Positions 1 through 64,000 of a stretch of 64,000 nucleotides of DNA are shown piece after piece; position 1 is the stretch's first letter, and each line of letters begins with the position of its first letter. The notes beneath the pieces were generated by a model. It was not told the DNA's origin and did no database searches. It worked only from the letters and a program-made list of their open reading frames with translations. Location of the stretch: NCBI RefSeq assembly GCF_029338295.1, contig NZ_CP119791.1, positions 1,798,001 to 1,862,000 on the forward strand, read 5' to 3'. This stretch comes from Haladaptatus sp. QDMS2. GTDB lineage: Archaea; Halobacteriota; Halobacteria; Halobacteriales; Halococcaceae. A program made the position numbers and the translations under genes.

Positions 1-1191
1 CTCCAGCAGTTTCGACGGGTTCTCCTCCCAGAGGTCGCCAATAGACCCGGCATAGCGCTCCTTTCCGATGCCGAGTTCGACTTCACCCACCGCGTCGAGG
101 CGGTAGGAGTCGAGTTCGGTGAACTGAGTCCGTTTGTAGCCATACAGCAGGTCGAACACGACGCGTCCTTTGATGTTCGGCCCCTGCCAGTCAGAGCGCC
201 AGACCTCGTCTACGCGCGAGAGACGATTGTAGTCGAGGTCGTACGCTGAACCGCGTTCGAGTTCTTCGAGGCGGTCTAAGAGGTACGGCGCGTCGAAGTC
301 CGCGAAGTTCCACCCGGTCAGCACGTCAGGGTCGGTTTCGACCAGATAGTCGAGGAACGCCGCGAGCATCTCGTCTTCTGCCTCGAACCGGCGAATCTCG
401 AACTCGATATCCCCCTCTATCGGGTCGTAGGCAGAGAGGTCGTCCAGTCCCGTCGCACCGTCGGGAGCCTCGTAGAGCCACATGACGTACTCGTCGTCGA
501 ACGAGTCGTGGCTGGTCAGGCAAATAATCGGCTCCTCGCCGTCTTCGGGGAAGCCGTTTCGGTCCTCGACTTCGATGTCGAACGTGTTCACGCGCAGGTT
601 CGCATCGACGTCGACCGCCTCGATTTCCGTGTGCGGGACGTGGATGGCGCCGTCGTTGCCGCGGCGTTCTGGCACCCGAATTCCGCTTGTGATGTCCTTG
701 TCGATGAGCAGGCGGTTCGGGAACAGGATGTCCGCCTCGAAGTGGTCGAAGCGGTCACGAATCTGCCCCACGTCGCGCGGCGTGCGCCCGAAGATTTTGG
801 TCAGTTTCTCTCCCCGAATGCTCTCGTAGCCCTCTTCCCACCCCGTGATGACGTCCATGTCGAGTTTGTCGTCAGAGAGCGAGTCGGTCGGCGCGTAGAA
901 GTACGGCCGAAAACCAGAGACGAGGACGTGTTCGAGTTCGTCGTCCGCCGTGCGTCCGAAGACATGGAGGACGGGGGCTTCTGCGTCGCCACTGCCGACG
1001 AGCGTGTAATCGACCTGCGAGACGGCCAGTTCGATGGTTCCGGTTGCGTCGGGGAATTTCTTGGCCGCCGAGTCGACGACGTCCGCGTGCGTCGCGCCGT
1101 CGCCGGCGACCGCTCGTGCCTCCGCTGCGAGCCGGTCTGTCTCCTCCGCTGGCTCCGTGGCATCGAACTGGTCGAGCCCCATCTGCGTCAT
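1..1191 (-). CDS. polB: DNA polymerase family B, N-terminal part (cut by window edge)
   Basis: This is the replicative/repair DNA polymerase of family B; the first 397 residues are visible and the polymerase domain lies beyond the left edge. The proofreading exonuclease is recognisable: Exo I (TFDIEVED) near residue 204 and Exo II (NFADFDAPYL) near residue 297, followed by the family sequence ERYAGSIGDLWEENP just before the edge. The start at 1191 has a TATA-like box 23-30 bases upstream, which fits a leaderless transcript; a second in-frame ATG at 1182 is possible. Whether the gene carries inteins, common in archaeal polB, cannot be judged because the polymerase motifs are outside the window. 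Confidence 0.95.
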   Translation of the reverse strand, partial: MTQMGLDQFDATEPAEETDRLAAEARAVAGDGATHADVVDSAAKKFPDATGTIELAVSQVDYTLVGSGDAEAPVLHVFGRTADDELEHVLVSGFRPYFYAPTDSLSDDKLDMDVITGWEEGYESIRGEKLTKIFGRTPRDVGQIRDRFDHFEADILFPNRLLIDKDITSGIRVPERRGNDGAIHVPHTEIEAVDVDANLRVNTFDIEVEDRNGFPEDGEEPIICLTSHDSFDDEYVMWLYEAPDGATGLDDLSAYDPIEGDIEFEIRRFEAEDEMLAAFLDYLVETDPDVLTGWNFADFDAPYLLDRLEELERGSAYDLDYNRLSRVDEVWRSDWQGPNIKGRVVFDLLYGYKRTQFTELDSYRLDAVGEVELGIGKERYAGSIGDLWEENPSKLLE

Positions 1192-1213
1192 TGTAGGAAG
1201 AACTCGTCCAGCC

Positions 1214-1221
1214 GATAAAAA
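1214..1221 (-). promoter_or_regulatory. TATA-like box of polB
   Basis: The reverse strand reads TTTTTATC, 23-30 bases upstream of the polB ATG at 1191. This is the usual spacing for leaderless haloarchaeal transcripts. Confidence 0.55.
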
Positions 1222-1261
1222 CACCCGCGGTCCAGCGTCTACACTTGCAACATCCACAAAA

Positions 1262-1298
1262 GATTTAATGTGATAACACATATCATACTTCGAGGTGA
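1262..1298 (+). promoter_or_regulatory. Promoter, palindrome and ribosome binding site before 1308
   Basis: TTTAAT at 1264-1269 could be the TATA box. It is followed at once by a palindrome ATGTG-ATAA-CACAT (1268-1281), with a nested GATA/TATC pair, and by a Shine-Dalgarno-like GAGGTGA (1292-1298), 9 bases before the ATG at 1308. The dyad sits where a repressor could occlude the start of transcription. The operator role is inference. Confidence 0.45.
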
Positions 1299-1307
1299 AA
1301 TGGCCTA

Positions 1308-1493
1308 ATGTCAAACCACGCAAGTTCGCGTCGGCAGCCAGATAGCGCTGACAGACCAGAGCCAGCCGTCCCGGCAGGAGTCGAGACCACAGAGGTCTAC
1401 GAGACAGAGGACGGAATTGTGCTCTATGACGCGGAGAACCCGCTTGCGTGGGTACAGGCCACGCACGCTGTTCGACTGAGTGACGTGGCATAA
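1308..1493 (+). CDS. Small haloarchaeal protein, DUF7331-like
   Basis: This is a 61-residue acidic protein with an unstructured Arg/Pro-rich start and a conserved-looking C-terminal half around ETTEVYETEDGIVLYD and ENPLAWVQ. It resembles a family of uncharacterised small haloarchaeal proteins (DUF7331 from memory). There is no signal peptide or membrane segment. It is transcribed away from polB and precedes a small membrane protein gene on the same strand. Its function is unknown. Confidence 0.75.
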   Translation: MSNHASSRRQPDSADRPEPAVPAGVETTEVYETEDGIVLYDAENPLAWVQATHAVRLSDVA

Positions 1494-1557
1494 GGGGAGT
1501 ATCGTGACGTGGCGACACGTCGGAGAATACTTTTTTGCGGACGACGTAGGACGAAGC

Positions 1558-1872
1558 GTGTTCGACCTAGAGGAAGAGGACTCAGACGCGTGGCCGGACG
1601 AGCCAACGGAGTTCGACCCCGAGAAGGACATCGGCCCGAAGATTCCCCAGGTCCAGATGCCAAAGACGGACATGTCGGACGTCCCAGACGACGTGTTCCG
1701 TACTTTCTGGTCGCTCGTCCTCACGTTCAATATCGCGTTGTTCGCCCTGAGCCTCGGCGCGATGCTGATGTACTTCCGTGGCCAGTTCCAGACCGGCGGA
1801 GCCGTGTTCGCACTCGGGGTCGTCTCACTGGTCTACGGCGTCGCAAAGTACCGCGCCTTCCAGAACCGATAA
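1558..1872 (+). CDS. Small membrane protein, DUF7322-like
   Basis: This 104-residue protein has an acidic N-terminal half (EEEDSDAWPDEP) and two hydrophobic segments near residues 56-77 and 80-97, ending in a short basic tail. I chose the GTG at 1558 because an AT-rich TATA-like stretch (1525-1537) lies about 25 bases upstream. The longer reading from 1480 adds 26 residues that overlap the preceding gene. It resembles uncharacterised haloarchaeal membrane proteins; no function can be assigned. Confidence 0.7.
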   Translation: MFDLEEEDSDAWPDEPTEFDPEKDIGPKIPQVQMPKTDMSDVPDDVFRTFWSLVLTFNIALFALSLGAMLMYFRGQFQTGGAVFALGVVSLVYGVAKYRAFQNR

Positions 1873-1897
1873 CCGGCCTGCCTCCCTTCCTCTACCC

Positions 1898-2320
1898 ATG
1901 CGGACGGTCACCGACGACACCGGACGACACCTCCTGCTCATCGCCGAGTCGAGCGACGCAAGTCGCGTTCGAGACCCGGAGACCGGCGAGGAGTTCTACG
2001 TCGAAAACGACCGACTGTCGCACGTCGACGGCGAATCGACCTTCGAAACCGTCGCCAGAAGCGTCGACGAACCCGTCCGAAAACTGCTCTCTGCGGTCCA
2101 CACTGAGTGGGCGCTCGGCTTGCTCATCCACCTCGACGAGAACGGCCCCGTGTCCGCCCGCGAACTAATGGAAACCGACGACAAGTGCGAGAGCACGCTG
2201 TATGGAACCATCAGCGAGTTTCGCGCCGCCGGCCTCGTCGTCGAGGCGGACGTGTTCGGCGAGCGCGGCTATCGAACGACCGAGCGGGCGAGCGCGGCGC
2301 TACACCAACTCCGCGGGTAA
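1898..2320 (+). CDS. Winged-helix regulator-like haloarchaeal protein
   Basis: This is a 140-residue soluble protein. Residues 1-50 look like a short beta-rich sensor ([13 protein letters not shown]). Residues 65-140 look like a winged helix, with [20 protein letters not shown] followed by a helix and a GYRTTERA wing. It probably binds DNA or acts as a regulator; the target is unknown. The start ATG is 26 bases after the previous gene. The 3' end overlaps the end of rad50 on the opposite strand by 21 bases. Confidence 0.75.
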
Positions 2321-4969
2321 CTCCCGCGCCTCGCGTTCTGCACTCGACCGGTTGCTCGTCGCGTCTTTTTCCACCACGACGAGGTCGTCGGCCGCGCCGA
2401 CGAGTTCCTCGTCGTGAGAGACGACCACGATTTGCTCCACCCCGAGCGTGCGCATCGAGTCGATGAGTTCGATGAGTTGCGTGACGTGCCCGTCGTCTAA
2501 GAACACCGTTGGCTCGTCGAGGATGAGCGGCGGCATCGGGGCAGCCCCGTCGATGCCTTCGGAGAGCAGGCGGTAGATGGCACAGCGCAGGCTCAAGTTG
2601 AAGATGGCGCGCTCGCCGCCGGACAACTGGTCGGGAGCCAGTGCCTCGCCGTCCTTCTGGAACACCGTGAGTTCGTAGTCGCCGTCGAGTTCGATGCGCG
2701 AATACGAGTCGTTCTGGTAGACGAGGTCGAACACCTCGTTCAACATTCGCTCCAGGGTCTCGACGTTGCGCTGGCGGAGTTCGCTGCGCAAGTCGCCGTA
2801 CATGTGCTGGAGGTCTTCTGCCTCCTCGTAGAGTGAGTCGAGATGGGAGACGACAGACGCGACGCGGTCACGTCGTTCGCGGAGGTTTTCGAGGTCTTCG
2901 ATGGCGTTTTCGAGCGCCCCGATGGTTCCCTTGAGCGAATCGCGTTTGTCCGTGAGGTGGTCGAGTTTGTCCTCGTTCTCACTCAGGTAGGTCTCTGCGT
3001 GCTCTTTGCGGTTTTTCGCCGCCTCGATAGCCGACTCGTCGAATTCGGATTCGAGTTCCTGCTTTCGCGCGGTCAGGTCGGCGAGGCGCTCGCGGCGCTC
3101 CTCGTTCATCTCGGCGAGATGGGACCGTCGGTCGCGCTTCTGGGTCATCTGGACCTCGTTTTCCGTGATGTCAGAGAGAAGCGTTTGCATCTCGGTGAGC
3201 CGGGATTTCCGCTCGCGTAGGGCCGTCCGTTGCTGATTCAACGTGGCGATCGCCTGGCGCGCCACCGTCGCTTTTTCGGTCGCTTCACTCGCGGCCTCAC
3301 GCTTCGATTCGGCTCGTTCTTCGAGCGTATCGGCTTCGTCGCGGAGGGTTGCCACCGTCTCGCGGCGCTCTTCGAGCGTCATCTCGCGCTCTGCGACGAG
3401 CTGTGTGACGTTCTCCTTCTGTCGTTCTAAGTCGGCGACTGTCCGCTCTGCGTCGCGGAGCGATTCTGCCGTCTCGATGCGAGCTTCGAGGGCGGATTTC
3501 TCCTCCTCGAGTTCCGCGAGTTCGGCGTCCAGCGACGCGAGTTCCTCACGGTCGTCGTCCAGCGAACCGACGTGCGGGGAGTCCTCGACGGGCTGGCCAC
3601 ACTCCGGGCACTTACCTTCGTCGAGCAAGCGTTCTGCGTCCTCGATGCTGGCCTGCAGACTCTCGCGGCGGGCGCGAAGATTCGTCTCCCGGTCCGCCAA
3701 TTCCTCGCGCTCGGCTTCGAGCGATTCGCGGAGGGTCGCCGCCTCGCCGAATTCAACTGGTGCGTCGTCGAATGCAGCCCGCGTGTCCGCGATTTCGTCG
3801 TCGATGTCGCCAACTTTCTCGCGGCGCTCTGTCAGCGTCTCCTCGTCTTCGGCGATGGCTGCCTCCGTTTCGGCGGCCTCCTCGCGCTTCTGTGTCGCCT
3901 GTGCGTCGAGTTCCTCAGCCCGCTCTTCGAGCGATTCCGCGTCGCTCGTGTGCGACTGGGCTTCGACGCTCCGCTCCCGGATCTGTTCGTGCAATTCGTC
4001 GTCTTCGTCCTCCACCGCAGCGAGTGCCTCCTCGACCGCCTCGGGGGTCGCTTCGTCGAGAGCGCTCGCTTCGACCTGCGATTCGAGGTCGGCGCGAAGT
4101 TCCTCGGTGGCTTCCCGGAGATTTCGAAGGCGTTCTTTGAGCGCGTCACGTTCGCTCTCGTCGGTGCGGATACTCTCGCGCACGTCCGAGATTTCCTCGG
4201 TCAGGTCGCCGAGTTGTTCGCGTTTCTCTTCGTACGCGTCGAGCGTCTCCTGGGCGTCGTCTCTCGTGTCTCGGGCCTTCTCCAGATTCCCCTCTAAACG
4301 CGAGAGCTTTTCCTCACAGTCTGCGAGTTGCGTCTCCGCCTCGTTGAGTTGATCGTGGAGGTTCTGCGCTTCTTTCTCCGCAATCTGGTCGTCGAGCTGG
4401 GTGAGACTCCCGTGTTGGTCGTCGAGCACGCTCCGCACGCCGAGGCGGGCGTCGCTCGCCCGTTCGCGATACTCCTCTAACTTCCCGAGCTGGAGGAGGT
4501 CGTCGATCATCGACTGGCGCTCGCGGGGGGTCGCGTTGATGAGTTTGTTCACCTCGCCCTGCCGGACGTACGCGCAGTTCACGAACGCCTCGTCGTCCAT
4601 CCGAAGCAGGGACCGAATCTGTGTCTCCACGTCGGTCACGCCGTCGATGGTCCCCTCCGGCGTTTCGAGGATGCACGACACGGTTTGTGCTCGGTCGCCG
4701 CGCACCTTGATGCGGCGCTCGATACGGTACTCCGCGCCCGCGTGGGCGAACCAGAGTTCGACCGACGCCTCCTCCGCACCGATGGTCACGAACTCGTCTA
4801 AACTGCGGTCGAACCCGCCGGGGCCGTAGAGGGCGAAAAAGCACGCTTCGAGCAGCGTGGACTTGCCGCTCCCGTTTACCCCGTGGATGACCGTCACCCC
4901 GTGGTCGAGAGACAGGTTGGCGTCGTCGTAGCACTTGAAGTTCTCCAGGCGAATCTGCTCGAATTTCAT
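2300..4969 (-). CDS. rad50: DNA double-strand break repair ATPase Rad50
   Basis: Rad50 (889 residues) is the SMC-like ATPase of the Mre11-Rad50 complex that tethers and processes DNA ends. Visible features are Walker [10 protein letters not shown] (30-38), long coiled coils rich in Glu/Arg/Leu (about 180-440 and 470-740), a zinc hook CPECGQP near 453, the ABC signature LSGGERA near 780 and Walker B/D-loop [12 protein letters not shown] near 815. The length is normal for archaeal Rad50. Its ATG overlaps the mre11 stop by 4 bases, so the two are probably translated together. Confidence 0.97.
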
Positions 4970-6462
4970 AGGTACTCCTCCATCGACCGCTGGGTCTGCC
5001 CACCGCTTGACGACTCACTTGTGGCGTCCGCCGATTCGTCGGCGGGTTCGGCAGCGTCTTCAGCTGCGTCCTCCTTCTCTCCGTCTTCAGCTTCGTCAGC
5101 CGTTGTGGCTTCGTCTCTCACTGGCTCTCCCTCGGGGTCGGTTTCCGAGGCTATCTCTGTTGCTGTGTCGTCGTCCGTACCAGCCACCGCATCTGCGGAT
5201 TCCGTGTCGGCTTCGTCTGCCGCATCGGCCGTTTCGGGTGCGGATTCAGGTGACTCCGTGGTCGCTTTCTGCGTTGTGGATTCAACGGTTTTCTCGGTGT
5301 CAGTCTCTGTGTCCGCTGCCTCCGTCTCGGCGTGCTCCGGGCGAGGTGCGGCGGTGAACACCGAGATGTCGTCTCCGTCGAGCAGTTCCCGGACGCGCGT
5401 TTCGACTTCGTCGCGGACGTTCGAGTCTGCGACTTTGCTGGCGCGAACCACCTCGTCGATTTCGATGGCGGCTCCGCTCAAGCCGAGTTCACGAACCCGT
5501 TCGCGGACGGCCTCGTCTGGGTCGGCAAAGGAGACGCTCACCTCGGTCTCAGGCGTTTCGTATTCGCGTTTGTCGGTGACGCGGGCGACGAGTGCCCCCC
5601 GTTCGGTGGCGAACTCCTCGACCGCTGCCTGCGAAAACGGTTCGCCGTCGCCCGTGATGGTGACGAGCGCGACGGCGTCGTCGAGGTCGTACTCGCGGAC
5701 GCGCGCTCGCATCTCATCGAGTCCCTCACCGTCACCGAGCTCAATGTCGATGAAGTGGAACTGGCGGGTGGGTAGTCCCCGGCGGGTGATGTCCACACCG
5801 TTTTCGAACGTGACGATGTTGTAGCCGCGTTCGTCGCGCTCGCTCGCGCTCGCGCGCTCGGTGGACCCACAGTAGGTGACCCACGTTTCACCGACCTGTT
5901 TTTTCGCGGGCTTGTGGTTGTCGCCGAGCAACATCGCGTCGAACTCGATGGAGGCCGTTTCGAGGAGCCCTTCCGTGTCCCAGTCGCCGAAGTCGAACGG
6001 CGTGAACAGGCCGTGGGTGACGAGCGCGGCGTGGTCGGCGTCGTGCGGTGCGAACTCGTAGTCTAACTGGTCGCGCCGGGAGGGCGGCACGAAGTCCAAT
6101 CCGTAAAAAGCGGTGTTGCCGAGGACGTAGGGGTCGCTCCCGAGGCGCGTGGCGAGGCCGAGATTCTCGTAGAGGTCGAGCCACTGGCCGTTGCGCTTGC
6201 CCTCGTGGTTGCCGACGATTGCGAGAAACGGAATGTCGGCGTCGTCGAGCGTGCGAAGGACAGAGAGCGTCCCGAGAAGGTCCTGAAGGTCCGGTCTGCG
6301 GTCGTGAAAGAGGTCACCAGCGTGGATGACCGCGTCGACGTCCGCCGCCACGGCGTCGTCTACGACCTGTCGAAAGGCAGCGAGGAAATCCTCTCGGCGT
6401 TCGGCAGTGTGGTACTGCTGATAGCCGATGTGGGTGTCCCCCGTATGAATCGCCCGAGTCAT
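4966..6462 (-). CDS. mre11: DNA repair exonuclease Mre11
   Basis: Mre11 (498 residues) is the manganese-dependent nuclease partner of Rad50. The phosphoesterase motifs are intact: GDTH (8-11), HAGDLFHD (47-54), GNHE (84-87), THGL near 150 and GDNHKP near 185. From about residue 372 the protein becomes a low-complexity acidic Ala/Asp/Glu/Thr/Ser tail of roughly 120 residues ending in RSMEEYL. I chose the ATG at 6462, where the motif-containing domain begins at once. A longer reading from 6600 would overlap the upstream gene and adds no recognisable sequence. The gene lies 8 bases after the upstream gene. Confidence 0.95.
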
Positions 6463-6469
6463 GTCCAGA

Positions 6470-6883
6470 TTATTTTGCGTCTCGACGTAAAGGGATTCCG
6501 CGACCGGAGCGAAAGTGATTGGCGACGCGACGAAAGTCACGAACGGTTTCGATTGCGCGTCGGCCCGCTCCCGCGAGGTCGTCGTCGCCAGTGGCCGCAC
6601 ACCGTTCGACCGCGGCTTGGAACTGGTTGAGCGGAACCGCGGCGAAGAACTCGGCGGCGGCCTCCACGTCGTCGACGGCCGCGACGCCGCGGCGCACTAG
6701 GGCGTCGTCGGGTTCCGAAATTATGTCGTCAGGTTCCGGAGGTATGTCGTCCAGTTTCGAGCGGGCGGCGTCCGATTCCGAAGCTGTGGCGTCGGCTGTA
6801 GGGGAGGCACCAACAGTCGGGGCGAACGCGAGGCGGCGAAGCGCACGTTTCACCGCGTCGGGGTCGGGAACGTCGTCTGACAC
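6470..6883 (-). CDS. Uncharacterised acidic protein, first gene of the mre11-rad50 unit
   Basis: This 137-residue protein starts at a GTG. The N-terminal half is acidic with three short repeats of the form EPDDIISEPDD. The C-terminal half is helical (FFAAVPLNQFQAAVERC). I do not recognise a family. It has its own TATA-like box at 6905-6914 and ends 8 bases before mre11, so it is likely co-transcribed with mre11 and rad50 and may act with them. That link is inference from position only. Confidence 0.75.
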   Translation of the reverse strand: MSDDVPDPDAVKRALRRLAFAPTVGASPTADATASESDAARSKLDDIPPEPDDIISEPDDALVRRGVAAVDDVEAAAEFFAAVPLNQFQAAVERCAATGDDDLAGAGRRAIETVRDFRRVANHFRSGRGIPLRRDAK

Positions 6884-6904
6884 GCCCCGCGATTGTCCCG
6901 GCTT

Positions 6905-6914
6905 CGTATATGAA
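6905..6914 (-). promoter_or_regulatory. TATA-like box of the mre11-rad50 unit
   Basis: The reverse strand reads TTCATATACG, 22-31 bases upstream of the GTG start at 6883. It lies immediately after the stop codon of the upstream regulator gene, so the repair unit appears to have its own promoter. Confidence 0.55.
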
Positions 6915-6915
6915 G

Positions 6916-7179
6916 TTATTCGAGGTCGAGGGTGTAGAGGCGCTTTCTCGCGTCGGTGAAGGAGAATCGCGACGAAACCGCACCCGCGTCTTCGAGTCGG
7001 TTGAGCGCGTACCGGACGGTGCGCGGGGGCAACAGCGTCTCTTCGACAAGTTGTCCCTGCGTGAGCGTCTCGTTGTAGTCAAGCATCTTGGCAACGAGCT
7101 TTGCACTTGGTGGTAAGTCACGGACTGCGGCCCATCTGTCGTCCTCGGCGTCGGTTACGACTGGCTCCTGAGTACTCAT
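6916..7179 (-). CDS. Small winged-helix transcription regulator (MarR/TrmB-like)
   Basis: This is an 87-residue DNA-binding protein. Residues 24-80 form a helix-turn-helix (AKLVAKMLDYNETLTQGQL, PRTVRYALNRLEDAGAV) followed by a wing ending in RLYTLDLE. The length suggests a stand-alone winged helix without a ligand domain. I chose the ATG at 7179 because an AT-rich TATA box lies 24-33 bases upstream; an upstream ATG at 7242 would run through that promoter. It is divergent from pan. Its target is unknown. Confidence 0.85.
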   Translation of the reverse strand: MSTQEPVVTDAEDDRWAAVRDLPPSAKLVAKMLDYNETLTQGQLVEETLLPPRTVRYALNRLEDAGAVSSRFSFTDARKRLYTLDLE

Positions 7180-7202
7180 TATCACAGTTCTACGAATACT
7201 CC

Positions 7203-7212
7203 GTATTAATAT
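7203..7212 (-). promoter_or_regulatory. TATA box of the winged-helix regulator
   Basis: An AT-only core TATTAATA lies 24-33 bases upstream of the regulator's ATG at 7179. The surrounding 7195-7245 stretch is strongly AT-rich compared with the rest of the window. Confidence 0.5.
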
Positions 7213-7312
7213 TTCCGGATGTAAAATATTACTAATAATCATACTGGCTCGGATGCCGGACTTTCAGGCTCGCCGTCATATGTGTCATTATTTGAGAGGG
7301 TTTACCCGAAGC

Positions 7313-7322
7313 CTCTTATGAA
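7313..7322 (+). promoter_or_regulatory. TATA-like box of pan
   Basis: CTCTTATGAA, with core CTTATG at 7315-7320, lies 24-29 bases upstream of the pan ATG at 7344. The spacing fits a leaderless transcript. Confidence 0.5.
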
Positions 7323-7343
7323 CTAGCGACCTATGCCGGTGTA

Positions 7344-8555
7344 ATGACTGATACTGTTGACGACGTGGACTTACCCTACGACGAGGACGCGTCACAGCAG
7401 GAGAAAATCGAAGCTTTGCGCCAGCGCTTGCAGATCGTCGAATCGCAGAACGAGGAGATGCGCGACAAGCTTCTCGACGCGAACGCAGAGAACAACAAGT
7501 ACCAGCAGAAGTTAGAGCGACTGACTCACGAGAACAAGAAACTGAAACAGTCCCCGCTGTTCATCGCGACGATTCAGGAAATCACTGAGAAGGGCGTCGT
7601 CATCAAACAGCACGGAAACAATCAGGAGGCGCTCACCGAGGTCACGGACGAGATGCTCGAACAGATCGAACCGGGCGCTCGCGTCGCGGTCAACAACTCC
7701 CTTTCTATCGTAAAGACCCTCGACGACGAGACTGACGTCCGCGCCCGCGTGATGCAAGTCGAGCACAAACCAGACGTCACCTACGAGGACATTGGTGGTC
7801 TGGACGAGCAACTGAACGAAGTGCGCGAAACCGTCGAGATGCCACTCGAGAACCCAGAAATGTTCGAGAAGGTCGGCATCGAGCCGCCGTCCGGCGTCCT
7901 GCTCTACGGCCCGCCGGGGACCGGCAAGACGCTGCTCGCGAAGGCCGTCGCGAACCAGACCAACGCGACGTTCATCAAGATGGCCGGGTCCGAACTCGTC
8001 CACAAGTTCATCGGCGAGGGCGCGAAACTCGTCCGCGACCTGTTCCAGGTCGCCCGCGACCACGAACCCGCCGTCATCTTCATCGACGAAATCGACGCCA
8101 TCGCGAGCAAGCGCACCGACTCGAAGACCTCCGGCGACGCTGAGGTTCAGCGGACCATGATGCAGTTGCTCTCTGAGATGGACGGCTTCGAAGAGCGCGG
8201 TGAGATTCGCATCATCGCGGCGACTAACCGCTTCGACATGCTGGATCGAGCAATTCTGCGCCCGGGCCGGTTCGACCGCCTCATCGAAGTACCAAAGCCC
8301 GGACAGGAAGGTCGCGAGAAGATCTTCGAGATTCACACGCGCAAGATGAACGTAGACGACGACGTTGACTTCTCGAAACTCGCAGAGGAGACGGGTGAAG
8401 CCTCCGGTGCCGACATCCGTGCCATCTGTACGGAAGCCGGGATGTTCGCCATCCGCGACGGCCGCACCAACGTCACGATGAAGGACTTCGACAGCGCGTG
8501 GGCGAAGATTCAGGCCGAAGAAGAGGACGACGACGTCTCGAAGACCTTCGCCTGA
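7344..8555 (+). CDS. pan: Proteasome-activating nucleotidase PAN
   Basis: PAN (403 residues) is the hexameric AAA+ ATPase that unfolds substrates and feeds them into the 20S proteasome. Visible in order are an N-terminal coiled coil (about 15-70), an OB domain (70-140), the AAA+ domain with Walker A GPPGTGKT (189-196), Walker B FIDEIDAIA near 247 and the second-region-of-homology sequence ATNRFDMLDRAILRPGRFDR, then a helical lid. The last residues are SKTFA. The usual C-terminal motif that docks PAN to the proteasome is hydrophobic-Tyr-any; here the penultimate position is Phe. Confidence 0.96.
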   Translation: MTDTVDDVDLPYDEDASQQEKIEALRQRLQIVESQNEEMRDKLLDANAENNKYQQKLERLTHENKKLKQSPLFIATIQEITEKGVVIKQHGNNQEALTEVTDEMLEQIEPGARVAVNNSLSIVKTLDDETDVRARVMQVEHKPDVTYEDIGGLDEQLNEVRETVEMPLENPEMFEKVGIEPPSGVLLYGPPGTGKTLLAKAVANQTNATFIKMAGSELVHKFIGEGAKLVRDLFQVARDHEPAVIFIDEIDAIASKRTDSKTSGDAEVQRTMMQLLSEMDGFEERGEIRIIAATNRFDMLDRAILRPGRFDRLIEVPKPGQEGREKIFEIHTRKMNVDDDVDFSKLAEETGEASGADIRAICTEAGMFAIRDGRTNVTMKDFDSAWAKIQAEEEDDDVSKTFA

Positions 8556-8623
8556 GCGACACGGGATTGCTGTTTTCAAAAAGTTTCGACGCGACCCCTA
8601 CGGAGTCGCCACACCCCACCTCG

Positions 8624-8836
8624 TTAGAGGATGAGGGTGATGAGCGCGAGGACGATGAAGATGATCACGAACCATCGCGCGACGTTCATCGTCACCCCAG
8701 CGACACCACGGGCGCCCACCAGCGCCGCGATGATGGCGAGGACGAAGAATACGACTGCCCACTGCAGGAATTGGCCAGAGAACGCCTGGAGCGGCATGAG
8801 CTGTGCAACCGATAGGACTGCTTGCGTTAGTTCCAT
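8624..8836 (-). CDS. Small membrane protein, DUF1328/UPF0391 family
   Basis: This 70-residue protein has two hydrophobic segments (about 20-43 and 50-70). The sequence [19 protein letters not shown] is characteristic of the UPF0391/DUF1328 family of small membrane proteins found in bacteria and archaea. The ATG at 8836 is chosen because upstream sequence in the frame is not family-like. It is convergent with pan. The function is unknown. Confidence 0.85.
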
Positions 8837-9039
8837 GTAACGATAATTGGGTGTTGAGCAATTCGTTATGCAGTGGGCATCGACGGACGTACTCGAATAA
8901 GATAGCGTTATTCTGAAGCCTTCAGTCGAGTGAGCAGGTCCGCATACACGAACACAGGTCACTGTCAGTGGCAAGAGTGCGTGACTTTCGGTGTGCTTAA
9001 GCTATCTCCCACTCCCTGTACGCTCATTCGTACTGAGCG

Positions 9040-9486
9040 ATGTCTCCCGCAGAACTCCTTGGCGCGGTGATGGTGCTGGTCGCGAGCGGTGTGCTCGGTA
9101 TCCTCGCCCACGAGTTCGCCCACGCGCTGGCGCTTCGGGCGTTCGGCATCGCGTTCAGAATCGACTGGCTCCCCGACGGCCGCGAAGAAGGGTTGTTAGG
9201 AATGATTTTCCTCGGAAAACTCGCCGCCGTCACGCCCACCAGGTTCCCGCACGCCGACGCCGCGCTCCGATTGCGCATCTCCTCGATGATGCCACTGGCA
9301 CTCCTCGTGCCGCTCGCGACGATTCCACTCGGCGTCGTTCCGGGGTCGCTGGTCGCTGACTCGCTTTTCGCCAAAGTGGCGCTCATCGGCTGGTGTGCAT
9401 GTGCGCTGCCGAGTCCGCAGGATTTCTCTGTGCTGTGGTACGCACCGCGTGTCGTGGCGAAGAAGCGGGCTGCACGGAAGAAGTAG
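9040..9486 (+). CDS. Membrane protein with HEFAH zinc-protease-like motif
   Basis: This 148-residue membrane protein has about three to four hydrophobic segments. The first carries HEFAH (residues 24-28), the zinc-binding HExxH form of site-2-protease-like (M50-type) enzymes. A second conserved-looking segment is LPSPQDFSVLWYAP (about 124-137), and the tail is basic. In M50 enzymes a second motif supplies the third zinc ligand, and the Asp of SPQDF could do so. The small size suggests a minimal membrane protease or a non-catalytic relative. Substrate and role are unknown. Confidence 0.7.
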   Translation: MSPAELLGAVMVLVASGVLGILAHEFAHALALRAFGIAFRIDWLPDGREEGLLGMIFLGKLAAVTPTRFPHADAALRLRISSMMPLALLVPLATIPLGVVPGSLVADSLFAKVALIGWCACALPSPQDFSVLWYAPRVVAKKRAARKK

Positions 9487-9494
9487 CCGGTCGA

Positions 9495-9635
9495 TTACGC
9501 GCCGAGGGCGAGGAAGGCGAGATACGGCAGTCCGAACAGGACCACCGTCATCACGACGAGCAGGATGCCGTAGCTGAGAAACGTGCCGAGTGCGGCCGTA
9601 AACGAGGCGTGGTCGAACTGCGCGGGAAGGTTCAT
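9495..9635 (-). CDS. Very small membrane protein (46 residues)
   Basis: The protein is 46 residues long. A short polar N-terminus (MNLPAQFDHASF) precedes one long hydrophobic stretch, which could form one or two membrane segments. The ATG at 9635 is supported by an AT-containing promoter-like stretch around 9660-9671. It is convergent with the HEFAH protein gene and downstream of the next gene on its own strand. I do not recognise the family. Confidence 0.6.
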   Translation of the reverse strand: MNLPAQFDHASFTAALGTFLSYGILLVVMTVVLFGLPYLAFLALGA

Positions 9636-9675
9636 ACGCGAGACGTTGCCCGGTCCCCTCTTGAGTCTTTTGCCG

Positions 9676-9876
9676 TCAGGTGCGGAGGATGTCGCCAATG
9701 CGACGAGCCGGACCGTTCAGGTCGGGATTCTTCTCGATGATTTTGAGCACCTCGTGGTCGGTGATGTCCGGGTAGGATTTTCCGATGGCCTCCTCGACGA
9801 AGTCACGTTCGAGGCGGAACTCAGACCCTTCGTACACGACGTCTATCCCATCTTTGTCGAACGAGAGAACCGTCAT
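9676..9876 (-). CDS. DUF5800-like small protein
   Basis: This 66-residue soluble protein contains YEGSEFRLER, KSYPDITDHEVLKIIEKNP and a C-terminal GDILRT, a pattern I associate with the haloarchaeal DUF5800 family. The ATG at 9876 is preceded by TTTTTACGG (9899-9907) at promoter distance. No function is known. Confidence 0.75.
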   Translation of the reverse strand: MTVLSFDKDGIDVVYEGSEFRLERDFVEEAIGKSYPDITDHEVLKIIEKNPDLNGPARRIGDILRT

Positions 9877-9978
9877 GCGGAGATGTTGCTCGCTCGCCCG
9901 TAAAAACCAACCGACCGCGTCAGCCACCCGTCAGACATTCGCGGAGGATTAATACGAACCGAGAGACGACATCACTAC

Positions 9979-10836
9979 GTGCCACTGCGTTCGGACCCCC
10001 TCGATAAACTCAGCATCCCAGACGGGACGACCGTTGAGGAACACGACCTCGTGACCGACGGCGACGTGCTCGTCGGCGCGCGCAGCACGGTCGAATTTGG
10101 GGTTCGCGGACGCAACGTCATCGCCGGTGAGGGCGTCACCTTCGGCGGCGACATCGAAGCGGAGGGCGACTGTCGCATCGACATGTGGTCCGACATCGCC
10201 GGAAACGTCCTCGTCGGCCAGGACGCCTATCTCGGCGAGCGCGTCCACATCGAGGGCCAACTCATGGTCTCCGGCGACCTCGACATCGGCGACGACGTGA
10301 ACATCGAAAACGGCTTCGAGGCAAACGGCTGGATCGTCATTCGCAATCCAGTCCCGACCATCGTCTTTCTCTTCATCTACCTCTCGCAACTACTCCGGCT
10401 CGGTGAAGAGGAAGCCGCAGAGGAGGTGCTCACCGAACTCGCAGACGGCGGCGAGCCAGAGGACGAACCAGTCGTCATCCCGCGCAACTCTCACGTCAGC
10501 GACGACGCCTGGCGAGTCTCGACGCCAGCGACCATCGGGGACGGCTGTCGGCTCCACGGGAACATTCGCGCGGATTCCATCGAAGTGGGCGACGACAACA
10601 ACATCTTCGGGAGTCTGCGGGCGCGCGGAGACATCACCATCGGCGAGGGAACGCGCATCCACGGCGACGTGACCACGCGGAAGGGAACTGTCTCCGTGAC
10701 CGAGGGAACGCGCGTCCTCGGCGACGTAGCCTGCGACGACCTGTTGCTCCACGAGGGCGCGGCGGTAGACGGGTCGATTCGGGCGCGCGGCGAGATTACA
10801 CAGGTTCGCGAGAAACAAGACCGCGACCTCGAATAG
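9979..10836 (+). CDS. Bactofilin-like polymer-forming protein
   Basis: This 285-residue protein starts at a GTG, with TATA-like GATTAATACG about 25 bases upstream. It is built of short six-residue-type beta repeats (GDVLVGARSTVEFGV, GNVLVGQDAYLGERVHIEG) that predict a right-handed beta-helix as in bactofilins. Two repeat blocks (about 25-120 and 185-280) flank a hydrophobic segment PTIVFLFIYLSQLL (about 126-140) that could touch or enter the membrane. A role in cell shape or surface organisation is inferred from the family, not shown here. Confidence 0.8.
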   Translation: MPLRSDPLDKLSIPDGTTVEEHDLVTDGDVLVGARSTVEFGVRGRNVIAGEGVTFGGDIEAEGDCRIDMWSDIAGNVLVGQDAYLGERVHIEGQLMVSGDLDIGDDVNIENGFEANGWIVIRNPVPTIVFLFIYLSQLLRLGEEEAAEEVLTELADGGEPEDEPVVIPRNSHVSDDAWRVSTPATIGDGCRLHGNIRADSIEVGDDNNIFGSLRARGDITIGEGTRIHGDVTTRKGTVSVTEGTRVLGDVACDDLLLHEGAAVDGSIRARGEITQVREKQDRDLE

Positions 10837-10875
10837 ACCGAAAGGCAATTTTGGGTAACCACGGTATGTGAGCAC

Positions 10876-12057
10876 ATGCTCTCTATCGCGCTCGCCGGGA
10901 AGCCAAACGCCGGCAAGTCTACCTTCTACAAAGCCGCGACCCTCGCCGAGGTTGACGTGGGCAACTACCCCTTCACGACCATCGACCCGAACCATGGCGT
11001 GAGTTACGTCCGAACGGAGTGTCCGTGTCTCACCCGCGAGGAACGCTGTAACAACGAGAACTGCCACGACGGCAAGCGGTACGTCCCCGTCGAACTGCTC
11101 GACGTAGCGGGCCTCGTCCCGGGGGCACACGAAGGCCGGGGCCTCGGCAACCAGTTCTTGGACGCACTCACGAACGCCGACGTGATTCTGAACGTCGTGG
11201 ACGCCTCCGGCGGGACGAACGCAGAGGGCGAACCCGTCGAAATCGGCGACCACGACCCCGTCGAGGACGTGACTTTCATTCAGGAGGAGATGGACCTCTG
11301 GCTCGCGGGCATCCTCAACCGGAACTGGGAGACGGTCACGCGCCAGTCGCGCTCGCCCGGATTCGACATGGACGACGCCCTGACCGAGATGCTCACGGGT
11401 GTCGGCGCGACAGAACACGACGTGACGACCATCCTGCGGAACATGGAGTACTCAGAGAACCCACAGAAGTGGACCGACGCGGACCGTGAACGGCTGGCCC
11501 GTGACCTCCGTGCTCGCACAAAGCCCATCGTCGTCGTCGGGAACAAAGCCGACATCGCGCCCCCCGAGAACATCGAACGCCTCCGCGAGGCAGCAGACCT
11601 GTTCGTTCCGGCCACAGCAGACGGCGAACTCGCGCTCCGACAGGGAGCCAAGGCCGGACTCGTCGCGTACGACCCCGGCGACCCGGACTTCGAAATCGTC
11701 GGCGACCTCTCGGGACCACAGGAGAAGGGCCTGGAGAAAATTCGCGAGGTGATGGCCGAGTACGGGGGAACAGGCGTCCAGCAGGCGCTCAATCTGGCCG
11801 TGTACGACCTGCTCGACCACATCACCGCCTATCCCGTCCAGAACGAGGGCAAGTGGACCGACGGCCAGGAGAACGTCCTCCCCGACGCCTTCCTTCTGCC
11901 TCGCGGTTCGACGCCCCACGACCTCGCGTACGCGGTCCACTCGGACATCGGCGACGCCTACCTGCACGCCGTGGACGCGAAGTCCAATCGCCGCATCGCA
12001 GAGAGCCACGAACTCGACGAGGGCGACGTCATCAAAATCGTCTCCGCGGCCAAATGA
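10876..12057 (+). CDS. ychF: YchF/Obg-family GTPase or ATPase
   Basis: This 393-residue P-loop protein is of the Obg/YchF type, associated with ribosomes and translation. Visible motifs are G1 GKPNAGKST (8-16), G3 DVAGLVPGAHEGRG near 76, G4 NKAD near 225 and a C-terminal TGS-like domain ending in LDEGDVIKIVSAAK. It carries a Cys-rich insert (CPCLTREERCNNENC, about 50-64) seen in archaeal members. The next gene starts inside its stop codon with a 4-base overlap, so translation is probably coupled. Confidence 0.93.
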   Translation: MLSIALAGKPNAGKSTFYKAATLAEVDVGNYPFTTIDPNHGVSYVRTECPCLTREERCNNENCHDGKRYVPVELLDVAGLVPGAHEGRGLGNQFLDALTNADVILNVVDASGGTNAEGEPVEIGDHDPVEDVTFIQEEMDLWLAGILNRNWETVTRQSRSPGFDMDDALTEMLTGVGATEHDVTTILRNMEYSENPQKWTDADRERLARDLRARTKPIVVVGNKADIAPPENIERLREAADLFVPATADGELALRQGAKAGLVAYDPGDPDFEIVGDLSGPQEKGLEKIREVMAEYGGTGVQQALNLAVYDLLDHITAYPVQNEGKWTDGQENVLPDAFLLPRGSTPHDLAYAVHSDIGDAYLHAVDAKSNRRIAESHELDEGDVIKIVSAAK

Positions 12058-12449
12058 GCGAAACCGCGTGGCTGCCCATCGACGAGGTCAGGCCGAGCCA
12101 ACTCTACCTGTCGAGTGAGAAACTGACCGCCGTCATGGGATGGTTCGACTTCGACGGGCCGACGTACGGGCCGCTTCCCGTGTTCGAACACGAAGGCGAG
12201 ACGTACCTCGCGGACGGCCACACTCGCGCCTTCGTCGCCCACCTCGCCGGGTGTATGAAGGTGCCCGTCTCCTACGACCCAACCCTCCGGTCGAGCGACG
12301 ACTTTCCAGTGTACCTCGAATGCATCGACTGGTGCGAACAGGAAGGAGTCGAAACGATTGCAGACCTCACGGGCCGCGTCCTCTCGCCCGAAGCCTACGA
12401 CGTGGAGTGGATAGACCGCTGTCACCAGGTGGCAGAACGACTCGACTGA
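12054..12449 (+). CDS. ParB-like domain protein
   Basis: This 131-residue protein overlaps ychF by 4 bases. Its core, PLPVFEHEGETYLADGHTRA, matches the ParB/Srx-like fold signature (aDGHtR), in which Gly-His-Thr-Arg form the nucleotide-binding loop. The C-terminal half is acidic and helical with a CIDWCEQEG segment. Stand-alone short ParB-like proteins have varied or unknown roles. Coupling to YchF hints at a translation or RNA link rather than chromosome partitioning, which is inference. Confidence 0.7.
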   Translation: MSETAWLPIDEVRPSQLYLSSEKLTAVMGWFDFDGPTYGPLPVFEHEGETYLADGHTRAFVAHLAGCMKVPVSYDPTLRSSDDFPVYLECIDWCEQEGVETIADLTGRVLSPEAYDVEWIDRCHQVAERLD

Positions 12450-12453
12450 CGAA

Positions 12454-13389
12454 TCAGGCGACCCGTCTGAGAATCTCGTCTGCGAGGACGACCTCGGTTC
12501 CTGCAAGCCCAACCGAACAAAACACGGTGAGGTCATCCTCTCGCGCCCGCCCAGCGTGGTCGCCCCCGACGACGGTGGAGAGTTCGACCAGCTCGGCCCG
12601 ACGGTCGCCCTCGATGAAGAACGGCTGTTTGTACTCCGCGTAGCCCTTCACCTGCGCCAGCGAATCAGTGACCACCGTATTGGCCCGCTTGACCGTCTCC
12701 ATCGGGAGTTCGTGTGCGCCGACGTACTTTGGCCCGAGCGTGGTGACGTGCGCGCCGGGCGCGAGCCACCGGTGTTCGAACACCGGATTCCGACTCGTCG
12801 TCGCGCAGATGACGATGTCTGCCTCCTCGACGGCGGCTTTCGCACTCGCTGCGGCGACGACAGTCCCGCCCAGTTCGTCGTCGAGGTCCCGGACGGCCGC
12901 GTCGCGGTGGTCGGCTTTCGGGGAGTAAACTCGTATCTCATCGAGATTCCGCACGCTCGCGGCCGCCCGCGTCTGCATCCGTGCGTGTGACCCGGACCCG
13001 ATGACGGCCATCGTTCGCACGTCCGGTTTCGCGAGATACTCGACGGCCACGCCGCCGATGCCGCCCGTGCGCAGGAGGCCAACCTGGTCGCCGAGCGCGA
13101 TGCCCTTGAACGCGCCCGTTTCGCTGTCGAAGACGGCGACGAGTTGCGTGTGGTCTGGCGAATCGTCCTTGAACGTCTCGTAGACGCGGAAGCCGAGGGC
13201 CTGCACCTCGCCAGTCGCGGCCCCGGCGGTGAACACGAGCGACCCCTTCTCCACATCGACGCTGAACCGGGGCGGGGAGACGAGATTTCCGAAGGCGTGT
13301 TCGCGGATGGCGAGTTCCATCGTAGCGACGACGTCCGGCACATCGATGGCCGCGAGCACGTCGTCGTCAGAGAGGACGGGGAATGTCAT
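12454..13389 (-). CDS. Ornithine cyclodeaminase / mu-crystallin family enzyme
   Basis: This 311-residue NAD(P)-dependent enzyme has a substrate-binding N-terminus and a Rossmann segment MAVIGSGSHARMQTRA (about 125-140), followed by the family sequence AADIVICATTSRNPVF. Members include ornithine cyclodeaminase, alanine dehydrogenase (archaeal type) and ketimine reductases; I cannot tell which this is. The ATG at 13389 overlaps the stop of the upstream RidA gene by 4 bases. RidA proteins hydrolyse reactive imines and enamines, so the pair may act together on imine chemistry. Confidence 0.85.
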   Translation of the reverse strand: MTFPVLSDDDVLAAIDVPDVVATMELAIREHAFGNLVSPPRFSVDVEKGSLVFTAGAATGEVQALGFRVYETFKDDSPDHTQLVAVFDSETGAFKGIALGDQVGLLRTGGIGGVAVEYLAKPDVRTMAVIGSGSHARMQTRAAASVRNLDEIRVYSPKADHRDAAVRDLDDELGGTVVAAASAKAAVEEADIVICATTSRNPVFEHRWLAPGAHVTTLGPKYVGAHELPMETVKRANTVVTDSLAQVKGYAEYKQPFFIEGDRRAELVELSTVVGGDHAGRAREDDLTVFCSVGLAGTEVVLADEILRRVA

Positions 13390-13844
13390 TCTGCGACCTC
13401 CGGCAACTCGACGGTTTCCACGTCCCATCCATCTTCGGGAATCGTTGCCTCGATTTGCAGTTCGACGAGGGCACCCGGGAGAGCAAGGTTTGACATCCCA
13501 ACCATCGTACTCGCCGGAAAGTGGGGGAGTGAGAAGAACTCGTGTCGAACTTCGTGAATGGCAGTTCTGGAGGCTGGTGTCAACGCATCATCACGGACGT
13601 AAAATGTTGTGTGCGTAATGTCATCCAGCGTTGCGTCGAGAATATCGTCAAAGACCATTTGAACGAACCCCAACAGCGTTCGAACCTGTTCTGGAGCAGT
13701 ATCGTCTTCGGGCCACGCCAACCCGGAGAGAGTGACCTCTCGGTATGTTTCGTGGTGGGTGACGACCCCGAGCGACGAGGCTGTCGTGTCGATAATTTCT
13801 GAGTCCATATCACTCTCCTCTGGAGCGATGACTGTCTTTTTCAT
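13386..13844 (-). CDS. RidA/YjgF-like enamine-imine deaminase family protein
   Basis: This 152-residue protein has a typical RidA core: FVQMVFDDILDATLDDITHTTFYV, followed near the C-terminus by LPHFPASTMVGMSNLALPGALVELQIEAT. The usual Arg of RidA (R105 in bacterial proteins) appears replaced around SNLALPG, so deaminase activity is uncertain. The ATG at 13844 has TTTTCA 23-28 bases upstream; a second ATG lies at 13808. It is coupled to the downstream cyclodeaminase-type gene by a 4-base overlap. Confidence 0.8.
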   Translation of the reverse strand: MKKTVIAPEESDMDSEIIDTTASSLGVVTHHETYREVTLSGLAWPEDDTAPEQVRTLLGFVQMVFDDILDATLDDITHTTFYVRDDALTPASRTAIHEVRHEFFSLPHFPASTMVGMSNLALPGALVELQIEATIPEDGWDVETVELPEVAE

Positions 13845-13876
13845 ACAGGAAAAACGGTTGGCTGGCTGAAAACTGT

Positions 13877-14728
13877 TCACCCGAGGGGGCGGAACCAGAC
13901 GGCGACGAGCAACAGCGCGAGGAAGACGTAGGAGCCACGAATCAAGAGCATCGTCGCGAGTTTTGGGGTTGCGTGTCTGGCGATAAGTGCGACGACGCCG
14001 AACCCGGCGACGGCGAGCGTAGCACTCAACGGGAACACGCCGAACAGCGAGAACGCGAGAACCGCACCGAGACCGAGCGCCATGAGGGCGTAGGCGACGC
14101 GGCGAGACCGTTCTTTGCCGAGGACGACCACGGCACTTCGCTTCGAGATGGAGCGGTCGTAATCGTAGTCTTTCGCGTCGTCGATGATTTTGATTCCCGA
14201 GAGGATGACGAGGAAGACGACTGCGAAGGCGACGACTGGGAGGGTAAGCGTCTGAGTCTGGACGTAGTAGCCCCCAAGGAGCGCGAAGGAGATGCCGAGC
14301 GGATAGCCCATCGTCGCGGTGACGGGATGCATGTCGAGTTGGGGGGCGTGGAGGAAGCCGATGAGCCACCCCGGAAGGGTAAGCAGCGCAGCCCAGAAAT
14401 CGACGGTCAGGCCGATGATGATGAGGCAGGCGAAAAAACCGATAGAGGAGAGCGCGAGCGCGAGTTTCGCGCCGGGTGCGGAGAGGGGATGGTCGTCGTC
14501 CTCACCACGGACGTAGAAGTCCACGTAGCCGTCCTTGACGTGGGCGGTGTAGAGCGCGAAGAACGCCGCGAGCATGTGGAGTCCCGCCAGCGTCGGGTCG
14601 AGGTCGATGGCGAGGACGGCCCCGAACCACGACGCCGCGATGGGCGGCAGCATGAACACGGGGTGAATCTGGGAGGCGAGGGCGCGGGTCGCCGCGGCCA
14701 GACCGGTTCCGTGGCGGGCAACGTGCAT
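13877..14728 (-). CDS. UbiA-family prenyltransferase
   Basis: This 283-residue integral membrane protein has about eight to nine hydrophobic segments. Two Asp-rich motifs match the UbiA superfamily: DGYVDFYVRGEDDDHP near 65-80 and DDAKDYDYDRSISKRS near 180-195. These bind the prenyl diphosphate through magnesium. In archaea such enzymes make quinones, haem side chains or ether lipids; the specific product cannot be read from the sequence. It lies 32 bases upstream of the RidA gene on the same strand. Confidence 0.88.
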   Translation of the reverse strand: MHVARHGTGLAAATRALASQIHPVFMLPPIAASWFGAVLAIDLDPTLAGLHMLAAFFALYTAHVKDGYVDFYVRGEDDDHPLSAPGAKLALALSSIGFFACLIIIGLTVDFWAALLTLPGWLIGFLHAPQLDMHPVTATMGYPLGISFALLGGYYVQTQTLTLPVVAFAVVFLVILSGIKIIDDAKDYDYDRSISKRSAVVVLGKERSRRVAYALMALGLGAVLAFSLFGVFPLSATLAVAGFGVVALIARHATPKLATMLLIRGSYVFLALLLVAVWFRPLG

Positions 14729-14790
14729 GCCTGTAGCATGGACGTGTTGGCTGATAAACGTGTGTGCGAAAACAGCAGGCGGGAGACCGG

Positions 14791-15912
14791 TCAGCGAACT
14801 GCCGTAACGGCGTCGCCCATGATGGAGAGGGCGGTTTTGAGGTCCTCGATGCCCGTCGCGTAGGAGATGCGGGCGTAGCCCTTTCCGTGTTCGCCGAACG
14901 CCTCGCCGGGCACAAGGATGACGCCGTGGTCGATGACTTCGTCGACGAAGCCGTCGGGGACTTTCGGCATGGCGTAGAACGCGCCGCGTGGACGCGGGGT
15001 TTCGAGGCCGATGTCCTCCAGCCCGTCTACTACCACGTCACGGCGCTCCTCGAATGCGGCGACCATCTCTCCGACGCAGTCCTGTGGCCCCGAGAGGGCG
15101 GCCTCCGCTGCGTACTGCGAGGGCGCAGACGCACAGGCCTGCGCGTACTGGTGGACGCGAAGCATACGTTCGATTCGGCGGGTGCTGCCCGTGACCCACC
15201 CGAGTCGCCATCCAGTCATCGAGTAGGATTTCGAGCAGGCGTTCACGACGACGACGTTGTCCGACTCGGCGAATTCGAGTGGCGAGTAGTGTGCGCCGTC
15301 GAAGACGATGTGTTCGTACACCTCGTCTGAGATGCAGACCACGTCGTGTTCGTCCGCGATGCGGGCGAACTCCTGGATGTCTTCTTTCGATTGGACTGCC
15401 CCTGTCGGATTCGCTGGGCTGTTGATGACGAACGCGGCAGTGTCCTCGGTAATCGCTGCCTCGACTGCGGCGGGGTCCATCGTGAGGTCCTCGCGGAGGC
15501 CGACGGGTCGGGGAATCCCGCCCGCGATGTGGGTGAGCGCGTCGTAGGAGACGAATCCGGGATCGGGGTAAATGACTTCCTGGCCCTGGTCTACGTGCGC
15601 CTGGAAGGCGAGGTGGAGCGCCTCGCTGCCGCCAGCCGTGGCGATGACGTTCTCCGGGTCCACGGTGACGCCGTTGTCGCGTTCGTGCTTGACGGAAATA
15701 GCCTGACGGAGCGGGAGAATTCCCTTGTTCGGCGTGTAGGCGTCAACGGCCCCGTCTGCGATGGCCTGCTGGGCCGCTTCGCGAACGTGTGCTGGCGTGG
15801 GAAAATCCGGTTGCCCTATGCCGAGATTGATGGCGTCGGGGCCGGCCGCCTCGAACACCTTCCTGATACCGCTAATCGAGACCCGTTCGACTCGTCGCGC
15901 AAATTCAGTCAT
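14791..15912 (-). CDS. PLP-dependent aminotransferase class I/II
   Basis: This 373-residue fold-type I aminotransferase has GIGQPDFPTP near the N-terminus, the cofactor-binding region NSPANPTGA and the Schiff-base Lys within NACSKSYSMTGWRLGW (near 230). It resembles aspartate or aromatic aminotransferases of archaea. The substrate is not certain. It is a single gene with its own upstream gap. Confidence 0.92.
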   Translation of the reverse strand: MTEFARRVERVSISGIRKVFEAAGPDAINLGIGQPDFPTPAHVREAAQQAIADGAVDAYTPNKGILPLRQAISVKHERDNGVTVDPENVIATAGGSEALHLAFQAHVDQGQEVIYPDPGFVSYDALTHIAGGIPRPVGLREDLTMDPAAVEAAITEDTAAFVINSPANPTGAVQSKEDIQEFARIADEHDVVCISDEVYEHIVFDGAHYSPLEFAESDNVVVVNACSKSYSMTGWRLGWVTGSTRRIERMLRVHQYAQACASAPSQYAAEAALSGPQDCVGEMVAAFEERRDVVVDGLEDIGLETPRPRGAFYAMPKVPDGFVDEVIDHGVILVPGEAFGEHGKGYARISYATGIEDLKTALSIMGDAVTAVR

Positions 15913-16002
15913 ACGAAAACTCAGGTACGGGAGAGAATAACTCTGATGAGTGGTGTGTTGACACAGGCCTCGCGGCCTTCTTTTACGAATCTCGCGTTGC
16001 GA

Positions 16003-16152
16003 TCAGTTCTCGAACTCTTCGCGAAGTTCATCGATGCGCAATTCCAGCACTGACAGCGCGGCGTCCGCGTCGGTGTAGCCACGTTCGTACTCGTTGTAGA
16101 CGCTCTTCGATTTCCGCAAGAATTCGGAGACTGCGTCTTCTAAATCGCTCAT
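16003..16152 (-). CDS. 49-residue acidic small protein
   Basis: This short gene encodes MSDLEDAVSEFLRKSKSVY at its start and ELRIDELREEFEN at its end, predicted as two amphipathic helices or a short coiled coil. A TATA-like CGTATTTCA (16173-16181) lies 21-29 bases upstream of the ATG, and codon use matches the neighbours. It sits between the aminotransferase gene and the hairpin region. I do not recognise the family. Confidence 0.6.
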   Translation of the reverse strand: MSDLEDAVSEFLRKSKSVYNEYERGYTDADAALSVLELRIDELREEFEN

Positions 16153-16437
16153 AGAAATCCCTAGGACACGGACGTATTTCAAACTGTCAGAATGAACGCG
16201 CGGGAGACGGATTCGAACCCCGCCATGACACCGTCACAGACGAACCCTACCTGAAAGCGGCGCGGTTGCGTCGCGGAAGTGATTGCAGTATCAAAGCAGG
16301 CCTTGCGGTTTGCGGTGCAGGGCGGTAGCGGTGCGGCGACCGCCAGTGTAGCATCCGAACGCGCCGGTGGCGCGTTCGGCCTTTTTCATGAACGTTTTTG
16401 CAAGCGGGGTCGCTTCGCGACCCCGCAGCAAAAAGGT
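16153..16437. other. Structured gene-free stretch with hairpins and tRNA-arm-like piece
   Basis: About 285 bases lack a convincing gene. They hold the promoter of the 49-residue gene (16173-16181), a tRNA-T-arm-like sequence (16201-16224, containing TTCGAA), a GC stem ggcggt/accgcc (16321-16344) and two strong hairpins listed separately. A 64-codon open frame on the reverse strand from 16441 is Arg/Pro-rich and looks spurious. The region could encode a structured RNA or be a repeat remnant. Confidence 0.5.
16355..16386 (+). terminator. Hairpin followed by T-run
   Basis: A perfect 11-base-pair stem (16355-16365 with 16369-16379) and a 3-base loop are followed by CCTTTTT. On the forward strand this has the form of an intrinsic terminator, but no forward-strand gene precedes it. 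It might end a non-coding transcript from the 16.2-kb region. Confidence 0.45.
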
Positions 16438-16441
16438 TCAT
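16388..16441. repeat. Long imperfect inverted repeat at the end of the PAC2 gene
   Basis: Two arms of about 25 bases (ATGAACGTTTTTGC... and its near complement) surround a perfect 8-base-pair core ggggtcgc/gcgacccc with a 3-base loop. It overlaps the last codon of the PAC2 gene. It may act as a two-way terminator or be a mobile repeat; the sequence alone does not decide. Confidence 0.6.
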
Positions 16442-17178
16442 TGGAACATCCGAAGCGGCTTCGCCTGCGTACTTTCCTCGTCTGCGTCCTGCATGCGCTG
16501 GGCGAGTTGTTCTTTCGCCTCGCGGATTTCTTCGGCGCGGTCGACGAGGTCGTCGGTGTTCACGTCGATGTCGGCGATGGGTCCGATGCCATGCATGAGC
16601 AGAATGCGGGCAGCCTCCGGGTCGGGGAACTGCTTGTCGCTTTCGACGACGAGACCGACGCCGGTCAGGTCAAGTTCGATGGCGCGGTTGATGAGCGAGC
16701 CTGTCGGTCCGGTGATGACGCCGCCTTCAGTGGGGGACGCGATATCTGCGCGGTCGAGCAGCGAGGCCCCGTCACCGGTCGAGACGCCGTAGAGGGCGGG
16801 TTCGCCGTCGCCTTTCTCGGTCGGCAGGCCGGAGAGGAAGATGGGCGTCGCGCCGTGGTCTGCAATCCAGCCGGTGAGGCAACTCGAGAAATCGGCGGCC
16901 TGCGACGGCGAAACCGGAACGTCGCTCTGGAGGACGACGAGGTCGCGGTCTTCGTCCGCATAGAGGCGGACGGGCGCGCGGACGGTCGAGTTGCCCTCGC
17001 CGTAGACCGCGACGCGGGGAATGCCCTCGCAGTGGAGCGACCCGAAATGGCTCATCTCGAAGGTTTCGACGAGGTGGTCGGCCGCGATTTTTCCGACGAG
17101 ACCGACGCCGGGGAGTCCTTCGACGAGTGTCGGCGCGTCGAATTCGAGCGACTCGTCGTGAATCTGGACGTGTGCCAT
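16438..17178 (-). CDS. PAC2-family proteasome assembly chaperone
   Basis: This 246-residue PAC2/PbaB-like protein carries the family sequence LVEGLPGVGLVGKIAADHL (about 18-36), then LFLSGLPT-like and TGPTGSLINRA segments, and a C-terminal helix IREAKEQLAQRMQDADEE. In archaea relatives bind 20S proteasome assembly intermediates, and PAN is encoded 8 kb away. The ATG at 17178 has GCTTATACG 24-31 bases upstream. The gene is divergent from the RNA methylase gene. Confidence 0.88.
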   Translation of the reverse strand: MAHVQIHDESLEFDAPTLVEGLPGVGLVGKIAADHLVETFEMSHFGSLHCEGIPRVAVYGEGNSTVRAPVRLYADEDRDLVVLQSDVPVSPSQAADFSSCLTGWIADHGATPIFLSGLPTEKGDGEPALYGVSTGDGASLLDRADIASPTEGGVITGPTGSLINRAIELDLTGVGLVVESDKQFPDPEAARILLMHGIGPIADIDVNTDDLVDRAEEIREAKEQLAQRMQDADEESTQAKPLRMFQ

Positions 17179-17201
17179 ATGCCCACATACTCGTGGAGAT
17201 C

Positions 17202-17209
17202 GTATAAGC
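17202..17209 (-). promoter_or_regulatory. TATA box of the PAC2 gene
   Basis: The reverse strand reads GCTTATAC, 24-31 bases upstream of the ATG at 17178. Confidence 0.5.
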
Positions 17210-17267
17210 TTCCGGCCGGTGTGCGCGTTCGAAACCCACAAACGGTCGCCCGAAATAGAGACAGCAA

Positions 17268-18194
17268 ATGGAGGCTCTGGAGCGGTACGAACCGCTGATG
17301 GACGACGTGACGGCCTACCGGGAGGCGTGCGCCCGCCCCCTGCCCTCCGTCGTCCGGGTGAACACGCTGAAAGCAACGGGAAAACAGGTTCGTGCGGCCC
17401 TCGACGAGGAGGGCGTCGGCTACGAACAACTCGAATGGAACGCAGACCTGTTCAAACTCGACACGCGCAGTCCGGGTACGACGTGGCCGTACTTCCACGG
17501 CTGGATTCACGGACAAGAAGAGGTGTCTGCGGTTCCTGCGCTCGCGCTCGACCCACAGCCGGGTGAGCGTGTCTTCGACACCTGCGCCGCACCGGGGAGC
17601 AAGACGACGCAGTTGGCAGCCCGGATGGACGACCGAGGCGTGCTCATCGCGAACGACAACAACCTCGGACGGCTCTCAGCACTTCGATTCAACGCGGAAC
17701 GACTGGGCGCGACCTGTGTCGCGGTCACGAATCAGGACGCCCGCAACTTCTCGATGAAACCGTTCGACTCGCCAGACGAGGGTGGGTTCGACCACTTCGA
17801 CCGCGTCCTCGTGGACGCGCCGTGTTCGTGTGAGGGGACGGTTCGGAAGAACCCGGACGTCGTGGACGAGTGGACGCTAAACCACGTCGAATCAATCGCC
17901 GGCATCCAGAAGGGCATCCTTCGGCGGGCGATGCAGGTGACGCGCCCCGGCGGGACGGTGGTCTACTCGACGTGTACCTTCGCCCCTGAGGAGAACGAGG
18001 CCGTGCTCGACCACGTCCTCGAACACGAACCGTGTCGCGTCGTTGATTTCGACCTCGACCTTACCCACGTCCCCGGTGTCACCGAGTGGCGCGGCGAGAC
18101 GTACGACGAGCAGGTCACCAAGGCAAAGCGCATCTATCCCCAGCACAACGACACCGGCGGGTTCTTCTGTGCGAAATTGGAGGTGGAAGGATGA
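17268..18194 (+). CDS. RNA cytosine-C5 methyltransferase (NOL1/NOP2/Sun family)
   Basis: This 308-residue SAM-dependent enzyme methylates cytosine in tRNA or rRNA. An N-terminal RNA-binding segment (PSVVRVNTLK) precedes the Rossmann domain with CAAPGSKTTQLAARM near 105. The two catalytic Cys motifs are DAPCSCEGT near 182 and STCTF near 234. It lacks the C-terminal RNA-binding extension of bacterial RsmF-type enzymes. That part appears to be encoded by the next gene, which starts within its stop codon. Confidence 0.93.
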   Translation: MEALERYEPLMDDVTAYREACARPLPSVVRVNTLKATGKQVRAALDEEGVGYEQLEWNADLFKLDTRSPGTTWPYFHGWIHGQEEVSAVPALALDPQPGERVFDTCAAPGSKTTQLAARMDDRGVLIANDNNLGRLSALRFNAERLGATCVAVTNQDARNFSMKPFDSPDEGGFDHFDRVLVDAPCSCEGTVRKNPDVVDEWTLNHVESIAGIQKGILRRAMQVTRPGGTVVYSTCTFAPEENEAVLDHVLEHEPCRVVDFDLDLTHVPGVTEWRGETYDEQVTKAKRIYPQHNDTGGFFCAKLEVEG

Positions 18195-18700
18195 GCGGAG
18201 ACGGCAACGTTGGCCAACAGTTCGACCGCCTCCCCGAGACCCACGACCAACAGGAGGTAGACGGCCGCGCCTCCCGCGAGCAGGTCGTGAGCTTCTGGCA
18301 CGACCGCTACGGCGTGCCAAAAGATGTGTTCGACGACTTTTCCATCTGGGAGAAGGGCGCGGGCAAAATCTGGATTTTCGGCGGCGACGTGGCCTCGCCA
18401 ATCCACATCGAGGGCCTCGGCATGAAGTTCCTGCGCACCCGCCAAGAACACTGGAAACCGACGACGAACGCTGCCCAGCGCTTCGGTCGCCACGCGACGA
18501 AGAACGTCATCGTGCTCGACGACGAACAGGCGGACCGGTTCGCCCACGGGAACGACGTGGACTACCCCGACTGGGACGGCGACTGGGGCTACCTCATCGC
18601 CGCTCACGAGCTGGCTGGCGTGACCGAGCCGATCGGCGTCGGCCTCTACCTACACGGCGAACTGCGCTCTGTCGTGCCCAAGGGTCGGCAGTTCGATTAA
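18191..18700 (+). CDS. PUA-like partner of the RNA methylase (DUF7122-like)
   Basis: This 169-residue protein overlaps the methylase gene by 4 bases. Residues 60-169 contain PIHIEGLGMKFLR, KPTTNAAQRFG, VIVLDDEQADRFAHG, YLIAAHE and GVGLYLHGELRSVVPKGR. This order resembles the C-terminal PUA-like domain of RsmF/NOL1-type methylases, which ends in a Pro-Lys-Gly-Leu-Arg-like sequence. I infer that it is a detached RNA-binding module working with the methylase. Family assignment is from pattern memory only. Confidence 0.75.
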   Translation: MSGDGNVGQQFDRLPETHDQQEVDGRASREQVVSFWHDRYGVPKDVFDDFSIWEKGAGKIWIFGGDVASPIHIEGLGMKFLRTRQEHWKPTTNAAQRFGRHATKNVIVLDDEQADRFAHGNDVDYPDWDGDWGYLIAAHELAGVTEPIGVGLYLHGELRSVVPKGRQFD

Positions 18701-19242
18701 CCGAGGCGTTTTTCGAGTTCCGCCACTCGCGCTTCGAGCGCGTCGTAGCGCTCTTTCGGGACGTACCCCTCCAGATTCAACCCCTCGACTGGCAGTCCCT
18801 TGAAGTCGATACAGGGGTCGTCGCCGAGGGAAATTTCGAGCAACTCCTTCTTCCGCCCGAGGTCGTTGATGCGCAGCGACTCGCGGTCGCTATCGACGTA
18901 GATGACCACGCGCTCTCCGGCCCGCCGACTGCGGAGGTCGAGAATCGGCTGCTCTTCGGCATCGACCCACAGCCGGACGTTTTCGGGACTCATGAATCGG
19001 GCGATGGTGTCGGCCATGCCGCCGCTCATCGAGAGCCGTTTGACCCGCTTTCCGGAGGGGTTGCCGAGCGGGTGTTTGCGCGTGTAGACGCCCCAGTGGT
19101 TGTGTTCTGCGTCTGCGGCCGTCCGCGCGAGGAGCGTGCCGTCGGAACCGCAGTAATCGACGAAGCAGGCGTAGGCGTCAGATGACGTGCCTGCCGCGTC
19201 GTCCAGTGCGTGGAGCGCCAGTGAGTGTCGTCGTTCGCTCAT
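18697..19242 (-). CDS. Uncharacterised haloarchaeal protein
   Basis: This 181-residue soluble protein contains CFVDYCGSDG, LSMSGGMADTIARFM, ILDLRSRRAGERVVIYVDSD and a C-terminal coiled coil YDALEARVAELEKRLG. No family comes to mind. The ATG at 19242 is chosen because the longer reading to 19326 has untypical composition. It overlaps the PUA-like gene tail-to-tail by 4 bases. Confidence 0.65.
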   Translation of the reverse strand: MSERRHSLALHALDDAAGTSSDAYACFVDYCGSDGTLLARTAADAEHNHWGVYTRKHPLGNPSGKRVKRLSMSGGMADTIARFMSPENVRLWVDAEEQPILDLRSRRAGERVVIYVDSDRESLRINDLGRKKELLEISLGDDPCIDFKGLPVEGLNLEGYVPKERYDALEARVAELEKRLG

Positions 19243-19362
19243 ACCCGAAAGACGCCCCTCACGGGCTACTGGCTTGCGGCCGAGTCGTCCCACAAGTAGC
19301 GGCCCAGCGGTGTCGGACCGAGCCATGGCGAAGCGACGGTAGTCCGGAAAGTACCGCTCGCG

Positions 19363-20868
19363 CTAGTCAATTGACTTTGCTCGCACCGTGCCGCCGGACA
19401 ATCCCTCCCACTCGACGCGGTAACCGAGCCGCGAGAGAATCGCGCTCGCGTCGTCGAGTCCGTAGGTCGCAAAAACCCCCTCCGCCTCCGACAACGACAT
19501 CCCGGCCTGAATCTCGTCACGGAGCGAATCGAGTACGGCAGGTCGGACGAGCGTCCGCCCCACTCGCTCGTGGTCGGGGAAGCGTTTCTCGGAGAGCACC
19601 GATTCGCTCACGCCGAGGTCGCTGGCAAGGGTTTCGAGCGTAATCACGTCGGCGTCCGGCGACAGTTCTTCCGCAAGGTCAGCGGCGCTCGCTGCGACGA
19701 GGTCGGCCTCGTACTCGCGGAGGACGTCCACCACGTCTTTGACCCGAACCGATCCGGTGTAGGGAATCGCGCGGTGGTCTCGGGCGGCGATATCCTCACC
19801 AACTCCGAGCGTGCTATCGACTGCGACGAGCAGTTCCACGTCCTCGACGAGGTCCATCTGCCGGAGCTTCTTTTCTACGTACTCGGGCGTCCAGAAGCCC
19901 ATGATTTCGAAGTAGATTCGGTACTTCGAATGCTTCCAGTCGAACGCGAAATCCGGAATCATCACGCTCGCACCCGCTTCGAGAGGTTCGGGTTCGCGCA
20001 CGAGATTCCAGTCCAGTCCGAGGGCGCTAAAGCGGGCGGCGAAGTCGGATTCGACGCCGCTGTCGAACGACACTTCTGCGACTGGGTCTGCGTCCGGGAC
20101 CGCCACGTCTTCGTGAGTGAGGGTGAGCAGGCGCTCTGTTCCGCGGTCGTCGATGGTTGCCTCGATGCGCCACTCAGAGGCCTTCGCCACCGAGCGCAAG
20201 AGGCGGGCGAACCGCGTCCCGTAGCGCCGACTCGTCTGGAACAGGCCGGTCGGTCCGGTGACGATGACCTCGCGACCTGCCTCTGTCTTTCGAATCTCGT
20301 ACATCAGGCGAAGGCGCTTTATCGCCGAGATGAGCGCCTTCGGGTCACTGCTCCGAATCCGCAGTTCCGTGGCGTCGAACAGCGCGGTTTGAGCGAGCGA
20401 GAGGTTATATTGGTCAAGCAGGTCGTCCGGGTCCCAGCGCACGCTGAGTTCGTCGAGGATCTGTCGCTCCGTGAGGTCGGCGTAGAGGGATTCTGAGACC
20501 TGCTCCGGCGTGGACGCGAGGTTCGTGGCCGCCTGTGAGAGCGCCTCCTCGCGTTCGGCTACCGTGACGACCGACCCCGCCTCCGCAGCGGCGAAGACGG
20601 CGGCACGAGTGCGCTCCGGTGGGAGCGGGGCGCGCGTCTCGAACGTCGCTTCGCGTTCGACGAGTTTCGCCAATCCGCGGACGAGTTTGAAGTCCGCGTC
20701 AGCTTCCAGCCGGGCGAGCGCCGCCTCCAGGTCGGCGCGGGGTTCGCCGACGTGACCCTGGAAGGTGCCGATGACCCGGGCGGCGAGCGGACGGTCGGCG
20801 CGGTCGGCGAACTGTGGAGCGTAGCCGCCACCCGCCCGTGAGATTCGGAGGAGGTCCTTCGTGAGCAC
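19363..20868 (-). CDS. bax1: Bax1-type nuclease (DUF790), XPB partner
   Basis: This 501-residue protein of the DUF790 family, called Bax1 in archaea, is a structure-specific endonuclease that binds the XPB helicase. It begins LTKDLLRISRAGGGYAPQF and has FVTG-like regions and a PD-(D/E)xK-like nuclease core around DFAFDWKHSKYRIYFEIMGF (near 325-345), with WTPEYVEKKL after it. I chose the GTG at 20868 because the family start follows directly and a TATA-like TTTTTGTG lies 25-31 bases upstream. The XPB gene lies further upstream, separated by a lipoprotein gene on the other strand. Confidence 0.87.
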   Translation of the reverse strand: MLTKDLLRISRAGGGYAPQFADRADRPLAARVIGTFQGHVGEPRADLEAALARLEADADFKLVRGLAKLVEREATFETRAPLPPERTRAAVFAAAEAGSVVTVAEREEALSQAATNLASTPEQVSESLYADLTERQILDELSVRWDPDDLLDQYNLSLAQTALFDATELRIRSSDPKALISAIKRLRLMYEIRKTEAGREVIVTGPTGLFQTSRRYGTRFARLLRSVAKASEWRIEATIDDRGTERLLTLTHEDVAVPDADPVAEVSFDSGVESDFAARFSALGLDWNLVREPEPLEAGASVMIPDFAFDWKHSKYRIYFEIMGFWTPEYVEKKLRQMDLVEDVELLVAVDSTLGVGEDIAARDHRAIPYTGSVRVKDVVDVLREYEADLVAASAADLAEELSPDADVITLETLASDLGVSESVLSEKRFPDHERVGRTLVRPAVLDSLRDEIQAGMSLSEAEGVFATYGLDDASAILSRLGYRVEWEGLSGGTVRAKSID

Positions 20869-20892
20869 ACCTAAGCGTGGGAGACGGTCGCA

Positions 20893-20899
20893 CAAAAAT
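20893..20899 (-). promoter_or_regulatory. TATA-like box of bax1
   Basis: The reverse strand reads ATTTTTG, 25-31 bases upstream of the GTG at 20868. It implies that bax1 is transcribed separately from xpb. Confidence 0.45.
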
Positions 20900-20950
20900 C
20901 GTCTGACGTCGGCCCCAACACTCTTACAATCGAATGGATACAACAGTAGT

Positions 20951-21421
20951 ATGGAACGTCGGACTTTCCTTCGCAGTGTTGGCGCGACAGCCTCCGTCGC
21001 GTCTCTCAGTTTTGCCGCCGGTTGTTCGAACTCTCCGCTCGGCAGTGACGACGAAGAACCGCAAACGACCACACAGGGCGACGGCGGAGAATCCACCGTC
21101 TCCTACCCCGAGGGCTGGACCGCGGAACTCAGTAGCCTCGAGACCGACGGCGACGCGCCGTCGAACAAATTTCAGATGGAATCGTTCGACGTGCAAGCAG
21201 ACGATTCGGGCAACCTCGTCGTCACGGGCACCGTCAAGAACACCGCGAGTGAGACGGCAACGCATGCTGTCGTCGTTCACGTGGACGTCGAAAAGGAGAG
21301 CCACAAGGCGGGGAAAGCCTTCGAACTCGACGGCGGCGCAACCAACTCGTTCGAACTCCCATTCCCGGTCACGATGGACGAGTTCAATCAGCAGGGCAGC
21401 CTTCGGTTTACCTTCCAGTAA
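20951..21421 (+). CDS. Tat-exported lipoprotein with beta-sandwich domain
   Basis: This 156-residue precursor begins MERRTFLRSVG, a twin-arginine signal, and reaches a lipobox-like FAAGCSN with Cys near residue 25. A Thr/Gly/Ser linker follows, then a beta-rich domain with NLVVTGTVKNTASETATHAV, like FxLYD-type domains of surface lipoproteins. It is probably anchored outside the membrane and may bind a ligand or partner. The gene lies between xpb and bax1 in opposite orientation. Confidence 0.82.
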   Translation: MERRTFLRSVGATASVASLSFAAGCSNSPLGSDDEEPQTTTQGDGGESTVSYPEGWTAELSSLETDGDAPSNKFQMESFDVQADDSGNLVVTGTVKNTASETATHAVVVHVDVEKESHKAGKAFELDGGATNSFELPFPVTMDEFNQQGSLRFTFQ

Positions 21422-21425
21422 TCCG

Positions 21426-22778
21426 CTACCGTCTCCGGTCTGCGACCCGCTCTTCTGCCGTTTCGCGGCTGACGAGTTCGTACAGCAGCGCCCGTCCACC
21501 GTCTGCTTTCGGTCGGAGGATGCGGCCGAGTCGCTGGGTGAACTCCCGTTCGCTCCCGCTTCCGGAAAGGACAACAGCCACGTTCGCGTCGGGCACGTCT
21601 ACTCCTTCGTCTAAGACGTTTGCCGTGACGACACGCGAGTACTCGCCGGTGCGGAACTTCGCGAGGATGTCGCGGCGCTCTTTCGTCCCGGTTCGGTGGG
21701 TGATGGCGGGAATCAAGAATCGCTCGGAGATGCGGTAGACGAGGTCGTTGTGCGCGGTGAACACGATGATTCGATCCCCGCGGTGGCGAGCGAGAATCTC
21801 TGCGAGCTCGGCGAGTTTCGCCGCCGAGTTCATCATCACCTCGCGGGCGCGTTGCTTCGCCAGCAGCGCCTCCCGTGCACGCGGGTCCGACCCGGAGCGC
21901 ATCACGAGTTTCTGGTAGTCGCTGCCGCTCCGGAGTTGCAGGTTCGAAGTGGCGAGATAGTCGGTAAATATCGACTGGTGACGCTCGTACTCGCGGCGTT
22001 CGTCGGGTGTCAACTCCACCTCGATGCGCTTTACGTCGTAGTTCGCGAGGTGTTCACCCGCGAGCGTGTCGATTTCGACCGTGTAGACGAGCGGGCCGAG
22101 GAGCGATGCGACGACCTCGTGGGCGTCGTCTTCGCGCTCGAATGTCGCCGTCAGGCCGAGGCGGGCGGGTGCGGCGAGCAACCGCGCAATCTGGCGAAAG
22201 CCCTCGCCGCCGAGGTGGTGGACTTCGTCAAAGATGACGAGCCCGAACCGGTCGCCGATGGCGTCGGCCTTGAGGTAGGCTGAGTGGTACGTCGAGACGG
22301 TGATGGTTTCGAGAGTCTGCTCACCCCCGCCGAGTTGCCCAATCGGCACGTCGAACTCGGCTTCGAGTTCCTCGCGCCACTGGGTGAGCAGGTCGATGGT
22401 CGGGACGACGATGAGGGTCGGCGTACAGAGTGCCTCGATAGCGGCGATGCCGATGACGGTCTTGCCACTCCCGGTCGGGAGTTCGAGGACGCCCCGGTCG
22501 TCAGCATCGCGCCACGCGTCGAGGGCGGACCGCTGGTAGGGGCGCAACTCGTAGGTGGACTGAAGCGTGGGTACGTCCGGAAGCGAGAGGACGTGATCAG
22601 AGACGGTGTGCGTTGTCTTGTCAAGGGCATCGCGCAGGTCCGAGTAGAACATCGCGGGTGCTCTCGCTGTTTTCGACCGCGGGTCGAACCGCGTGTGCGG
22701 GAGGGCAGTCGCTTCTGCCTCGGAGAGTCCGTCTACGCGGATAGTTCCGTCTTCGAAGGTGAGCGAGACCGCGGACAC
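21426..22778 (-). CDS. XPB/Rad25-type DNA helicase
   Basis: This 450-residue superfamily 2 helicase starts at a GTG. An N-terminal damage-recognition-like region (1-75) precedes Walker A PTGSGKTVIG near 103, DEVHHLG (DEVH box) near 185, LTATFERED near 210, a thumb-like insert and the second RecA domain with VVTANVLDEGVDVPDANV and the QRLGRILRP motif VI. It matches archaeal XPB, which acts with Bax1 in DNA repair. The stop lies 5 bases from the end of the lipoprotein gene. Confidence 0.92.
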   Translation of the reverse strand: MSAVSLTFEDGTIRVDGLSEAEATALPHTRFDPRSKTARAPAMFYSDLRDALDKTTHTVSDHVLSLPDVPTLQSTYELRPYQRSALDAWRDADDRGVLELPTGSGKTVIGIAAIEALCTPTLIVVPTIDLLTQWREELEAEFDVPIGQLGGGEQTLETITVSTYHSAYLKADAIGDRFGLVIFDEVHHLGGEGFRQIARLLAAPARLGLTATFEREDDAHEVVASLLGPLVYTVEIDTLAGEHLANYDVKRIEVELTPDERREYERHQSIFTDYLATSNLQLRSGSDYQKLVMRSGSDPRAREALLAKQRAREVMMNSAAKLAELAEILARHRGDRIIVFTAHNDLVYRISERFLIPAITHRTGTKERRDILAKFRTGEYSRVVTANVLDEGVDVPDANVAVVLSGSGSEREFTQRLGRILRPKADGGRALLYELVSRETAEERVADRRR

Positions 22779-22844
22779 GTTTCAAAGACGGCGACGGCCA
22801 CACTTAACTTCGCCACCCGTCGAGTCGCCGCGAACACATTTCTG

Positions 22845-22854
22845 AATTTTTATG
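22845..22854 (+). promoter_or_regulatory. TATA box of grpE
   Basis: AATTTTTATG lies 26-35 bases upstream of the grpE ATG at 22880. Confidence 0.5.
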
Positions 22855-22879
22855 GCCGCTGGAGCGCCTTGCTCCACCT

Positions 22880-23524
22880 ATGAGCGAAAACCAGGGTGCA
22901 GACGAGCAGTCGCCCACGACTGACCCCGAGGAAGCCGCCGAAACCGAGGCCGAACAGGTGGACGCCGACGAGTCGGAAGCTGCCGACGCGTTCGCCGACC
23001 TCGTCGCGCGCGTCGAGGAGTCGGACCCGGAACAGCTCGCCCGCGAAATCGAGTCCCTCCGCGAGCGGGCGGCCTCCATCGACGACGTCCAGTCGGAGCG
23101 CGAGGACCTCGAAGCACGCCTGAAACGAAAGCAAGCCGAGTTCCAGAACTACAAAAAACGGATGAAAAAGCGCCGCGAACAGGAAAAACAGCGCGCGACG
23201 GAGGACCTCGTAGAGCGCCTCATCGACGTGCGCGACAATCTGGCTCGGGCGCTTGAAGAGGCCCAGGAGACGGACGCCGAAGGGTCTGATATCGTCGGCG
23301 GCGTCGAATCGACGCTGCGCCAGTTCGACCGCATCTTAGAAGACGAAAACGTCGTCGAGATTCGCCCGGAACCCGGCAGCGAGGTAGACCCACAGCGCCA
23401 CGAAGTGATGCTCAGGGTGGACTCGGACCAGCCAGCGGACACCATCGCGGAGGTGTACCAGTCGGGCTACGAGATGGCAGACCGCGTCCTGCGTCCCGCG
23501 CAGGTGACGGTGAGCAAGGACTGA
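22880..23524 (+). CDS. grpE: Nucleotide exchange factor GrpE
   Basis: GrpE (214 residues) speeds ADP release from DnaK. An acidic disordered N-terminus (1-55) is followed by a long coiled coil with LEARLKRKQAEFQNYKKRMK (about 75-95), then the beta domain with RHEVMLRVDSDQPADTIAEV and the C-terminal GYEMADRVLRPAQVTVSKD. It is placed directly before dnaK with its own promoter. Confidence 0.95.
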   Translation: MSENQGADEQSPTTDPEEAAETEAEQVDADESEAADAFADLVARVEESDPEQLAREIESLRERAASIDDVQSEREDLEARLKRKQAEFQNYKKRMKKRREQEKQRATEDLVERLIDVRDNLARALEEAQETDAEGSDIVGGVESTLRQFDRILEDENVVEIRPEPGSEVDPQRHEVMLRVDSDQPADTIAEVYQSGYEMADRVLRPAQVTVSKD

Positions 23525-23664
23525 CTGAGCAAGCGCTGACCGTGCAGGCACGCGGCGGTCGAATTGCGGTCATCATATAAGCACAGGGTGTGAGACGCAC
23601 CCGCACGTTGAAATCGCCCGACTGAGGGGCTGTGTGAAAGGAGTGTGAGGCAGCGTATCTAGCA

Positions 23665-23672
23665 ACTTTTAA
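23665..23672 (+). promoter_or_regulatory. TATA-like box of dnaK
   Basis: ACTTTTAA lies 29-36 bases upstream of the dnaK ATG at 23701, in a 176-base intergenic gap. It allows a transcript separate from grpE with a leader of a few bases. No obvious heat-shock operator was seen. Confidence 0.45.
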
Positions 23673-23700
23673 CCGGACGAAAGCGATAGTAGCCACCAAG

Positions 23701-25575
23701 ATGGCGAGCAACAAGATTCTCGGTATCGACCTTGGTACCACGAACAGCGCGTTCGCGGTCATGGAGGGCGGTGACCCCGAGATTATCGTCAACAGTGAAG
23801 GGGACCGAACCACGCCCTCGGTGGTCGCGTTCACCGACGATGGCGAACGGTTAGTCGGGAAACCGGCCAAAAACCAGGCCATCCAGAACCCGGAGAAAAC
23901 CATTCAGTCCATCAAGCGTCACATGGGCGACGACTACTCCGTCGACATCGACGGAGAGGACTACACGCCGGAGCAGATTTCGGCGATGATTCTCCAGAAG
24001 ATAAAGCGCGACGCAGAAGACTACCTCGGCGACGAGATCGAGAAGGCGGTCATCACCGTACCGGCCTACTTCAACGACCGCCAGCGCCAGGCGACGAAAG
24101 ACGCGGGCGAAATCGCCGGCTTCGAAGTCGAGCGCATCGTCAACGAGCCGACCGCCGCGTCGATGGCGTACGGCCTGGACGACGACTCCGACCAGACCGT
24201 CCTCGTCTTCGACCTCGGTGGCGGGACGTTCGACGTCTCCATCCTCGACCTCGGCGGCGGCGTCTACGAAGTGGTCGCCACGAACGGGGACAACGAACTC
24301 GGTGGCGACGACTGGGACCAGGCCATCATCGACTGGCTCGCAGAGGAGTTCGAGGCCGAACACGGCATCGACCTTCGCGAGGACCGGCAGGCCCTCCAGC
24401 GTCTGAAGGACGCAGCAGAGGAGGCGAAAATCGAGCTCTCCAGCCGCAAGCAGACGGAGATCAACCTCCCGTTCATCACGGCCACGGACGACGGCCCGGT
24501 TCACTTAGAGAAGGACCTCTCTCGCGCGAAGTTCGAGAGTCTCACGTCCGACCTCATCGAGCGCACCGTTGGCCCAACGAAGCAGGCCCTCGAAGACGCC
24601 GGCTATGCCGCCTCCGAAATCGACGAAGTCATCCTCGTCGGTGGCTCGACTCGCATGCCGCAAGTCACGGAGAAGGTCGCAGACGTCGTCGGCCAAGAGC
24701 CGAAAAAGAACGTCAACCCCGACGAAGCCGTCGCTCTCGGCGCGGCGATTCAGGGTGGCGTCCTCTCCGGCGACGTGGACGACATCGTCCTGCTCGACGT
24801 GACCCCGCTTAGCCTCGGTATCGAAGTGAAAGGCGGCCTCTTCGAACGCCTCATCGAGAAGAACACCACCATTCCGACGGAGGAATCGAAGGTGTTCACG
24901 ACGGCCGCACCGAACCAGACCTCGGTGCAGGTCCGTGTCTTCCAGGGCGAGCGCGAAATCGCAGACCAGAACGAACTTCTCGGTGAGTTCCAGCTTTCAG
25001 GAATCCCACCCGCACCCGCCGGCACGCCGCAAATCGAAGTCACGTTCAACATCGACGAGAACGGTATCGTGAACGTCGAGGCGGAGGACAAAGGCTCCGG
25101 CAACGCCGAATCCATCACCATCGAAGGTGGCGCTGGCCTCTCTGACGACGAAATCGACCGCATGACCAAGGAAGCAGAGGAGCACGCAGAAGAGGACAAG
25201 GAGCGCCGTCGCCTCATCGAGGCGCGCAACGAGGCCGAAGGCTCCATCCAGCGTGCGAAGACCCTGCTCGACGAGAACGAGGAGAACGTCGACGACGAAC
25301 TCCGCGAGGACATCGAAGCCGCAATCGAGGACGTCGAAGCAACCCTCGAAGACGAGGACGCGACGGCCGACGAACTCGAAGACGCGACCGAGGACCTCGC
25401 CGAGAACCTCCAGGAAATCGGCAAGCGCATGTACCAGCAACAGCAGGCCCAGCAGCAGGCCGCAGGCGGCGCTGGCATGGGTGGCACGGGCGGCGACGCC
25501 GATGCCGAGACCAACGGCGGCGACGAATACGTCGACGCCGACTTCGAGGACGTAGACGACGAGAAGGACAACTAA
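23701..25575 (+). CDS. dnaK: Hsp70 chaperone DnaK
   Basis: DnaK (624 residues) is the ATP-driven Hsp70 chaperone. The actin-like nucleotide domain shows GIDLGTTNS (8-16), [19 protein letters not shown]-like sequence near 118, [13 protein letters not shown] near 170 and VGGSTRMP near 315. The substrate domain begins [14 protein letters not shown] near 365. The C-terminus is a Gln-rich then Gly/Asp-rich tail ending in [13 protein letters not shown]. The length is normal. Confidence 0.98.
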
Positions 25576-25597
25576 CGTCGACTACTGATTCCCGCGG

Positions 25598-25610
25598 TTT
25601 TTCGGTTTTT
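25598..25610 (+). terminator. T-rich terminator after dnaK
   Basis: Two runs of five T (25598-25602 and 25606-25610) follow a GC stretch 23-35 bases after the dnaK stop. Archaeal transcription commonly ends at such U-tracts. Confidence 0.5.
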
Positions 25611-25674
25611 CGACACCCTCACCAGTCACAGCGACTGCTGTGAAACCATCAGCGACGAACGAACAACCGCGAAC

Positions 25675-26160
25675 TCAGAGTACCTCGTCGTCCCGGTACT
25701 CGTACGTGTTCTCGGGAGAATCGTCGGCGAAGAAGCCGAAGGTCTCGTCGTCCCGCCGGAGATAGTCGTTTTCGAGCATCTCGGTGACGACTCGGCCGAG
25801 CGAATCGAGTTCCAGTTCGATGTCGTCGACGACCGCCGGGTCGAGTTCGTCGCGGGCGTCGTCGGAGATCGTCGGCGACCGATAGCCAACTTCGTCACTA
25901 CTGGCATCCCAATAGAAGTCGAACTCCTCGACGAGGTCGTATTCGAGGACGATTTCGAATTGGTCTTCGGACATCCCAGTGTGGGCCGCCCACTCGTCGA
26001 AGGCGTCCTCCCACGCACCGTCCGCTAAGATGGTCGCGAGTTCCTCTCGACGATAGTCGTCTTCGGGATTCTCGACCGGATTGGCAATCGCTTCGTAGGT
26101 GCCGCGGGACTGTGGCCCAGAGAGCGATGGTGGGTCCGGAATGGAAACGTCAAGCGCCAT
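25675..26160 (-). CDS. Uncharacterised acidic haloarchaeal protein
   Basis: This 161-residue, very acidic soluble protein begins MALDVSIPDPPSLSGPQSRG and continues with helical sequence (LATILADGAWEDAFDEWAAH, FDFYWDASSDEVGY). A TATA-like GTATTTTTC (26184-26194) lies about 25 bases upstream of the ATG at 26160. I do not recognise a family. It lies between dnaK and a small gene of the same strand. Confidence 0.7.
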   Translation of the reverse strand: MALDVSIPDPPSLSGPQSRGTYEAIANPVENPEDDYRREELATILADGAWEDAFDEWAAHTGMSEDQFEIVLEYDLVEEFDFYWDASSDEVGYRSPTISDDARDELDPAVVDDIELELDSLGRVVTEMLENDYLRRDDETFGFFADDSPENTYEYRDDEVL

Positions 26161-26216
26161 GCTAGACGATTCGTCGTTTGGTGAGAAAAATACGCCGTCT
26201 GCCAGCAGGAAGTCGG

Positions 26217-26426
26217 CTATTCGGTCGACTCCACGTCGATGTGGTGGACCGCGTTCGGGGACAGCAGGCGGCCACTCGAAACCTCGACCCACCCATTCAC
26301 CCGAATGCGAGCAGGGCCTTCGTGGAGAACTGTCGATTTGTCTTCGTCGCCGTAGATGACGACGTCGTCGTACTCATCTTCGAAAATTTGCGCGAACTCG
26401 TCGGCGAGCGATTCTGGTGAAATCAC
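26217..26426 (-). CDS. Small uncharacterised protein (69 residues)
   Basis: This short acidic protein starts at a GTG. MISPESLADEFAQIFEDEYDD forms a likely helix, then VVIYGDEDKSTVLHEG and ARIRVNGWVEVSSGRLLSP suggest a small beta sheet. ACATTTTTCACT (26452-26462), about 26-36 bases upstream, is a plausible promoter. The family is not recognised. Confidence 0.6.
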   Translation of the reverse strand: MISPESLADEFAQIFEDEYDDVVIYGDEDKSTVLHEGPARIRVNGWVEVSSGRLLSPNAVHHIDVESTE

Positions 26427-26510
26427 TATGACTCACCATTGAGCCTGCGAGTGAAAAATGTGGTTCACATGGCGGGAAACAATTATTGAATCTCCGACAC
26501 GAGGTGGGGC

Positions 26511-26813
26511 ATGTATCGACGAATCCTCGACGTCGGCGTCTTCCTGGTCATCGTCGCCATTCTCGGGTACGGAATCGTCATTCTCCAGCAGGTCCTGTTC
26601 GCGCTGGTTGCGGCGGTTGGTCTGTACCTCACGTACGCGGAGTGGAAAGGGGGCAAAGCGGAGCGCGCTCTCGTGCTTGTCTGCATCTGGGGGCTCCTCG
26701 CAGGGGCGTTCTGGACCGCGCGTCTCGAATTCGAACTCGGAGCTATCGTCGTGGCCATCATCGGGTATCTCGCGTGGGCGACGACGCGAAATCCCGACGA
26801 GCCGACGGTCTGA
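26511..26813 (+). CDS. Small membrane protein with about four hydrophobic segments
   Basis: This 100-residue protein has hydrophobic stretches near residues 7-25, 28-44, 54-68 and 75-91, separated by short charged turns (EWKGGKAER). An AT-rich promoter-like stretch precedes it at 26476-26490. It is convergent with the Rieske protein gene, with 3 bases between the stops. No family is recognised. Confidence 0.65.
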   Translation: MYRRILDVGVFLVIVAILGYGIVILQQVLFALVAAVGLYLTYAEWKGGKAERALVLVCIWGLLAGAFWTARLEFELGAIVVAIIGYLAWATTRNPDEPTV

Positions 26814-26816
26814 TGG

Positions 26817-28553
26817 CTATTCCTCGTAGATTTTCTCTCCCCGGTGCAACCGCGACGCAATCGTGAACGTCTGTTCTGCCTCCCGGCGCGTCGGGAAGTG
26901 AGCGGCCATGTAGCGGGCCGTCGCCATCAGCGCGAGTCGCTTTTCGGATTTGGACTCGGCCACCTCGAACTGCTTGAACGAGGCTTCTACGTTCTGGAGC
27001 GTGTGGAAGTTCGCGTCCTCGCGGAGCAGGGCCTCGCCGAGCGTCTGTATGAGGTCGGCGGGGTCGCCGCCACAGTCGAAGTGTTCACTCACGAGTGCTG
27101 CGGCCCGGTTCACCTCGCCCTCCTCGTCGAAGGCGTCCATGAGTTGGGCGCGGATGTCGGCGGGGTCGGTGTCCGACTCGCCGGGTTCGGGAAGTGGCGC
27201 TCGCGGCATGTTCAGGAAGCGGTCTAAGTACACCGAGATGGCTCCGTCGAAGACGCCGCGATAGAGTTCGACGGCGTCGGTCCGGTGGGTGGCCTGCTCT
27301 ACCGCGTTCGCGTAGGTGAACGTGTGGTGAACGGTGTTCCAGTCTGAGAACTCGTTGGACGTGGCGAAGTGAGCCACCCGGCGCATCGCGGCGATGGAGA
27401 CGGCGTGGGCGAGTTCCGTCGTGGTCGCGCCGGATTCGACGGCTTCTACGAGGGCATCGACGATTGCGTGCGGGTCGTCCTGCAGCAAGGTTTCGGTGAA
27501 GTTTTCGGGTTTCTGCCAGGTCTTTCCGCGGCCCGTTTCGACCATCTCGTCTAAGTCTGCGTAGGCGTCTGCGAGCAGGCCGGCCACGTCGATTGGCTGT
27601 CGCCACGAGGAGAGTTCCTCGCTGCGGGTCGCGCCGGTCAGTTCGTCGACGAGCGTCGGGAGAACGTTCGGGGCGCTGTCCCAGCCGATGTGGTCGAGCA
27701 CCTCGAACGCCTTGTTCACGAAGTCGAAGGAGTGGCCGGCGTTCAGATAGCGGTGGTCCGTCGCGGCAGTGTACATGATTTCTGCCACGTCCTCCGGCGG
27801 CAGGGAGCCAATCGCGGTGCGGAGGGTGCGTTCAGAGGGGTCGTTGTCCCGAACTTCGATGGTTTCGCGGAACCACGACTTGAGACGCGCTTTCGAGACG
27901 TCAGTCGTCGAGAAGCCGGGTTGCTCGAAGCGCGGCGGTTCGCCCGCCGCGTCGTTCGCGACGTACCGGAGGCCGGTGTAGAGGGCGCGTTTCTGGTCGA
28001 CCTCGGAGAGCGCGGGGAGGATGTTCGCCATCGCGGCGTGGACGGTCAGCCCGCTGCCCCACCCGGCGTCGCGGTACTTCGTGCCGAAATCGACGCCGGT
28101 TTTGATGGGCACAGCGGGGTCTTCGCCTTCATCTGCGAGACCGATAACAGCTTTCGCCATGACGAGGCTGAGGTTCTCCTGAAGGCCGTCTGCGAGGCGG
28201 TTTCGCCAGTGGGTGGCCGGCGGGACGGACGGTTCTGGGTCGGGGTCGATGAGAATGTCGTCACCATCTACGCGGACGGGGAACGTCTGGACGTCGTCTG
28301 CCCACGGGTCGAACGTATCACCGCAGGAGAGTTCGAAGCGGGCGTGGTGCCAGTGGCAGGTCAGGACGCCCTCGTCGACGGTTCCCTTGGAGAGCGGGAA
28401 TCCCATGTGCGGACAACGGTTGTCCACCGCGTACACCTGGTCTTCGTGGTAGAACAGGGCGACAGAGCGCCCGTGGTGTGAGACGATTTGCGTCCCCTCG
28501 TCTTTGAGCTGGGAGAGCGATGCGACGGGGACGAAGTCAGCTTCTGCAGCCAT
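26817..28553 (-). CDS. Rieske [2Fe-2S] domain fused to a large helical domain
   Basis: This is a 578-residue protein. Residues 1-105 form a Rieske ferredoxin-type domain with both cluster motifs, CPH (47-49) and CHWH (66-69), so the 2Fe-2S cluster can form. The remaining ~470 residues are helical and contain conserved-looking His-rich pieces such as SFDFVNKAFEVLDHIGW, WNTVHHTFTYANA and AHFPTRREAEQTF. They do not resemble the catalytic domain of ring-hydroxylating oxygenases. It is probably a cytoplasmic electron-transfer or redox enzyme, but the reaction is unknown. It lies between dnaK and dnaJ on the opposite strand. Confidence 0.85.
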   Translation of the reverse strand: MAAEADFVPVASLSQLKDEGTQIVSHHGRSVALFYHEDQVYAVDNRCPHMGFPLSKGTVDEGVLTCHWHHARFELSCGDTFDPWADDVQTFPVRVDGDDILIDPDPEPSVPPATHWRNRLADGLQENLSLVMAKAVIGLADEGEDPAVPIKTGVDFGTKYRDAGWGSGLTVHAAMANILPALSEVDQKRALYTGLRYVANDAAGEPPRFEQPGFSTTDVSKARLKSWFRETIEVRDNDPSERTLRTAIGSLPPEDVAEIMYTAATDHRYLNAGHSFDFVNKAFEVLDHIGWDSAPNVLPTLVDELTGATRSEELSSWRQPIDVAGLLADAYADLDEMVETGRGKTWQKPENFTETLLQDDPHAIVDALVEAVESGATTTELAHAVSIAAMRRVAHFATSNEFSDWNTVHHTFTYANAVEQATHRTDAVELYRGVFDGAISVYLDRFLNMPRAPLPEPGESDTDPADIRAQLMDAFDEEGEVNRAAALVSEHFDCGGDPADLIQTLGEALLREDANFHTLQNVEASFKQFEVAESKSEKRLALMATARYMAAHFPTRREAEQTFTIASRLHRGEKIYEE

Positions 28554-28681
28554 AGATGTGGGTTGTTATCATGCAAACATAACCGTTCGCTGAATCCGAT
28601 TTTTGTAGATTGTCTGAGGTTTCTGCGGCGAACCGTGACCCGTTCTTTTCAAGTATTTCCGGGGATTACCACGGATAACGA

Positions 28682-29833
28682 ATGAGCGAGGACTTCTACG
28701 AAGTGCTCGGCGTCTCGCGTGACGCTGACGAAGACGAGATAAAGAGCGCCTTCAGAAAGAAGGCAGCGCAGTATCACCCTGACGTCAGTGACGACCCCAA
28801 CGCAGACGAGAAGTTCAAGCAGGCGAAGAAAGCGAAGGAGGTCCTCTCTGACGAAGAGAAACGTCGCGCCTACGACCGCATGGGCCACGAGCGGTTCGAA
28901 CAGGCCGAAAAACGCGGCGGGTTCGACGGCGGCGCTGGCGGTGGCGGAGCCGGTGGCTTCGGCGGATTCGGCGGCGGCGGTGGCGGCATGGGCGGGATGA
29001 ACGACATCTTCGAGCAGTTCTTCGGCGGCGGCCGCAACCAGCGCAACGGCCCACGCCAGGGCCAGAACCTGCGCACGTCGATGACCATCACGCTACAGGA
29101 CGCCCACGACGGCCTCCAGCGCCAGTTCACCCTCACCCGGCCCGAACAGTGTGACGACTGTAACGGGAAGGGCCATCCCGCGGACGCCGACGCGGAGACC
29201 TGCCCACAATGTGACGGTCAGGGCCAGACTACCCACGTCCAGCAGACGCCACTCGGACGCATCCAGCAGACGCAGACCTGTAACCACTGTGGCGGCGAGG
29301 GCACGCTCTATTCGGAGACGTGTGACACCTGCCACGGCGACGGGCGCGTGCGCCGCGAGGCGACGCTTTCGGTGGACGTTCCGGCGGGCATCCGCGACGG
29401 CCAGACCCTCCGGATGGACGGCGAGGGCGCACCAGGTGAGAAAGGCGGGCCAAATGGCGACCTGCTCATCGACATCCAGGTCGAACCGCACCCGGACTTC
29501 GAGCGCGACGGCGACGACCTGTACTACCGCCACCCAATCTCCTTCCCGCAGGCCGTCTTCGGCGACAAGGTGGAAATCGAAACCCTCGACGGCAGCGTCA
29601 CCATGGACATCCCGAAGGGCACGCAATCGGGCGAAACCTTCCGCCTGAAAGGCAAGGGTATGCCGCGCCTGCGCCGCCGTAGCAAGGGAAGCATGTTCGT
29701 GAAGGTACAAGTCGTCACCCCGGAGAAACTCAGCAAAGAACAGAAGAAGGCGCTCAAGAAGTTCGCCGAAGCCGGCGGGGAGGAAGTGGACGTGAGCGAA
29801 GGCTTCTTCGAGAAGCTGAAGAACAGTTTCTAA
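28682..29833 (+). CDS. dnaJ: Hsp40 co-chaperone DnaJ
   Basis: DnaJ (383 residues) stimulates DnaK. The J domain has HPD at 32-34. A Gly/Phe-rich linker (about 80-120) contains long Gly runs. Four zinc-finger repeats are present: CDDCNGKG, CPQCDGQG, CNHCGGEG and CDTCHGDG. The C-terminal substrate-binding domain follows. It is separated from dnaK by about 3 kb and four other genes, so it is not in one operon with grpE-dnaK. A TATA-like region lies near 28646-28655. Confidence 0.97.
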   Translation: MSEDFYEVLGVSRDADEDEIKSAFRKKAAQYHPDVSDDPNADEKFKQAKKAKEVLSDEEKRRAYDRMGHERFEQAEKRGGFDGGAGGGGAGGFGGFGGGGGGMGGMNDIFEQFFGGGRNQRNGPRQGQNLRTSMTITLQDAHDGLQRQFTLTRPEQCDDCNGKGHPADADAETCPQCDGQGQTTHVQQTPLGRIQQTQTCNHCGGEGTLYSETCDTCHGDGRVRREATLSVDVPAGIRDGQTLRMDGEGAPGEKGGPNGDLLIDIQVEPHPDFERDGDDLYYRHPISFPQAVFGDKVEIETLDGSVTMDIPKGTQSGETFRLKGKGMPRLRRRSKGSMFVKVQVVTPEKLSKEQKKALKKFAEAGGEEVDVSEGFFEKLKNSF

Positions 29834-30483
29834 CCGTCTATGCCAATCGTACTTCTGACCAGCGTCTCGGTCGCCCGGCGAATGCGCTCTGAGGTGGCTT
29901 GATTCGACACGTCGAGTTTTTCGGCGAGCCCATCGAGGCTCGTCTCGCGCGGAACCTTGAAGAATCCGAGCGCAACCGCTTTCGTGAGGGTCTGTCGCTG
30001 TTTCTCAGAGAGTCCAAAACTCGCTTCCTCGTCGGTCCCGCCGCTCCGATAGAGTTGACGCAGTTCGACGGCGACGTCCGCGTCTCGACAGCGCGACTGA
30101 AACTCCTTCAGCGACTCTCTGTCTTGGAACCGCATCCGGACCCTGAGACCGCGATGTGTCGCAACCACCGAGAGTTGCGTCGCGCCGATCTCGACGCTGA
30201 TGGGGTAAAGAACCACGTTCGCCTCCGGCGACACCGCCACGCGGTAGAGCTTGCGTTCAGAGAGGTCGTCTAATACGGTGTAGTCGAGAACCGTCTCGTC
30301 TCCATCCAATCCCGTTTCGAAACGTTCGAAGTCGTCGCCTGCGGCCCAGAGAAACAGTCGCAACTTCGAAGGGTCCGTCGCCACGGCTTGCTCGACGGTG
30401 AGTTCGAGGTCCGGAACGGGAGACAACGCTGCCATCAGCGGCAGTTCGTCGCTCGACAACCGGAGCTCTGCAATGACAGTCAT
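29830..30483 (-). CDS. Bat-type helix-turn-helix regulator
   Basis: This 217-residue haloarchaeal regulator has an N-terminal sensor region (1-150) and a C-terminal bacterio-opsin-activator HTH: LSEKQRQTLTKAVALGFFKVPRETSL then LAEKLDVSNQATSERIRRA. The ligand is unknown. It overlaps dnaJ tail-to-tail by 4 bases. Its target may be nearby, but nothing in the sequence proves that. Confidence 0.88.
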   Translation of the reverse strand: MTVIAELRLSSDELPLMAALSPVPDLELTVEQAVATDPSKLRLFLWAAGDDFERFETGLDGDETVLDYTVLDDLSERKLYRVAVSPEANVVLYPISVEIGATQLSVVATHRGLRVRMRFQDRESLKEFQSRCRDADVAVELRQLYRSGGTDEEASFGLSEKQRQTLTKAVALGFFKVPRETSLDGLAEKLDVSNQATSERIRRATETLVRSTIGIDG

Positions 30484-30557
30484 TGACTGGCATTACGACT
30501 GAACGGACAAGTACCTTCCATCTCGAGCGGGTGGCTCGTGGGGCGACTCGCGCGGAG

Positions 30558-31283
30558 TTACGTCTCCAGTCCAAACGATTCAGTATCGAGTCGAATCACG
30601 CGTCCTTCCGAAGCCTCGCCCTCTGCAACCGCAATCGTTCCCTCGCCGTCGTCCCCGGGGAAGACAATCGTCCCACCGACGACGAGCGGCGCGAGAATCC
30701 CGGCGACGACGGTCCCGGGTTCGGTGAGCGGGGTGCGAACGGCAACCTCGTCTTCGTCGGTGAGGTCGTATTCGTCAACCACGCGCTCCGCCGCCGCGAG
30801 CAGTTGCCCCTGCGTGTAGACCGCCCCACCCGCCGAAAGCACCTCGTCGTCGGCCGAGATGTCGATGGGCGGAATCACCGGGTTCTCGCTCCAGACCTCC
30901 TTCTCGAAGAACATCGTGGAGGGGTCGTCTGGGCGCTCGCCGTAGGCGATTCGCTGGCCGCCGGGTGGCAGTTCGTAGTCTGCAATCGTCGCGGAGGGCG
31001 CGACGAGTGCGCGAGCGTCAACCTCCGTTTCGGGTTCGAACTCGACCGTCGCGCCGAGCAGGCCCGCGCCGAGGAACGTGAGGACCGGCTCGGGAGACGG
31101 TGAGGCGGCGAGGGCGACCCGTCGCCCCTTCGTGACGCCGACGTGGCGGAGGACGCTCCCCGACTGCCACGAGAGGGTACACAACTGGGTGTAATTGTAC
31201 CGCCGGACGCGACTCCCGTGTGCCCGGAGGGCCGAGGCGTTGCTCCGGCGGTCGCGGGCCAGCAGGTCGGCGAACGTGTTCAT
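30558..31283 (-). CDS. Shortened AMP-ligase-like protein lacking the catalytic core
   Basis: This 241-residue protein resembles the N-terminal part of acyl-CoA synthetases (QLCTLSWQSGSVLRHVGVTKGRRVAL) and ends with VAGILAPLVVGGTIVFPGDD. The P-loop-like motif with Ser-Ser/Thr-Gly-Thr-Thr-Gly and the C-terminal Lys domain are missing. Codon use and reading frame are clean, so it looks like a maintained short protein rather than a broken gene. A regulatory or non-catalytic role is possible. It lies just downstream of the acetyl-CoA synthetase-type gene on the same strand. Confidence 0.7.
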   Translation of the reverse strand: MNTFADLLARDRRSNASALRAHGSRVRRYNYTQLCTLSWQSGSVLRHVGVTKGRRVALAASPSPEPVLTFLGAGLLGATVEFEPETEVDARALVAPSATIADYELPPGGQRIAYGERPDDPSTMFFEKEVWSENPVIPPIDISADDEVLSAGGAVYTQGQLLAAAERVVDEYDLTDEDEVAVRTPLTEPGTVVAGILAPLVVGGTIVFPGDDGEGTIAVAEGEASEGRVIRLDTESFGLET

Positions 31284-31329
31284 GGCTGGTCGTAGTGACG
31301 GCGCGAGCAAAAGTGGTGCGAGTCGAAGC

Positions 31330-33318
31330 TTACCGAGCGTTCTTGATGGCGTCCAGCGCGTCGGGGTTCTCGATGCTGGAGAGGTCGCCCATGCTCCCGC
31401 CGGCGTAGGCCGAAGCGATGGCGCGACGGATGATTTTCCCGCTCTGGGTCTTCGGGAACTCGTTGACGAATAGGATTTCGCGTGGGCGGAACGGCTTGCC
31501 GAGTTCTTCGCCCACCTGGTCTGTGAGTTCCGCGCGCAGGTCGTCGGTCTCTTCGACGCCGTCTTCGAGAATCACGTAGGCGACGACGGCGGTTCCGGTG
31601 GTGTCGTCGTCGACGCCGACGGCGGCGGCCTGATTGACCGCGTCGTGTTCGATGAGCGCGCCTTCGACTTCCGCCGGGCCGACCTTGCGGCCAGCCACGT
31701 TCAGCACGTCGTCGGAGCGCCCGTGGAGGAACCAGAGGCCGTCTTCGTCCTTCTGGGCCCAGTCGCCGTGATTCCACATGTCCCCGAACTTCGACCAGTA
31801 CTCCTCCAGATAGTGTTCGTCGCCGTCCCAGAGGCTCTTGGTCATCGACGGGACCGAGTCGCGAGCGACGAGGTAGCCGCGTTCGTGGTTCTCGGCGATG
31901 GAGTCGCCGTTCTCGTTTACGATGTCGATGGCCATGCCGAGTCCGGGGCCGCCGAGGGTACACGGCTTGAGCGGCTGAATCGGCATCGGCATGAGGAAGC
32001 AACCGCAGATTTCGGTCCCGCCGGAGATGTTGATAATCGGCGTGTCGCCGCCGCCAACTTCGTTGAAGAACCACATCCAGGATTCGGGGTCCCACGGTTC
32101 GCCGGTCGAACCGAGCAGGCGCAGCGACGAGAGGTCGTGACCCTCGACCCAGTGGTCGCCCTTCTTGCGAATCGCGCGGATGGCCGTCGGAGAGATACCG
32201 AACGTAGAGAGTTTGTGCCGGTCGATCATCTCCCAGAATCGGTCCGGGTTCGGGTAGTCAGGCGCACCCTCGTACATCATGATAGTGCCGCCGAAGGTGT
32301 GGTTCCCGATGAGCGTCCACGGCCCCATCATCCAGCCGATGTCGGAGACCCAGAAGAAGCGGTCGCTCGGCTTCTGGTCGAATCCGAAGTGAATCTCTTT
32401 GGCCGTCATCAGTTGGACGCCCGCGTGGGTGTGGACGATGCCCTTCGGCATGCCCGTCGTTCCAGAGGAGTAGAGGAGCATCGACTCGTCCGAGGAGTCC
32501 ATCGCGACCGTCTCGAACTCGTCGTCCTGCGTGAGGACGGCGTCCGCCCACCACTCGTCGCGGGCGTCGTCCCACGGCGTATCCTCGTCGTCGAAGCGGT
32601 TGTAGACGATAGTGTGTTCGACGTGCCCGGCCTCCTCGATAGCCTCGTCTGCCTGCCCTTTGAGGCGGACTTCGCTGCCGCGGCGGTAGAACCCGTCACC
32701 CGTAAAGAGGACGCGACACTCTGCGTCCTCGATGCGCGTCGCCGTCGCGTCGACCCCGAACCCGGAGAAGATGGGCACGGCGATTGCGCCGACCTTGAAA
32801 CAGCCGTAGAGAATCGAGATGACTTCGGGAACCATCGGCATGTAGAGGCCGACGGTGTCGCCCTTCTCGATGCCCCGTTCTGCGAGCGCGTTCGCCACCT
32901 GATTGGACTGACGAGCGAGTTCGTGGTAGGTGAGTTCTCGCACGTCGCCCGGTTCGCCCTCCCAGATACAGGCGACCTTGTTTCGGTTCGGCGAATCGAT
33001 AGCCGCGTGGCGATCGACCGTGTTGTGTGCGATGTTGAGTTTGCCGCCCGGATACCACTTCGAGAACTGCGGCCCGTCCGTGTCGTCGCGCACCTCGTCG
33101 TAGTCCTCGTAGAACTCGATGTCCATCCAGTCGACGAGTTCGTCCCAGAACCACTCCACACCCGACTCGCCGTCGCCTCGGTCGACGGTAGTTCGCTCGA
33201 TGAGCTCGTCGTAATCTTCGATGCCGTGTTCCTGCATGAACCGCCAGACGTTCGTCGATTCGACGAACTCTTGGGAAGGTTCGTACACGATGTCGTCAAA
33301 GTCCTCGAGAGATTCCAT
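31330..33318 (-). CDS. acs: Acetyl/propionyl-CoA synthetase (AMP-forming)
   Basis: This 662-residue Acs-type enzyme activates a short acid with ATP and CoA. It shows the Acs N-terminus (GPQFSKWYPGGKLNIAHN), the AMP-binding motif YSSGTTGMPKGIVHTH near 290, GGTEICGCF near 430 and the C-terminal catalytic Lys in KTQSGKIIRRA near 628. Acetate or propionate cannot be distinguished by reading. A GNAT acetyltransferase gene lies divergently, 150 bases away. That Lys is the classic site of reversible acetylation in Acs enzymes. Confidence 0.92.
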   Translation of the reverse strand: MESLEDFDDIVYEPSQEFVESTNVWRFMQEHGIEDYDELIERTTVDRGDGESGVEWFWDELVDWMDIEFYEDYDEVRDDTDGPQFSKWYPGGKLNIAHNTVDRHAAIDSPNRNKVACIWEGEPGDVRELTYHELARQSNQVANALAERGIEKGDTVGLYMPMVPEVISILYGCFKVGAIAVPIFSGFGVDATATRIEDAECRVLFTGDGFYRRGSEVRLKGQADEAIEEAGHVEHTIVYNRFDDEDTPWDDARDEWWADAVLTQDDEFETVAMDSSDESMLLYSSGTTGMPKGIVHTHAGVQLMTAKEIHFGFDQKPSDRFFWVSDIGWMMGPWTLIGNHTFGGTIMMYEGAPDYPNPDRFWEMIDRHKLSTFGISPTAIRAIRKKGDHWVEGHDLSSLRLLGSTGEPWDPESWMWFFNEVGGGDTPIINISGGTEICGCFLMPMPIQPLKPCTLGGPGLGMAIDIVNENGDSIAENHERGYLVARDSVPSMTKSLWDGDEHYLEEYWSKFGDMWNHGDWAQKDEDGLWFLHGRSDDVLNVAGRKVGPAEVEGALIEHDAVNQAAAVGVDDDTTGTAVVAYVILEDGVEETDDLRAELTDQVGEELGKPFRPREILFVNEFPKTQSGKIIRRAIASAYAGGSMGDLSSIENPDALDAIKNAR

Positions 33319-33468
33319 GGGATGTCTATATGGAGATATTCAACGGAATACAAAGTAGTTGTGCCACGACATCACAACGCAGTGTCACAGTTTGACACCG
33401 AGTGGTGGGGCTTCCTCCCCCGAATCGCGCGCCAAATCCTTTTGCTCGTCGCGCGACAACGACCCAGC

Positions 33469-34050
33469 ATGTACGTCCGAGATGCGAGGAACCGAGATGA
33501 GGTCTGGCTGCTCGACCACATCGAGGCGATGGGGCTCGACGGCACGGCCTTTCGCTCTCGGGACTACGTGATTGCGGTCGACGAGAACACGAACGAACGC
33601 GCTGGGTTCGGACGCATCCGCATTCACGTCCTCGACGACGACAGCGAGATTCTCGAACTCACGAGCATCGGCACGCTCGAAGATTGGCGCGGCCAGGGTG
33701 TCGGCGCGCACGTCGTCGAACGCCTCGTCACGAAGGCGAAAGACGCCGATTTCGAGACGGTGTACGCGCTGACCGGCGCACCGGAGTACCTCGCCCAGTT
33801 CGGCTTCGAGTCGATTTCGGCCGACGAGTTGCCCGAAAAGCTCCAGCAGCGACTCGACGAAAAGCGCGAGGAGTTAGAACCCGAGGCGGCGCCGGTCGTG
33901 GTCGAAATCGACGACTTCTCGATTCCAGAAGCGCTCAGAGAGCGATTCAAGAACGCGGAAAAGTACGTCGAACCGGAACCCGAAGACACGGCAGAGGACT
34001 TCGGTATCGACCCCAAGGGAGCGACGTACAAGTACGACACCGGGCGCTGA
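33469..34050 (+). CDS. GNAT-family N-acetyltransferase
   Basis: This 193-residue protein has the GNAT core: IAVDENTNERAGFGRI, ILELTSIGTLEDWRGQGVGAHVVERL (acetyl-CoA-binding R-x-x-G-x-G/A near 75-90) and YLAQFGFESISADELP. A charged tail extends to DPKGATYKYDTGR. The ATG at 33469 has a TATA-like AATCCTTTTG about 25-34 bases upstream. Its position beside acs suggests it could acetylate that enzyme, as Pat does in bacteria. That is inference. Confidence 0.88.
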   Translation: MYVRDARNRDEVWLLDHIEAMGLDGTAFRSRDYVIAVDENTNERAGFGRIRIHVLDDDSEILELTSIGTLEDWRGQGVGAHVVERLVTKAKDADFETVYALTGAPEYLAQFGFESISADELPEKLQQRLDEKREELEPEAAPVVVEIDDFSIPEALRERFKNAEKYVEPEPEDTAEDFGIDPKGATYKYDTGR

Positions 34051-34067
34051 GTTTCGTCGGTGCGGTT

Positions 34068-35594
34068 TTATTCCCGCGACCAGTGCTCGGGGCGCTCTTC
34101 GTTTTCTCGCGTCCTGAGCTTCTGCTTCTGTATCTTCCCCGTCGGCGTGTACGGGAACTCGTCGACGAATTCGACGTACTGGGGGACTTTGAACGACGAG
34201 AGTTCCGCTTCGCAAACCTCGATGATTTCCTCCGGCGTGAGGTCGTGGCCCTCCTTCTTGATGACGAGCGCCTTCACCACTTCGTCGTAGAACTCGTCTG
34301 GACTCGGGATGATGGCGACTTCTTCGACCGCGTCAAGCGCCTTGATGACGCCCTCGATTTCGTACGTCGAGATGTTCTCCCCGCCCCGACGGACGATGTC
34401 CTTCTTGCGGTCTAAGAAGTAGACGAAGCCGTCCTCGTCGATTTTTCCGTAATCGCCGGTGTAGAACCACCCGTCGACGACCGCCTCGTCGGTCTTGTCC
34501 GGTTGGCGGTAGTAACTCGCGAGCATCGCCGGGCAGTTCTGGATGATTTCACCCTTCTCGCCGCGGGGCACCTCGTTGCCGTCGTCGTCCACGACCTTGA
34601 TGCGCTTTTCGGCGGGTGGCAGGCCGATGCTTCCCACCTTGCGCTTTGCTTTGTTCGTGGGGTTGAGCATGAGCAGGGGGTCTTCGGTGAGCGAGTACCC
34701 CTCCACGATCTGAATGTCGAAGCGTTCCTCGAACGGTTCGAATAGGTCGGCGGGCGTTCCGGCCGAGAAGACGTACTCGACGGGGTTGTCCGCGTCGTCC
34801 TCGGCGGGTGGCATGTTGTCGAGCATCTTCAGCATGCTCCCCATCGCGTTGAACTCGGTGACGCCGTGTTCGCGACACCAGTCCCACCAGCTAGAGGAAG
34901 AGAACTTCTCGTAGATGACGACCTCCGCCCCGGCGGCGGCCGCGCCGAGCGTCGAGTAAATCTGGGCGTTCGCGTGGAACAGCGGCAGCGCGGTGAACAG
35001 CACGTCCTCGTGGGTGAAGCCCATCCGTTTCTGGAAGTCGATGGCCGAGATGGTCCAGTTGCGGTGTTCGCACTCGACCGCCTTCGGCGGCCCCGTCGTC
35101 CCGGAGGTGTACATGTGGAGGCCGATTGCCCGGTCGTCAGATGCAGGCGTGGTCACGTCCGTCGATTGGTTCGCCGCGAGCGCCGGCAGCGACTGGTAGT
35201 CTTCGACGTCGTCCACGACGAGAATCTCCTCGACGGTGGTTCCGCGGGCCGCCTCGATCGCCGTGTTGAGCAGCGGTTCCGAGGTGACGAGCACCACGGG
35301 CTGTGAGAGTTCGAGGGAGTGGCGAAGCGCGCTCGCCTTGTATTCGGGGTTCGAGGGCGCGGTGATGCTGTCGAGGTAGGCGTTCGCGAACATCGTGAAC
35401 AGGAACTCCGGCCGGTTCTGCAGAAAGAGTGCGACTCGGTCGCCCTGTTCGACGCCCCACTCGGCGAGGGCGTTCGCGTAGCGCTTCGAGGCGGCGACGG
35501 TTTCGGCGTAGGTGTACTGCTGCGATTCGAACGTCAGAAACGGTTTCGCCGGCGTCTTTTCGACTCGCATCTCCAGCAACTCGTCGATTCGCAT
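34068..35594 (-). CDS. Acyl-CoA ligase (AMP-forming)
   Basis: This 508-residue ligase of the fatty-acid/benzoate class has MYTSGTTGPPKAVECEH near 165, GYSLTEDP near 295, YTGDYGKIDEDGFVYF near 375 and a C-terminal FPYTPTGKIQKQKL containing the adenylation Lys. The substrate is a carboxylic acid of unknown chain. The acyl-CoA dehydrogenase gene lies 75 bases upstream on the same strand, which suggests a common degradation route. Confidence 0.9.
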   Translation of the reverse strand: MRIDELLEMRVEKTPAKPFLTFESQQYTYAETVAASKRYANALAEWGVEQGDRVALFLQNRPEFLFTMFANAYLDSITAPSNPEYKASALRHSLELSQPVVLVTSEPLLNTAIEAARGTTVEEILVVDDVEDYQSLPALAANQSTDVTTPASDDRAIGLHMYTSGTTGPPKAVECEHRNWTISAIDFQKRMGFTHEDVLFTALPLFHANAQIYSTLGAAAAGAEVVIYEKFSSSSWWDWCREHGVTEFNAMGSMLKMLDNMPPAEDDADNPVEYVFSAGTPADLFEPFEERFDIQIVEGYSLTEDPLLMLNPTNKAKRKVGSIGLPPAEKRIKVVDDDGNEVPRGEKGEIIQNCPAMLASYYRQPDKTDEAVVDGWFYTGDYGKIDEDGFVYFLDRKKDIVRRGGENISTYEIEGVIKALDAVEEVAIIPSPDEFYDEVVKALVIKKEGHDLTPEEIIEVCEAELSSFKVPQYVEFVDEFPYTPTGKIQKQKLRTRENEERPEHWSRE

Positions 35595-35669
35595 GTGTCC
35601 TGTGGTATGAAATACCAGTATAAGGGTTTTCGCAAGCCGTCGGCGGTTGCTGTCACCCCCGGTGACTGT

Positions 35670-36905
35670 TCAGCCGTCGAATCGCGTCAGGGTGGAGAGT
35701 TCATCGGGGTTCACTTCGTCGAAGGCGTCGCGGGCGATGACGCGCTTGTGAACCTCGTCTGCGCCGTCCACGATGCGGAACTGGCGAACTTCCTCGTAGA
35801 AGTCAGAGATCGGGAGGTCTTTCCCCATGCCGTTTGCGCCACAGAACTGTAGCGCGGTGTCGATGGCCTCCTGGGCGACGTTCGCGGTGAACACCTTACA
35901 CATCGAGACGGGGATGCGGGCCTCATCACCCTCGTTCTGTTGCCACGCGGCGTGACGAACCATCGTCCGGGCGGCGTGGAGTTTCGTCTCGTGTTCGGCG
36001 ATGGCAAAGCGAGGCCCCTGTTTCTCTGCGATTGGACCGCCGAACGCCTCACGCTCTGAGATGTAGGCCTTCGCCACGTCGAGCGACCGCTGGGCCATCC
36101 CCGAAAAGCGCATACAGTGGGTCAGCCGTGCGGGACCGAGGCGCTGTTGGGCGTGTGTGAAACCCATGTTCTCGGTGCCGAGGAGGTTTTCCCCGGGGAC
36201 GCGCACGTCGTCGAACTTGATCTCCGAGTGGACCGTCCCGAGGACGCCGCCGCCGGTGTGCGGGATGTCGCGGACGATTTCCACGCCGGGGGTGTCGATG
36301 GGGACGAGGATGAGCGACGCACCTTGGTACGGGTGGGCGTCGAAGTCCGTCCGGGCCATCACGATGAGAATGCTCGCGTCGCTCCCGTTCGTGGTCCACC
36401 ACTTGTGCCCATTTACGACCCACTCGTCGCCGTCCTTCTCCGCGCTCGTCTGGAGCATCTTCGGGTCGGAGCCACCGCCCTGAATCGGCTCGGTCATCGC
36501 GAATCCGGAGTGAATCTCACCCTCGACGAGCGGGCGAAGCCATTCGTCTTTCTGTGCTTTCGTACCAAGCATCTCGAAGGTGTGCATGTTCCCCTCGTCG
36601 GGCGCATCGACGCGGAGCGCCGGCGCGCCGAGGAGGCTCCGACCTGCCTCCTCGAAGGCGGGGAGCACGTCGCGGAATTCGAGGCCCATCCCACCGTACT
36701 CTTCTGAAATCTGGGGCGCGTAGATGTCGTACTCCTTTGCCTGCTCGCGGAGGTCCGCGAGCGTCGAATCGGAGACCAGCGTGCCCGGTTCGAGCTCTCG
36801 CTCTGCTGGAATCACCACGTCGTCCATGAACTCTCGTACCCGTCCCGCGACTTCCTGTGCGAGGGCAGAGTCGTTGTACTGCATTACCTTGTCAAGGGTA
36901 ACCAC
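35670..36905 (-). CDS. Acyl-CoA dehydrogenase
   Basis: This 411-residue FAD enzyme carries out the first step of acyl-CoA beta-oxidation. It shows FAMTEPIQGGGSDPKML near 150, GHKWWTTNGSDASILIV near 170, LTHCMRFSGMAQRSLD near 260 and a C-terminal QFRIVDGADEVHKRVIARDA. The last sequence has Asp-Gly where many family members have the catalytic Glu-Gly, a pattern that fits the ACAD10/11-like branch. It heads a reverse-strand pair with the acyl-CoA ligase. Confidence 0.92.
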   Translation of the reverse strand: MVTLDKVMQYNDSALAQEVAGRVREFMDDVVIPAERELEPGTLVSDSTLADLREQAKEYDIYAPQISEEYGGMGLEFRDVLPAFEEAGRSLLGAPALRVDAPDEGNMHTFEMLGTKAQKDEWLRPLVEGEIHSGFAMTEPIQGGGSDPKMLQTSAEKDGDEWVVNGHKWWTTNGSDASILIVMARTDFDAHPYQGASLILVPIDTPGVEIVRDIPHTGGGVLGTVHSEIKFDDVRVPGENLLGTENMGFTHAQQRLGPARLTHCMRFSGMAQRSLDVAKAYISEREAFGGPIAEKQGPRFAIAEHETKLHAARTMVRHAAWQQNEGDEARIPVSMCKVFTANVAQEAIDTALQFCGANGMGKDLPISDFYEEVRQFRIVDGADEVHKRVIARDAFDEVNPDELSTLTRFDG

Positions 36906-36993
36906 GTCCTAAGACGTTTGGGATAAAAGCAACCGTGGCGAGAGCAATCGCCGGAATGACAAGTGCTAACTGCACTCACCCGTAGCTCTGGGC

Positions 36994-38148
36994 ATGCTTT
37001 TCGACCACGAATTCGAACGGGCACGGTTCGTGTGGGGCGACGAGAGCGTCTCTCGACTCGACGACCTTCTCGCTGCTGACGCACGGGTGATGGTTGTCAC
37101 GGGCGAACACGTCGGCGCGACGCCGTCGGTGATGGATCCCGTGAGAGCCGCGATCGGCGAGCGACTCGTCGAGACGTACACGGGCGCGCGGCCGAACGTT
37201 CCCCACGAGACCGTCACAGAGGGTGTCTCGCGGCTCGAAGCCAGCGGGGCGGACGCGCTCGTGAGCGTCGGCGGAGGCAGCGCGAGCGACACGGCCAAGG
37301 CCATCGCCATCTTCGCCGGCGAGGAGACGGACGACCTCGACCAACTCAGAACGCACACCGTAGACGGTGAGGTGACGGTACCCGACCTGCCGGCGGCGAA
37401 GGTGCCACTCTACTGCGTGGTGACGACGCTCTCGGCCGCGGAGGTGACGAACATCTGTGGCGTCTCGACGCCGGAGGAGAAGGTCGTCCTGCTCGACGAG
37501 AAGGTGCGACCGCAGGCGTGTCTGTACGACCCTACAGTCGCCGCGACCACGCCCGACGCCGTCATCGCGTCGACCGGGATGAACGCCCTCGATCACGCGG
37601 TGGAAATTCTCTACTCGGAGGGGCGAAGCGACAATCCGTTCTACCAGGCCACGGCGGAGAAGGCGATTCGGCTGCTCACCGAGAACTTGCCGGGTGCGGT
37701 GTCCGGCGACGCGGACGCTCGGGTACAGACACAACTCGGGGCCGCGCTCTCCGGCCTCGGCGTGGTCGGCGGCGTGAGCATCAATCACGGGGTGAACCAC
37801 ATTCTCTGTGCCCGTCACCCGCTCTCGCACGGTGACGGAAACAGCATCCTCTTGCCTCACGGCGTCCGGTTCACCGCTCCCGAGGCTCCCGAGGCGATTC
37901 GACGCATTGCTCGGGCGATGGGCGTCGATGCGACGGGTACCGACGACGAGGTCGTAGACGCCGTCGTTGACGCGATTGCGACGCTTCAGGAGACGCTCGG
38001 GACGCCGACTCGCCTCCGCGACGTGGGCGTAGACCGCGACGATTTCGAGGCGGTCGCGGCCATCGCCGTTGGAGAACCGTCGCTCGCGAGCAGCCCGCGC
38101 GATATCACGGAGGCAGACATCGTTTCCTTCCTCGACGCAGCCTGGTGA
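36994..38148 (+). CDS. Iron-containing alcohol dehydrogenase
   Basis: This 384-residue group III (iron-type) dehydrogenase has VSVGGGSASDTAKAIAIF near 90, the metal-binding Asp/His residues around STGMNALDHAVEILYSEG near 190 and NHGVNHILCARHPLSHGDGN near 270. Relatives include 1,3-propanediol, lactaldehyde and maleylacetate reductases; the substrate is not clear. It is divergent from the acyl-CoA dehydrogenase gene, with 88 bases between. Confidence 0.87.
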   Translation: MLFDHEFERARFVWGDESVSRLDDLLAADARVMVVTGEHVGATPSVMDPVRAAIGERLVETYTGARPNVPHETVTEGVSRLEASGADALVSVGGGSASDTAKAIAIFAGEETDDLDQLRTHTVDGEVTVPDLPAAKVPLYCVVTTLSAAEVTNICGVSTPEEKVVLLDEKVRPQACLYDPTVAATTPDAVIASTGMNALDHAVEILYSEGRSDNPFYQATAEKAIRLLTENLPGAVSGDADARVQTQLGAALSGLGVVGGVSINHGVNHILCARHPLSHGDGNSILLPHGVRFTAPEAPEAIRRIARAMGVDATGTDDEVVDAVVDAIATLQETLGTPTRLRDVGVDRDDFEAVAAIAVGEPSLASSPRDITEADIVSFLDAAW

Positions 38149-38595
38149 TTACTCGCGCGACCGGATGTATTCGAGCGTCTCACAGACGAGGACAGTTCGC
38201 CCGTCTCCCGTCGTCACTTCGTCGTGGAACGTGACGATGCCGCCTTCCTCGCGGTCCTCGCGGTCGATGATTTCGCGGGAGACGGTGATGGTGTCCCCGA
38301 CGAACGTCGGGTTCGGGATGCGCATCTTGTCGAGCCCGTAGTAGCAGATGTTCGAGTCCTCGTGGCGGAAGTCGCTCGTGATGAGTCCCTCCATCATCGA
38401 GTAGGTGAGCGGCGCGTGAACCGCCCGCTCGCCGAAGCGCGTCTCCTTTGCGAACTCCTCGTTCATCTGGAGTTCGTTCATGTCGCCCGTGTTGCCCGCG
38501 TGAGTGACGAGGTGACTCTCGGTGATGGTCCGTCCGCGCGTCTCGAAGGTGTCGCCGACCGCCAAGTCGTCGTAGAAATACGCCGTGTGTGGCAT
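38149..38595 (-). CDS. MaoC-like (R)-specific hydratase
   Basis: This 148-residue hot-dog-fold protein has the hydratase signature DDLAVGDTFETRGRTITESH then MNELQMNEEFAKETRFGERAVHAPL, which carries the Asp/His pair in a slightly altered form. It hydrates enoyl-CoA or a related thioester. The ATG at 38595 is chosen because the longer frame upstream is not family-like. Its stop abuts the iron-dehydrogenase stop. Confidence 0.87.
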   Translation of the reverse strand: MPHTAYFYDDLAVGDTFETRGRTITESHLVTHAGNTGDMNELQMNEEFAKETRFGERAVHAPLTYSMMEGLITSDFRHEDSNICYYGLDKMRIPNPTFVGDTITVSREIIDREDREEGGIVTFHDEVTTGDGRTVLVCETLEYIRSRE

Positions 38596-38722
38596 ACCCA
38601 GACAGGGTGACACGGCGGCTTGTATCGTCGGATTGGCACCCGTTCTTGCCGTGAAATCCATCGGTTGCGGCAAGGTGAGGCACGAGGCCAATCGTTTTGT
38701 GTCGCGTCAGAGAGTCACACAC

Positions 38723-40288
38723 ATGAACTTAGGGCATATTCTCCGACGGGCCGCACGACGACACCCGGACCGAACCGCACTCCTCGGACGCGGTGTCCCC
38801 GACGGGCGCACCTACGCGGAACTCGACGACCGGGTGGACCGTCTCGTCGCGGGACTCGCCGAGTTGGGCGTCGAAGCCGGCGACCGCGTCGGCCTGATGG
38901 TGAAAAATCACGCCGCCTTCGTCGAAACGTCGGTCGCCGCCTACCGCCTCGGGGCGCTCAAAGTGCCGCTCAACACGATGCTCACGCCGGGCGACCACGA
39001 CCACCTCGTCTCTGACGCCGGCATCGACGTGCTCGTGGTCGAATCACAGTTCGCAGCCCACTGCGCCGAGATGACGGCGCGCGCGTCTCACTACGTCGTC
39101 GTCGGCGAGGAGGCGACGTTCCCGGGTGAGACCCACGCCTACGAACGTCTGCTCGGGGCCGACCCCGACTCCCGAGCGGAGGGCAGCGGCGACGACCCCT
39201 GTGCGCTGATGTACACCTCCGGGACGACCGGCCTCCCGAAGGGCGTCACCCACACCCACGACACCTGGCTCTCGACCGCCCTCTCGCTCAAGACCGAGCT
39301 CGGGCAGCGCGACGGCGAGGTGACGTTGCACGCCGCCCCGCTCACCCACGGGACGGGCTTCCTCGTCGAATCGACGATGCTGGTCGGCGGGACGAACCTG
39401 CTCGTAGACGGGTTCGACCCCGATGAGTTCCTCGACGCGGTGGACGACCACGGCGTGAACTCTATCTTCGTCGTCCCGACGATGATTTACAAACTCCTCG
39501 ACACCTACGACCCCGAGGATGGCCGCGACCTCTCGTCGCTGCGAAATCTCTACTACGCCGGTGCGCCGATGAGCGCCGCCCGCCTTCGGGAAGGGCTCGA
39601 CACCTTCGGCGACGTGTTCGTCCAGTCGTACGGCCAGATGGAGTGCCCGATGACCATCACCGTCCTCAACCACGAGACCCACCGCCGGGCAGTCGCAGAA
39701 GACGAGCAGTTGCTCCAGTCTGCGGGCCGCGAGGTGGACACGGCAGAGGTACGCCTCGTCGACGACCGAAACGAGCCGGTCGAGCGGGGCGAGCTCGGAG
39801 AGATTACCGTTCGCTCGCCGCTCGCCACGCCCGGGTACTGGGAGTTGCCCGAGAAAACGGCGGAGACCATCGTCGACGGCTGGCTCCACACCGGCGACGT
39901 GGGCCGCTTCGACGAGAACGGCCTCCTCTACATCTTAGACCGCAAGAAGGACATGATAATCACCGGCGGGATGAACGTATACCCCCGCGAAATCGAGGAG
40001 GTGCTCGCAACCCACGAGGCCGTCTCGAACGCCGCCGTTATCGGCGTCCCCGACGACTACTGGGGGGAGAAAGTGGTCGCCGTCGTCGAACCGCGTCCCG
40101 ACGCGGATGTAGACGAGGCGACGCTCGCGTCACAACTCGAAGCCACCTGCGAGGCCGAACTCGCGGCCTACAAGAAACCGAAACGAATCGACATCGTCGA
40201 CGAGCTTCCGCGCAGTTCCTACGGCAAGGTCCGAAAAACCGACCTGCGAGAGGAGTACTGGGACGACGCGGAGCGAAACGTGAACTGA
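38723..40288 (+). CDS. Acyl-CoA ligase (AMP-forming)
   Basis: This 521-residue ligase has MYTSGTTGLPKGVTHTHD near 165, FVQSYGQMECPM near 300, LHTGDVGRFDENGLLYILD near 390 and the C-terminal Lys in RSSYGKVRKTDLRE. It resembles long-chain or branched-chain acyl-CoA ligases; the substrate is undetermined. It is divergent from the MaoC gene, with 127 bases between, and its stop lies 1 base from that of hutI. Confidence 0.9.
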   Translation: MNLGHILRRAARRHPDRTALLGRGVPDGRTYAELDDRVDRLVAGLAELGVEAGDRVGLMVKNHAAFVETSVAAYRLGALKVPLNTMLTPGDHDHLVSDAGIDVLVVESQFAAHCAEMTARASHYVVVGEEATFPGETHAYERLLGADPDSRAEGSGDDPCALMYTSGTTGLPKGVTHTHDTWLSTALSLKTELGQRDGEVTLHAAPLTHGTGFLVESTMLVGGTNLLVDGFDPDEFLDAVDDHGVNSIFVVPTMIYKLLDTYDPEDGRDLSSLRNLYYAGAPMSAARLREGLDTFGDVFVQSYGQMECPMTITVLNHETHRRAVAEDEQLLQSAGREVDTAEVRLVDDRNEPVERGELGEITVRSPLATPGYWELPEKTAETIVDGWLHTGDVGRFDENGLLYILDRKKDMIITGGMNVYPREIEEVLATHEAVSNAAVIGVPDDYWGEKVVAVVEPRPDADVDEATLASQLEATCEAELAAYKKPKRIDIVDELPRSSYGKVRKTDLREEYWDDAERNVN

Positions 40289-40289
40289 G

Positions 40290-41504
40290 TCAGCCGTAGA
40301 CGCGCTCGCCGTGCTTCACGACCGTTTCGACGAGATTCGTCCCGTACTGATACGGCACGTGAACGTGGTTCGGCGCGTCCACGACGACGAGGTCAGCGGG
40401 CGCACCGACGTCGAGGCGGCCAAGGTCCGGTCTATCCAGCGCGAGCGCCGCGTGATCGGTCGCCGCGACGAGCGCCTGTGCCGGCGTCATGCGCATCTCC
40501 ACGCAGGCGAGCGACTGGGCGAAGCCCATCGAGTGGCTGTGGCAGTTCGGGTTGAAATCCGTCGCGATGGCCACGGGCGCACCCTGGTCGAGCATCATCT
40601 CGGCGTCTGCGAACTCTGCGCCGAGGCCGAATGCGGTGCCCGGCAGGAGGACGGGCACGACGCCCGCATCGACGAGCGCGGCGATGTCCTCCTCTGTCGA
40701 GTGAAGCAGGTGGTCTGCGCTCGTCGCGCCAATCTCTGCGGCCAGTTGTGTTCCGCCGATGTGCGCCAGTTCCTCGGCGTGAACCTTCGGCGTGAGGCCG
40801 TGCGCTTCGCCCGCTTCGAGGATGCGACGAGACTGTTCGACCGAGAACACGCCCTCCTCGCAGAACACGTCGTTGAACTCGGCGATGCCCTGCGCTTCGA
40901 CGGCGGGCAGTTGTTCGTCGATTACTTCCTGGGTGTACTCGTCTGCGTCCATTCCCTGCGGCACGGCGTGTGCGCCCATGAACGTCGGGACGACCTCGAT
41001 AGGATGCTGGTCGTCGGCTTCCGCAATCGCGTCGAGCATCCGGAGTTCCGTCTCCGTATCGAGGCCGTAGCCGGATTTGACTTCGACCGTCGTCGTCCCG
41101 TGGGCGAGCATCCGGTCTAAGTGTCCCAACAAGTTCGTGACGAGCGTCTCGTCGCTCGCCTCGCGCACCGACCGAACGGACTTGAGAATCCCGCCACCGG
41201 CGGCGAGAATCTCCTGATACGTCTTGCCGCGCAGCTTGGCCTCGAACTCGTCGGAGCGGTCGCCCGCAAAGAGGCCGTGGGTGTGTGGGTCGACGAAGCC
41301 GGGGAGCACCGTCCTGCCGGTGGCGTCGATTGCCTCTGTGGCGTTCTCTGGCGGGTACTCGCGGATGACTTCGTCTGTTGGGCCGACGGCGACGACCTTC
41401 CCATTCTCGACCGCAATCGCGGCGTTCTCGTAGCGTTCGAGCGGGGCGTCCTCGGCCTTTCCAACCACCAGTTCCGCGGCGTCGTAGACGACGAGGTCAG
41501 TCAC
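40290..41504 (-). CDS. hutI: Imidazolonepropionase
   Basis: HutI (404 residues) opens the imidazolone ring to N-formimino-L-glutamate, step 3 of histidine breakdown. The metal site is visible in [13 protein letters not shown] near 75 and in [12 protein letters not shown] near 180, the substrate Lys/Tyr loop is [10 protein letters not shown], and AIATDFNPN is near 320. The GTG at 41504 overlaps the hutG stop by 4 bases. It is the last gene of the unit; no hutH follows. Confidence 0.94.
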
Positions 41505-42415
41505 GCCGCCCACCCCGCGAGGAAGTGCGCGACGGTACGCGCGGCCGCATCGACGGTTCGGTTGTTCGCATCGAGTGGAGGTGCGCACTCCACGACTTCA
41601 AAGCCTGCGACCCGGTCGTCGCTCGCAGCCATTCGGACCATCCGGAACAGGTCGCCCGGCGAGAGACCACCCGGTGTCGGCGCGCTCGACCCCGGGTAGG
41701 CGGCGTCCAGCACGTCGATATCCACGCTCAGATAGAGCGTATCCACGTGAGAGAGCGCGGAGAGGGCGCTGTCGATGGCCGTGACCGGGTCGTCGCGTGC
41801 CTCCTCTGCGGTCACGACTTCGCCGTCGTTGTCGCAGACGAAGTCGTGGTACTTCGTGCTCGTCTCGAAGTGTCGCGCCCCGACGCAAGCGTAGCCATCG
41901 AGGCCCGCGTCGTGCAGTTGTCGGTACGGCGTCCCACTCGTCAGCCCCGATTCAGGGACTTCGCGCACGTCGAGATGGGCGTCGAAGTTGATGACGCCGA
42001 CCGAGCCATCGTCGAGAAGTGGAGCCACGTTCGGGAATGTGAGCGAGTTGTCCCCGCCGAGGAACACGGGAATCGCGTCCTGTCCGTGAATCGCGTTCGT
42101 GGCTTCGAGGACTGCTTCCTGAACTTCTGCGACTGACCCAGATGGAATCGCCACGTCGCCGAGGTCACCGATTTTCGAGACGGGCCCGGCGTCGAAGTGG
42201 TGGCTCTTCGTCCCGGCGAGCGCGTCGCGAATGGCGGCGGGCCCATCCGCCGCGCCCTTCCGCGAGATGACCGCCCCGTCGTAGGGTTCGCCGACGATGA
42301 CCGCGTCGTACTCGTCCGCTTCGTCGAGCGACGTTTGCTGGACGACGTGGCCGAACTGCTCGTCGTTCGGGTCCGACGAGGTCCCCTGCCAGTCTGCGGG
42401 TGGGTTGAATTTCAT
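41501..42415 (-). CDS. hutG: Formimidoylglutamase (arginase/ureohydrolase family)
   Basis: HutG (304 residues) hydrolyses formiminoglutamate to glutamate and formamide, step 4 of histidine breakdown. It has the ureohydrolase metal motifs [10 protein letters not shown] near 145 and [13 protein letters not shown] near 230. The first metal motif, normally Gly-Gly-Asp-His-Ser, reads GGDNS here (near 120), so one manganese ligand is Asn. It overlaps both neighbours by 4 bases, so the three hut genes form one translationally coupled unit. Confidence 0.9.
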
Positions 42416-44154
42416 TGGCGGTCTCGCATCGGAATCGGGACGTTCGACACCGTCGCCTCGTCTAAGGCCTCCTCGTAGCCGGCGTCGGCGTGGCGGATGA
42501 CGCCCATGCCAGGGTCGGTGGTGAACACGCGGCGGGCCTTCTCAGCGGCGAGGTCAGTCCCGTCGAGGACGACGTGGTTGTTCGTGTGGAGCGCGTTGCC
42601 GATGCCGACGCCGCCGCCGTCGTGGACGCTCACGATGTCTGCACCCGCAGCACAGTTGAGCAGGGCGTTGAGAATCGGCCAGTCTGCCACGGCGTCAGAG
42701 CCGTCACGCATGGCTTCTGTCTCGCGGTTCGGACTCGCGACGCTGCCCGCATCGAGGTGGTCACGGGTGACGACGACGGGAGCCGAGATTTCACCGTCGC
42801 GGACGAGGTCGTTGATTTTGAGCGCGAACTTCGCCCGCTCGGTGACGCCCTCGTCGTCCGTCGAGTAGCCGAGCCAGCAGACCCTCGAAGGGAGGCCCTG
42901 GAAGGCGACCTGCTCCTGTGCGAGGTCGATCCAGCGGTGGAGGTGGTCCTTCTCAGGGAACAGTTCTTTGACCGCTTCGTCGGTGCGGTGGATGTCGGCT
43001 GGGTCACCCGAGAGTGCGGCCCAGCGGAACGGCCCCTTGCCGCGGCAGAACAGCGGGCGGATGTACGCCGGGACGAAGCCCTCGAAGTCGAATGCGTGTT
43101 CCATCCCACGGTGTTCTTTGACCTGCCCGCGAATGTTGTTCCCGTACTCGAAGGCAATAGCGCCCTTCTCCTGCATCGCGAGAATGCCTTCGACGTGGCG
43201 AACCATCGTATCAAGGCTTGCTTCGACGTACTGCTCGGGATTTTCGGCGCGCAGTTGGTCGGCTTCTTCGACGGTGTAGCCGGATGGGTAGTACCCCTCT
43301 AGTTCGTCGTGGGCGCTCGTCTGGTCGGTGACGATGTCCGGGACGAACCCGCGTTCGAGCATTCCCTCGAACATGTCGGCGGCGTTCATGTGGAGGCCGA
43401 TGGAGAGCGGTTCGCCCTTCTCTGCGGCTTCCTCGGCCATGTCGATGGCCTCGTCTAAGTCGTCGGTCTTCTCCATGCAGTAGCGCGTCTCGATGCGGCG
43501 GTCGATGCGGTGTTCGTCCACCTCCGCGGCGATGCAGACGCCGTGGTTCATCGTGACGGCAAGGGGCTGTGCCCCACCCATCCCGCCGAGGCCACCGGTG
43601 ACGGTGATGGTTCCGGTGAGGCCCTTCACGTCCGGGAAGTGCTGGCGGCCCGCTTCGGCGAGCGTCTCGTAGGTTCCCTGGATGATGCCCTGCGTGCCGA
43701 TGTAGGCCCACGACCCGGCGGTCATCTGGCCGTACATAATGAGGCCTTTGGCTTCGAGTTCGTGGAAGTGCTCCCAGTTATCCCACTTACCCACCAGATT
43801 CGAGTTCGCGATGAGGACGCGCGGAGCGCGTTCGTGGGTGGTGAACCGGCCGACCGGCTTGCCGGACTGGACGAGCAGCGTCTCGTCGTCGTCGAGGTCG
43901 CGGAGTTCTGCGAGAATCGCGTCGTAGGCGTCCCAGCTTCGGGCGGCGCGACCGGTCCCGCCGTAGACGACGAGATCCTCCGGTCGCTCGCCCACGTCCG
44001 GGTCTAAGTTGTTGTTGAGCATGCGCAGGGCCGCTTCCTGCCGCCAGCCCTTACACTCGATGTCAGTGCCGGTCGGCGCGCCCTGATACTGTTTCCACTG
44101 TTCTGAGGGCTCGCCGAGACGGCGTTTTTTGTCGGTTGGCTGCTGGTGTCCCAT
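42412..44154 (-). CDS. hutU: Urocanate hydratase
   Basis: HutU (580 residues) converts urocanate to imidazolonepropionate using tightly bound NAD+, step 2 of histidine breakdown. Visible family segments are [19 protein letters not shown] near 60, [20 protein letters not shown] near 180 and a C-terminal [17 protein letters not shown] report the ATG at 44154. An in-frame ATG at 44169 has a GAATTC-type AT stretch at leaderless distance and is an alternative start. It is the first gene of the hutUGI unit. Confidence 0.94.
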
Positions 44155-44210
44155 GGATACGCATACCACGTGCTGGAACGGCGAGAGGGTGAATTCTCCA
44201 CACGGAGATG

Positions 44211-44220
44211 TATTTATATA
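44211..44220 (+). promoter_or_regulatory. TATA box of the Bat-type regulator
   Basis: TATTTATATA lies 23-32 bases upstream of the regulator's ATG at 44243, one of the clearest TATA boxes in the window. The 88-base gap to hutU also contains the divergent hut promoter. Confidence 0.65.
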
Positions 44221-44242
44221 CTACTGTGGCGAACCGCCTTGC

Positions 44243-44887
44243 ATGTACAAAGCCGTGTTCCGAATCCACGGAAGCGGCCCGTACGCCCGGGCTACCGAAC
44301 GAAACGACACCGAAATCGAACTCTGGTGTAACGACCACTGCGACCTCCTGCACGTGACTGGCGAGCACACAGAAAGCGTGCTGGCGAACGTCGAGGAAGA
44401 GGTGGGCATCCGCGAGCACATCAACAACGACACGGACCAGGTGGTCATCACAGACGCCTGTCTGAAAGAACACGGCAGCGACTACGTCGAAGCGTATCTC
44501 GCGAAACACGACTGCCTGCTGTTGCCCCCGCTTCGCTACGAAAAAGGAGCGAAAATCGTTCGCGTGCTCGCTCTCGACCCGGCGAATCTCACGAACTTCT
44601 ACCGCGATATCACCGCAGACCACCGGGTCACGGTAGAGTCGAAACAGGAACTCGCCACCGTCACGTCCGACACGCCGCTCATGTCGATGGAGTCTGTGCT
44701 TCCGACGCTGTCGGCCCGCCAGCGCGAGGTGTTTCTCGCCGCGCACGCGGCAGGGTACTACGAAATTCCACGACGGACGACGACGACCGAACTCGCCGAA
44801 ACAGTGGGCGTGGGCCGCCGGACGGTCGAACACCACCTCAGACGGGCAGAGCAGAAGTTCGCGGACGCGCTGGTCGAATACCTCTAA
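44243..44887 (+). CDS. Bat-type HTH regulator, probable hut regulator
   Basis: This 214-residue regulator has an N-terminal ligand or sensor region and a C-terminal Bat-type HTH: LPTLSARQREVFLAAHAAGYYEIPR then LAETVGVGRRTVEHHLRRAEQK. The ATG at 44243 follows a strong TATA box; the longer frame from 44129 overlaps hutU. The divergent placement beside hutU suggests that it controls histidine degradation. That is inference from context. Confidence 0.88.
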   Translation: MYKAVFRIHGSGPYARATERNDTEIELWCNDHCDLLHVTGEHTESVLANVEEEVGIREHINNDTDQVVITDACLKEHGSDYVEAYLAKHDCLLLPPLRYEKGAKIVRVLALDPANLTNFYRDITADHRVTVESKQELATVTSDTPLMSMESVLPTLSARQREVFLAAHAAGYYEIPRRTTTTELAETVGVGRRTVEHHLRRAEQKFADALVEYL

Positions 44888-46308
44888 CCGAGCAGGCCGA
44901 GCGCCGCGACGAGGTGGGTCATCCCGGCGACGACGGGCACGAGGATGATGGTGCGGATGACGAACAGGCCAACGAGGTCACGAAAGCGAATCGGCACGTC
45001 GCTGAACATATCCATGATCATCGGGCCCACCGAGGAGAAGAAGATGAGCTGTGAGACGGCGAGCACTGCGACGAAGAATTTGGCCATCGGCGCGGCCTTC
45101 GTCACGAGCAATACGGGCACGAACATCTCGGTGATGCCGACGATGGTCGCCGGGGCGACCATGGCCGCGTTCGGGATGCCGAGGGCGGCGATGACCGGCA
45201 CGAGCGGCTGGCCGAGGATGTCGAAGACGGGCGTGTTCGCAGAGAGCAGCGTCGCCGCCAGTCCGACGGCGAGAATCGTGCCGAGGATGAGGCTCGTCAG
45301 TTTGATACCGTCGACGAACCCGCGAGTCGCCGCTTCGAGGAAGGTTTCACCCTCGTCCGCTTTTTTGACCGCTTCTGAGAGCGCAAAGCGGACGTAATCG
45401 CCGAGCGACCCTTCGAATCCGACCTCGGGTTCGGGTTCGGCGATGTACTCCTTCGGCGTGGTCGAAATCGGCGGAATCCGCACGAGGATGATGCTCGTGA
45501 GGACGATACAGCAGAAGTACGCGCCGAAGATGACCGGGAACAGCGAGAGCATGTCGAGGGTGGCGGCGACGACGCCGACGAACCCGATGCTCACCGTCGA
45601 GAAGCAGGTGGCGATGGTGAACACGTCGCGCTTGTGGTAGCCGCCCTGCTCGAAGACGTTCCGGGTGACGTAGAGGCCGACGCTGTAGGAACCCACCCAC
45701 GAGGCGAGGCTGTCGAGTGCCGCCCGACCGGGCACCTTGAACAGCGGCTTCATGACCGGCCGCGAGAGCGTGCCGATGAATTCGAGGCCGCCGAGTTCGA
45801 CGAAGATGGTGATGAAAATCGCACCGATGGGGATGATGATGCCGACGCTGTAGACGAGCGTTCCCCACATCAGGCCGCCCGTGCCCGGCGTGTGCAGCAG
45901 GTCGGGGCCGAGTTTGAAGAACATCACCGGCGCGAGGACGACGCCAGCGACGCGAAGTAACCAGAACACGACCGAAGTCTCGAAGTACGAGAGGTCGAAC
46001 CCGGCGACCTCACCGTCGGTGAGCATGGCGAGCGTCGTGAGCACGCCGCCGGCCACGATGATGGCGAAAGCGTAGACGCCCACGGCCGTCGGGAACGTTT
46101 CGATGATAAAGCTCACGGCGATGTCGAACGGGACGGTGATTTCGCCGCCGTGGCTCACCGGGAGCAAGAAGAACACGCCGCCGACCAGAAACGCGAGAAG
46201 AAATTTGACGACCGGTTGCATCGCCAGGTCGTGGAGGTCGATGTCGTCGATGCTCCGCACCCGGGGTTCGCTCTCTACTTTCCACGTTTGCCCGCCTTCA
46301 GTAGCCAT
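44884..46308 (-). CDS. YjiH-family membrane protein (nucleoside-recognition/Gate domain)
   Basis: This 474-residue polytopic membrane protein has about eleven hydrophobic segments and Gate-like segments GTLSRPVMKPLFKVPGRAAL and VGITEMFVPVLLVTKAAPMA. It matches the YjiH/YjiG type of nucleoside-recognition-domain proteins, presumed transporters. Its place beside hut genes and the regulator suggests uptake of histidine, urocanate or a related compound, which is untested. It overlaps the regulator gene tail-to-tail by 4 bases. Confidence 0.83.
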   Translation of the reverse strand: MATEGGQTWKVESEPRVRSIDDIDLHDLAMQPVVKFLLAFLVGGVFFLLPVSHGGEITVPFDIAVSFIIETFPTAVGVYAFAIIVAGGVLTTLAMLTDGEVAGFDLSYFETSVVFWLLRVAGVVLAPVMFFKLGPDLLHTPGTGGLMWGTLVYSVGIIIPIGAIFITIFVELGGLEFIGTLSRPVMKPLFKVPGRAALDSLASWVGSYSVGLYVTRNVFEQGGYHKRDVFTIATCFSTVSIGFVGVVAATLDMLSLFPVIFGAYFCCIVLTSIILVRIPPISTTPKEYIAEPEPEVGFEGSLGDYVRFALSEAVKKADEGETFLEAATRGFVDGIKLTSLILGTILAVGLAATLLSANTPVFDILGQPLVPVIAALGIPNAAMVAPATIVGITEMFVPVLLVTKAAPMAKFFVAVLAVSQLIFFSSVGPMIMDMFSDVPIRFRDLVGLFVIRTIILVPVVAGMTHLVAALGLLG

Positions 46309-46470
46309 GAAACGTCCATTGTGAACGTATTGCATAGGCATTCGATTTCCAAGCGGAGAGGCGTTTAAGTGTGTACGTCGCGTGAGCGGCGAACCTGTCG
46401 GCATACCAACTACCAGTCTTGCAGTTGTCCGTGCGCTTAATACTGAGTGCCTGAACCCCACACACGAGCA

Positions 46471-47982
46471 ATGTCAACAATAGACACCGAGGGGCTAGCG
46501 GAGTACGACCTGTTCGTAGATGGTAGGTTTCGGGCATCTTCCGGCGACGACCGAATCGACGTGTCGTTCCCCTACGACGGAACGGTGTGGGCAACCGTCC
46601 CGGACGGAACCGCAGCAGACGTAGACACCGCCGTCGGCGTCGCTCGCGCCGCCTTCGAGAGCGATGCGTGGGGGGACGCCAAACCGAGCGACCGGCGCGT
46701 TATTCTGAACCAGATTGCGGACACCATCGACGCGAACACGCGAGAACTCGCGGAACTCGAGACGCTCCAGAACGGCAAGTTACTGCGCGAGATGGAACAG
46801 CAGATGGAGGCGCTTGGCGAGTGGTATCGCTACTATGGCCGCATTTGCGAGGAGGTCGAATCCGGACGCACCATCCCGGTAGACAAAAAAGACGGGCAGA
46901 TGTTCAACTACGTGCGCCACGAGCCGTACGGGGTCGTCGGCGCGATTACGGCGTGGAACTCACCGTTGCTGTTGACGGCGTGGAAATTCGCTCCCGCGCT
47001 CGCAGCGGGCAACACCGTCGTCCAGAAGCCGAGCGAAGAGACGCCGGTTAGCGCGCTTCGATTCGCCGAGTTGGTCTACGAGCACACCGACCTCCCGCCG
47101 GGCGTCTACAACGTCGTTCCCGGGTACGGACACACCGGGGCGGCGCTCACCGCACACCCCGACGTGGACAAACTCGCATTCACCGGGAGCACTGCTGTGG
47201 GACGCGAGGTGGCAAAGACGGCCGGAGAGAACCTCACGAAGGTCTCGCTCGAACTCGGCGGGAAGAGCCCGAACGTCATCTTCCCCGACGCCGACCTCAA
47301 CGACGCGGTAAACGGCGTGATGAAGGGGATTTTCGCCGCGACGGGCCAAACCTGCATGGCAGGGTCGCGGGTACTCGTCCACGAGGACGTCCACGAGGAG
47401 GTCGTGGCACGACTCACCGAAAAAGCGAGTGACATCAAACTCGGCGACCCACGCGACCCGGAGACGGAGATGGGGCCGGTCGCCTTCCGCGGGCAGTGGG
47501 AGACCGTCCACGAGTACGTCCAGTCCGGGCTCGCGGAGGGCGCGACCATCACCGTCGGCGGCGAGATGCCGGCGGACCAACCCGGCGAGTGCTTCATCCA
47601 ACCGACGGTGTTCGTCGACGTCGAAAACGACATGACCGTCGCCAGAGAGGAAATCTTCGGACCGGTGGCGAGCGTCATCTCGTTCGAGGACGAAGCGGCG
47701 GCACTGGACATCGCGAACGACACCGAGTTCGGCCTCGCAGCGGCCATCTGGACGCGAGACATGGACCGGGCGAACCGGTTCGTCGAGACCGTCCAAGCGG
47801 GCACGGTCTGGGTAAACGAGTACCGACTCATCGCGCCGAACTCGCCGTTCGGCGGCTACAAGGCGAGCGGCCTCGGGCGAGAAAACGGGCGGGAAGGCTT
47901 AGAGGAGTACTATCAGACCAAAAGCGTCTGGTACAACCACGCCGGCGAGGTCGGCGACCCCTTCGTGCTCGACGCCGAGTAA
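46471..47982 (+). CDS. Aldehyde dehydrogenase (NAD(P)-dependent)
   Basis: This 503-residue ALDH-superfamily enzyme has FTGSTAVGREVAKTAGENL near 235, the catalytic Glu in VSLELGGKSPN near 260 and the catalytic Cys in GQTCMAGSR near 300. AREEIFGPVASVISF and an N-SPFGGYKASGLGRENG segment lie near the C-terminus. The substrate aldehyde is not identifiable. The ATG at 46471 has a TTAATAC-type promoter 25-35 bases upstream. Confidence 0.92.
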   Translation: MSTIDTEGLAEYDLFVDGRFRASSGDDRIDVSFPYDGTVWATVPDGTAADVDTAVGVARAAFESDAWGDAKPSDRRVILNQIADTIDANTRELAELETLQNGKLLREMEQQMEALGEWYRYYGRICEEVESGRTIPVDKKDGQMFNYVRHEPYGVVGAITAWNSPLLLTAWKFAPALAAGNTVVQKPSEETPVSALRFAELVYEHTDLPPGVYNVVPGYGHTGAALTAHPDVDKLAFTGSTAVGREVAKTAGENLTKVSLELGGKSPNVIFPDADLNDAVNGVMKGIFAATGQTCMAGSRVLVHEDVHEEVVARLTEKASDIKLGDPRDPETEMGPVAFRGQWETVHEYVQSGLAEGATITVGGEMPADQPGECFIQPTVFVDVENDMTVAREEIFGPVASVISFEDEAAALDIANDTEFGLAAAIWTRDMDRANRFVETVQAGTVWVNEYRLIAPNSPFGGYKASGLGRENGREGLEEYYQTKSVWYNHAGEVGDPFVLDAE

Positions 47983-47992
47983 GCCGGGGCGG

Positions 47993-48310
47993 TCAGGCCG
48001 CCTCGAAGAAGAACACGCCGTCGCGTTCCTCGACGAACTGCACCGCGTCGTCCGGTTCGAGGCCGGGGTTGTCGAGGATTCGCGCCGTGACCCGGACCGC
48101 ATCCGCGACGTCCACGACGCACACCTCGAACGGTTCCTGGCCCTGGTGGTCCGCGCCGGGAACGCGGATGGTCGTCCGAGCGTAGACGGTTCCTTCGCCG
48201 GGGAGTTCGTTGACCTCGAAGGATTCGCCGCCGCAGGCGCGGCAGGCGACGACGGGGAATCCGTACACCTCGCCGCAGTCTGCGCACGCGGTGGCGGGGA
48301 ATGCGGGCAT
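47993..48310 (-). CDS. Zinc-ribbon/OB-fold partner of thiolase (DUF35)
   Basis: This 105-residue protein has a rubredoxin-like zinc ribbon, CADCGEVYGFPVVACRAC (9-26), followed by an OB-fold beta domain. Such DUF35 proteins bind next to thiolases or HMG-CoA synthases and channel CoA intermediates. The ATG shares a base with the thiolase stop, so the two are translationally coupled. Confidence 0.9.
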   Translation of the reverse strand: MPAFPATACADCGEVYGFPVVACRACGGESFEVNELPGEGTVYARTTIRVPGADHQGQEPFEVCVVDVADAVRVTARILDNPGLEPDDAVQFVEERDGVFFFEAA

Positions 48311-49467
48311 TACGCACCCCTCCCGAGGACGGTGACGGTACACACCGCGCCGCTCCCGCCGAGGTTGTGGGTGAGCGCGAGTTCCGCGCCGTCGACCTGA
48401 TTCTCGTGCTCGCCGAACAGTTGCAGGCAGGCTTCGTACACCTGTCCGATGCCCGTCGCGCCGACGGGATGGCCCTTCGAGAGCAACCCGCCGCTCGGGT
48501 TGATGGGCACGTCGCCATCGACGGCCGTCACGCCCTCTGCTGCGGCCCGCGCGCCCTGTCCTTTCTCGAACAGGCCGAGGTCCTCAGAATCGCCGATTTC
48601 GGCGGCGGAGAAGCAGTCATGGAGTTCGACTAGGTCGAGGTCCGTTGGTGCGATGTCCGCCTGCGCGTAAGCGTCCTCGGCCGCGGTCACGGTGGCGTCG
48701 AGCGTCGTCAGGTCGTCGTAGCGGTACGCGCCACTCCGGCCGCTGGCGTGGGCGCTCGCCAGCACGTCGATGGGCGTGTCGGTGAACTCGCGGGCCCGGT
48801 CACGGGCGGTGAGGACGATGGCCGCGCCGCCGTCGGCGGCCGGACAGCAATCGTAGAGTCTGAGGGGGTCTGCGACGAGGCGCGACTCGGTCACGTCCGC
48901 GACGGTCACCGGGTCCCGGAAGCGGGCGCGGGGGTTCTGTGCGCCGTTTTTCCGATTTTTCACCGGAATTGCCGCGACCTCCTCGCGCGTCGTCCCGTGT
49001 TCGTGCATGTAGCGGTCGAGCCAGAGCCCGTAAAAGCCGGGGAAGGTGAGGCCGGTCTTCCCCTCTGTCTGGTTGTCTGCCGCGCTGTTGAGCGCCCGGG
49101 TGAACTCCGTCGTCTCGGCGCTCGTCATGCTCTCGACGCCCGTGACGACGACCACGTCGTGGACGCCGGTGGCGACGGCCTGATACGCCTGTCGCAGGGC
49201 GATGCCGGAACTCGCACACGCGCCTTCGGTCTTCATCGTCGGGATGCCGGTAAGGCCCACGCTATCGGCGACGAGCGGCGCGATGGTCTCCTGACCCTCG
49301 AGGATGCCCGCGACGAAGTTGCCGAGGTAGAGCGCGTCTACGTCTTCCCTGTCCACTTCGCACGAGCGGAGTGCCCGAGAAACCGCGCGTACACCGAGGT
49401 CCTTGACGCCGGCATCGAGCACGCCGAACTCGGTCGTGCCCATGCCAACGATACTCACATCTCGCAT
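48310..49467 (-). CDS. Thiolase family (SCP-x-like) acetyl-CoA acetyltransferase
   Basis: This 385-residue thiolase-fold enzyme has the acyl-accepting Cys within EGACASSGIALRQAY near 88 and the catalytic His in GGLLSKGHPVGATGIGQVYE near 345, plus HDCFSAAEI near 295. It resembles SCP-x-type thiolases that act with a DUF35 partner, encoded immediately downstream. The much longer frame to 50439 is not used; the thiolase start is clear at 49467. Confidence 0.92.
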   Translation of the reverse strand: MRDVSIVGMGTTEFGVLDAGVKDLGVRAVSRALRSCEVDREDVDALYLGNFVAGILEGQETIAPLVADSVGLTGIPTMKTEGACASSGIALRQAYQAVATGVHDVVVVTGVESMTSAETTEFTRALNSAADNQTEGKTGLTFPGFYGLWLDRYMHEHGTTREEVAAIPVKNRKNGAQNPRARFRDPVTVADVTESRLVADPLRLYDCCPAADGGAAIVLTARDRAREFTDTPIDVLASAHASGRSGAYRYDDLTTLDATVTAAEDAYAQADIAPTDLDLVELHDCFSAAEIGDSEDLGLFEKGQGARAAAEGVTAVDGDVPINPSGGLLSKGHPVGATGIGQVYEACLQLFGEHENQVDGAELALTHNLGGSGAVCTVTVLGRGA

Positions 49468-49513
49468 ACGTGGAACCTCCCGGTGGAGGCGAATAAGCCT
49501 ACCTGTGTCACCA

Positions 49514-49519
49514 TTTATC
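49514..49519 (+). promoter_or_regulatory. TATA box of the enoyl-CoA hydratase gene
   Basis: TTTATC lies 24-29 bases upstream of the ATG at 49543, between divergent thiolase and hydratase genes. Confidence 0.5.
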
Positions 49520-49542
49520 ACCGTTCGCGTGGGAGGGAGGGC

Positions 49543-50307
49543 ATGACAGAACACGTCACCTACGACCTGGAAGACGGTGTCGCGACGATTACCCTCGCCC
49601 GACCGGAGAAGTTGAACGCACTCACGCTGGAGATGTGGGGAGCGATTGACGATTTTCTGACGCAGGCTGACGACGACGGCGCGCGGGTGGCGGTGTTGAC
49701 GGGAGAGGGCCGTGCGTTCTGTGCGGGCGACGACATCGCCACGTTGCGAGACATCGAGGACACGCGGGCCGTGCGCGAACTCACGAAAATCGCGCTCGAT
49801 TGCTTCGGAGCCATCGAAGGCGCCCCACTGCCCGTCGTCGGAAAGGCGAACGGGTCGGCCTACGGCGGCGGGTTCGAACTGCTGCTCGCCTGCGACCTCA
49901 CCGTCGTTCCCGCCGACGCCGAGTTCGCTCTCCCCGAGGTGCAAATCGGGGCCTACCCATTCTACGGCGCGAAGCGACTCGCGCGGATGATCGGCCGCCA
50001 GCGGGCCGCTGACCTCGCGCTCGCGGGTCGGAAACTCTCCGGCGAAGAAGCGACCGACTGGGGGCTGTTCGCCCGGGCGGTTGACGCGGACGAACTGGAC
50101 GACGCCGTCGCGGACATCGTGGCGAGCCTCAAGCGCGGGTCGCCGCCGGCCATCGAGACGACGAAAGCGTGGCTCAACACGAGCCTCCGGTTCGCGGGCG
50201 AAGACGACGCGATGCGAGCGGGCCTTGGCTACCTGTTTGCCGGGCCGGAGGCACAGGAGGGGGCGCGCTCGTTCCTCGAAAAACGCGACGCGGACTATGC
50301 CGAGTGA
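49543..50307 (+). CDS. Enoyl-CoA hydratase/isomerase
   Basis: This 254-residue crotonase-fold enzyme has ARPEKLNALTLEMW near 20, FCAGDDIATLRD (oxyanion hole) near 65, NGSAYGGGFELLLACDL near 105 and LPEVQIGAYPFYGAKRL near 130. The Glu pair needed for hydration is present in these segments. It is divergent from the thiolase gene and followed by an acyl-CoA ligase, which suggests beta-oxidation of a specific acid. Confidence 0.9.
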   Translation: MTEHVTYDLEDGVATITLARPEKLNALTLEMWGAIDDFLTQADDDGARVAVLTGEGRAFCAGDDIATLRDIEDTRAVRELTKIALDCFGAIEGAPLPVVGKANGSAYGGGFELLLACDLTVVPADAEFALPEVQIGAYPFYGAKRLARMIGRQRAADLALAGRKLSGEEATDWGLFARAVDADELDDAVADIVASLKRGSPPAIETTKAWLNTSLRFAGEDDAMRAGLGYLFAGPEAQEGARSFLEKRDADYAE

Positions 50308-50346
50308 GAACAACACACATATGCGTTCGGTCGGTAGGGTGAACCC

Positions 50347-51984
50347 ATGACGGGCATACCAAGGGCGGCCGATTTTACCTGGGAGGCGGTGTTCGACCAG
50401 TTCGACTGGGACGCCCCCCGAGAACTGAACCTCACCCACGAAGTCGTCACGCGAAACGTCGGCAAGGGCACGGCACTGACGTGGTACGGCGACGGCGGCG
50501 ACGCGGTCGAGCTCACCTACGCCGACCTCGAAGCACAGAGTTCGCAGGTGGCAAACGCGCTCTCCGACCTCGGCGTCTCCCGGGGCGACCCCGTGGCGAC
50601 GCTCGTCCCGCGACTACCGGAACTCTACCCGATTTTCCTCGGCATCTGGCGAGCGGGAGCGGTGTACGTCCCGCTGTTCACCGCGTTTGGCCCGGACGCC
50701 ATCGCGGCACGGGCAGGCGACGCCGACGTAAACGTCATCTTCACGACCCCGGAGTACCGCGACCGCGTGGCGGCCGTCGAGGACGAGGTGGGCTTCGAGC
50801 ACGTCGTCGTGGTGGACCGGGAGGGGGTGGGCGTCGCCGAGGAAGACCACGCCCACACAGACCTCCTCGCGGGCCAACCGACGAGCCACGAGACGGTGCG
50901 GACGAGCGCCGACGACGTGTCGACGCTCGAATACACCTCTGGAACGACGGGCCCTCCGAAGGGCTGTCTGCTCACCCATCGCGTGCTCGCCGCGCTCTAC
51001 CCCTACCTCTGGTACGGAATGGGCCTCACCGGCGACGAGGTGTTCTGGGGCGCGGCCGACCCCGGCTGGATGTACGGCCTGCTCACCGCCGGCATCGCGC
51101 CCGTGAGCATGGGCGTCGAGAACGTGCTGTACGCGGGGGAGTTCGACCCGGCGGCCTGGTACGACGTGATGGAGCGCGCCGGAGTCACGACCCTCGCGAG
51201 CAGTCCGACGGCCTACCGCGGCCTCATGGCGGAGGACACTCTTCACGAGGACTACGACCTCGCACTCGAACGGGGGAACAGCGCGGGCGAACCGCTCAAT
51301 CCGGAGGTCGTCCGGTGGTTCGACGACGAACTTTCCGTGCCCGTGTACGACCAGTACGGCGTCACGGAAGTCGGGATGGTCGTCGGCAACCAGCACGTCG
51401 CCCCCGACCGGTTCGTCCAGGGGAGCATGGGGACGTCGATTCCGGGGTTCGAGGTGCAGGTGCTCGCAGACGGAGAGCGAGCCGCGGAAGGCGAGACCGG
51501 CGAACTCGCGGTCAAACGCGGCGGCGGGACGTATTTCGACGGCTATTTGAACCGGCCGCAAGCGACCGCGAACTCCTGGACGGCAATCGACGGTGCGGAG
51601 TGGTTTCTGACCGGCGACGCGGCCACCTTCGAGGACGGCGTCTACTGGTTCGTCGGCCGGGCCGACGACGTCATCATCTCCTCGGGGTATCGTATCGGCC
51701 CGTTCGAAGTCGAGAGCACGCTCATCGAACACGAGGCCGTGGCGGAGGCAGCGGTCGTCGGCGTCCCCGACGACCAGCGCGGCGAGGTGGTCGCGGCGTT
51801 CGTCGTCCTCAGAAACGAGTTCGAGGCGACCCAACAGCTCCGCGAGGACATCGTCGGATTCGTGAAGGGGAAACTCGCCCACCACGCCTACCCGCGTCGT
51901 CTCCACATCGTAGACGACCTGCCGAAGACGTCGAGCGGGAAGATCCGACGCGTCGAGTTGCGCGACCGCGTTCGCTCCGTGTGA
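50347..51984 (+). CDS. Acetyl-CoA-synthetase-like acyl-CoA ligase
   Basis: This 545-residue AMP-forming ligase of the Acs/medium-chain type has YTSGTTGPPKGCLLTHR near 198, WGAADPGWMYGLLTAG near 235, YDQYGVTEVGMVVGN near 335 and FLTGDAATFEDGVYWFVGR near 420. The catalytic Lys is in KTSSGKIRRVEL at the C-terminus. The substrate could be propionate, isobutyrate or a medium-chain acid. It lies 39 bases after the enoyl-CoA hydratase gene, probably co-transcribed or with its own ACATATGCG promoter. Confidence 0.9.
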   Translation: MTGIPRAADFTWEAVFDQFDWDAPRELNLTHEVVTRNVGKGTALTWYGDGGDAVELTYADLEAQSSQVANALSDLGVSRGDPVATLVPRLPELYPIFLGIWRAGAVYVPLFTAFGPDAIAARAGDADVNVIFTTPEYRDRVAAVEDEVGFEHVVVVDREGVGVAEEDHAHTDLLAGQPTSHETVRTSADDVSTLEYTSGTTGPPKGCLLTHRVLAALYPYLWYGMGLTGDEVFWGAADPGWMYGLLTAGIAPVSMGVENVLYAGEFDPAAWYDVMERAGVTTLASSPTAYRGLMAEDTLHEDYDLALERGNSAGEPLNPEVVRWFDDELSVPVYDQYGVTEVGMVVGNQHVAPDRFVQGSMGTSIPGFEVQVLADGERAAEGETGELAVKRGGGTYFDGYLNRPQATANSWTAIDGAEWFLTGDAATFEDGVYWFVGRADDVIISSGYRIGPFEVESTLIEHEAVAEAAVVGVPDDQRGEVVAAFVVLRNEFEATQQLREDIVGFVKGKLAHHAYPRRLHIVDDLPKTSSGKIRRVELRDRVRSV

Positions 51985-52039
51985 AGTCGCCGCCACCCTG
52001 AACGCTATAACCCCACTTCTCATCGTGTGGAACGAACCC

Positions 52040-53317
52040 ATGAGTCAGGGAATCAGAGACCGGGCGGTCGAGATTCGACGAACCTTCCACCGATACCCAG
52101 AACCGTCGTGGCGCGAATTCCTCACGACGAGCCGACTGGTAGACGAACTCGAAGCCCTCGACGTGGACGAGCTTCACGTCGGCAGCGACGTGCTCGTCTC
52201 GGAATCGCGGATGAGCGTCCCCGAGGAAGCCGACCTCGACCACTGGTTCGAGAAAGCGCGCGAAAACGGGGCTCGCGAAGACGTTCTCGAAAAGACGAAG
52301 GGGGGTCACACAGGTGTCGTCGCGGTCGTCGAGAAAGGCGACGGCCCCGTACTCGGCCTGCGCGTGGACATCGACGCGCTCCCGCAGCCGGAATCGACCG
52401 ACGAGAGCCACTACCCCGTCCAAGAGGGCTTTCGCTCCGAAAACGAGAACGCGATGCACGCCTGCGGCCACGACTCGCACATGACGATGGGCCTTGGAAC
52501 CATCGAGGCCATCCAGCAGAGCGACTTTTCGGGCACGCTCAAAGTGTTCTTCCAGCCCGCAGAGGAGGTTCTCGGCGGCGGCAAGTCGATGGCAGACTCG
52601 CCGCTCATCGAGGACGTGGAGGGATTGCTCGCGGTCCACATCGGCCTCGGCCACCCGTCCGGTGAAATCGTCGCCGGGAGCGTGAAACCGCTCTCCGTCC
52701 AGAAATCGACGGTGAGGTTCACCGGCGAACCGGCCCACGCGGGCCTCGCGCCGAACGAGGGGCGCAACGTCATGCAGGCGGCCGCCGCGGCCATTCAGAA
52801 CCTCTACGCGATTCCGCGCCACGCAGACGGCATGACGCGGGTGAACGTCGGCAAGGCCAAGATTGGCGAGGCGTCGAACATCATCCCCGACCACGGCGAA
52901 CTGCAAATCGAGGTTCGTGCCGAGACGAACGACCTGCGAGACTACATGCAAGAAAAAGCAGAACGCACCATCCGGGCGGCCGCCGAAATGCACGACGTGG
53001 AGGTAGACATCGAGATGGTGAGCCGTGCTCCGCGCGTGGACAGCGACGAGACATCGATTGACGCGGTTGCGACCGCTGCAAAAGAGACCGACGGTGTCAC
53101 TTCGGTGCTGCGCACCGGGAACTTCGGCGCGAGCGAGGACGCCACCTACCTCATGCGAGCGGTGCAGGAGAACGGCGGCGTCGCTGGCTTCCCCATCGTC
53201 GGGACGGACCACCCCGGCGGCCACCACACGGCGACGTTCGACGTGAACGAGGACGACATCTTCGTCGGCATCGACGTCCTCTCGGGGGCGCTGTTGGAAC
53301 TCGAGCGCCGAGTATGA
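52040..53317 (+). CDS. M20-family amidohydrolase (AbgA-like)
   Basis: This 425-residue metal-dependent amidohydrolase/peptidase has the metal-binding region LRVDIDALPQPESTDESHYP near 105, HACGHDSHMTMGLG near 137, FFQPAEEVLGGGKSMAD near 175 and a C-terminal IVGTDHPGGHHTATFDV. An insert near residues 40-95 (SRMSVPEEADLDHWFEKARE) resembles p-aminobenzoyl-glutamate hydrolase subunits more than plain hippurate hydrolases. The substrate is unknown. GCTATAACCC lies about 28-35 bases upstream of the start. Confidence 0.87.
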   Translation: MSQGIRDRAVEIRRTFHRYPEPSWREFLTTSRLVDELEALDVDELHVGSDVLVSESRMSVPEEADLDHWFEKARENGAREDVLEKTKGGHTGVVAVVEKGDGPVLGLRVDIDALPQPESTDESHYPVQEGFRSENENAMHACGHDSHMTMGLGTIEAIQQSDFSGTLKVFFQPAEEVLGGGKSMADSPLIEDVEGLLAVHIGLGHPSGEIVAGSVKPLSVQKSTVRFTGEPAHAGLAPNEGRNVMQAAAAAIQNLYAIPRHADGMTRVNVGKAKIGEASNIIPDHGELQIEVRAETNDLRDYMQEKAERTIRAAAEMHDVEVDIEMVSRAPRVDSDETSIDAVATAAKETDGVTSVLRTGNFGASEDATYLMRAVQENGGVAGFPIVGTDHPGGHHTATFDVNEDDIFVGIDVLSGALLELERRV

Positions 53318-53354
53318 CAGACAGGCTTACGTGCCAGACGACGGAGAAAGTCGT

Positions 53355-54347
53355 ATGACACCACACATCGCGGTTCTTTCGACTGGCGGAACCATCGCGA
53401 GCACCGGCACCGACAAGGGCGCGACCCCCACGAGGGCGGGCGACGAACTGGTTGAGGCCGTCCCCGGCCTCACCGACCACGCGGACATCTCGGTCGAGGA
53501 GGTGGCCCAGATTTCGAGTTTTGCACTCGGTTTCGATACGATGGCCACCATCGTCCGGCGAGTCCGCGAACTCGCCGCAGAGGGGGTAGACGGCGTCGTC
53601 GTCACCCACGGCACGGACACGATGGAGGAGTCTGCGTACTTCGTCGACGTGGTCGCGGGCGATACGATTCCGGTCGTGTTCACGGGAGCGCAACGTCGGG
53701 GCGACGAACCCGGCGCAGACGGCCCGGCTAACCTGCTCACAGCAGTTCGCGCTGCGAGTCACGAGCGCGTCCGCGAGGCGGGCGGGGCGTACATCGCTTT
53801 CGCGGACAGTCTCTACTCCGCACGCACCGTGACGAAGGGCCACACCAGCAATCTCGATACGTTCTACGCGCCCGACGCGGGGCCGGTGGCGAACGTGCTT
53901 CGGGGCTACGTCCGCTTCTTCCGCGAACCGGGCAGCGAGTCGGTTTCGATTCCCGCGACGGACGTGACCGCCCGCGTCGAGATGGTGAAGAGCGCCGCGG
54001 GCGTCGATGGCCGGCAGATAGAACGCGCCCTCGAAGACGGCGTCTCCGGCATCGTTCTCGAAGGGATGGGCCTCGGAAATACGACGCCGGGGCTCGAAAC
54101 GGCGGCAGCCGAAGCAATCGACCGGGGCGTGCCCGTCGTCGTCACCTCGCGGTGTCACGGCGGCGCGGTCAACGGCATCTATGGCAAGGAAGGCGGCGCG
54201 CGCACCCTCGAAGAACACGGCGCGATTCTGGGCGGCGACCTGCCGGCGCAGAAAGCCCGCATCACCCTGGCGCTCGCGCTGTCTGCGACCGACGACCCAG
54301 AGGAAGCGCGCGAACTCGTCGCCACTGCAGCGATGTCCGCCATCTGA
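53355..54347 (+). CDS. L-asparaginase (type I/II family)
   Basis: This 330-residue asparaginase has both active-site motifs: STGGTIAST (residues 9-17) with the nucleophilic Thr and VVTHGTDTMEESAYF near 88. Further family sequence is VFTGAQRRGDEPGADGPANLL. It releases ammonia and aspartate from asparagine. There is no signal peptide, so it is cytoplasmic. It follows the amidohydrolase gene after 37 bases. Confidence 0.92.
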   Translation: MTPHIAVLSTGGTIASTGTDKGATPTRAGDELVEAVPGLTDHADISVEEVAQISSFALGFDTMATIVRRVRELAAEGVDGVVVTHGTDTMEESAYFVDVVAGDTIPVVFTGAQRRGDEPGADGPANLLTAVRAASHERVREAGGAYIAFADSLYSARTVTKGHTSNLDTFYAPDAGPVANVLRGYVRFFREPGSESVSIPATDVTARVEMVKSAAGVDGRQIERALEDGVSGIVLEGMGLGNTTPGLETAAAEAIDRGVPVVVTSRCHGGAVNGIYGKEGGARTLEEHGAILGGDLPAQKARITLALALSATDDPEEARELVATAAMSAI

Positions 54348-54380
54348 AGCGTTTTCTCCCTCCTTTCCGTAGCACGGCCC

Positions 54381-55364
54381 ATGCGTGCCATTCGATACCA
54401 CGAGTACGGCGACGAGTCTGTGCTCTCGCTCGACGAGGTGCCGAAACCGAATCCGGGAGCGGGCGAAGTGCGCGTCGCCATCGAGGCGGCGAGCGTCAAT
54501 CCGATCGACGCGAAACTCAGAAGCGGCCTGCTCGAACCGACGGCGGGCCTGCCCCACGTCTGCGGCGTGGATCTCGCGGGCGTCGTGGACGCGGTCGGTG
54601 CGGGCGTCACGCGCCTCGAACCCGGCGACAGGGTCTATGGAACGGGTTTCGGGTGGAAGGACGACGGGACGTACGCCGAGTACGCGGCGGTTCCGGCTGC
54701 TAGACTCGCAACCCTCCCCGATGCAGTCTCCTTCGAGACGGGCGCGGCGGCCGCGCTCGTCTGTGCGACGGCGTGGCGCGGACTCGTCACGCGAGGCGAC
54801 CTGCGGGTCGGTGAAACGTGTCTCGTCCACGGCGCGTCGGGCGGCGTCGGCCACGTCGCCGTCCAGATTGCGGTCAACGCCGGGGCGACCGTCGTCGGGA
54901 CGGCCCGCGGCGAGGAAGCGACCGCGTTCGTGGAGGGACTCGGCGCGACGGCCGTCGTCGACTACCGCGAGGACGACCTGGCGGATGCGGTCCGCGCGTC
55001 GCTCGCGGGCAGACCCGTGGACGTCGTGCTGGATTCGCACGCGGACAAACACATCGAAACCGACCTCGCGGCGGTCGGCCGCGGCGGCCGCGTCGTCGTC
55101 ATCGGGCAGGGTGCGCGCGCGGCGCTGACCCCCGAACGAGCCCTCGCGGCAATGTTTGACGACGCCGACATTCGGTTCATGTCTATCATGGCTTCGATGG
55201 ACGACCAACGACGGGTCCTTACGGCGGTTTCACCACTACTCGCAGCGGGGTCTATCGACCCCGTCATCGAGGCGGCCTACCCCCTCGCCGAGGCGGCGGA
55301 CGCGATGGCACACGCGGCGTCGCCAGGAGTGTTAGGAAAAATCGTGATAGAAACAACTGAGTGA
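54381..55364 (+). CDS. Medium-chain quinone reductase / zinc-type alcohol dehydrogenase
   Basis: This 327-residue MDR-family NADPH oxidoreductase has an N-terminal GroES-like domain (PHVCGVDLAGVVDAVGAGV) and the Rossmann dinucleotide motif VHGASGGVGHVAVQIA near 152. The Cys-rich lobe that binds structural zinc is absent, which points to the quinone-oxidoreductase branch. It ends ASPGVLGKIVIETTE. The substrate is unknown. Confidence 0.88.
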   Translation: MRAIRYHEYGDESVLSLDEVPKPNPGAGEVRVAIEAASVNPIDAKLRSGLLEPTAGLPHVCGVDLAGVVDAVGAGVTRLEPGDRVYGTGFGWKDDGTYAEYAAVPAARLATLPDAVSFETGAAAALVCATAWRGLVTRGDLRVGETCLVHGASGGVGHVAVQIAVNAGATVVGTARGEEATAFVEGLGATAVVDYREDDLADAVRASLAGRPVDVVLDSHADKHIETDLAAVGRGGRVVVIGQGARAALTPERALAAMFDDADIRFMSIMASMDDQRRVLTAVSPLLAAGSIDPVIEAAYPLAEAADAMAHAASPGVLGKIVIETTE

Positions 55365-55472
55365 TTATTGATATATGGCGCGCACCTGACCGTCAGGGTG
55401 AGAGACACGAACGCAGATTTAACTTAAACCACCGGGTATAGCCGGGTATTCTGCACGAATTATAGTCGGAGT

Positions 55473-55586
55473 TCAGTCGGCGATGTGTCGAACCGGTTCG
55501 ACGTGCCCTCCATCTACGTATTCTAATTCTGAAACGAAATCCCAATTAATTAATTCTCTGTCTGGTGACAACGTGTACCAAACCAT
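55473..55586 (-). CDS. Possible 37-residue small protein
   Basis: An open frame encodes MVWYTLSPDRELINWDF at its start and VEPVRHIAD at its end. The amino acid composition is protein-like, but the DNA is more AT-rich than surrounding genes, no clear promoter precedes the ATG at 55586, and the frame overlaps the AtoE promoter. It could be a true small gene or a degraded remnant. I give it low weight. Confidence 0.35.
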   Translation of the reverse strand: MVWYTLSPDRELINWDFVSELEYVDGGHVEPVRHIAD

Positions 55587-55593
55587 TATATAG
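55585..55593 (+). promoter_or_regulatory. TATA box of the AtoE transporter gene
   Basis: ATTATATAG lies 37-45 bases upstream of the ATG at 55630, which suggests a transcript with a short leader of about 12-15 bases. The 55365-55629 gap is AT-rich and also holds a GGGTAT repeat (55434-55449). Confidence 0.55.
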
Positions 55594-55629
55594 CACTTCT
55601 TCAATGGATGAACACGGTGCAGTAAGGTA

Positions 55630-57090
55630 ATGGCAATCACAGACCCAATACGTAAACTCGGTGGCGTTTTCGCTGAACTTTCGCTGAGATACGTTCCAAA
55701 TCCGTACGTTCTTGTAATACTACTGACAGTCATCGCATTCGGTGGTGCAGTCGCCGTCGGGTCCACCCCGACGGAGGCCATGGATGCGTGGGTCGGCGGG
55801 GTGTGGACACTCCTCGGCTTCATGGCGGCGTTCGCCGTGACACTGATGATGGGTGACGCAATCGCGAAATCCCCAACAGTAACCAACTTTCTCGCGCGTA
55901 TCGCGAAACTCCCATCGAGCCCGTTCACGGCCGTCGCGTTCGTCTCGTTCGTCGGGATGCTCGCCGGCCTCATCTCCTGGGGGCTCGGCCTCATCGTCGG
56001 CGCGGTGATGGCAAAGCAGGTCGCCTACCACGGTAAAGAGAAGGGGCTTAACCTTCACTACCCACTGCTGGCGGCCGCCGGGTACACCGCGCTCATGATC
56101 TGGCACTCCGGGCTGACCACCTCGAGTGGTCTCATCATGGCGGACCCCGCACTCATCCCACCGACCTTCGAGGCGGCACTCGCGAAGTTCCCGAACGAGA
56201 ACGTCATGGAGAATGGCTTCTCGCTCGGCCGGACCCTCGGGCACCCGGTGAACTTGGTTACGGTGGCGCTCATGCTCACTGTCATCCCACCGCTCATGGG
56301 TGCACTTCACCCCAAAGATGACGATGAAATCAAGAGCCTGCCGGACAAAGTCTACCGGCAGATGTCCGGCGGACAGGCCGCGACCGACGGCGGCGTCGCA
56401 GAGGGCACGAAAACGGCCTCTGCGACGGGCATCGCAGAAGATACCTTCGCAGACAAACTCAACAACTCGAAAATTATCGGGCTCGTCATCGCGGCGTTCC
56501 CGCTCTACTACGTCATCGACGCGTGGATTATCAGCGGTGAAGGGCTCTCGAGTCTCACCCTGAACTCCATCAACGCGATGTTCATCTTCTTCGCGATGAT
56601 TCTCTGGGTCACGCCAAAGCGCATCGTCCAGCAGATGGACGAATCCGTCGAGAACGTCGGCGGCATCATCTTCCAGTTCCCGTTCTACGCGGGTATCTCC
56701 GGGCTGCTCACAGGCACGGCACTGACCGCGACCATCGCGAACTTCTTCGCGAGCATCGCGACGCCGACGACGTGGCCGGTCATCGGTCTCATCAGCGCCG
56801 GTATCGTGAACGTCTTCGTTCCGTCCGGCGGCGGCCAGTGGGTCGCACAGGGACCAATCCTGCTCGACACCACGGCGCAACTGGGCATGCCACTCGAGAC
56901 GGCTATCATCATCGAAATGTTCGGCGACCAGCTGACCAACATGATTCAGCCGTTCTGGGCGCTCCCACTGCTGGCACTCGCGAACCTGCGTGCCCGTGAC
57001 ATCATCGGGTACTCCACGGTCGCGATGGTCGGCGGCTTCATCATCATGGCCATCACGATGACGGTCATGCTCGGCCTGCCAGCCGCGTAA
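55630..57090 (+). CDS. Short-chain fatty acid transporter (AtoE/TIGR00366)
   Basis: This 486-residue integral membrane protein has about ten to twelve hydrophobic segments. Family sequences are SLRYVPNPYVLVILLTVIAF near 18, FVSFVGMLAGLISWGLGLIVG near 102, and VFVPSGGGQWVAQGPI and DQLTNMIQPFWALP in the C-terminal half. It imports short-chain acids such as acetoacetate or butyrate. It precedes methylmalonyl-CoA mutase, which fits uptake and use of short acids. A T-rich terminator follows. Confidence 0.9.
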   Translation: MAITDPIRKLGGVFAELSLRYVPNPYVLVILLTVIAFGGAVAVGSTPTEAMDAWVGGVWTLLGFMAAFAVTLMMGDAIAKSPTVTNFLARIAKLPSSPFTAVAFVSFVGMLAGLISWGLGLIVGAVMAKQVAYHGKEKGLNLHYPLLAAAGYTALMIWHSGLTTSSGLIMADPALIPPTFEAALAKFPNENVMENGFSLGRTLGHPVNLVTVALMLTVIPPLMGALHPKDDDEIKSLPDKVYRQMSGGQAATDGGVAEGTKTASATGIAEDTFADKLNNSKIIGLVIAAFPLYYVIDAWIISGEGLSSLTLNSINAMFIFFAMILWVTPKRIVQQMDESVENVGGIIFQFPFYAGISGLLTGTALTATIANFFASIATPTTWPVIGLISAGIVNVFVPSGGGQWVAQGPILLDTTAQLGMPLETAIIIEMFGDQLTNMIQPFWALPLLALANLRARDIIGYSTVAMVGGFIIMAITMTVMLGLPAA

Positions 57091-57100
57091 TCGAACTCAC

Positions 57101-57120
57101 CCCTTTCCGGGCTTTTTCTT
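57101..57120 (+). terminator. T-rich terminator after the AtoE gene
   Basis: A short GC block (CCCTTTCCGGGC) is followed by TTTTT at 57113-57117, 23-27 bases past the stop codon. Confidence 0.5.
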
Positions 57121-57216
57121 CACACCCACAGAGCCGCAGGCACGAGTTGCGCGAGAGACGGCAAGGTTGGGACAGTCTCACAAACCTTTAGGCCGCCCGC
57201 TGCATCGATTCTGATA

Positions 57217-58899
57217 ATGTTCGACCCCGACGACCTGGCGCAGATTCGGGAGGAAAAGGAGACCTGGGAGGACCAACAGGTCAAACCGACGCTCGACCGT
57301 TTTGGCGAGCGCAAAGAGGACTTCACCACGGACACCGGCGGGCAATCCGTACAGCGCCTCTACACGCCAAACGACATCGCAGACCAGGACTACGACGAGG
57401 ACATCGGGTTCCCGGCGCAGGAACCCTACACCCGCGGCGTCTACTCGACGATGTACCGCGGTCGCCTCTGGACGATGCGCCAGTACGCTGGTTTCTCGAC
57501 CGCAGCGGCCACGAACGAACGCTTCCACTACCTGCTCGACAGCGGGTCTTCGGGGCTCTCGATGGCGTTCGACCTGCCGACGCAGATGGGCTACGACTCG
57601 GACGCGACGATGGCACAGGGCGAAGTCGGGAAGTCCGGCGTCGCCATCGACTCGCTCGCCGACATGGAGACGGTGTTCGACGGGATTCCGCTCGACGAAG
57701 TTTCGACGAGCATGACCATCAACGCCCCCGCATCCATCTTGCTCGCGATGTACATCGCCGTCGGCGACAACCAGGGCGTCGACCGCGAGAAACTGCGCGG
57801 AACCATCCAGAACGACATTCTCAAAGAGTACGTCGCGCGCAACACCTACATCTTCCCGCCGGAACCGTCGATGCGCATCATCACGGACATCTTCGAATTC
57901 TGTGCCGAGGAGGTGCCGAAGTTCAACACCATCTCCATCTCCGGGTACCACATCCGCGAGGCGGGTTCGACCGCCGCACAGGAACTTGCCTTCACCCTCG
58001 GTGACGGCATCGAGTACGTCAAAGCCGCCCTCGACGCAGGCCTCGACGTGGACGACTTCGCGCCACAGCTCTCCTTCTTTTTCAACTCGCACAACAACAT
58101 CTTCGAGGAAGTCGCGAAGTTCCGCGCCGCGCGCCGCCTCTGGGCGCGCATCATGGAAGAGCGCTTCGACGCGCAGAATCCGAAATCGAAGCAACTCAAG
58201 TTCCACACGCAGACCGGTGGCTCCACGCTCACGGCCCAACAGGTCGAGAACAACGTCGTCCGCGTGGCCTACCAGGCACTCGCCGCAGTCCTCGGCGGAA
58301 CCCAGAGCCTGCACACGAACGGGAAAGACGAGGCTATCTCGCTGCCGACCGAGCAGTCCGTCCAGACGGCGCTGCGCACCCAGCAGATTCTCGCCCACGA
58401 GTCGGGCGCGGCGGACACCATCGACCCGCTCGCTGGCTCCTACTACGTCGAGAGTCTGACCGACACCCTGGAAGAAGAGGCGATGAAACTCATCGAGGAA
58501 GTCGACGAGCGCGGCGGGATGCGCGAGGCCATCGAGGACCAGTGGGTCCAGCGCCAGATTCAGGACGTGGCCTTCGAGCGCCAGAAAGAGATCGAGAACG
58601 AAGAGCGCATCATCGTCGGCGTGAACAAGTATCGCGTCGAAGAGGACCCCCAGCCGGACGTCCAGGAGGTCACCGAGGAAGACGAGCGCCGCCAAATCGA
58701 AAGCTTAGACGAGGTCAAAGCCGACCGCGACGAGGAGGCCGTAGACGACGCGCTCGCGGCGCTCACGGAGGCCGCAGAAGGCGACGAGAACCTCATGCCG
58801 TACATCATCGACGCGGTGAAGGTGTACGCGACGACGGGCGAGATTTCGAACACGCTGCGCGACGTGTTCGGCGAGTACCGTCCCGGCGCGGCGCTCTAG
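57217..58899 (+). CDS. Methylmalonyl-CoA mutase, large (catalytic) subunit
   Basis: This 560-residue alpha subunit carries the TIM-barrel substrate domain. It shows the substrate-binding [17 protein letters not shown] near 90, [12 protein letters not shown] near 118, [14 protein letters not shown] and [20 protein letters not shown] near 330. It ends without the cobalamin-binding domain, so the B12 subunit must come from another gene, which is not in this window. It interconverts methylmalonyl-CoA and succinyl-CoA and sits 50 bases before the epimerase. Confidence 0.94.
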
Positions 58900-58916
58900 G
58901 TTCGCCACTGTCCCTC

Positions 58917-58925
58917 GTTTTTATC
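58917..58925 (+). promoter_or_regulatory. TATA box of the epimerase gene
   Basis: GTTTTTATC lies 25-33 bases upstream of the ATG at 58950. It suggests a promoter for the epimerase, VOC and LysE genes in addition to that of the mutase. Confidence 0.5.
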
Positions 58926-58949
58926 ACCTGTTCGCGCCTCGGGTGAGAC

Positions 58950-59333
58950 ATGGAATTCGACCACGCCGGCATCGCGACAGACGACGCAGACGCGCTCATC
59001 GACCTCTACGGCGACCTGTTCTCCATGCCTGCCGTCCACGAAGAGGAGTTCGGCGGCCTCCGCGTCGTCTTTCTCGACTGCGGAAACGGCTACTTCGAGT
59101 TGTTAGAGCCAATCGAGGACGGGACCGTTTCACGGTATCTCGAAAACAACGGGCCGGGTATCCACCACCTCGCGGTGGCGACCGACGACATCGAGGCCGC
59201 CCTCGACCACGCCCGCGACATGGGCATCGAACTCATCGACGAGGAACCGCGCCCCGGCGCGTGGGGTCACGACGTGGCGTTCCTCCACCCCAAATCGACA
59301 GGCGGCATCCTCATGGAGTTCGTCCAGCACTGA
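58950..59333 (+). CDS. mce: Methylmalonyl-CoA epimerase
   Basis: This 127-residue VOC-fold enzyme converts (S)- to (R)-methylmalonyl-CoA for the mutase encoded just upstream. The metal ligands are visible: His in EFDHAGIAT (residue 5), PGIHHLAVATDDIEAAL near 69 and the final Glu in GGILMEFVQH. The length is normal. Confidence 0.95.
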   Translation: MEFDHAGIATDDADALIDLYGDLFSMPAVHEEEFGGLRVVFLDCGNGYFELLEPIEDGTVSRYLENNGPGIHHLAVATDDIEAALDHARDMGIELIDEEPRPGAWGHDVAFLHPKSTGGILMEFVQH

Positions 59334-59743
59334 TGGCCGCCGTGAAAGCCCTCGGCGAAATCGCGTTCCGTACGGAGTCCATAGACGAGATGGCCGACTT
59401 CTACGAGAACGTGGTCGGCCTCTCCGTCCTCGAACGCGGCGACACCGCCGTGTTCTTCTCGCTCGGCGAGTCCTACGGCGGCCACACGCAGGTGTTCGTC
59501 CTCTTCGACCGCACCGCCACGGACGAGTACGAGGGCATCGACCAGCGGTTCACGACCGTTGACCACGTCGCGTTCACCATCGACCTCTCGGATTTCGATT
59601 CCGAAGTTGCGCGACTCGAAGACGCTGGACTCGACGTGCGAACCACCACCCACGCGTGGGTGCAGTGGCGGTCGCTGTACTTCGCGGACCCGGACGGCAA
59701 CTCGGTGGAGTTCGTCTGTCACGACGAGACGATTACGGGGTGA
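59333..59743 (+). CDS. VOC-family (glyoxalase-like) protein
   Basis: This 136-residue protein overlaps the epimerase stop by 1 base. It has a GEIAFRTESIDEMADFYENV start, a central VDHVAFTIDLSDF and an end FADPDGNSVEFVCHDE. The DPDGN and Glu positions match metal-dependent VOC enzymes. It could be a glyoxalase, dioxygenase-like or resistance protein; translation is coupled to mce. Confidence 0.85.
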   Translation: MAAVKALGEIAFRTESIDEMADFYENVVGLSVLERGDTAVFFSLGESYGGHTQVFVLFDRTATDEYEGIDQRFTTVDHVAFTIDLSDFDSEVARLEDAGLDVRTTTHAWVQWRSLYFADPDGNSVEFVCHDETITG

Positions 59744-59745
59744 CG

Positions 59746-60363
59746 ATGTCCACCGCGATGGAGACGTTCGGCCTCGGCCTCGTGTTCGGCGTCTCCATCG
59801 CTGCGCCGGTCGGCCCAATCGGCATCCTCTGCATCCAGCGAACGCTCGAACGCGGGTTCCCGTCGGGGTTCGTTTCGGGACTGGGAGCGGCGACGGCCGA
59901 CGCGCTGTACGGGGCGCTCGTCGCCTTCGGCGCGACGGTGGTCGCAGCGGTGCTTGTGACCCACGCGGCGGCACTCAGGCTCGGCGGCGGCCTCTTGCTC
60001 GTAGCCCTCGGGGTGCAGACGGCACGGAGAGCACCAGCAGCCCGGCCCGCTGGAGTTCCGACGGGGACGAGCCTTGCCCGCGACTACGCGACCACCCTCG
60101 CACTCACGCTCGGCAACCCGGCGACGATTCTCGCGTTCGCCGCCGTCGTCACGGGGTTCGGCGTCGCCGTTGGCTCGGTCGTCGAGGCGGGGGCGCTCGT
60201 CGCGGGCGTGTTCACCGGGTCCGTCGGGTGGTGGCTGTTCCTCGCGGGCGTCGTCTCACGGATTCGCGACCGGGTTACGGCACAATGGCTCAAACGGGTA
60301 AACGTCATCGCGGGCGTGGTACTCGTCGGGTTCGGCGTCGTCGCGCTCTCTGGGCTGTTCTAG
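59746..60363 (+). CDS. LysE-family translocator
   Basis: This 205-residue membrane protein has about six hydrophobic segments and the LysE/RhtB signature VFGVSIAAPVGPIGILCIQRTL at the N-terminus. ALTLGNPATILAFAAV lies near 120. It exports amino acids or related compounds. It starts 3 bases after the VOC gene stop, so it belongs to the mce unit, and it overlaps the NUDIX gene tail-to-tail by 4 bases. Confidence 0.9.
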   Translation: MSTAMETFGLGLVFGVSIAAPVGPIGILCIQRTLERGFPSGFVSGLGAATADALYGALVAFGATVVAAVLVTHAAALRLGGGLLLVALGVQTARRAPAARPAGVPTGTSLARDYATTLALTLGNPATILAFAAVVTGFGVAVGSVVEAGALVAGVFTGSVGWWLFLAGVVSRIRDRVTAQWLKRVNVIAGVVLVGFGVVALSGLF

Positions 60364-60911
60364 CCGGACGAGTCCCACGCTTCGACCGTGGGGCGAAGCA
60401 TCTCGGGGATGGTGTCGAGCGGTGGCGGCGTCTCGAACCAGCGCGCCTCGACGGCTTCGTCGTTTGGCGTCGTGAACGACCCGCCGGTCGCCACGGCGTC
60501 GAAGAAGACGCCGAAGGTGAGAATCGCGTCGTCGCGATTCTCGGTCGTGTAGTAAAAGCGGTGTGGAAGACAGACGTCGGTCACCTCACACGCGATGCCC
60601 GTCTCCTCGCGCACCTCGCGGACGGCGCAGCCTTCGAGCGAATCGTCCTCGGGTTCGAACCCGCCGCCAGGATACGTCCAGTCGCGCGGCGCACCCCGGT
60701 CGCGCAACATGAGCAGGCGGTCCTGGTCGTCGGTCACTCGCGCGCCCGCCGCCCGGACGAACCCATCGTCTGCGTACTCCCAGAAGTCGGCGAAGCGGCC
60801 GGCGGGAATCGGCACCTCCTCTTCGTACACGTTAGGAAGGTCGCCGTAGTCCGCGCGCAGTCGCTCACAGAGACGCGTGGCTTCGCGCTCGGCGTTGGGA
60901 GTCTGGGACAC
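60360..60911 (-). CDS. NUDIX hydrolase
   Basis: This 183-residue protein starts at a GTG. The Nudix box is present as GGGFEPEDDSLEG then CAVREVREETGI (near 90-115). An N-terminal helical part (1-60) is rich in Arg/Glu. It hydrolyses a nucleoside diphosphate linked to some group; the substrate is unknown. It is preceded by a flavin reductase gene on the same strand. Confidence 0.9.
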   Translation of the reverse strand: MSQTPNAEREATRLCERLRADYGDLPNVYEEEVPIPAGRFADFWEYADDGFVRAAGARVTDDQDRLLMLRDRGAPRDWTYPGGGFEPEDDSLEGCAVREVREETGIACEVTDVCLPHRFYYTTENRDDAILTFGVFFDAVATGGSFTTPNDEAVEARWFETPPPLDTIPEMLRPTVEAWDSSG

Positions 60912-60953
60912 ACCGGAAGATGTGTGCCTTCCGATAAAACGGTTGTTGCCGTC

Positions 60954-61589
60954 TCAGCCGAAGTTCTCGACCTTGGCCGTTTCCGGGTCTGCACCGGCCT
61001 CCTGGAGCGCAGTCGTCGCGGCGTCCAGGAAGTCTGCGAATCCGTAGATGAACAGTTGTTCATCGCCGGTGAGCACCGAGGCGACGGCGTCGGTCATGTC
61101 CTCGTCGTCTGTGAGGATGTGGACCGCGGCCCCCTTCTCGGTGAGCGCGGCGAGGCGGTCCTCGTGGACCGGTGCGTCGTCCTGGTAGACGAGTCCGGCT
61201 TCGCCGCCCTCGGCGACGGCGCGCTCTGCGATGCCGATTGCGGCACCGACGCCGGGGCCGCCCGCGAGGATGACGACGCGCGATTCGCCTTCGTAGTAGT
61301 CGTTGCCGAACGGGCCGGCAATCTGGACGACGTCGCCCGCTTCGAGCGCCTCCAGGTGCGGGGCAACGTCGCCTTCTGGGTCGATGCCCACCGTAATTTC
61401 GAAGGTGTCGGCCACGCTGGGAGAAGAGAGGGTGTAAAAGCGAGAGACGGGTTCGCCCTCGACTTCGAGGGTGAGTTTGACGAACTGGCCGGGTTCGGCG
61501 CTGAAGCCTTCGGGCGTTTCTAAGTCCAGTGCGACCGTGTCTGGGCCGACGCGACGGTTCGCCGCGACGGTCACTTCACGTGGTTCCAT
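60954..61589 (-). CDS. Ferredoxin-NADP reductase-like flavoprotein
   Basis: This 211-residue FAD/NAD(P) oxidoreductase has the FAD motif RFYTLSSPS near 50, GPFGNDYYEG near 95 and the NAD(P) segment VVILAGGPGVGAAIGIAERA near 107. It ends ETAKVENFG. It probably moves electrons between NAD(P)H and an electron carrier such as ferredoxin. The ATG at 61589 is divergent from korA, with 99 bases between. Confidence 0.85.
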   Translation of the reverse strand: MEPREVTVAANRRVGPDTVALDLETPEGFSAEPGQFVKLTLEVEGEPVSRFYTLSSPSVADTFEITVGIDPEGDVAPHLEALEAGDVVQIAGPFGNDYYEGESRVVILAGGPGVGAAIGIAERAVAEGGEAGLVYQDDAPVHEDRLAALTEKGAAVHILTDDEDMTDAVASVLTGDEQLFIYGFADFLDAATTALQEAGADPETAKVENFG

Positions 61590-61688
61590 ACCCCACACTT
61601 GTGGGCTATCGCCAAATGCGCTTTCGTTCCCAGTTTACTGACTGATTCAGAAGCCTTTTGCACTGCTACAGCAAACCCATCACCGACA

Positions 61689-63452
61689 ATGCCAGAGGAC
61701 CTGAACTGGGCCATCGGCGGGGAAGCCGGCGATGGAATCGACTCCACTGGGAAGATTTTCGCCCAGGCACTCTCTCGCGCAGGCCGACACGTCTTTACGT
61801 CCAAAGACTTCGCATCCCGAATCCGTGGTGGCTACACCGCGTACAAGATTCGTACCTCGGTCGACCGCGTCGAGAGTGTCGTAGACCGACTCGACATTCT
61901 GATTGCACTGACCCAACGCACGGTCGAAGAGAACATGAGCGAGCTCCACGAGGGCTCGGTCATCATCTACGACGGTGAACGAACCACGATGAAGGACTTC
62001 GAGGCCCCCGAGGGCATGATCGGCCTCAACGTTCCCCTCCGCCGCCTCGCAGAAGAGGCGGGTGGGGCCATCATGCAGAACATCGTCGCACTCGGCGCGG
62101 CGTGTGAAGTCTCCGAGTTCCCAATCGAGAACCTCGACGAATCGCTCGAAAAGCGCTTCGGCGCGAAGGGCGGCTCCATCGTCGAGAACAACTCCAAGGC
62201 CGCGCGCAAGGGACAGGAGTACGTTCGCGAGAACTACGACCTGGACCTCGACTACGAACTCGAAACCACCGACGAGGATTACGTCCTCCTGAACGGTGAC
62301 GAAGCGATTGGCATGGGCGCAATCGCGGCCGGCTGTCGCTTCTACGCTGGCTACCCAATCACGCCAGCGACCAACGTCATGGAGTACATGACCGGACGCG
62401 TAGAGCAGTTCGGCGGCGCTGTCATCCAGGCTGAAGACGAACTGTCGGCCATCAACATGGCCCTCGGCGCAGCCCGCGCCGGTGCCCGAGCGATGACCGC
62501 AACCTCTGGGCCGGGCATCGACCTCATGACCGAGACCTTCGGCCTCATCGCGACGAGCGAGACGCCGCTGGTCATCACCAACGTCATGCGTTCTGGGCCG
62601 TCCACGGGGATGCCGACCAAGCAAGAACAGGGCGACCTGAACCAGATGCTCTACGGCGGCCACGGCGAGATTCCGCGCTTCGTCGTCGCTCCGACCAGCA
62701 TCTCCGAGTGTTTCCACAAGACCGTGGAAGCGTTCAATCTGGCAGAGAAGTACCAGACGCCGGTCTACCTCGCCGCAGACCTCGCGCTCGCCGTGAGCGA
62801 ACAGACCTTCCCGCCCGAAGAGTTCGACATGGACGCAGTCGAAATCGACCGCGGCAAGGTCGTAGACGACGAAACCGTCGGCGACTGGGTCAACGACAAA
62901 CAGCAGTTCAAACCGCACGCGCTCACCGAGGACGGCGTCTCGCCGCGCGCGTTCCCCGGTACGAAGGGCGGCGCACACATGTCCACTGGTCTCGAACACG
63001 ACGAACTCGGTCGCCGGACCGAGGACACGGACATGCGCGTAAAGCAGGTCGACAAGCGCAACCGGAAGGTCCAGACGGCCATCGAGAATGAAGACTGGTC
63101 GCCACGCGAATTCGGCGACGCAGACTCTGAGAACCTCGTCATCTCGTGGGGTTCGAACGAGGGCGCGATGCGCGAGGCGATGGAGTTCTTAGAGGAAGAC
63201 GACGTTTCCGTGCGCTTCCTCTCGGTTCCGTACATCTTCCCGCGCCCCGACCTGACCGAGGAAATTGCGAAGGCAGACGAGGTCATCGTCGTCGAGTGTA
63301 ACGCGACCGGCCAGTTCGCGAACCTCATCGAACACGATGCCCTCACCCGCGTAAAGCGCGTGAACAAGTACAACGGTGTCCGGTTCAAAGCAGACGAACT
63401 GGCAAACGAAATCAAAGCGGCTCTCGACGAGCCCGTGGAGGCAACGGCATGA
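61689..63452 (+). CDS. korA: 2-oxoacid:ferredoxin oxidoreductase, alpha (gamma-alpha fused) subunit
   Basis: This 587-residue subunit of the haloarchaeal 2-oxoglutarate (or pyruvate):ferredoxin oxidoreductase begins with the fused gamma domain (NWAIGGEAGDGIDSTGKIFA) and continues with the alpha domain (YAGYPITPATNVMEY near 220, SGPGIDLMTETFG near 278). It oxidatively decarboxylates a 2-oxoacid to acyl-CoA and reduces ferredoxin. Its stop overlaps the korB ATG by 4 bases. Confidence 0.93.
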   Translation: MPEDLNWAIGGEAGDGIDSTGKIFAQALSRAGRHVFTSKDFASRIRGGYTAYKIRTSVDRVESVVDRLDILIALTQRTVEENMSELHEGSVIIYDGERTTMKDFEAPEGMIGLNVPLRRLAEEAGGAIMQNIVALGAACEVSEFPIENLDESLEKRFGAKGGSIVENNSKAARKGQEYVRENYDLDLDYELETTDEDYVLLNGDEAIGMGAIAAGCRFYAGYPITPATNVMEYMTGRVEQFGGAVIQAEDELSAINMALGAARAGARAMTATSGPGIDLMTETFGLIATSETPLVITNVMRSGPSTGMPTKQEQGDLNQMLYGGHGEIPRFVVAPTSISECFHKTVEAFNLAEKYQTPVYLAADLALAVSEQTFPPEEFDMDAVEIDRGKVVDDETVGDWVNDKQQFKPHALTEDGVSPRAFPGTKGGAHMSTGLEHDELGRRTEDTDMRVKQVDKRNRKVQTAIENEDWSPREFGDADSENLVISWGSNEGAMREAMEFLEEDDVSVRFLSVPYIFPRPDLTEEIAKADEVIVVECNATGQFANLIEHDALTRVKRVNKYNGVRFKADELANEIKAALDEPVEATA

Positions 63453-64000
63453 GCTCCGACGTTCGATTCACTGACTTCAAATCCGACAAGCAGCCGACCT
63501 GGTGTCCCGGATGCGGTGACTTCGGGACGATGAACGGCATGATGAAAGCACTCGCCGAAACCGGCAACAACCCGGACAATACGTTCCTGGTCGCCGGGAT
63601 CGGCTGTTCGGGCAAGATTGGGACGTACATGCACGCGTACGCCCTGCACGGCGTCCACGGACGCGCCCTGCCCGTCGGCATCGGTGCCAAACTCGCGAAC
63701 CCGAACCTCGAAGTGATGGTCGCAGGTGGCGACGGTGACGGGTTCTCCATCGGCGCGGGCCACTTCGTCCACGCCGTCCGGCGCAACGTCGACATGACGT
63801 ACGTCGTGATGGACAACCGCATCTACGGCCTGACGAAGGGGCAGGCATCCCCGACCAGCCGCGAGGACTTCGAAACCTCGACGACCCCCGACGGCCCGAT
63901 GCAGGCGCCGGTCAACCCGCACGCCCTCGCACTCGCCGCCGGTGGCACGTTCATCGCCCAGTCGTTCTCGTCTGACGCGATGCGCCACGTCGAAATCATA
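63449..64000 (+). CDS. korB: 2-oxoacid:ferredoxin oxidoreductase, beta subunit (cut by window edge)
   Basis: The first 184 residues of the beta subunit are visible. It has the iron-sulfur Cys residues WCPGCGDFG (about 18-26) and GIGCSGK, and the thiamine diphosphate motif GDGDGFSIGAGHFVHAVRRN (about 95-114), ending in MDNRIYGLTKGQ. It pairs with the alpha subunit encoded just upstream. The 3' end lies beyond the right edge. Confidence 0.95.
   Translation, partial: MSSDVRFTDFKSDKQPTWCPGCGDFGTMNGMMKALAETGNNPDNTFLVAGIGCSGKIGTYMHAYALHGVHGRALPVGIGAKLANPNLEVMVAGGDGDGFSIGAGHFVHAVRRNVDMTYVVMDNRIYGLTKGQASPTSREDFETSTTPDGPMQAPVNPHALALAAGGTFIAQSFSSDAMRHVEII

Follow-up and report, generated by a model that had tools for sequence, protein, structure and literature searches.

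Fungal polyketide pathways are the known setting of questin-oxidase-type enzymes. Their fold is represented in the PDB by BTG13, AflY and PaD, whose entries carry the names nonheme iron dioxygenase, questin oxidase and hydroquinone dioxygenase. The iron in BTG13 is held by four histidines and the carboxylated Lys377. Rieske oxygenases are the second point of comparison, and to our knowledge the known ones all use one catalytic fold. The gene described here lies in a stretch of 64,000 nucleotides from Haladaptatus sp. QDMS2 (contig NZ_CP119791.1, positions 1,798,001 to 1,862,000), referred to as the window, and encodes a Rieske domain followed by a helical domain that is predicted to have the questin-oxidase fold.

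Gene and genomic setting

The gene and its two chaperone neighbors are located in the window as follows:

26817..28553, minus strand: whole gene for the Rieske and questin-oxidase-like fusion, 578 amino acids, ATG start, TAG stop
23701..25575, plus strand: neighboring dnaK (NCBIfam PRK00290)
28682..29833, plus strand: divergent neighbor dnaJ (NCBIfam TIGR02349)

The frame at 26817 to 28553 is clearly coding, because its GC content at the three codon positions is 0.67/0.44/0.82 and homologs across the order share 58 to 91% identity with its product. The genome holds a single copy. The position between dnaK and dnaJ noted in an earlier sequence-only reading was borne out, with the gene on the strand opposite to both and smaller reading frames separating it from dnaK. 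In this gap, a 205-residue, very acidic frame (25675 to 26292, minus strand) and a hydrophobic frame of 100 residues (26511 to 26813, plus strand), which is probably a membrane protein, are both without a Pfam match. The dnaK/dnaJ setting is partly conserved, since the 122 neighboring proteins at 21 haloarchaeal loci include eight DnaJ, the commonest family near the gene, and four HSP70 proteins.

Nine cyanobacterial loci carry a gene for a SufR-like regulator at most two genes from the fusion gene, either adjoining or two genes off and in convergent or divergent orientation (among them L085, L086, L087, L089, L092, L101, L108 and L120). The two regulators that were scored against the SufR model reached 138 to 139 bits, short of the cutoff of 178.8. 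Such neighbors fit a protein whose iron-sulfur state matters to the cell. On a plasmid of Haladaptatus caseinilyticus (L058), hemE, hemG, hemH, an AsnC-type regulator and ribonucleotide reductase genes are found near the fusion gene. An alpha/beta hydrolase was considered as a regular partner in bacteria and dropped, as the examples fall into different hydrolase subfamilies. The neighbors at haloarchaeal and bacterial loci give no pointer to the substrate.

The Rieske domain and the conservation of the fusion

The N-terminal part of the protein contains the following features:

28239..28535, minus strand: Rieske [2Fe-2S] domain, residues 7 to 105 (Pfam PF00355, E 1.3e-15; fold match to Rieske ferredoxins)
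28407..28415, minus strand: first cluster motif, C47-P-H49, invariant in the homolog alignments
28347..28358, minus strand: second cluster motif, C66-H-W-H69, with C66 and H69 invariant in the homolog alignments

PF00355 spans residues 7 to 92 with 57.5 bits against a curated cutoff of 20.3, and is the sole Pfam match in the protein. Both motifs, CPH (47 to 49) and CHWH (66 to 69), are intact, as had been read from the letters, and all four cluster ligands are invariant among homologs, placing the domain in PF00355. The NCBIfam matches are to Rieske models only, every one below its cutoff; the NirD model TIGR02378 gave 55.9 bits against an equivalog cutoff of 74.65, and the protein is not assigned to it. 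NirD and the Rieske ferredoxins BphA3 and NDO ferredoxin have the same motifs as this domain and the same fold (Z up to 17.5). Those proteins are separate carriers or subunits, about 100 residues long, whereas the Rieske domain of the Haladaptatus protein is fused to a much larger partner.

All 18 genomes searched in the family encode the helical partner domain. Across the class, 85 of the 194 genomes sampled have it, spread over 46 of the 65 haloarchaeal genera sampled. A search of plasmids retrieved full-length homologs with 42 to 46% identity in Nostoc, Aulosira, Gloeothece, Sinorhizobium, Paraburkholderia, Microvirga, Priestia and Metabacillus, and a search of phages retrieved no homolog. 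With only the helical domain as query, a scan of genome contigs gave at least 553 relatives, the best 80 of which come from cyanobacteria, Chloroflexota, Planctomycetota, Actinomycetota (Rubrobacter), Acidobacteriota, Armatimonadota, Neomarinimicrobiota and one Nitrososphaeraceae bin; the fusion also occurs in Bacillota and Proteobacteria. Within these best 80, a Rieske motif of the CPH..C-x-W-H type lies upstream in 76 of the 76 loci with an intact start, the other four being short or open at the start, so the Rieske fusion is the rule. Conservation of the fusion, which the sequence-only reading had named as a point to check, thus extends over haloarchaea and several bacterial phyla, and a distant sister group (described below) is likewise Rieske fused. 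In the tree, the haloarchaeal proteins form one group with a support of 99/99.

Predicted fold of the helical domain

The remainder of the protein consists of a single large domain:

26820..28223, minus strand: C-terminal all-helical domain, residues 111 to 578, predicted questin-oxidase-like fold (AlphaFold2 pLDDT 93.9; Z 14.6 to 17.7 to BTG13, AflY and PaD)

For residues 106 to 578, Pfam and NCBIfam searches up to E 1 gave no family match, and no PDB sequence matched convincingly, even when a profile of 44 sequences was used. AlphaFold2 models were obtained for the full protein (pLDDT 87.9) and for the helical domain alone (37 sequences, pLDDT 93.9, pTM 0.92). The two models agree with each other, and both retrieve the questin-oxidase fold family. 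DSSP assigned helices and zero strands past residue 111. With the domain alone, the six PDB entries of the questin-oxidase fold rank first, each aligned over 320 to 335 residues: BTG13 with Z scores of 17.7 (7y3y), 17.6 (7y3x) and 16.4 (7y3w), AflY with 16.4 (8yxs), and PaD with 14.6 (8z4q and 8z4r). All other alignments cover at most about 115 residues, and the Z score drops to 6.1 after five C-terminal fragments of RarA/MgsA. The top Foldseek match of the helical-domain model is AflY (8yxs), with a probability of 0.96 and an E value of 0.011. The predicted model therefore places the domain in the fold of BTG13, AflY and PaD. The sequence-only reading had described a large unassigned helical domain; the model agrees that it is helical, and the domain can now be assigned, at the level of fold, to that of questin-oxidase-like nonheme iron dioxygenases.

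The helix-grip fold with a 2-His-1-Asp site that marks the alpha subunits of ring-hydroxylating oxygenases was not found, and the protein has no Pfam match beyond residue 102. The earlier judgment that the partner domain is neither a ring-hydroxylating oxygenase nor a nitrite reductase was right. The C-terminal domains of RarA/MgsA match the model in two places, residues 218 to 314 and 460 to 578 (108 to 204 and 350 to 468 in model numbering), with Z up to 12.5 and 9.8, and His274 and His517 occupy similar places in the two matches. This is a hint, taken from the model, that the questin-oxidase fold may be an internal duplication; comparison of the two RarA-like parts with each other and with PDB sequences found nothing at the sequence level.

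Sequence intermediates and a sister group

The Haladaptatus protein has no match to the questin-oxidase family PF14027 up to E 1, and 21 relatives have none up to E 10. Alignment by hhalign of the family profile with 11 bacterial PF14027-type proteins, both local and global, was not significant, and a PF14027 scan of 148 haloarchaeal genomes gave no match, but the control matched nowhere either. The sequence-only reading had named a clear match to a known enzyme family as counting against it; such a match was obtained for the fold and not for the sequence family.

Distant relatives were found by a family-profile search of Actinomycetota and Acidobacteriota. One of these, the Rieske-less L195 from Acidobacteriota, matches the family profile with an E value of 8.3e-7 and the bacterial questin-oxidase profile with an E value of 0.0021, both values coming from one set of about 6,100 proteins and shuffles. 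In weaker segments of the same protein, LHAPLA aligns with the NHAPM motif and YEHALI with the THGLI motif, which brings the questin ligand motifs into register. L195 is thus a sequence intermediate that joins the helical domain to the questin oxidase-like superfamily, with a second link (E 0.0021) that is modest. In three proteins, L195:1435-3123, L196:1-2514 and L197:1432-2715, no Rieske domain was detected and the HxxK motif is kept, and L196 perhaps has an exported N terminus. These three may represent families, as yet undescribed, that lie between PF14027 and the Rieske fusions.

L179, L180, L181 and L194 form a sister group, in which the Rieske domain was confirmed and the architecture is the same, with about 25% identity to the Haladaptatus protein. 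Three of its members match the family profile with E values of about 1e-31 to 1e-34. The hhalign comparison of this group with PF14027-type proteins gave one alignment that pairs THGLTYPNAVRW with the HxxT motif and AHAVK with DEHxIK (P 0.0088). In contrast to the group of the Haladaptatus protein, the sister group retains each of the five questin-type ligand positions, HxxK among them, and lacks His552, E313, W317 and E512. Common descent of the helical domain and the questin oxidases is well supported, because the sequence intermediates and the fold both point to it.

Candidate metal-site residues

In the BTG13 entries 7y3x and 7y3y, the mutated residues are H58 and T299; H158 and H296 are located by the alignments. 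The corresponding and additional candidate positions in the Haladaptatus protein are:

28053..28055, minus strand: S167, at the position of the first ligand-type histidine of the sister group, by motif that of BTG13 H58; histidine lost here
27753..27755, minus strand: His267, proposed metal ligand at the BTG13 H158 position (37/37 in one homolog alignment; profile scan)
27723..27734, minus strand: His274-Ser-Phe-Asp277, second-shell or ligand candidates, with H274 and D277 invariant across homolog alignments
27300..27344, minus strand: DWNTVHHTFTYANAV, residues 404 to 418, with His410 as proposed ligand and Thr413 at the BTG13 T299 position
26994..27023, minus strand: REDANFHTLQ, residues 511 to 520, with His517 as proposed ligand and Gln520 in place of the lysine of HxxK
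26898..26900, minus strand: His552, proposed replacement ligand (46/46 in the group of the Haladaptatus protein; none in the sister group or L195)

In independent profile scans, His267, His410 and His517 fall, in order, on the ligand-type columns H121, H245 and H313 of the bacterial questin-oxidase alignment, each motif match taken singly being only weakly better than shuffles (about 3 to 25%). A register with His274 at the BTG13 H158 position was dropped, since the profile scans place His267 there and the sister group agrees. The sister-group motifs at the questin ligand positions are GW-x-H or GM-x-H, DH or MH (267), TH-x-x-T (410/413) and H-x-V-K (517/520). H274, D277, H410, H517, Q520 and H552 are invariant in all 46 sequences of the Haladaptatus group, and E313 and E512 are likewise kept without exception in archaea and many bacterial phyla. 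Position 167 is never histidine in these 46 sequences, and position 267 is histidine except in four Proteobacteria (L051, L052, L053 and L057), which have arginine there and keep the other proposed ligands. Because arginine replaces His267, the proteobacterial group may carry a further changed metal site.

Of the questin ligand set of four histidines and the lysine of HxxK, H267, H410 and H517 are thus kept, and the H58 position and the lysine are lost. The alignments suggest that the site was rebuilt in this group, with two ligands lost, His552 gained and the invariant Asp277 and His274 perhaps nearby. With three of the five BTG13-type positions retained, and with Arg267 in four homologs from Proteobacteria, the metal site may differ from that of BTG13 or be absent. 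The earlier suggestion that His- and Trp-rich segments might bind metal or heme holds in part: some of the histidines are probably metal ligands, but the evidence lends heme no support. Both named segments are present. The histidine of HFATSNEF (His395) varies among homologs, and WNTVHHTF has one invariant histidine, the second (410), residue 409 being histidine or leucine in equal numbers among the aligned homologs. A heme cofactor was set aside as a candidate in view of the missing CxxCH motif and of a fold that lends no support, and heme binding by the helical domain is unlikely.

Proposed function and alternatives

We consider that the protein is probably a single-chain Rieske nonheme iron oxygenase, built unlike the classical ring-hydroxylating oxygenases and with remodeled metal ligands. 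Because a Rieske domain is joined to what the model gives as the fold of fungal ring-opening iron dioxygenases, it would probably be a self-contained oxygen-using enzyme. For this fusion protein we infer metal binding, electron transfer and activity as follows. Electrons would pass from a reductase to the N-terminal Rieske cluster and on to a mononuclear center in the helical domain, with iron or another metal held by His267, His410 and His517. His552 would be a fourth ligand that probably replaces the carboxylated lysine of BTG13 (Gln520 here), and the site may be completed by Asp277 or His274. This metal would activate O2 for the oxidation or cleavage of a small, probably aromatic or quinol-like substrate.

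One alternative, unlikely though worth weighing, is that the protein senses redox state or carries electrons, with the Rieske cluster as its sole cofactor. The helical domain would then be a questin-oxidase fold that has come to serve in protein binding or regulation, and dnaK/dnaJ or the SufR-like regulators might link the protein to stress. The lost H58- and Lys-type positions and the dnaJ and SufR-like neighbors would fit such a role, and noncatalytic forms seem to exist, given that L193 has lost most of the ligand residues yet matches the Rieske family. However, the invariance of H274, H410, H517, H552, D277, E313, E512 and Q520 over phyla in the Haladaptatus group is the pattern of an active site. 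L193 itself (L193:1051-2931, a sister-group member from Acidobacteriota) keeps the Rieske match and has D274, Q410, N517 and E520; judged from these residues, it is perhaps a metal-less, noncatalytic form.

We regard as quite improbable that the helical domain binds another cofactor or metal (di-iron, copper or heme) for reductive or isomerizing chemistry rather than O2 activation. The conserved H274, D277, E284, E313, E512, H517 and H552 could hold more than one metal, but among solved structures the whole-length fold matches are nonheme iron dioxygenases only, the candidate ligands map onto the questin set, and a CxxCH heme motif is missing. A generic helical-repeat resemblance without kinship is disfavored and very improbable: identities of 7 to 10%, an rmsd over 4 Å, the missing Pfam match, the negative direct hhalign result and the high Z scores often obtained with helical models speak for it, but whole-domain alignment is confined to questin-fold entries, with unrelated helical chains at Z 12.5 over 93 residues and then 6.1, and the L195 bridge and the sister-group ligand motifs are not expected by chance.

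The reading as a Rieske-fed nonheme iron oxygenase carries a broader one, to which we give about even chances, namely that these proteins are a second, independently evolved class of Rieske oxygenases, in whose widespread branch the carboxylated lysine is exchanged for glutamine plus the new His552, for a mostly all-His site. If true, many haloarchaea, cyanobacteria and members of other phyla would share a separate solution for feeding electrons to a nonheme iron oxygenase, and the fusion would be a natural case of ligand replacement, lysine to glutamine with a new histidine. The breadth of the fusion suggests an undescribed reaction in ordinary microbes. A search of open-access papers and of family libraries found no description of such a Rieske fusion.

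Comparison with known systems

The Haladaptatus protein has in common with the alpha subunits of ring-hydroxylating oxygenases that a Rieske domain lies upstream of a (here proposed) iron oxygenase domain in one chain. The catalytic domain of those enzymes is an alpha/beta helix-grip domain, whereas the partner domain here is all helical, and the fold match is limited to the Rieske part. With BTG13 (7y3w), AflY (8yxs) and PaD (8z4q), it is the helical domain that is shared, over about 330 residues of predicted fold. The likeness to BTG13 extends to the His..Thr motif (H296 and T299) and to histidines at the H158, H296 and HxxK positions. In contrast to proteins of the PF14027 kind, the Haladaptatus protein has no PF14027 match and no H58-type histidine, carries Gln520 for the lysine of HxxK, and adds the invariant His552 and the fused Rieske domain. 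It is thus not a PF14027 protein by score or by ligand set, and is tied to that family by its predicted fold and by the link through sequence intermediates.
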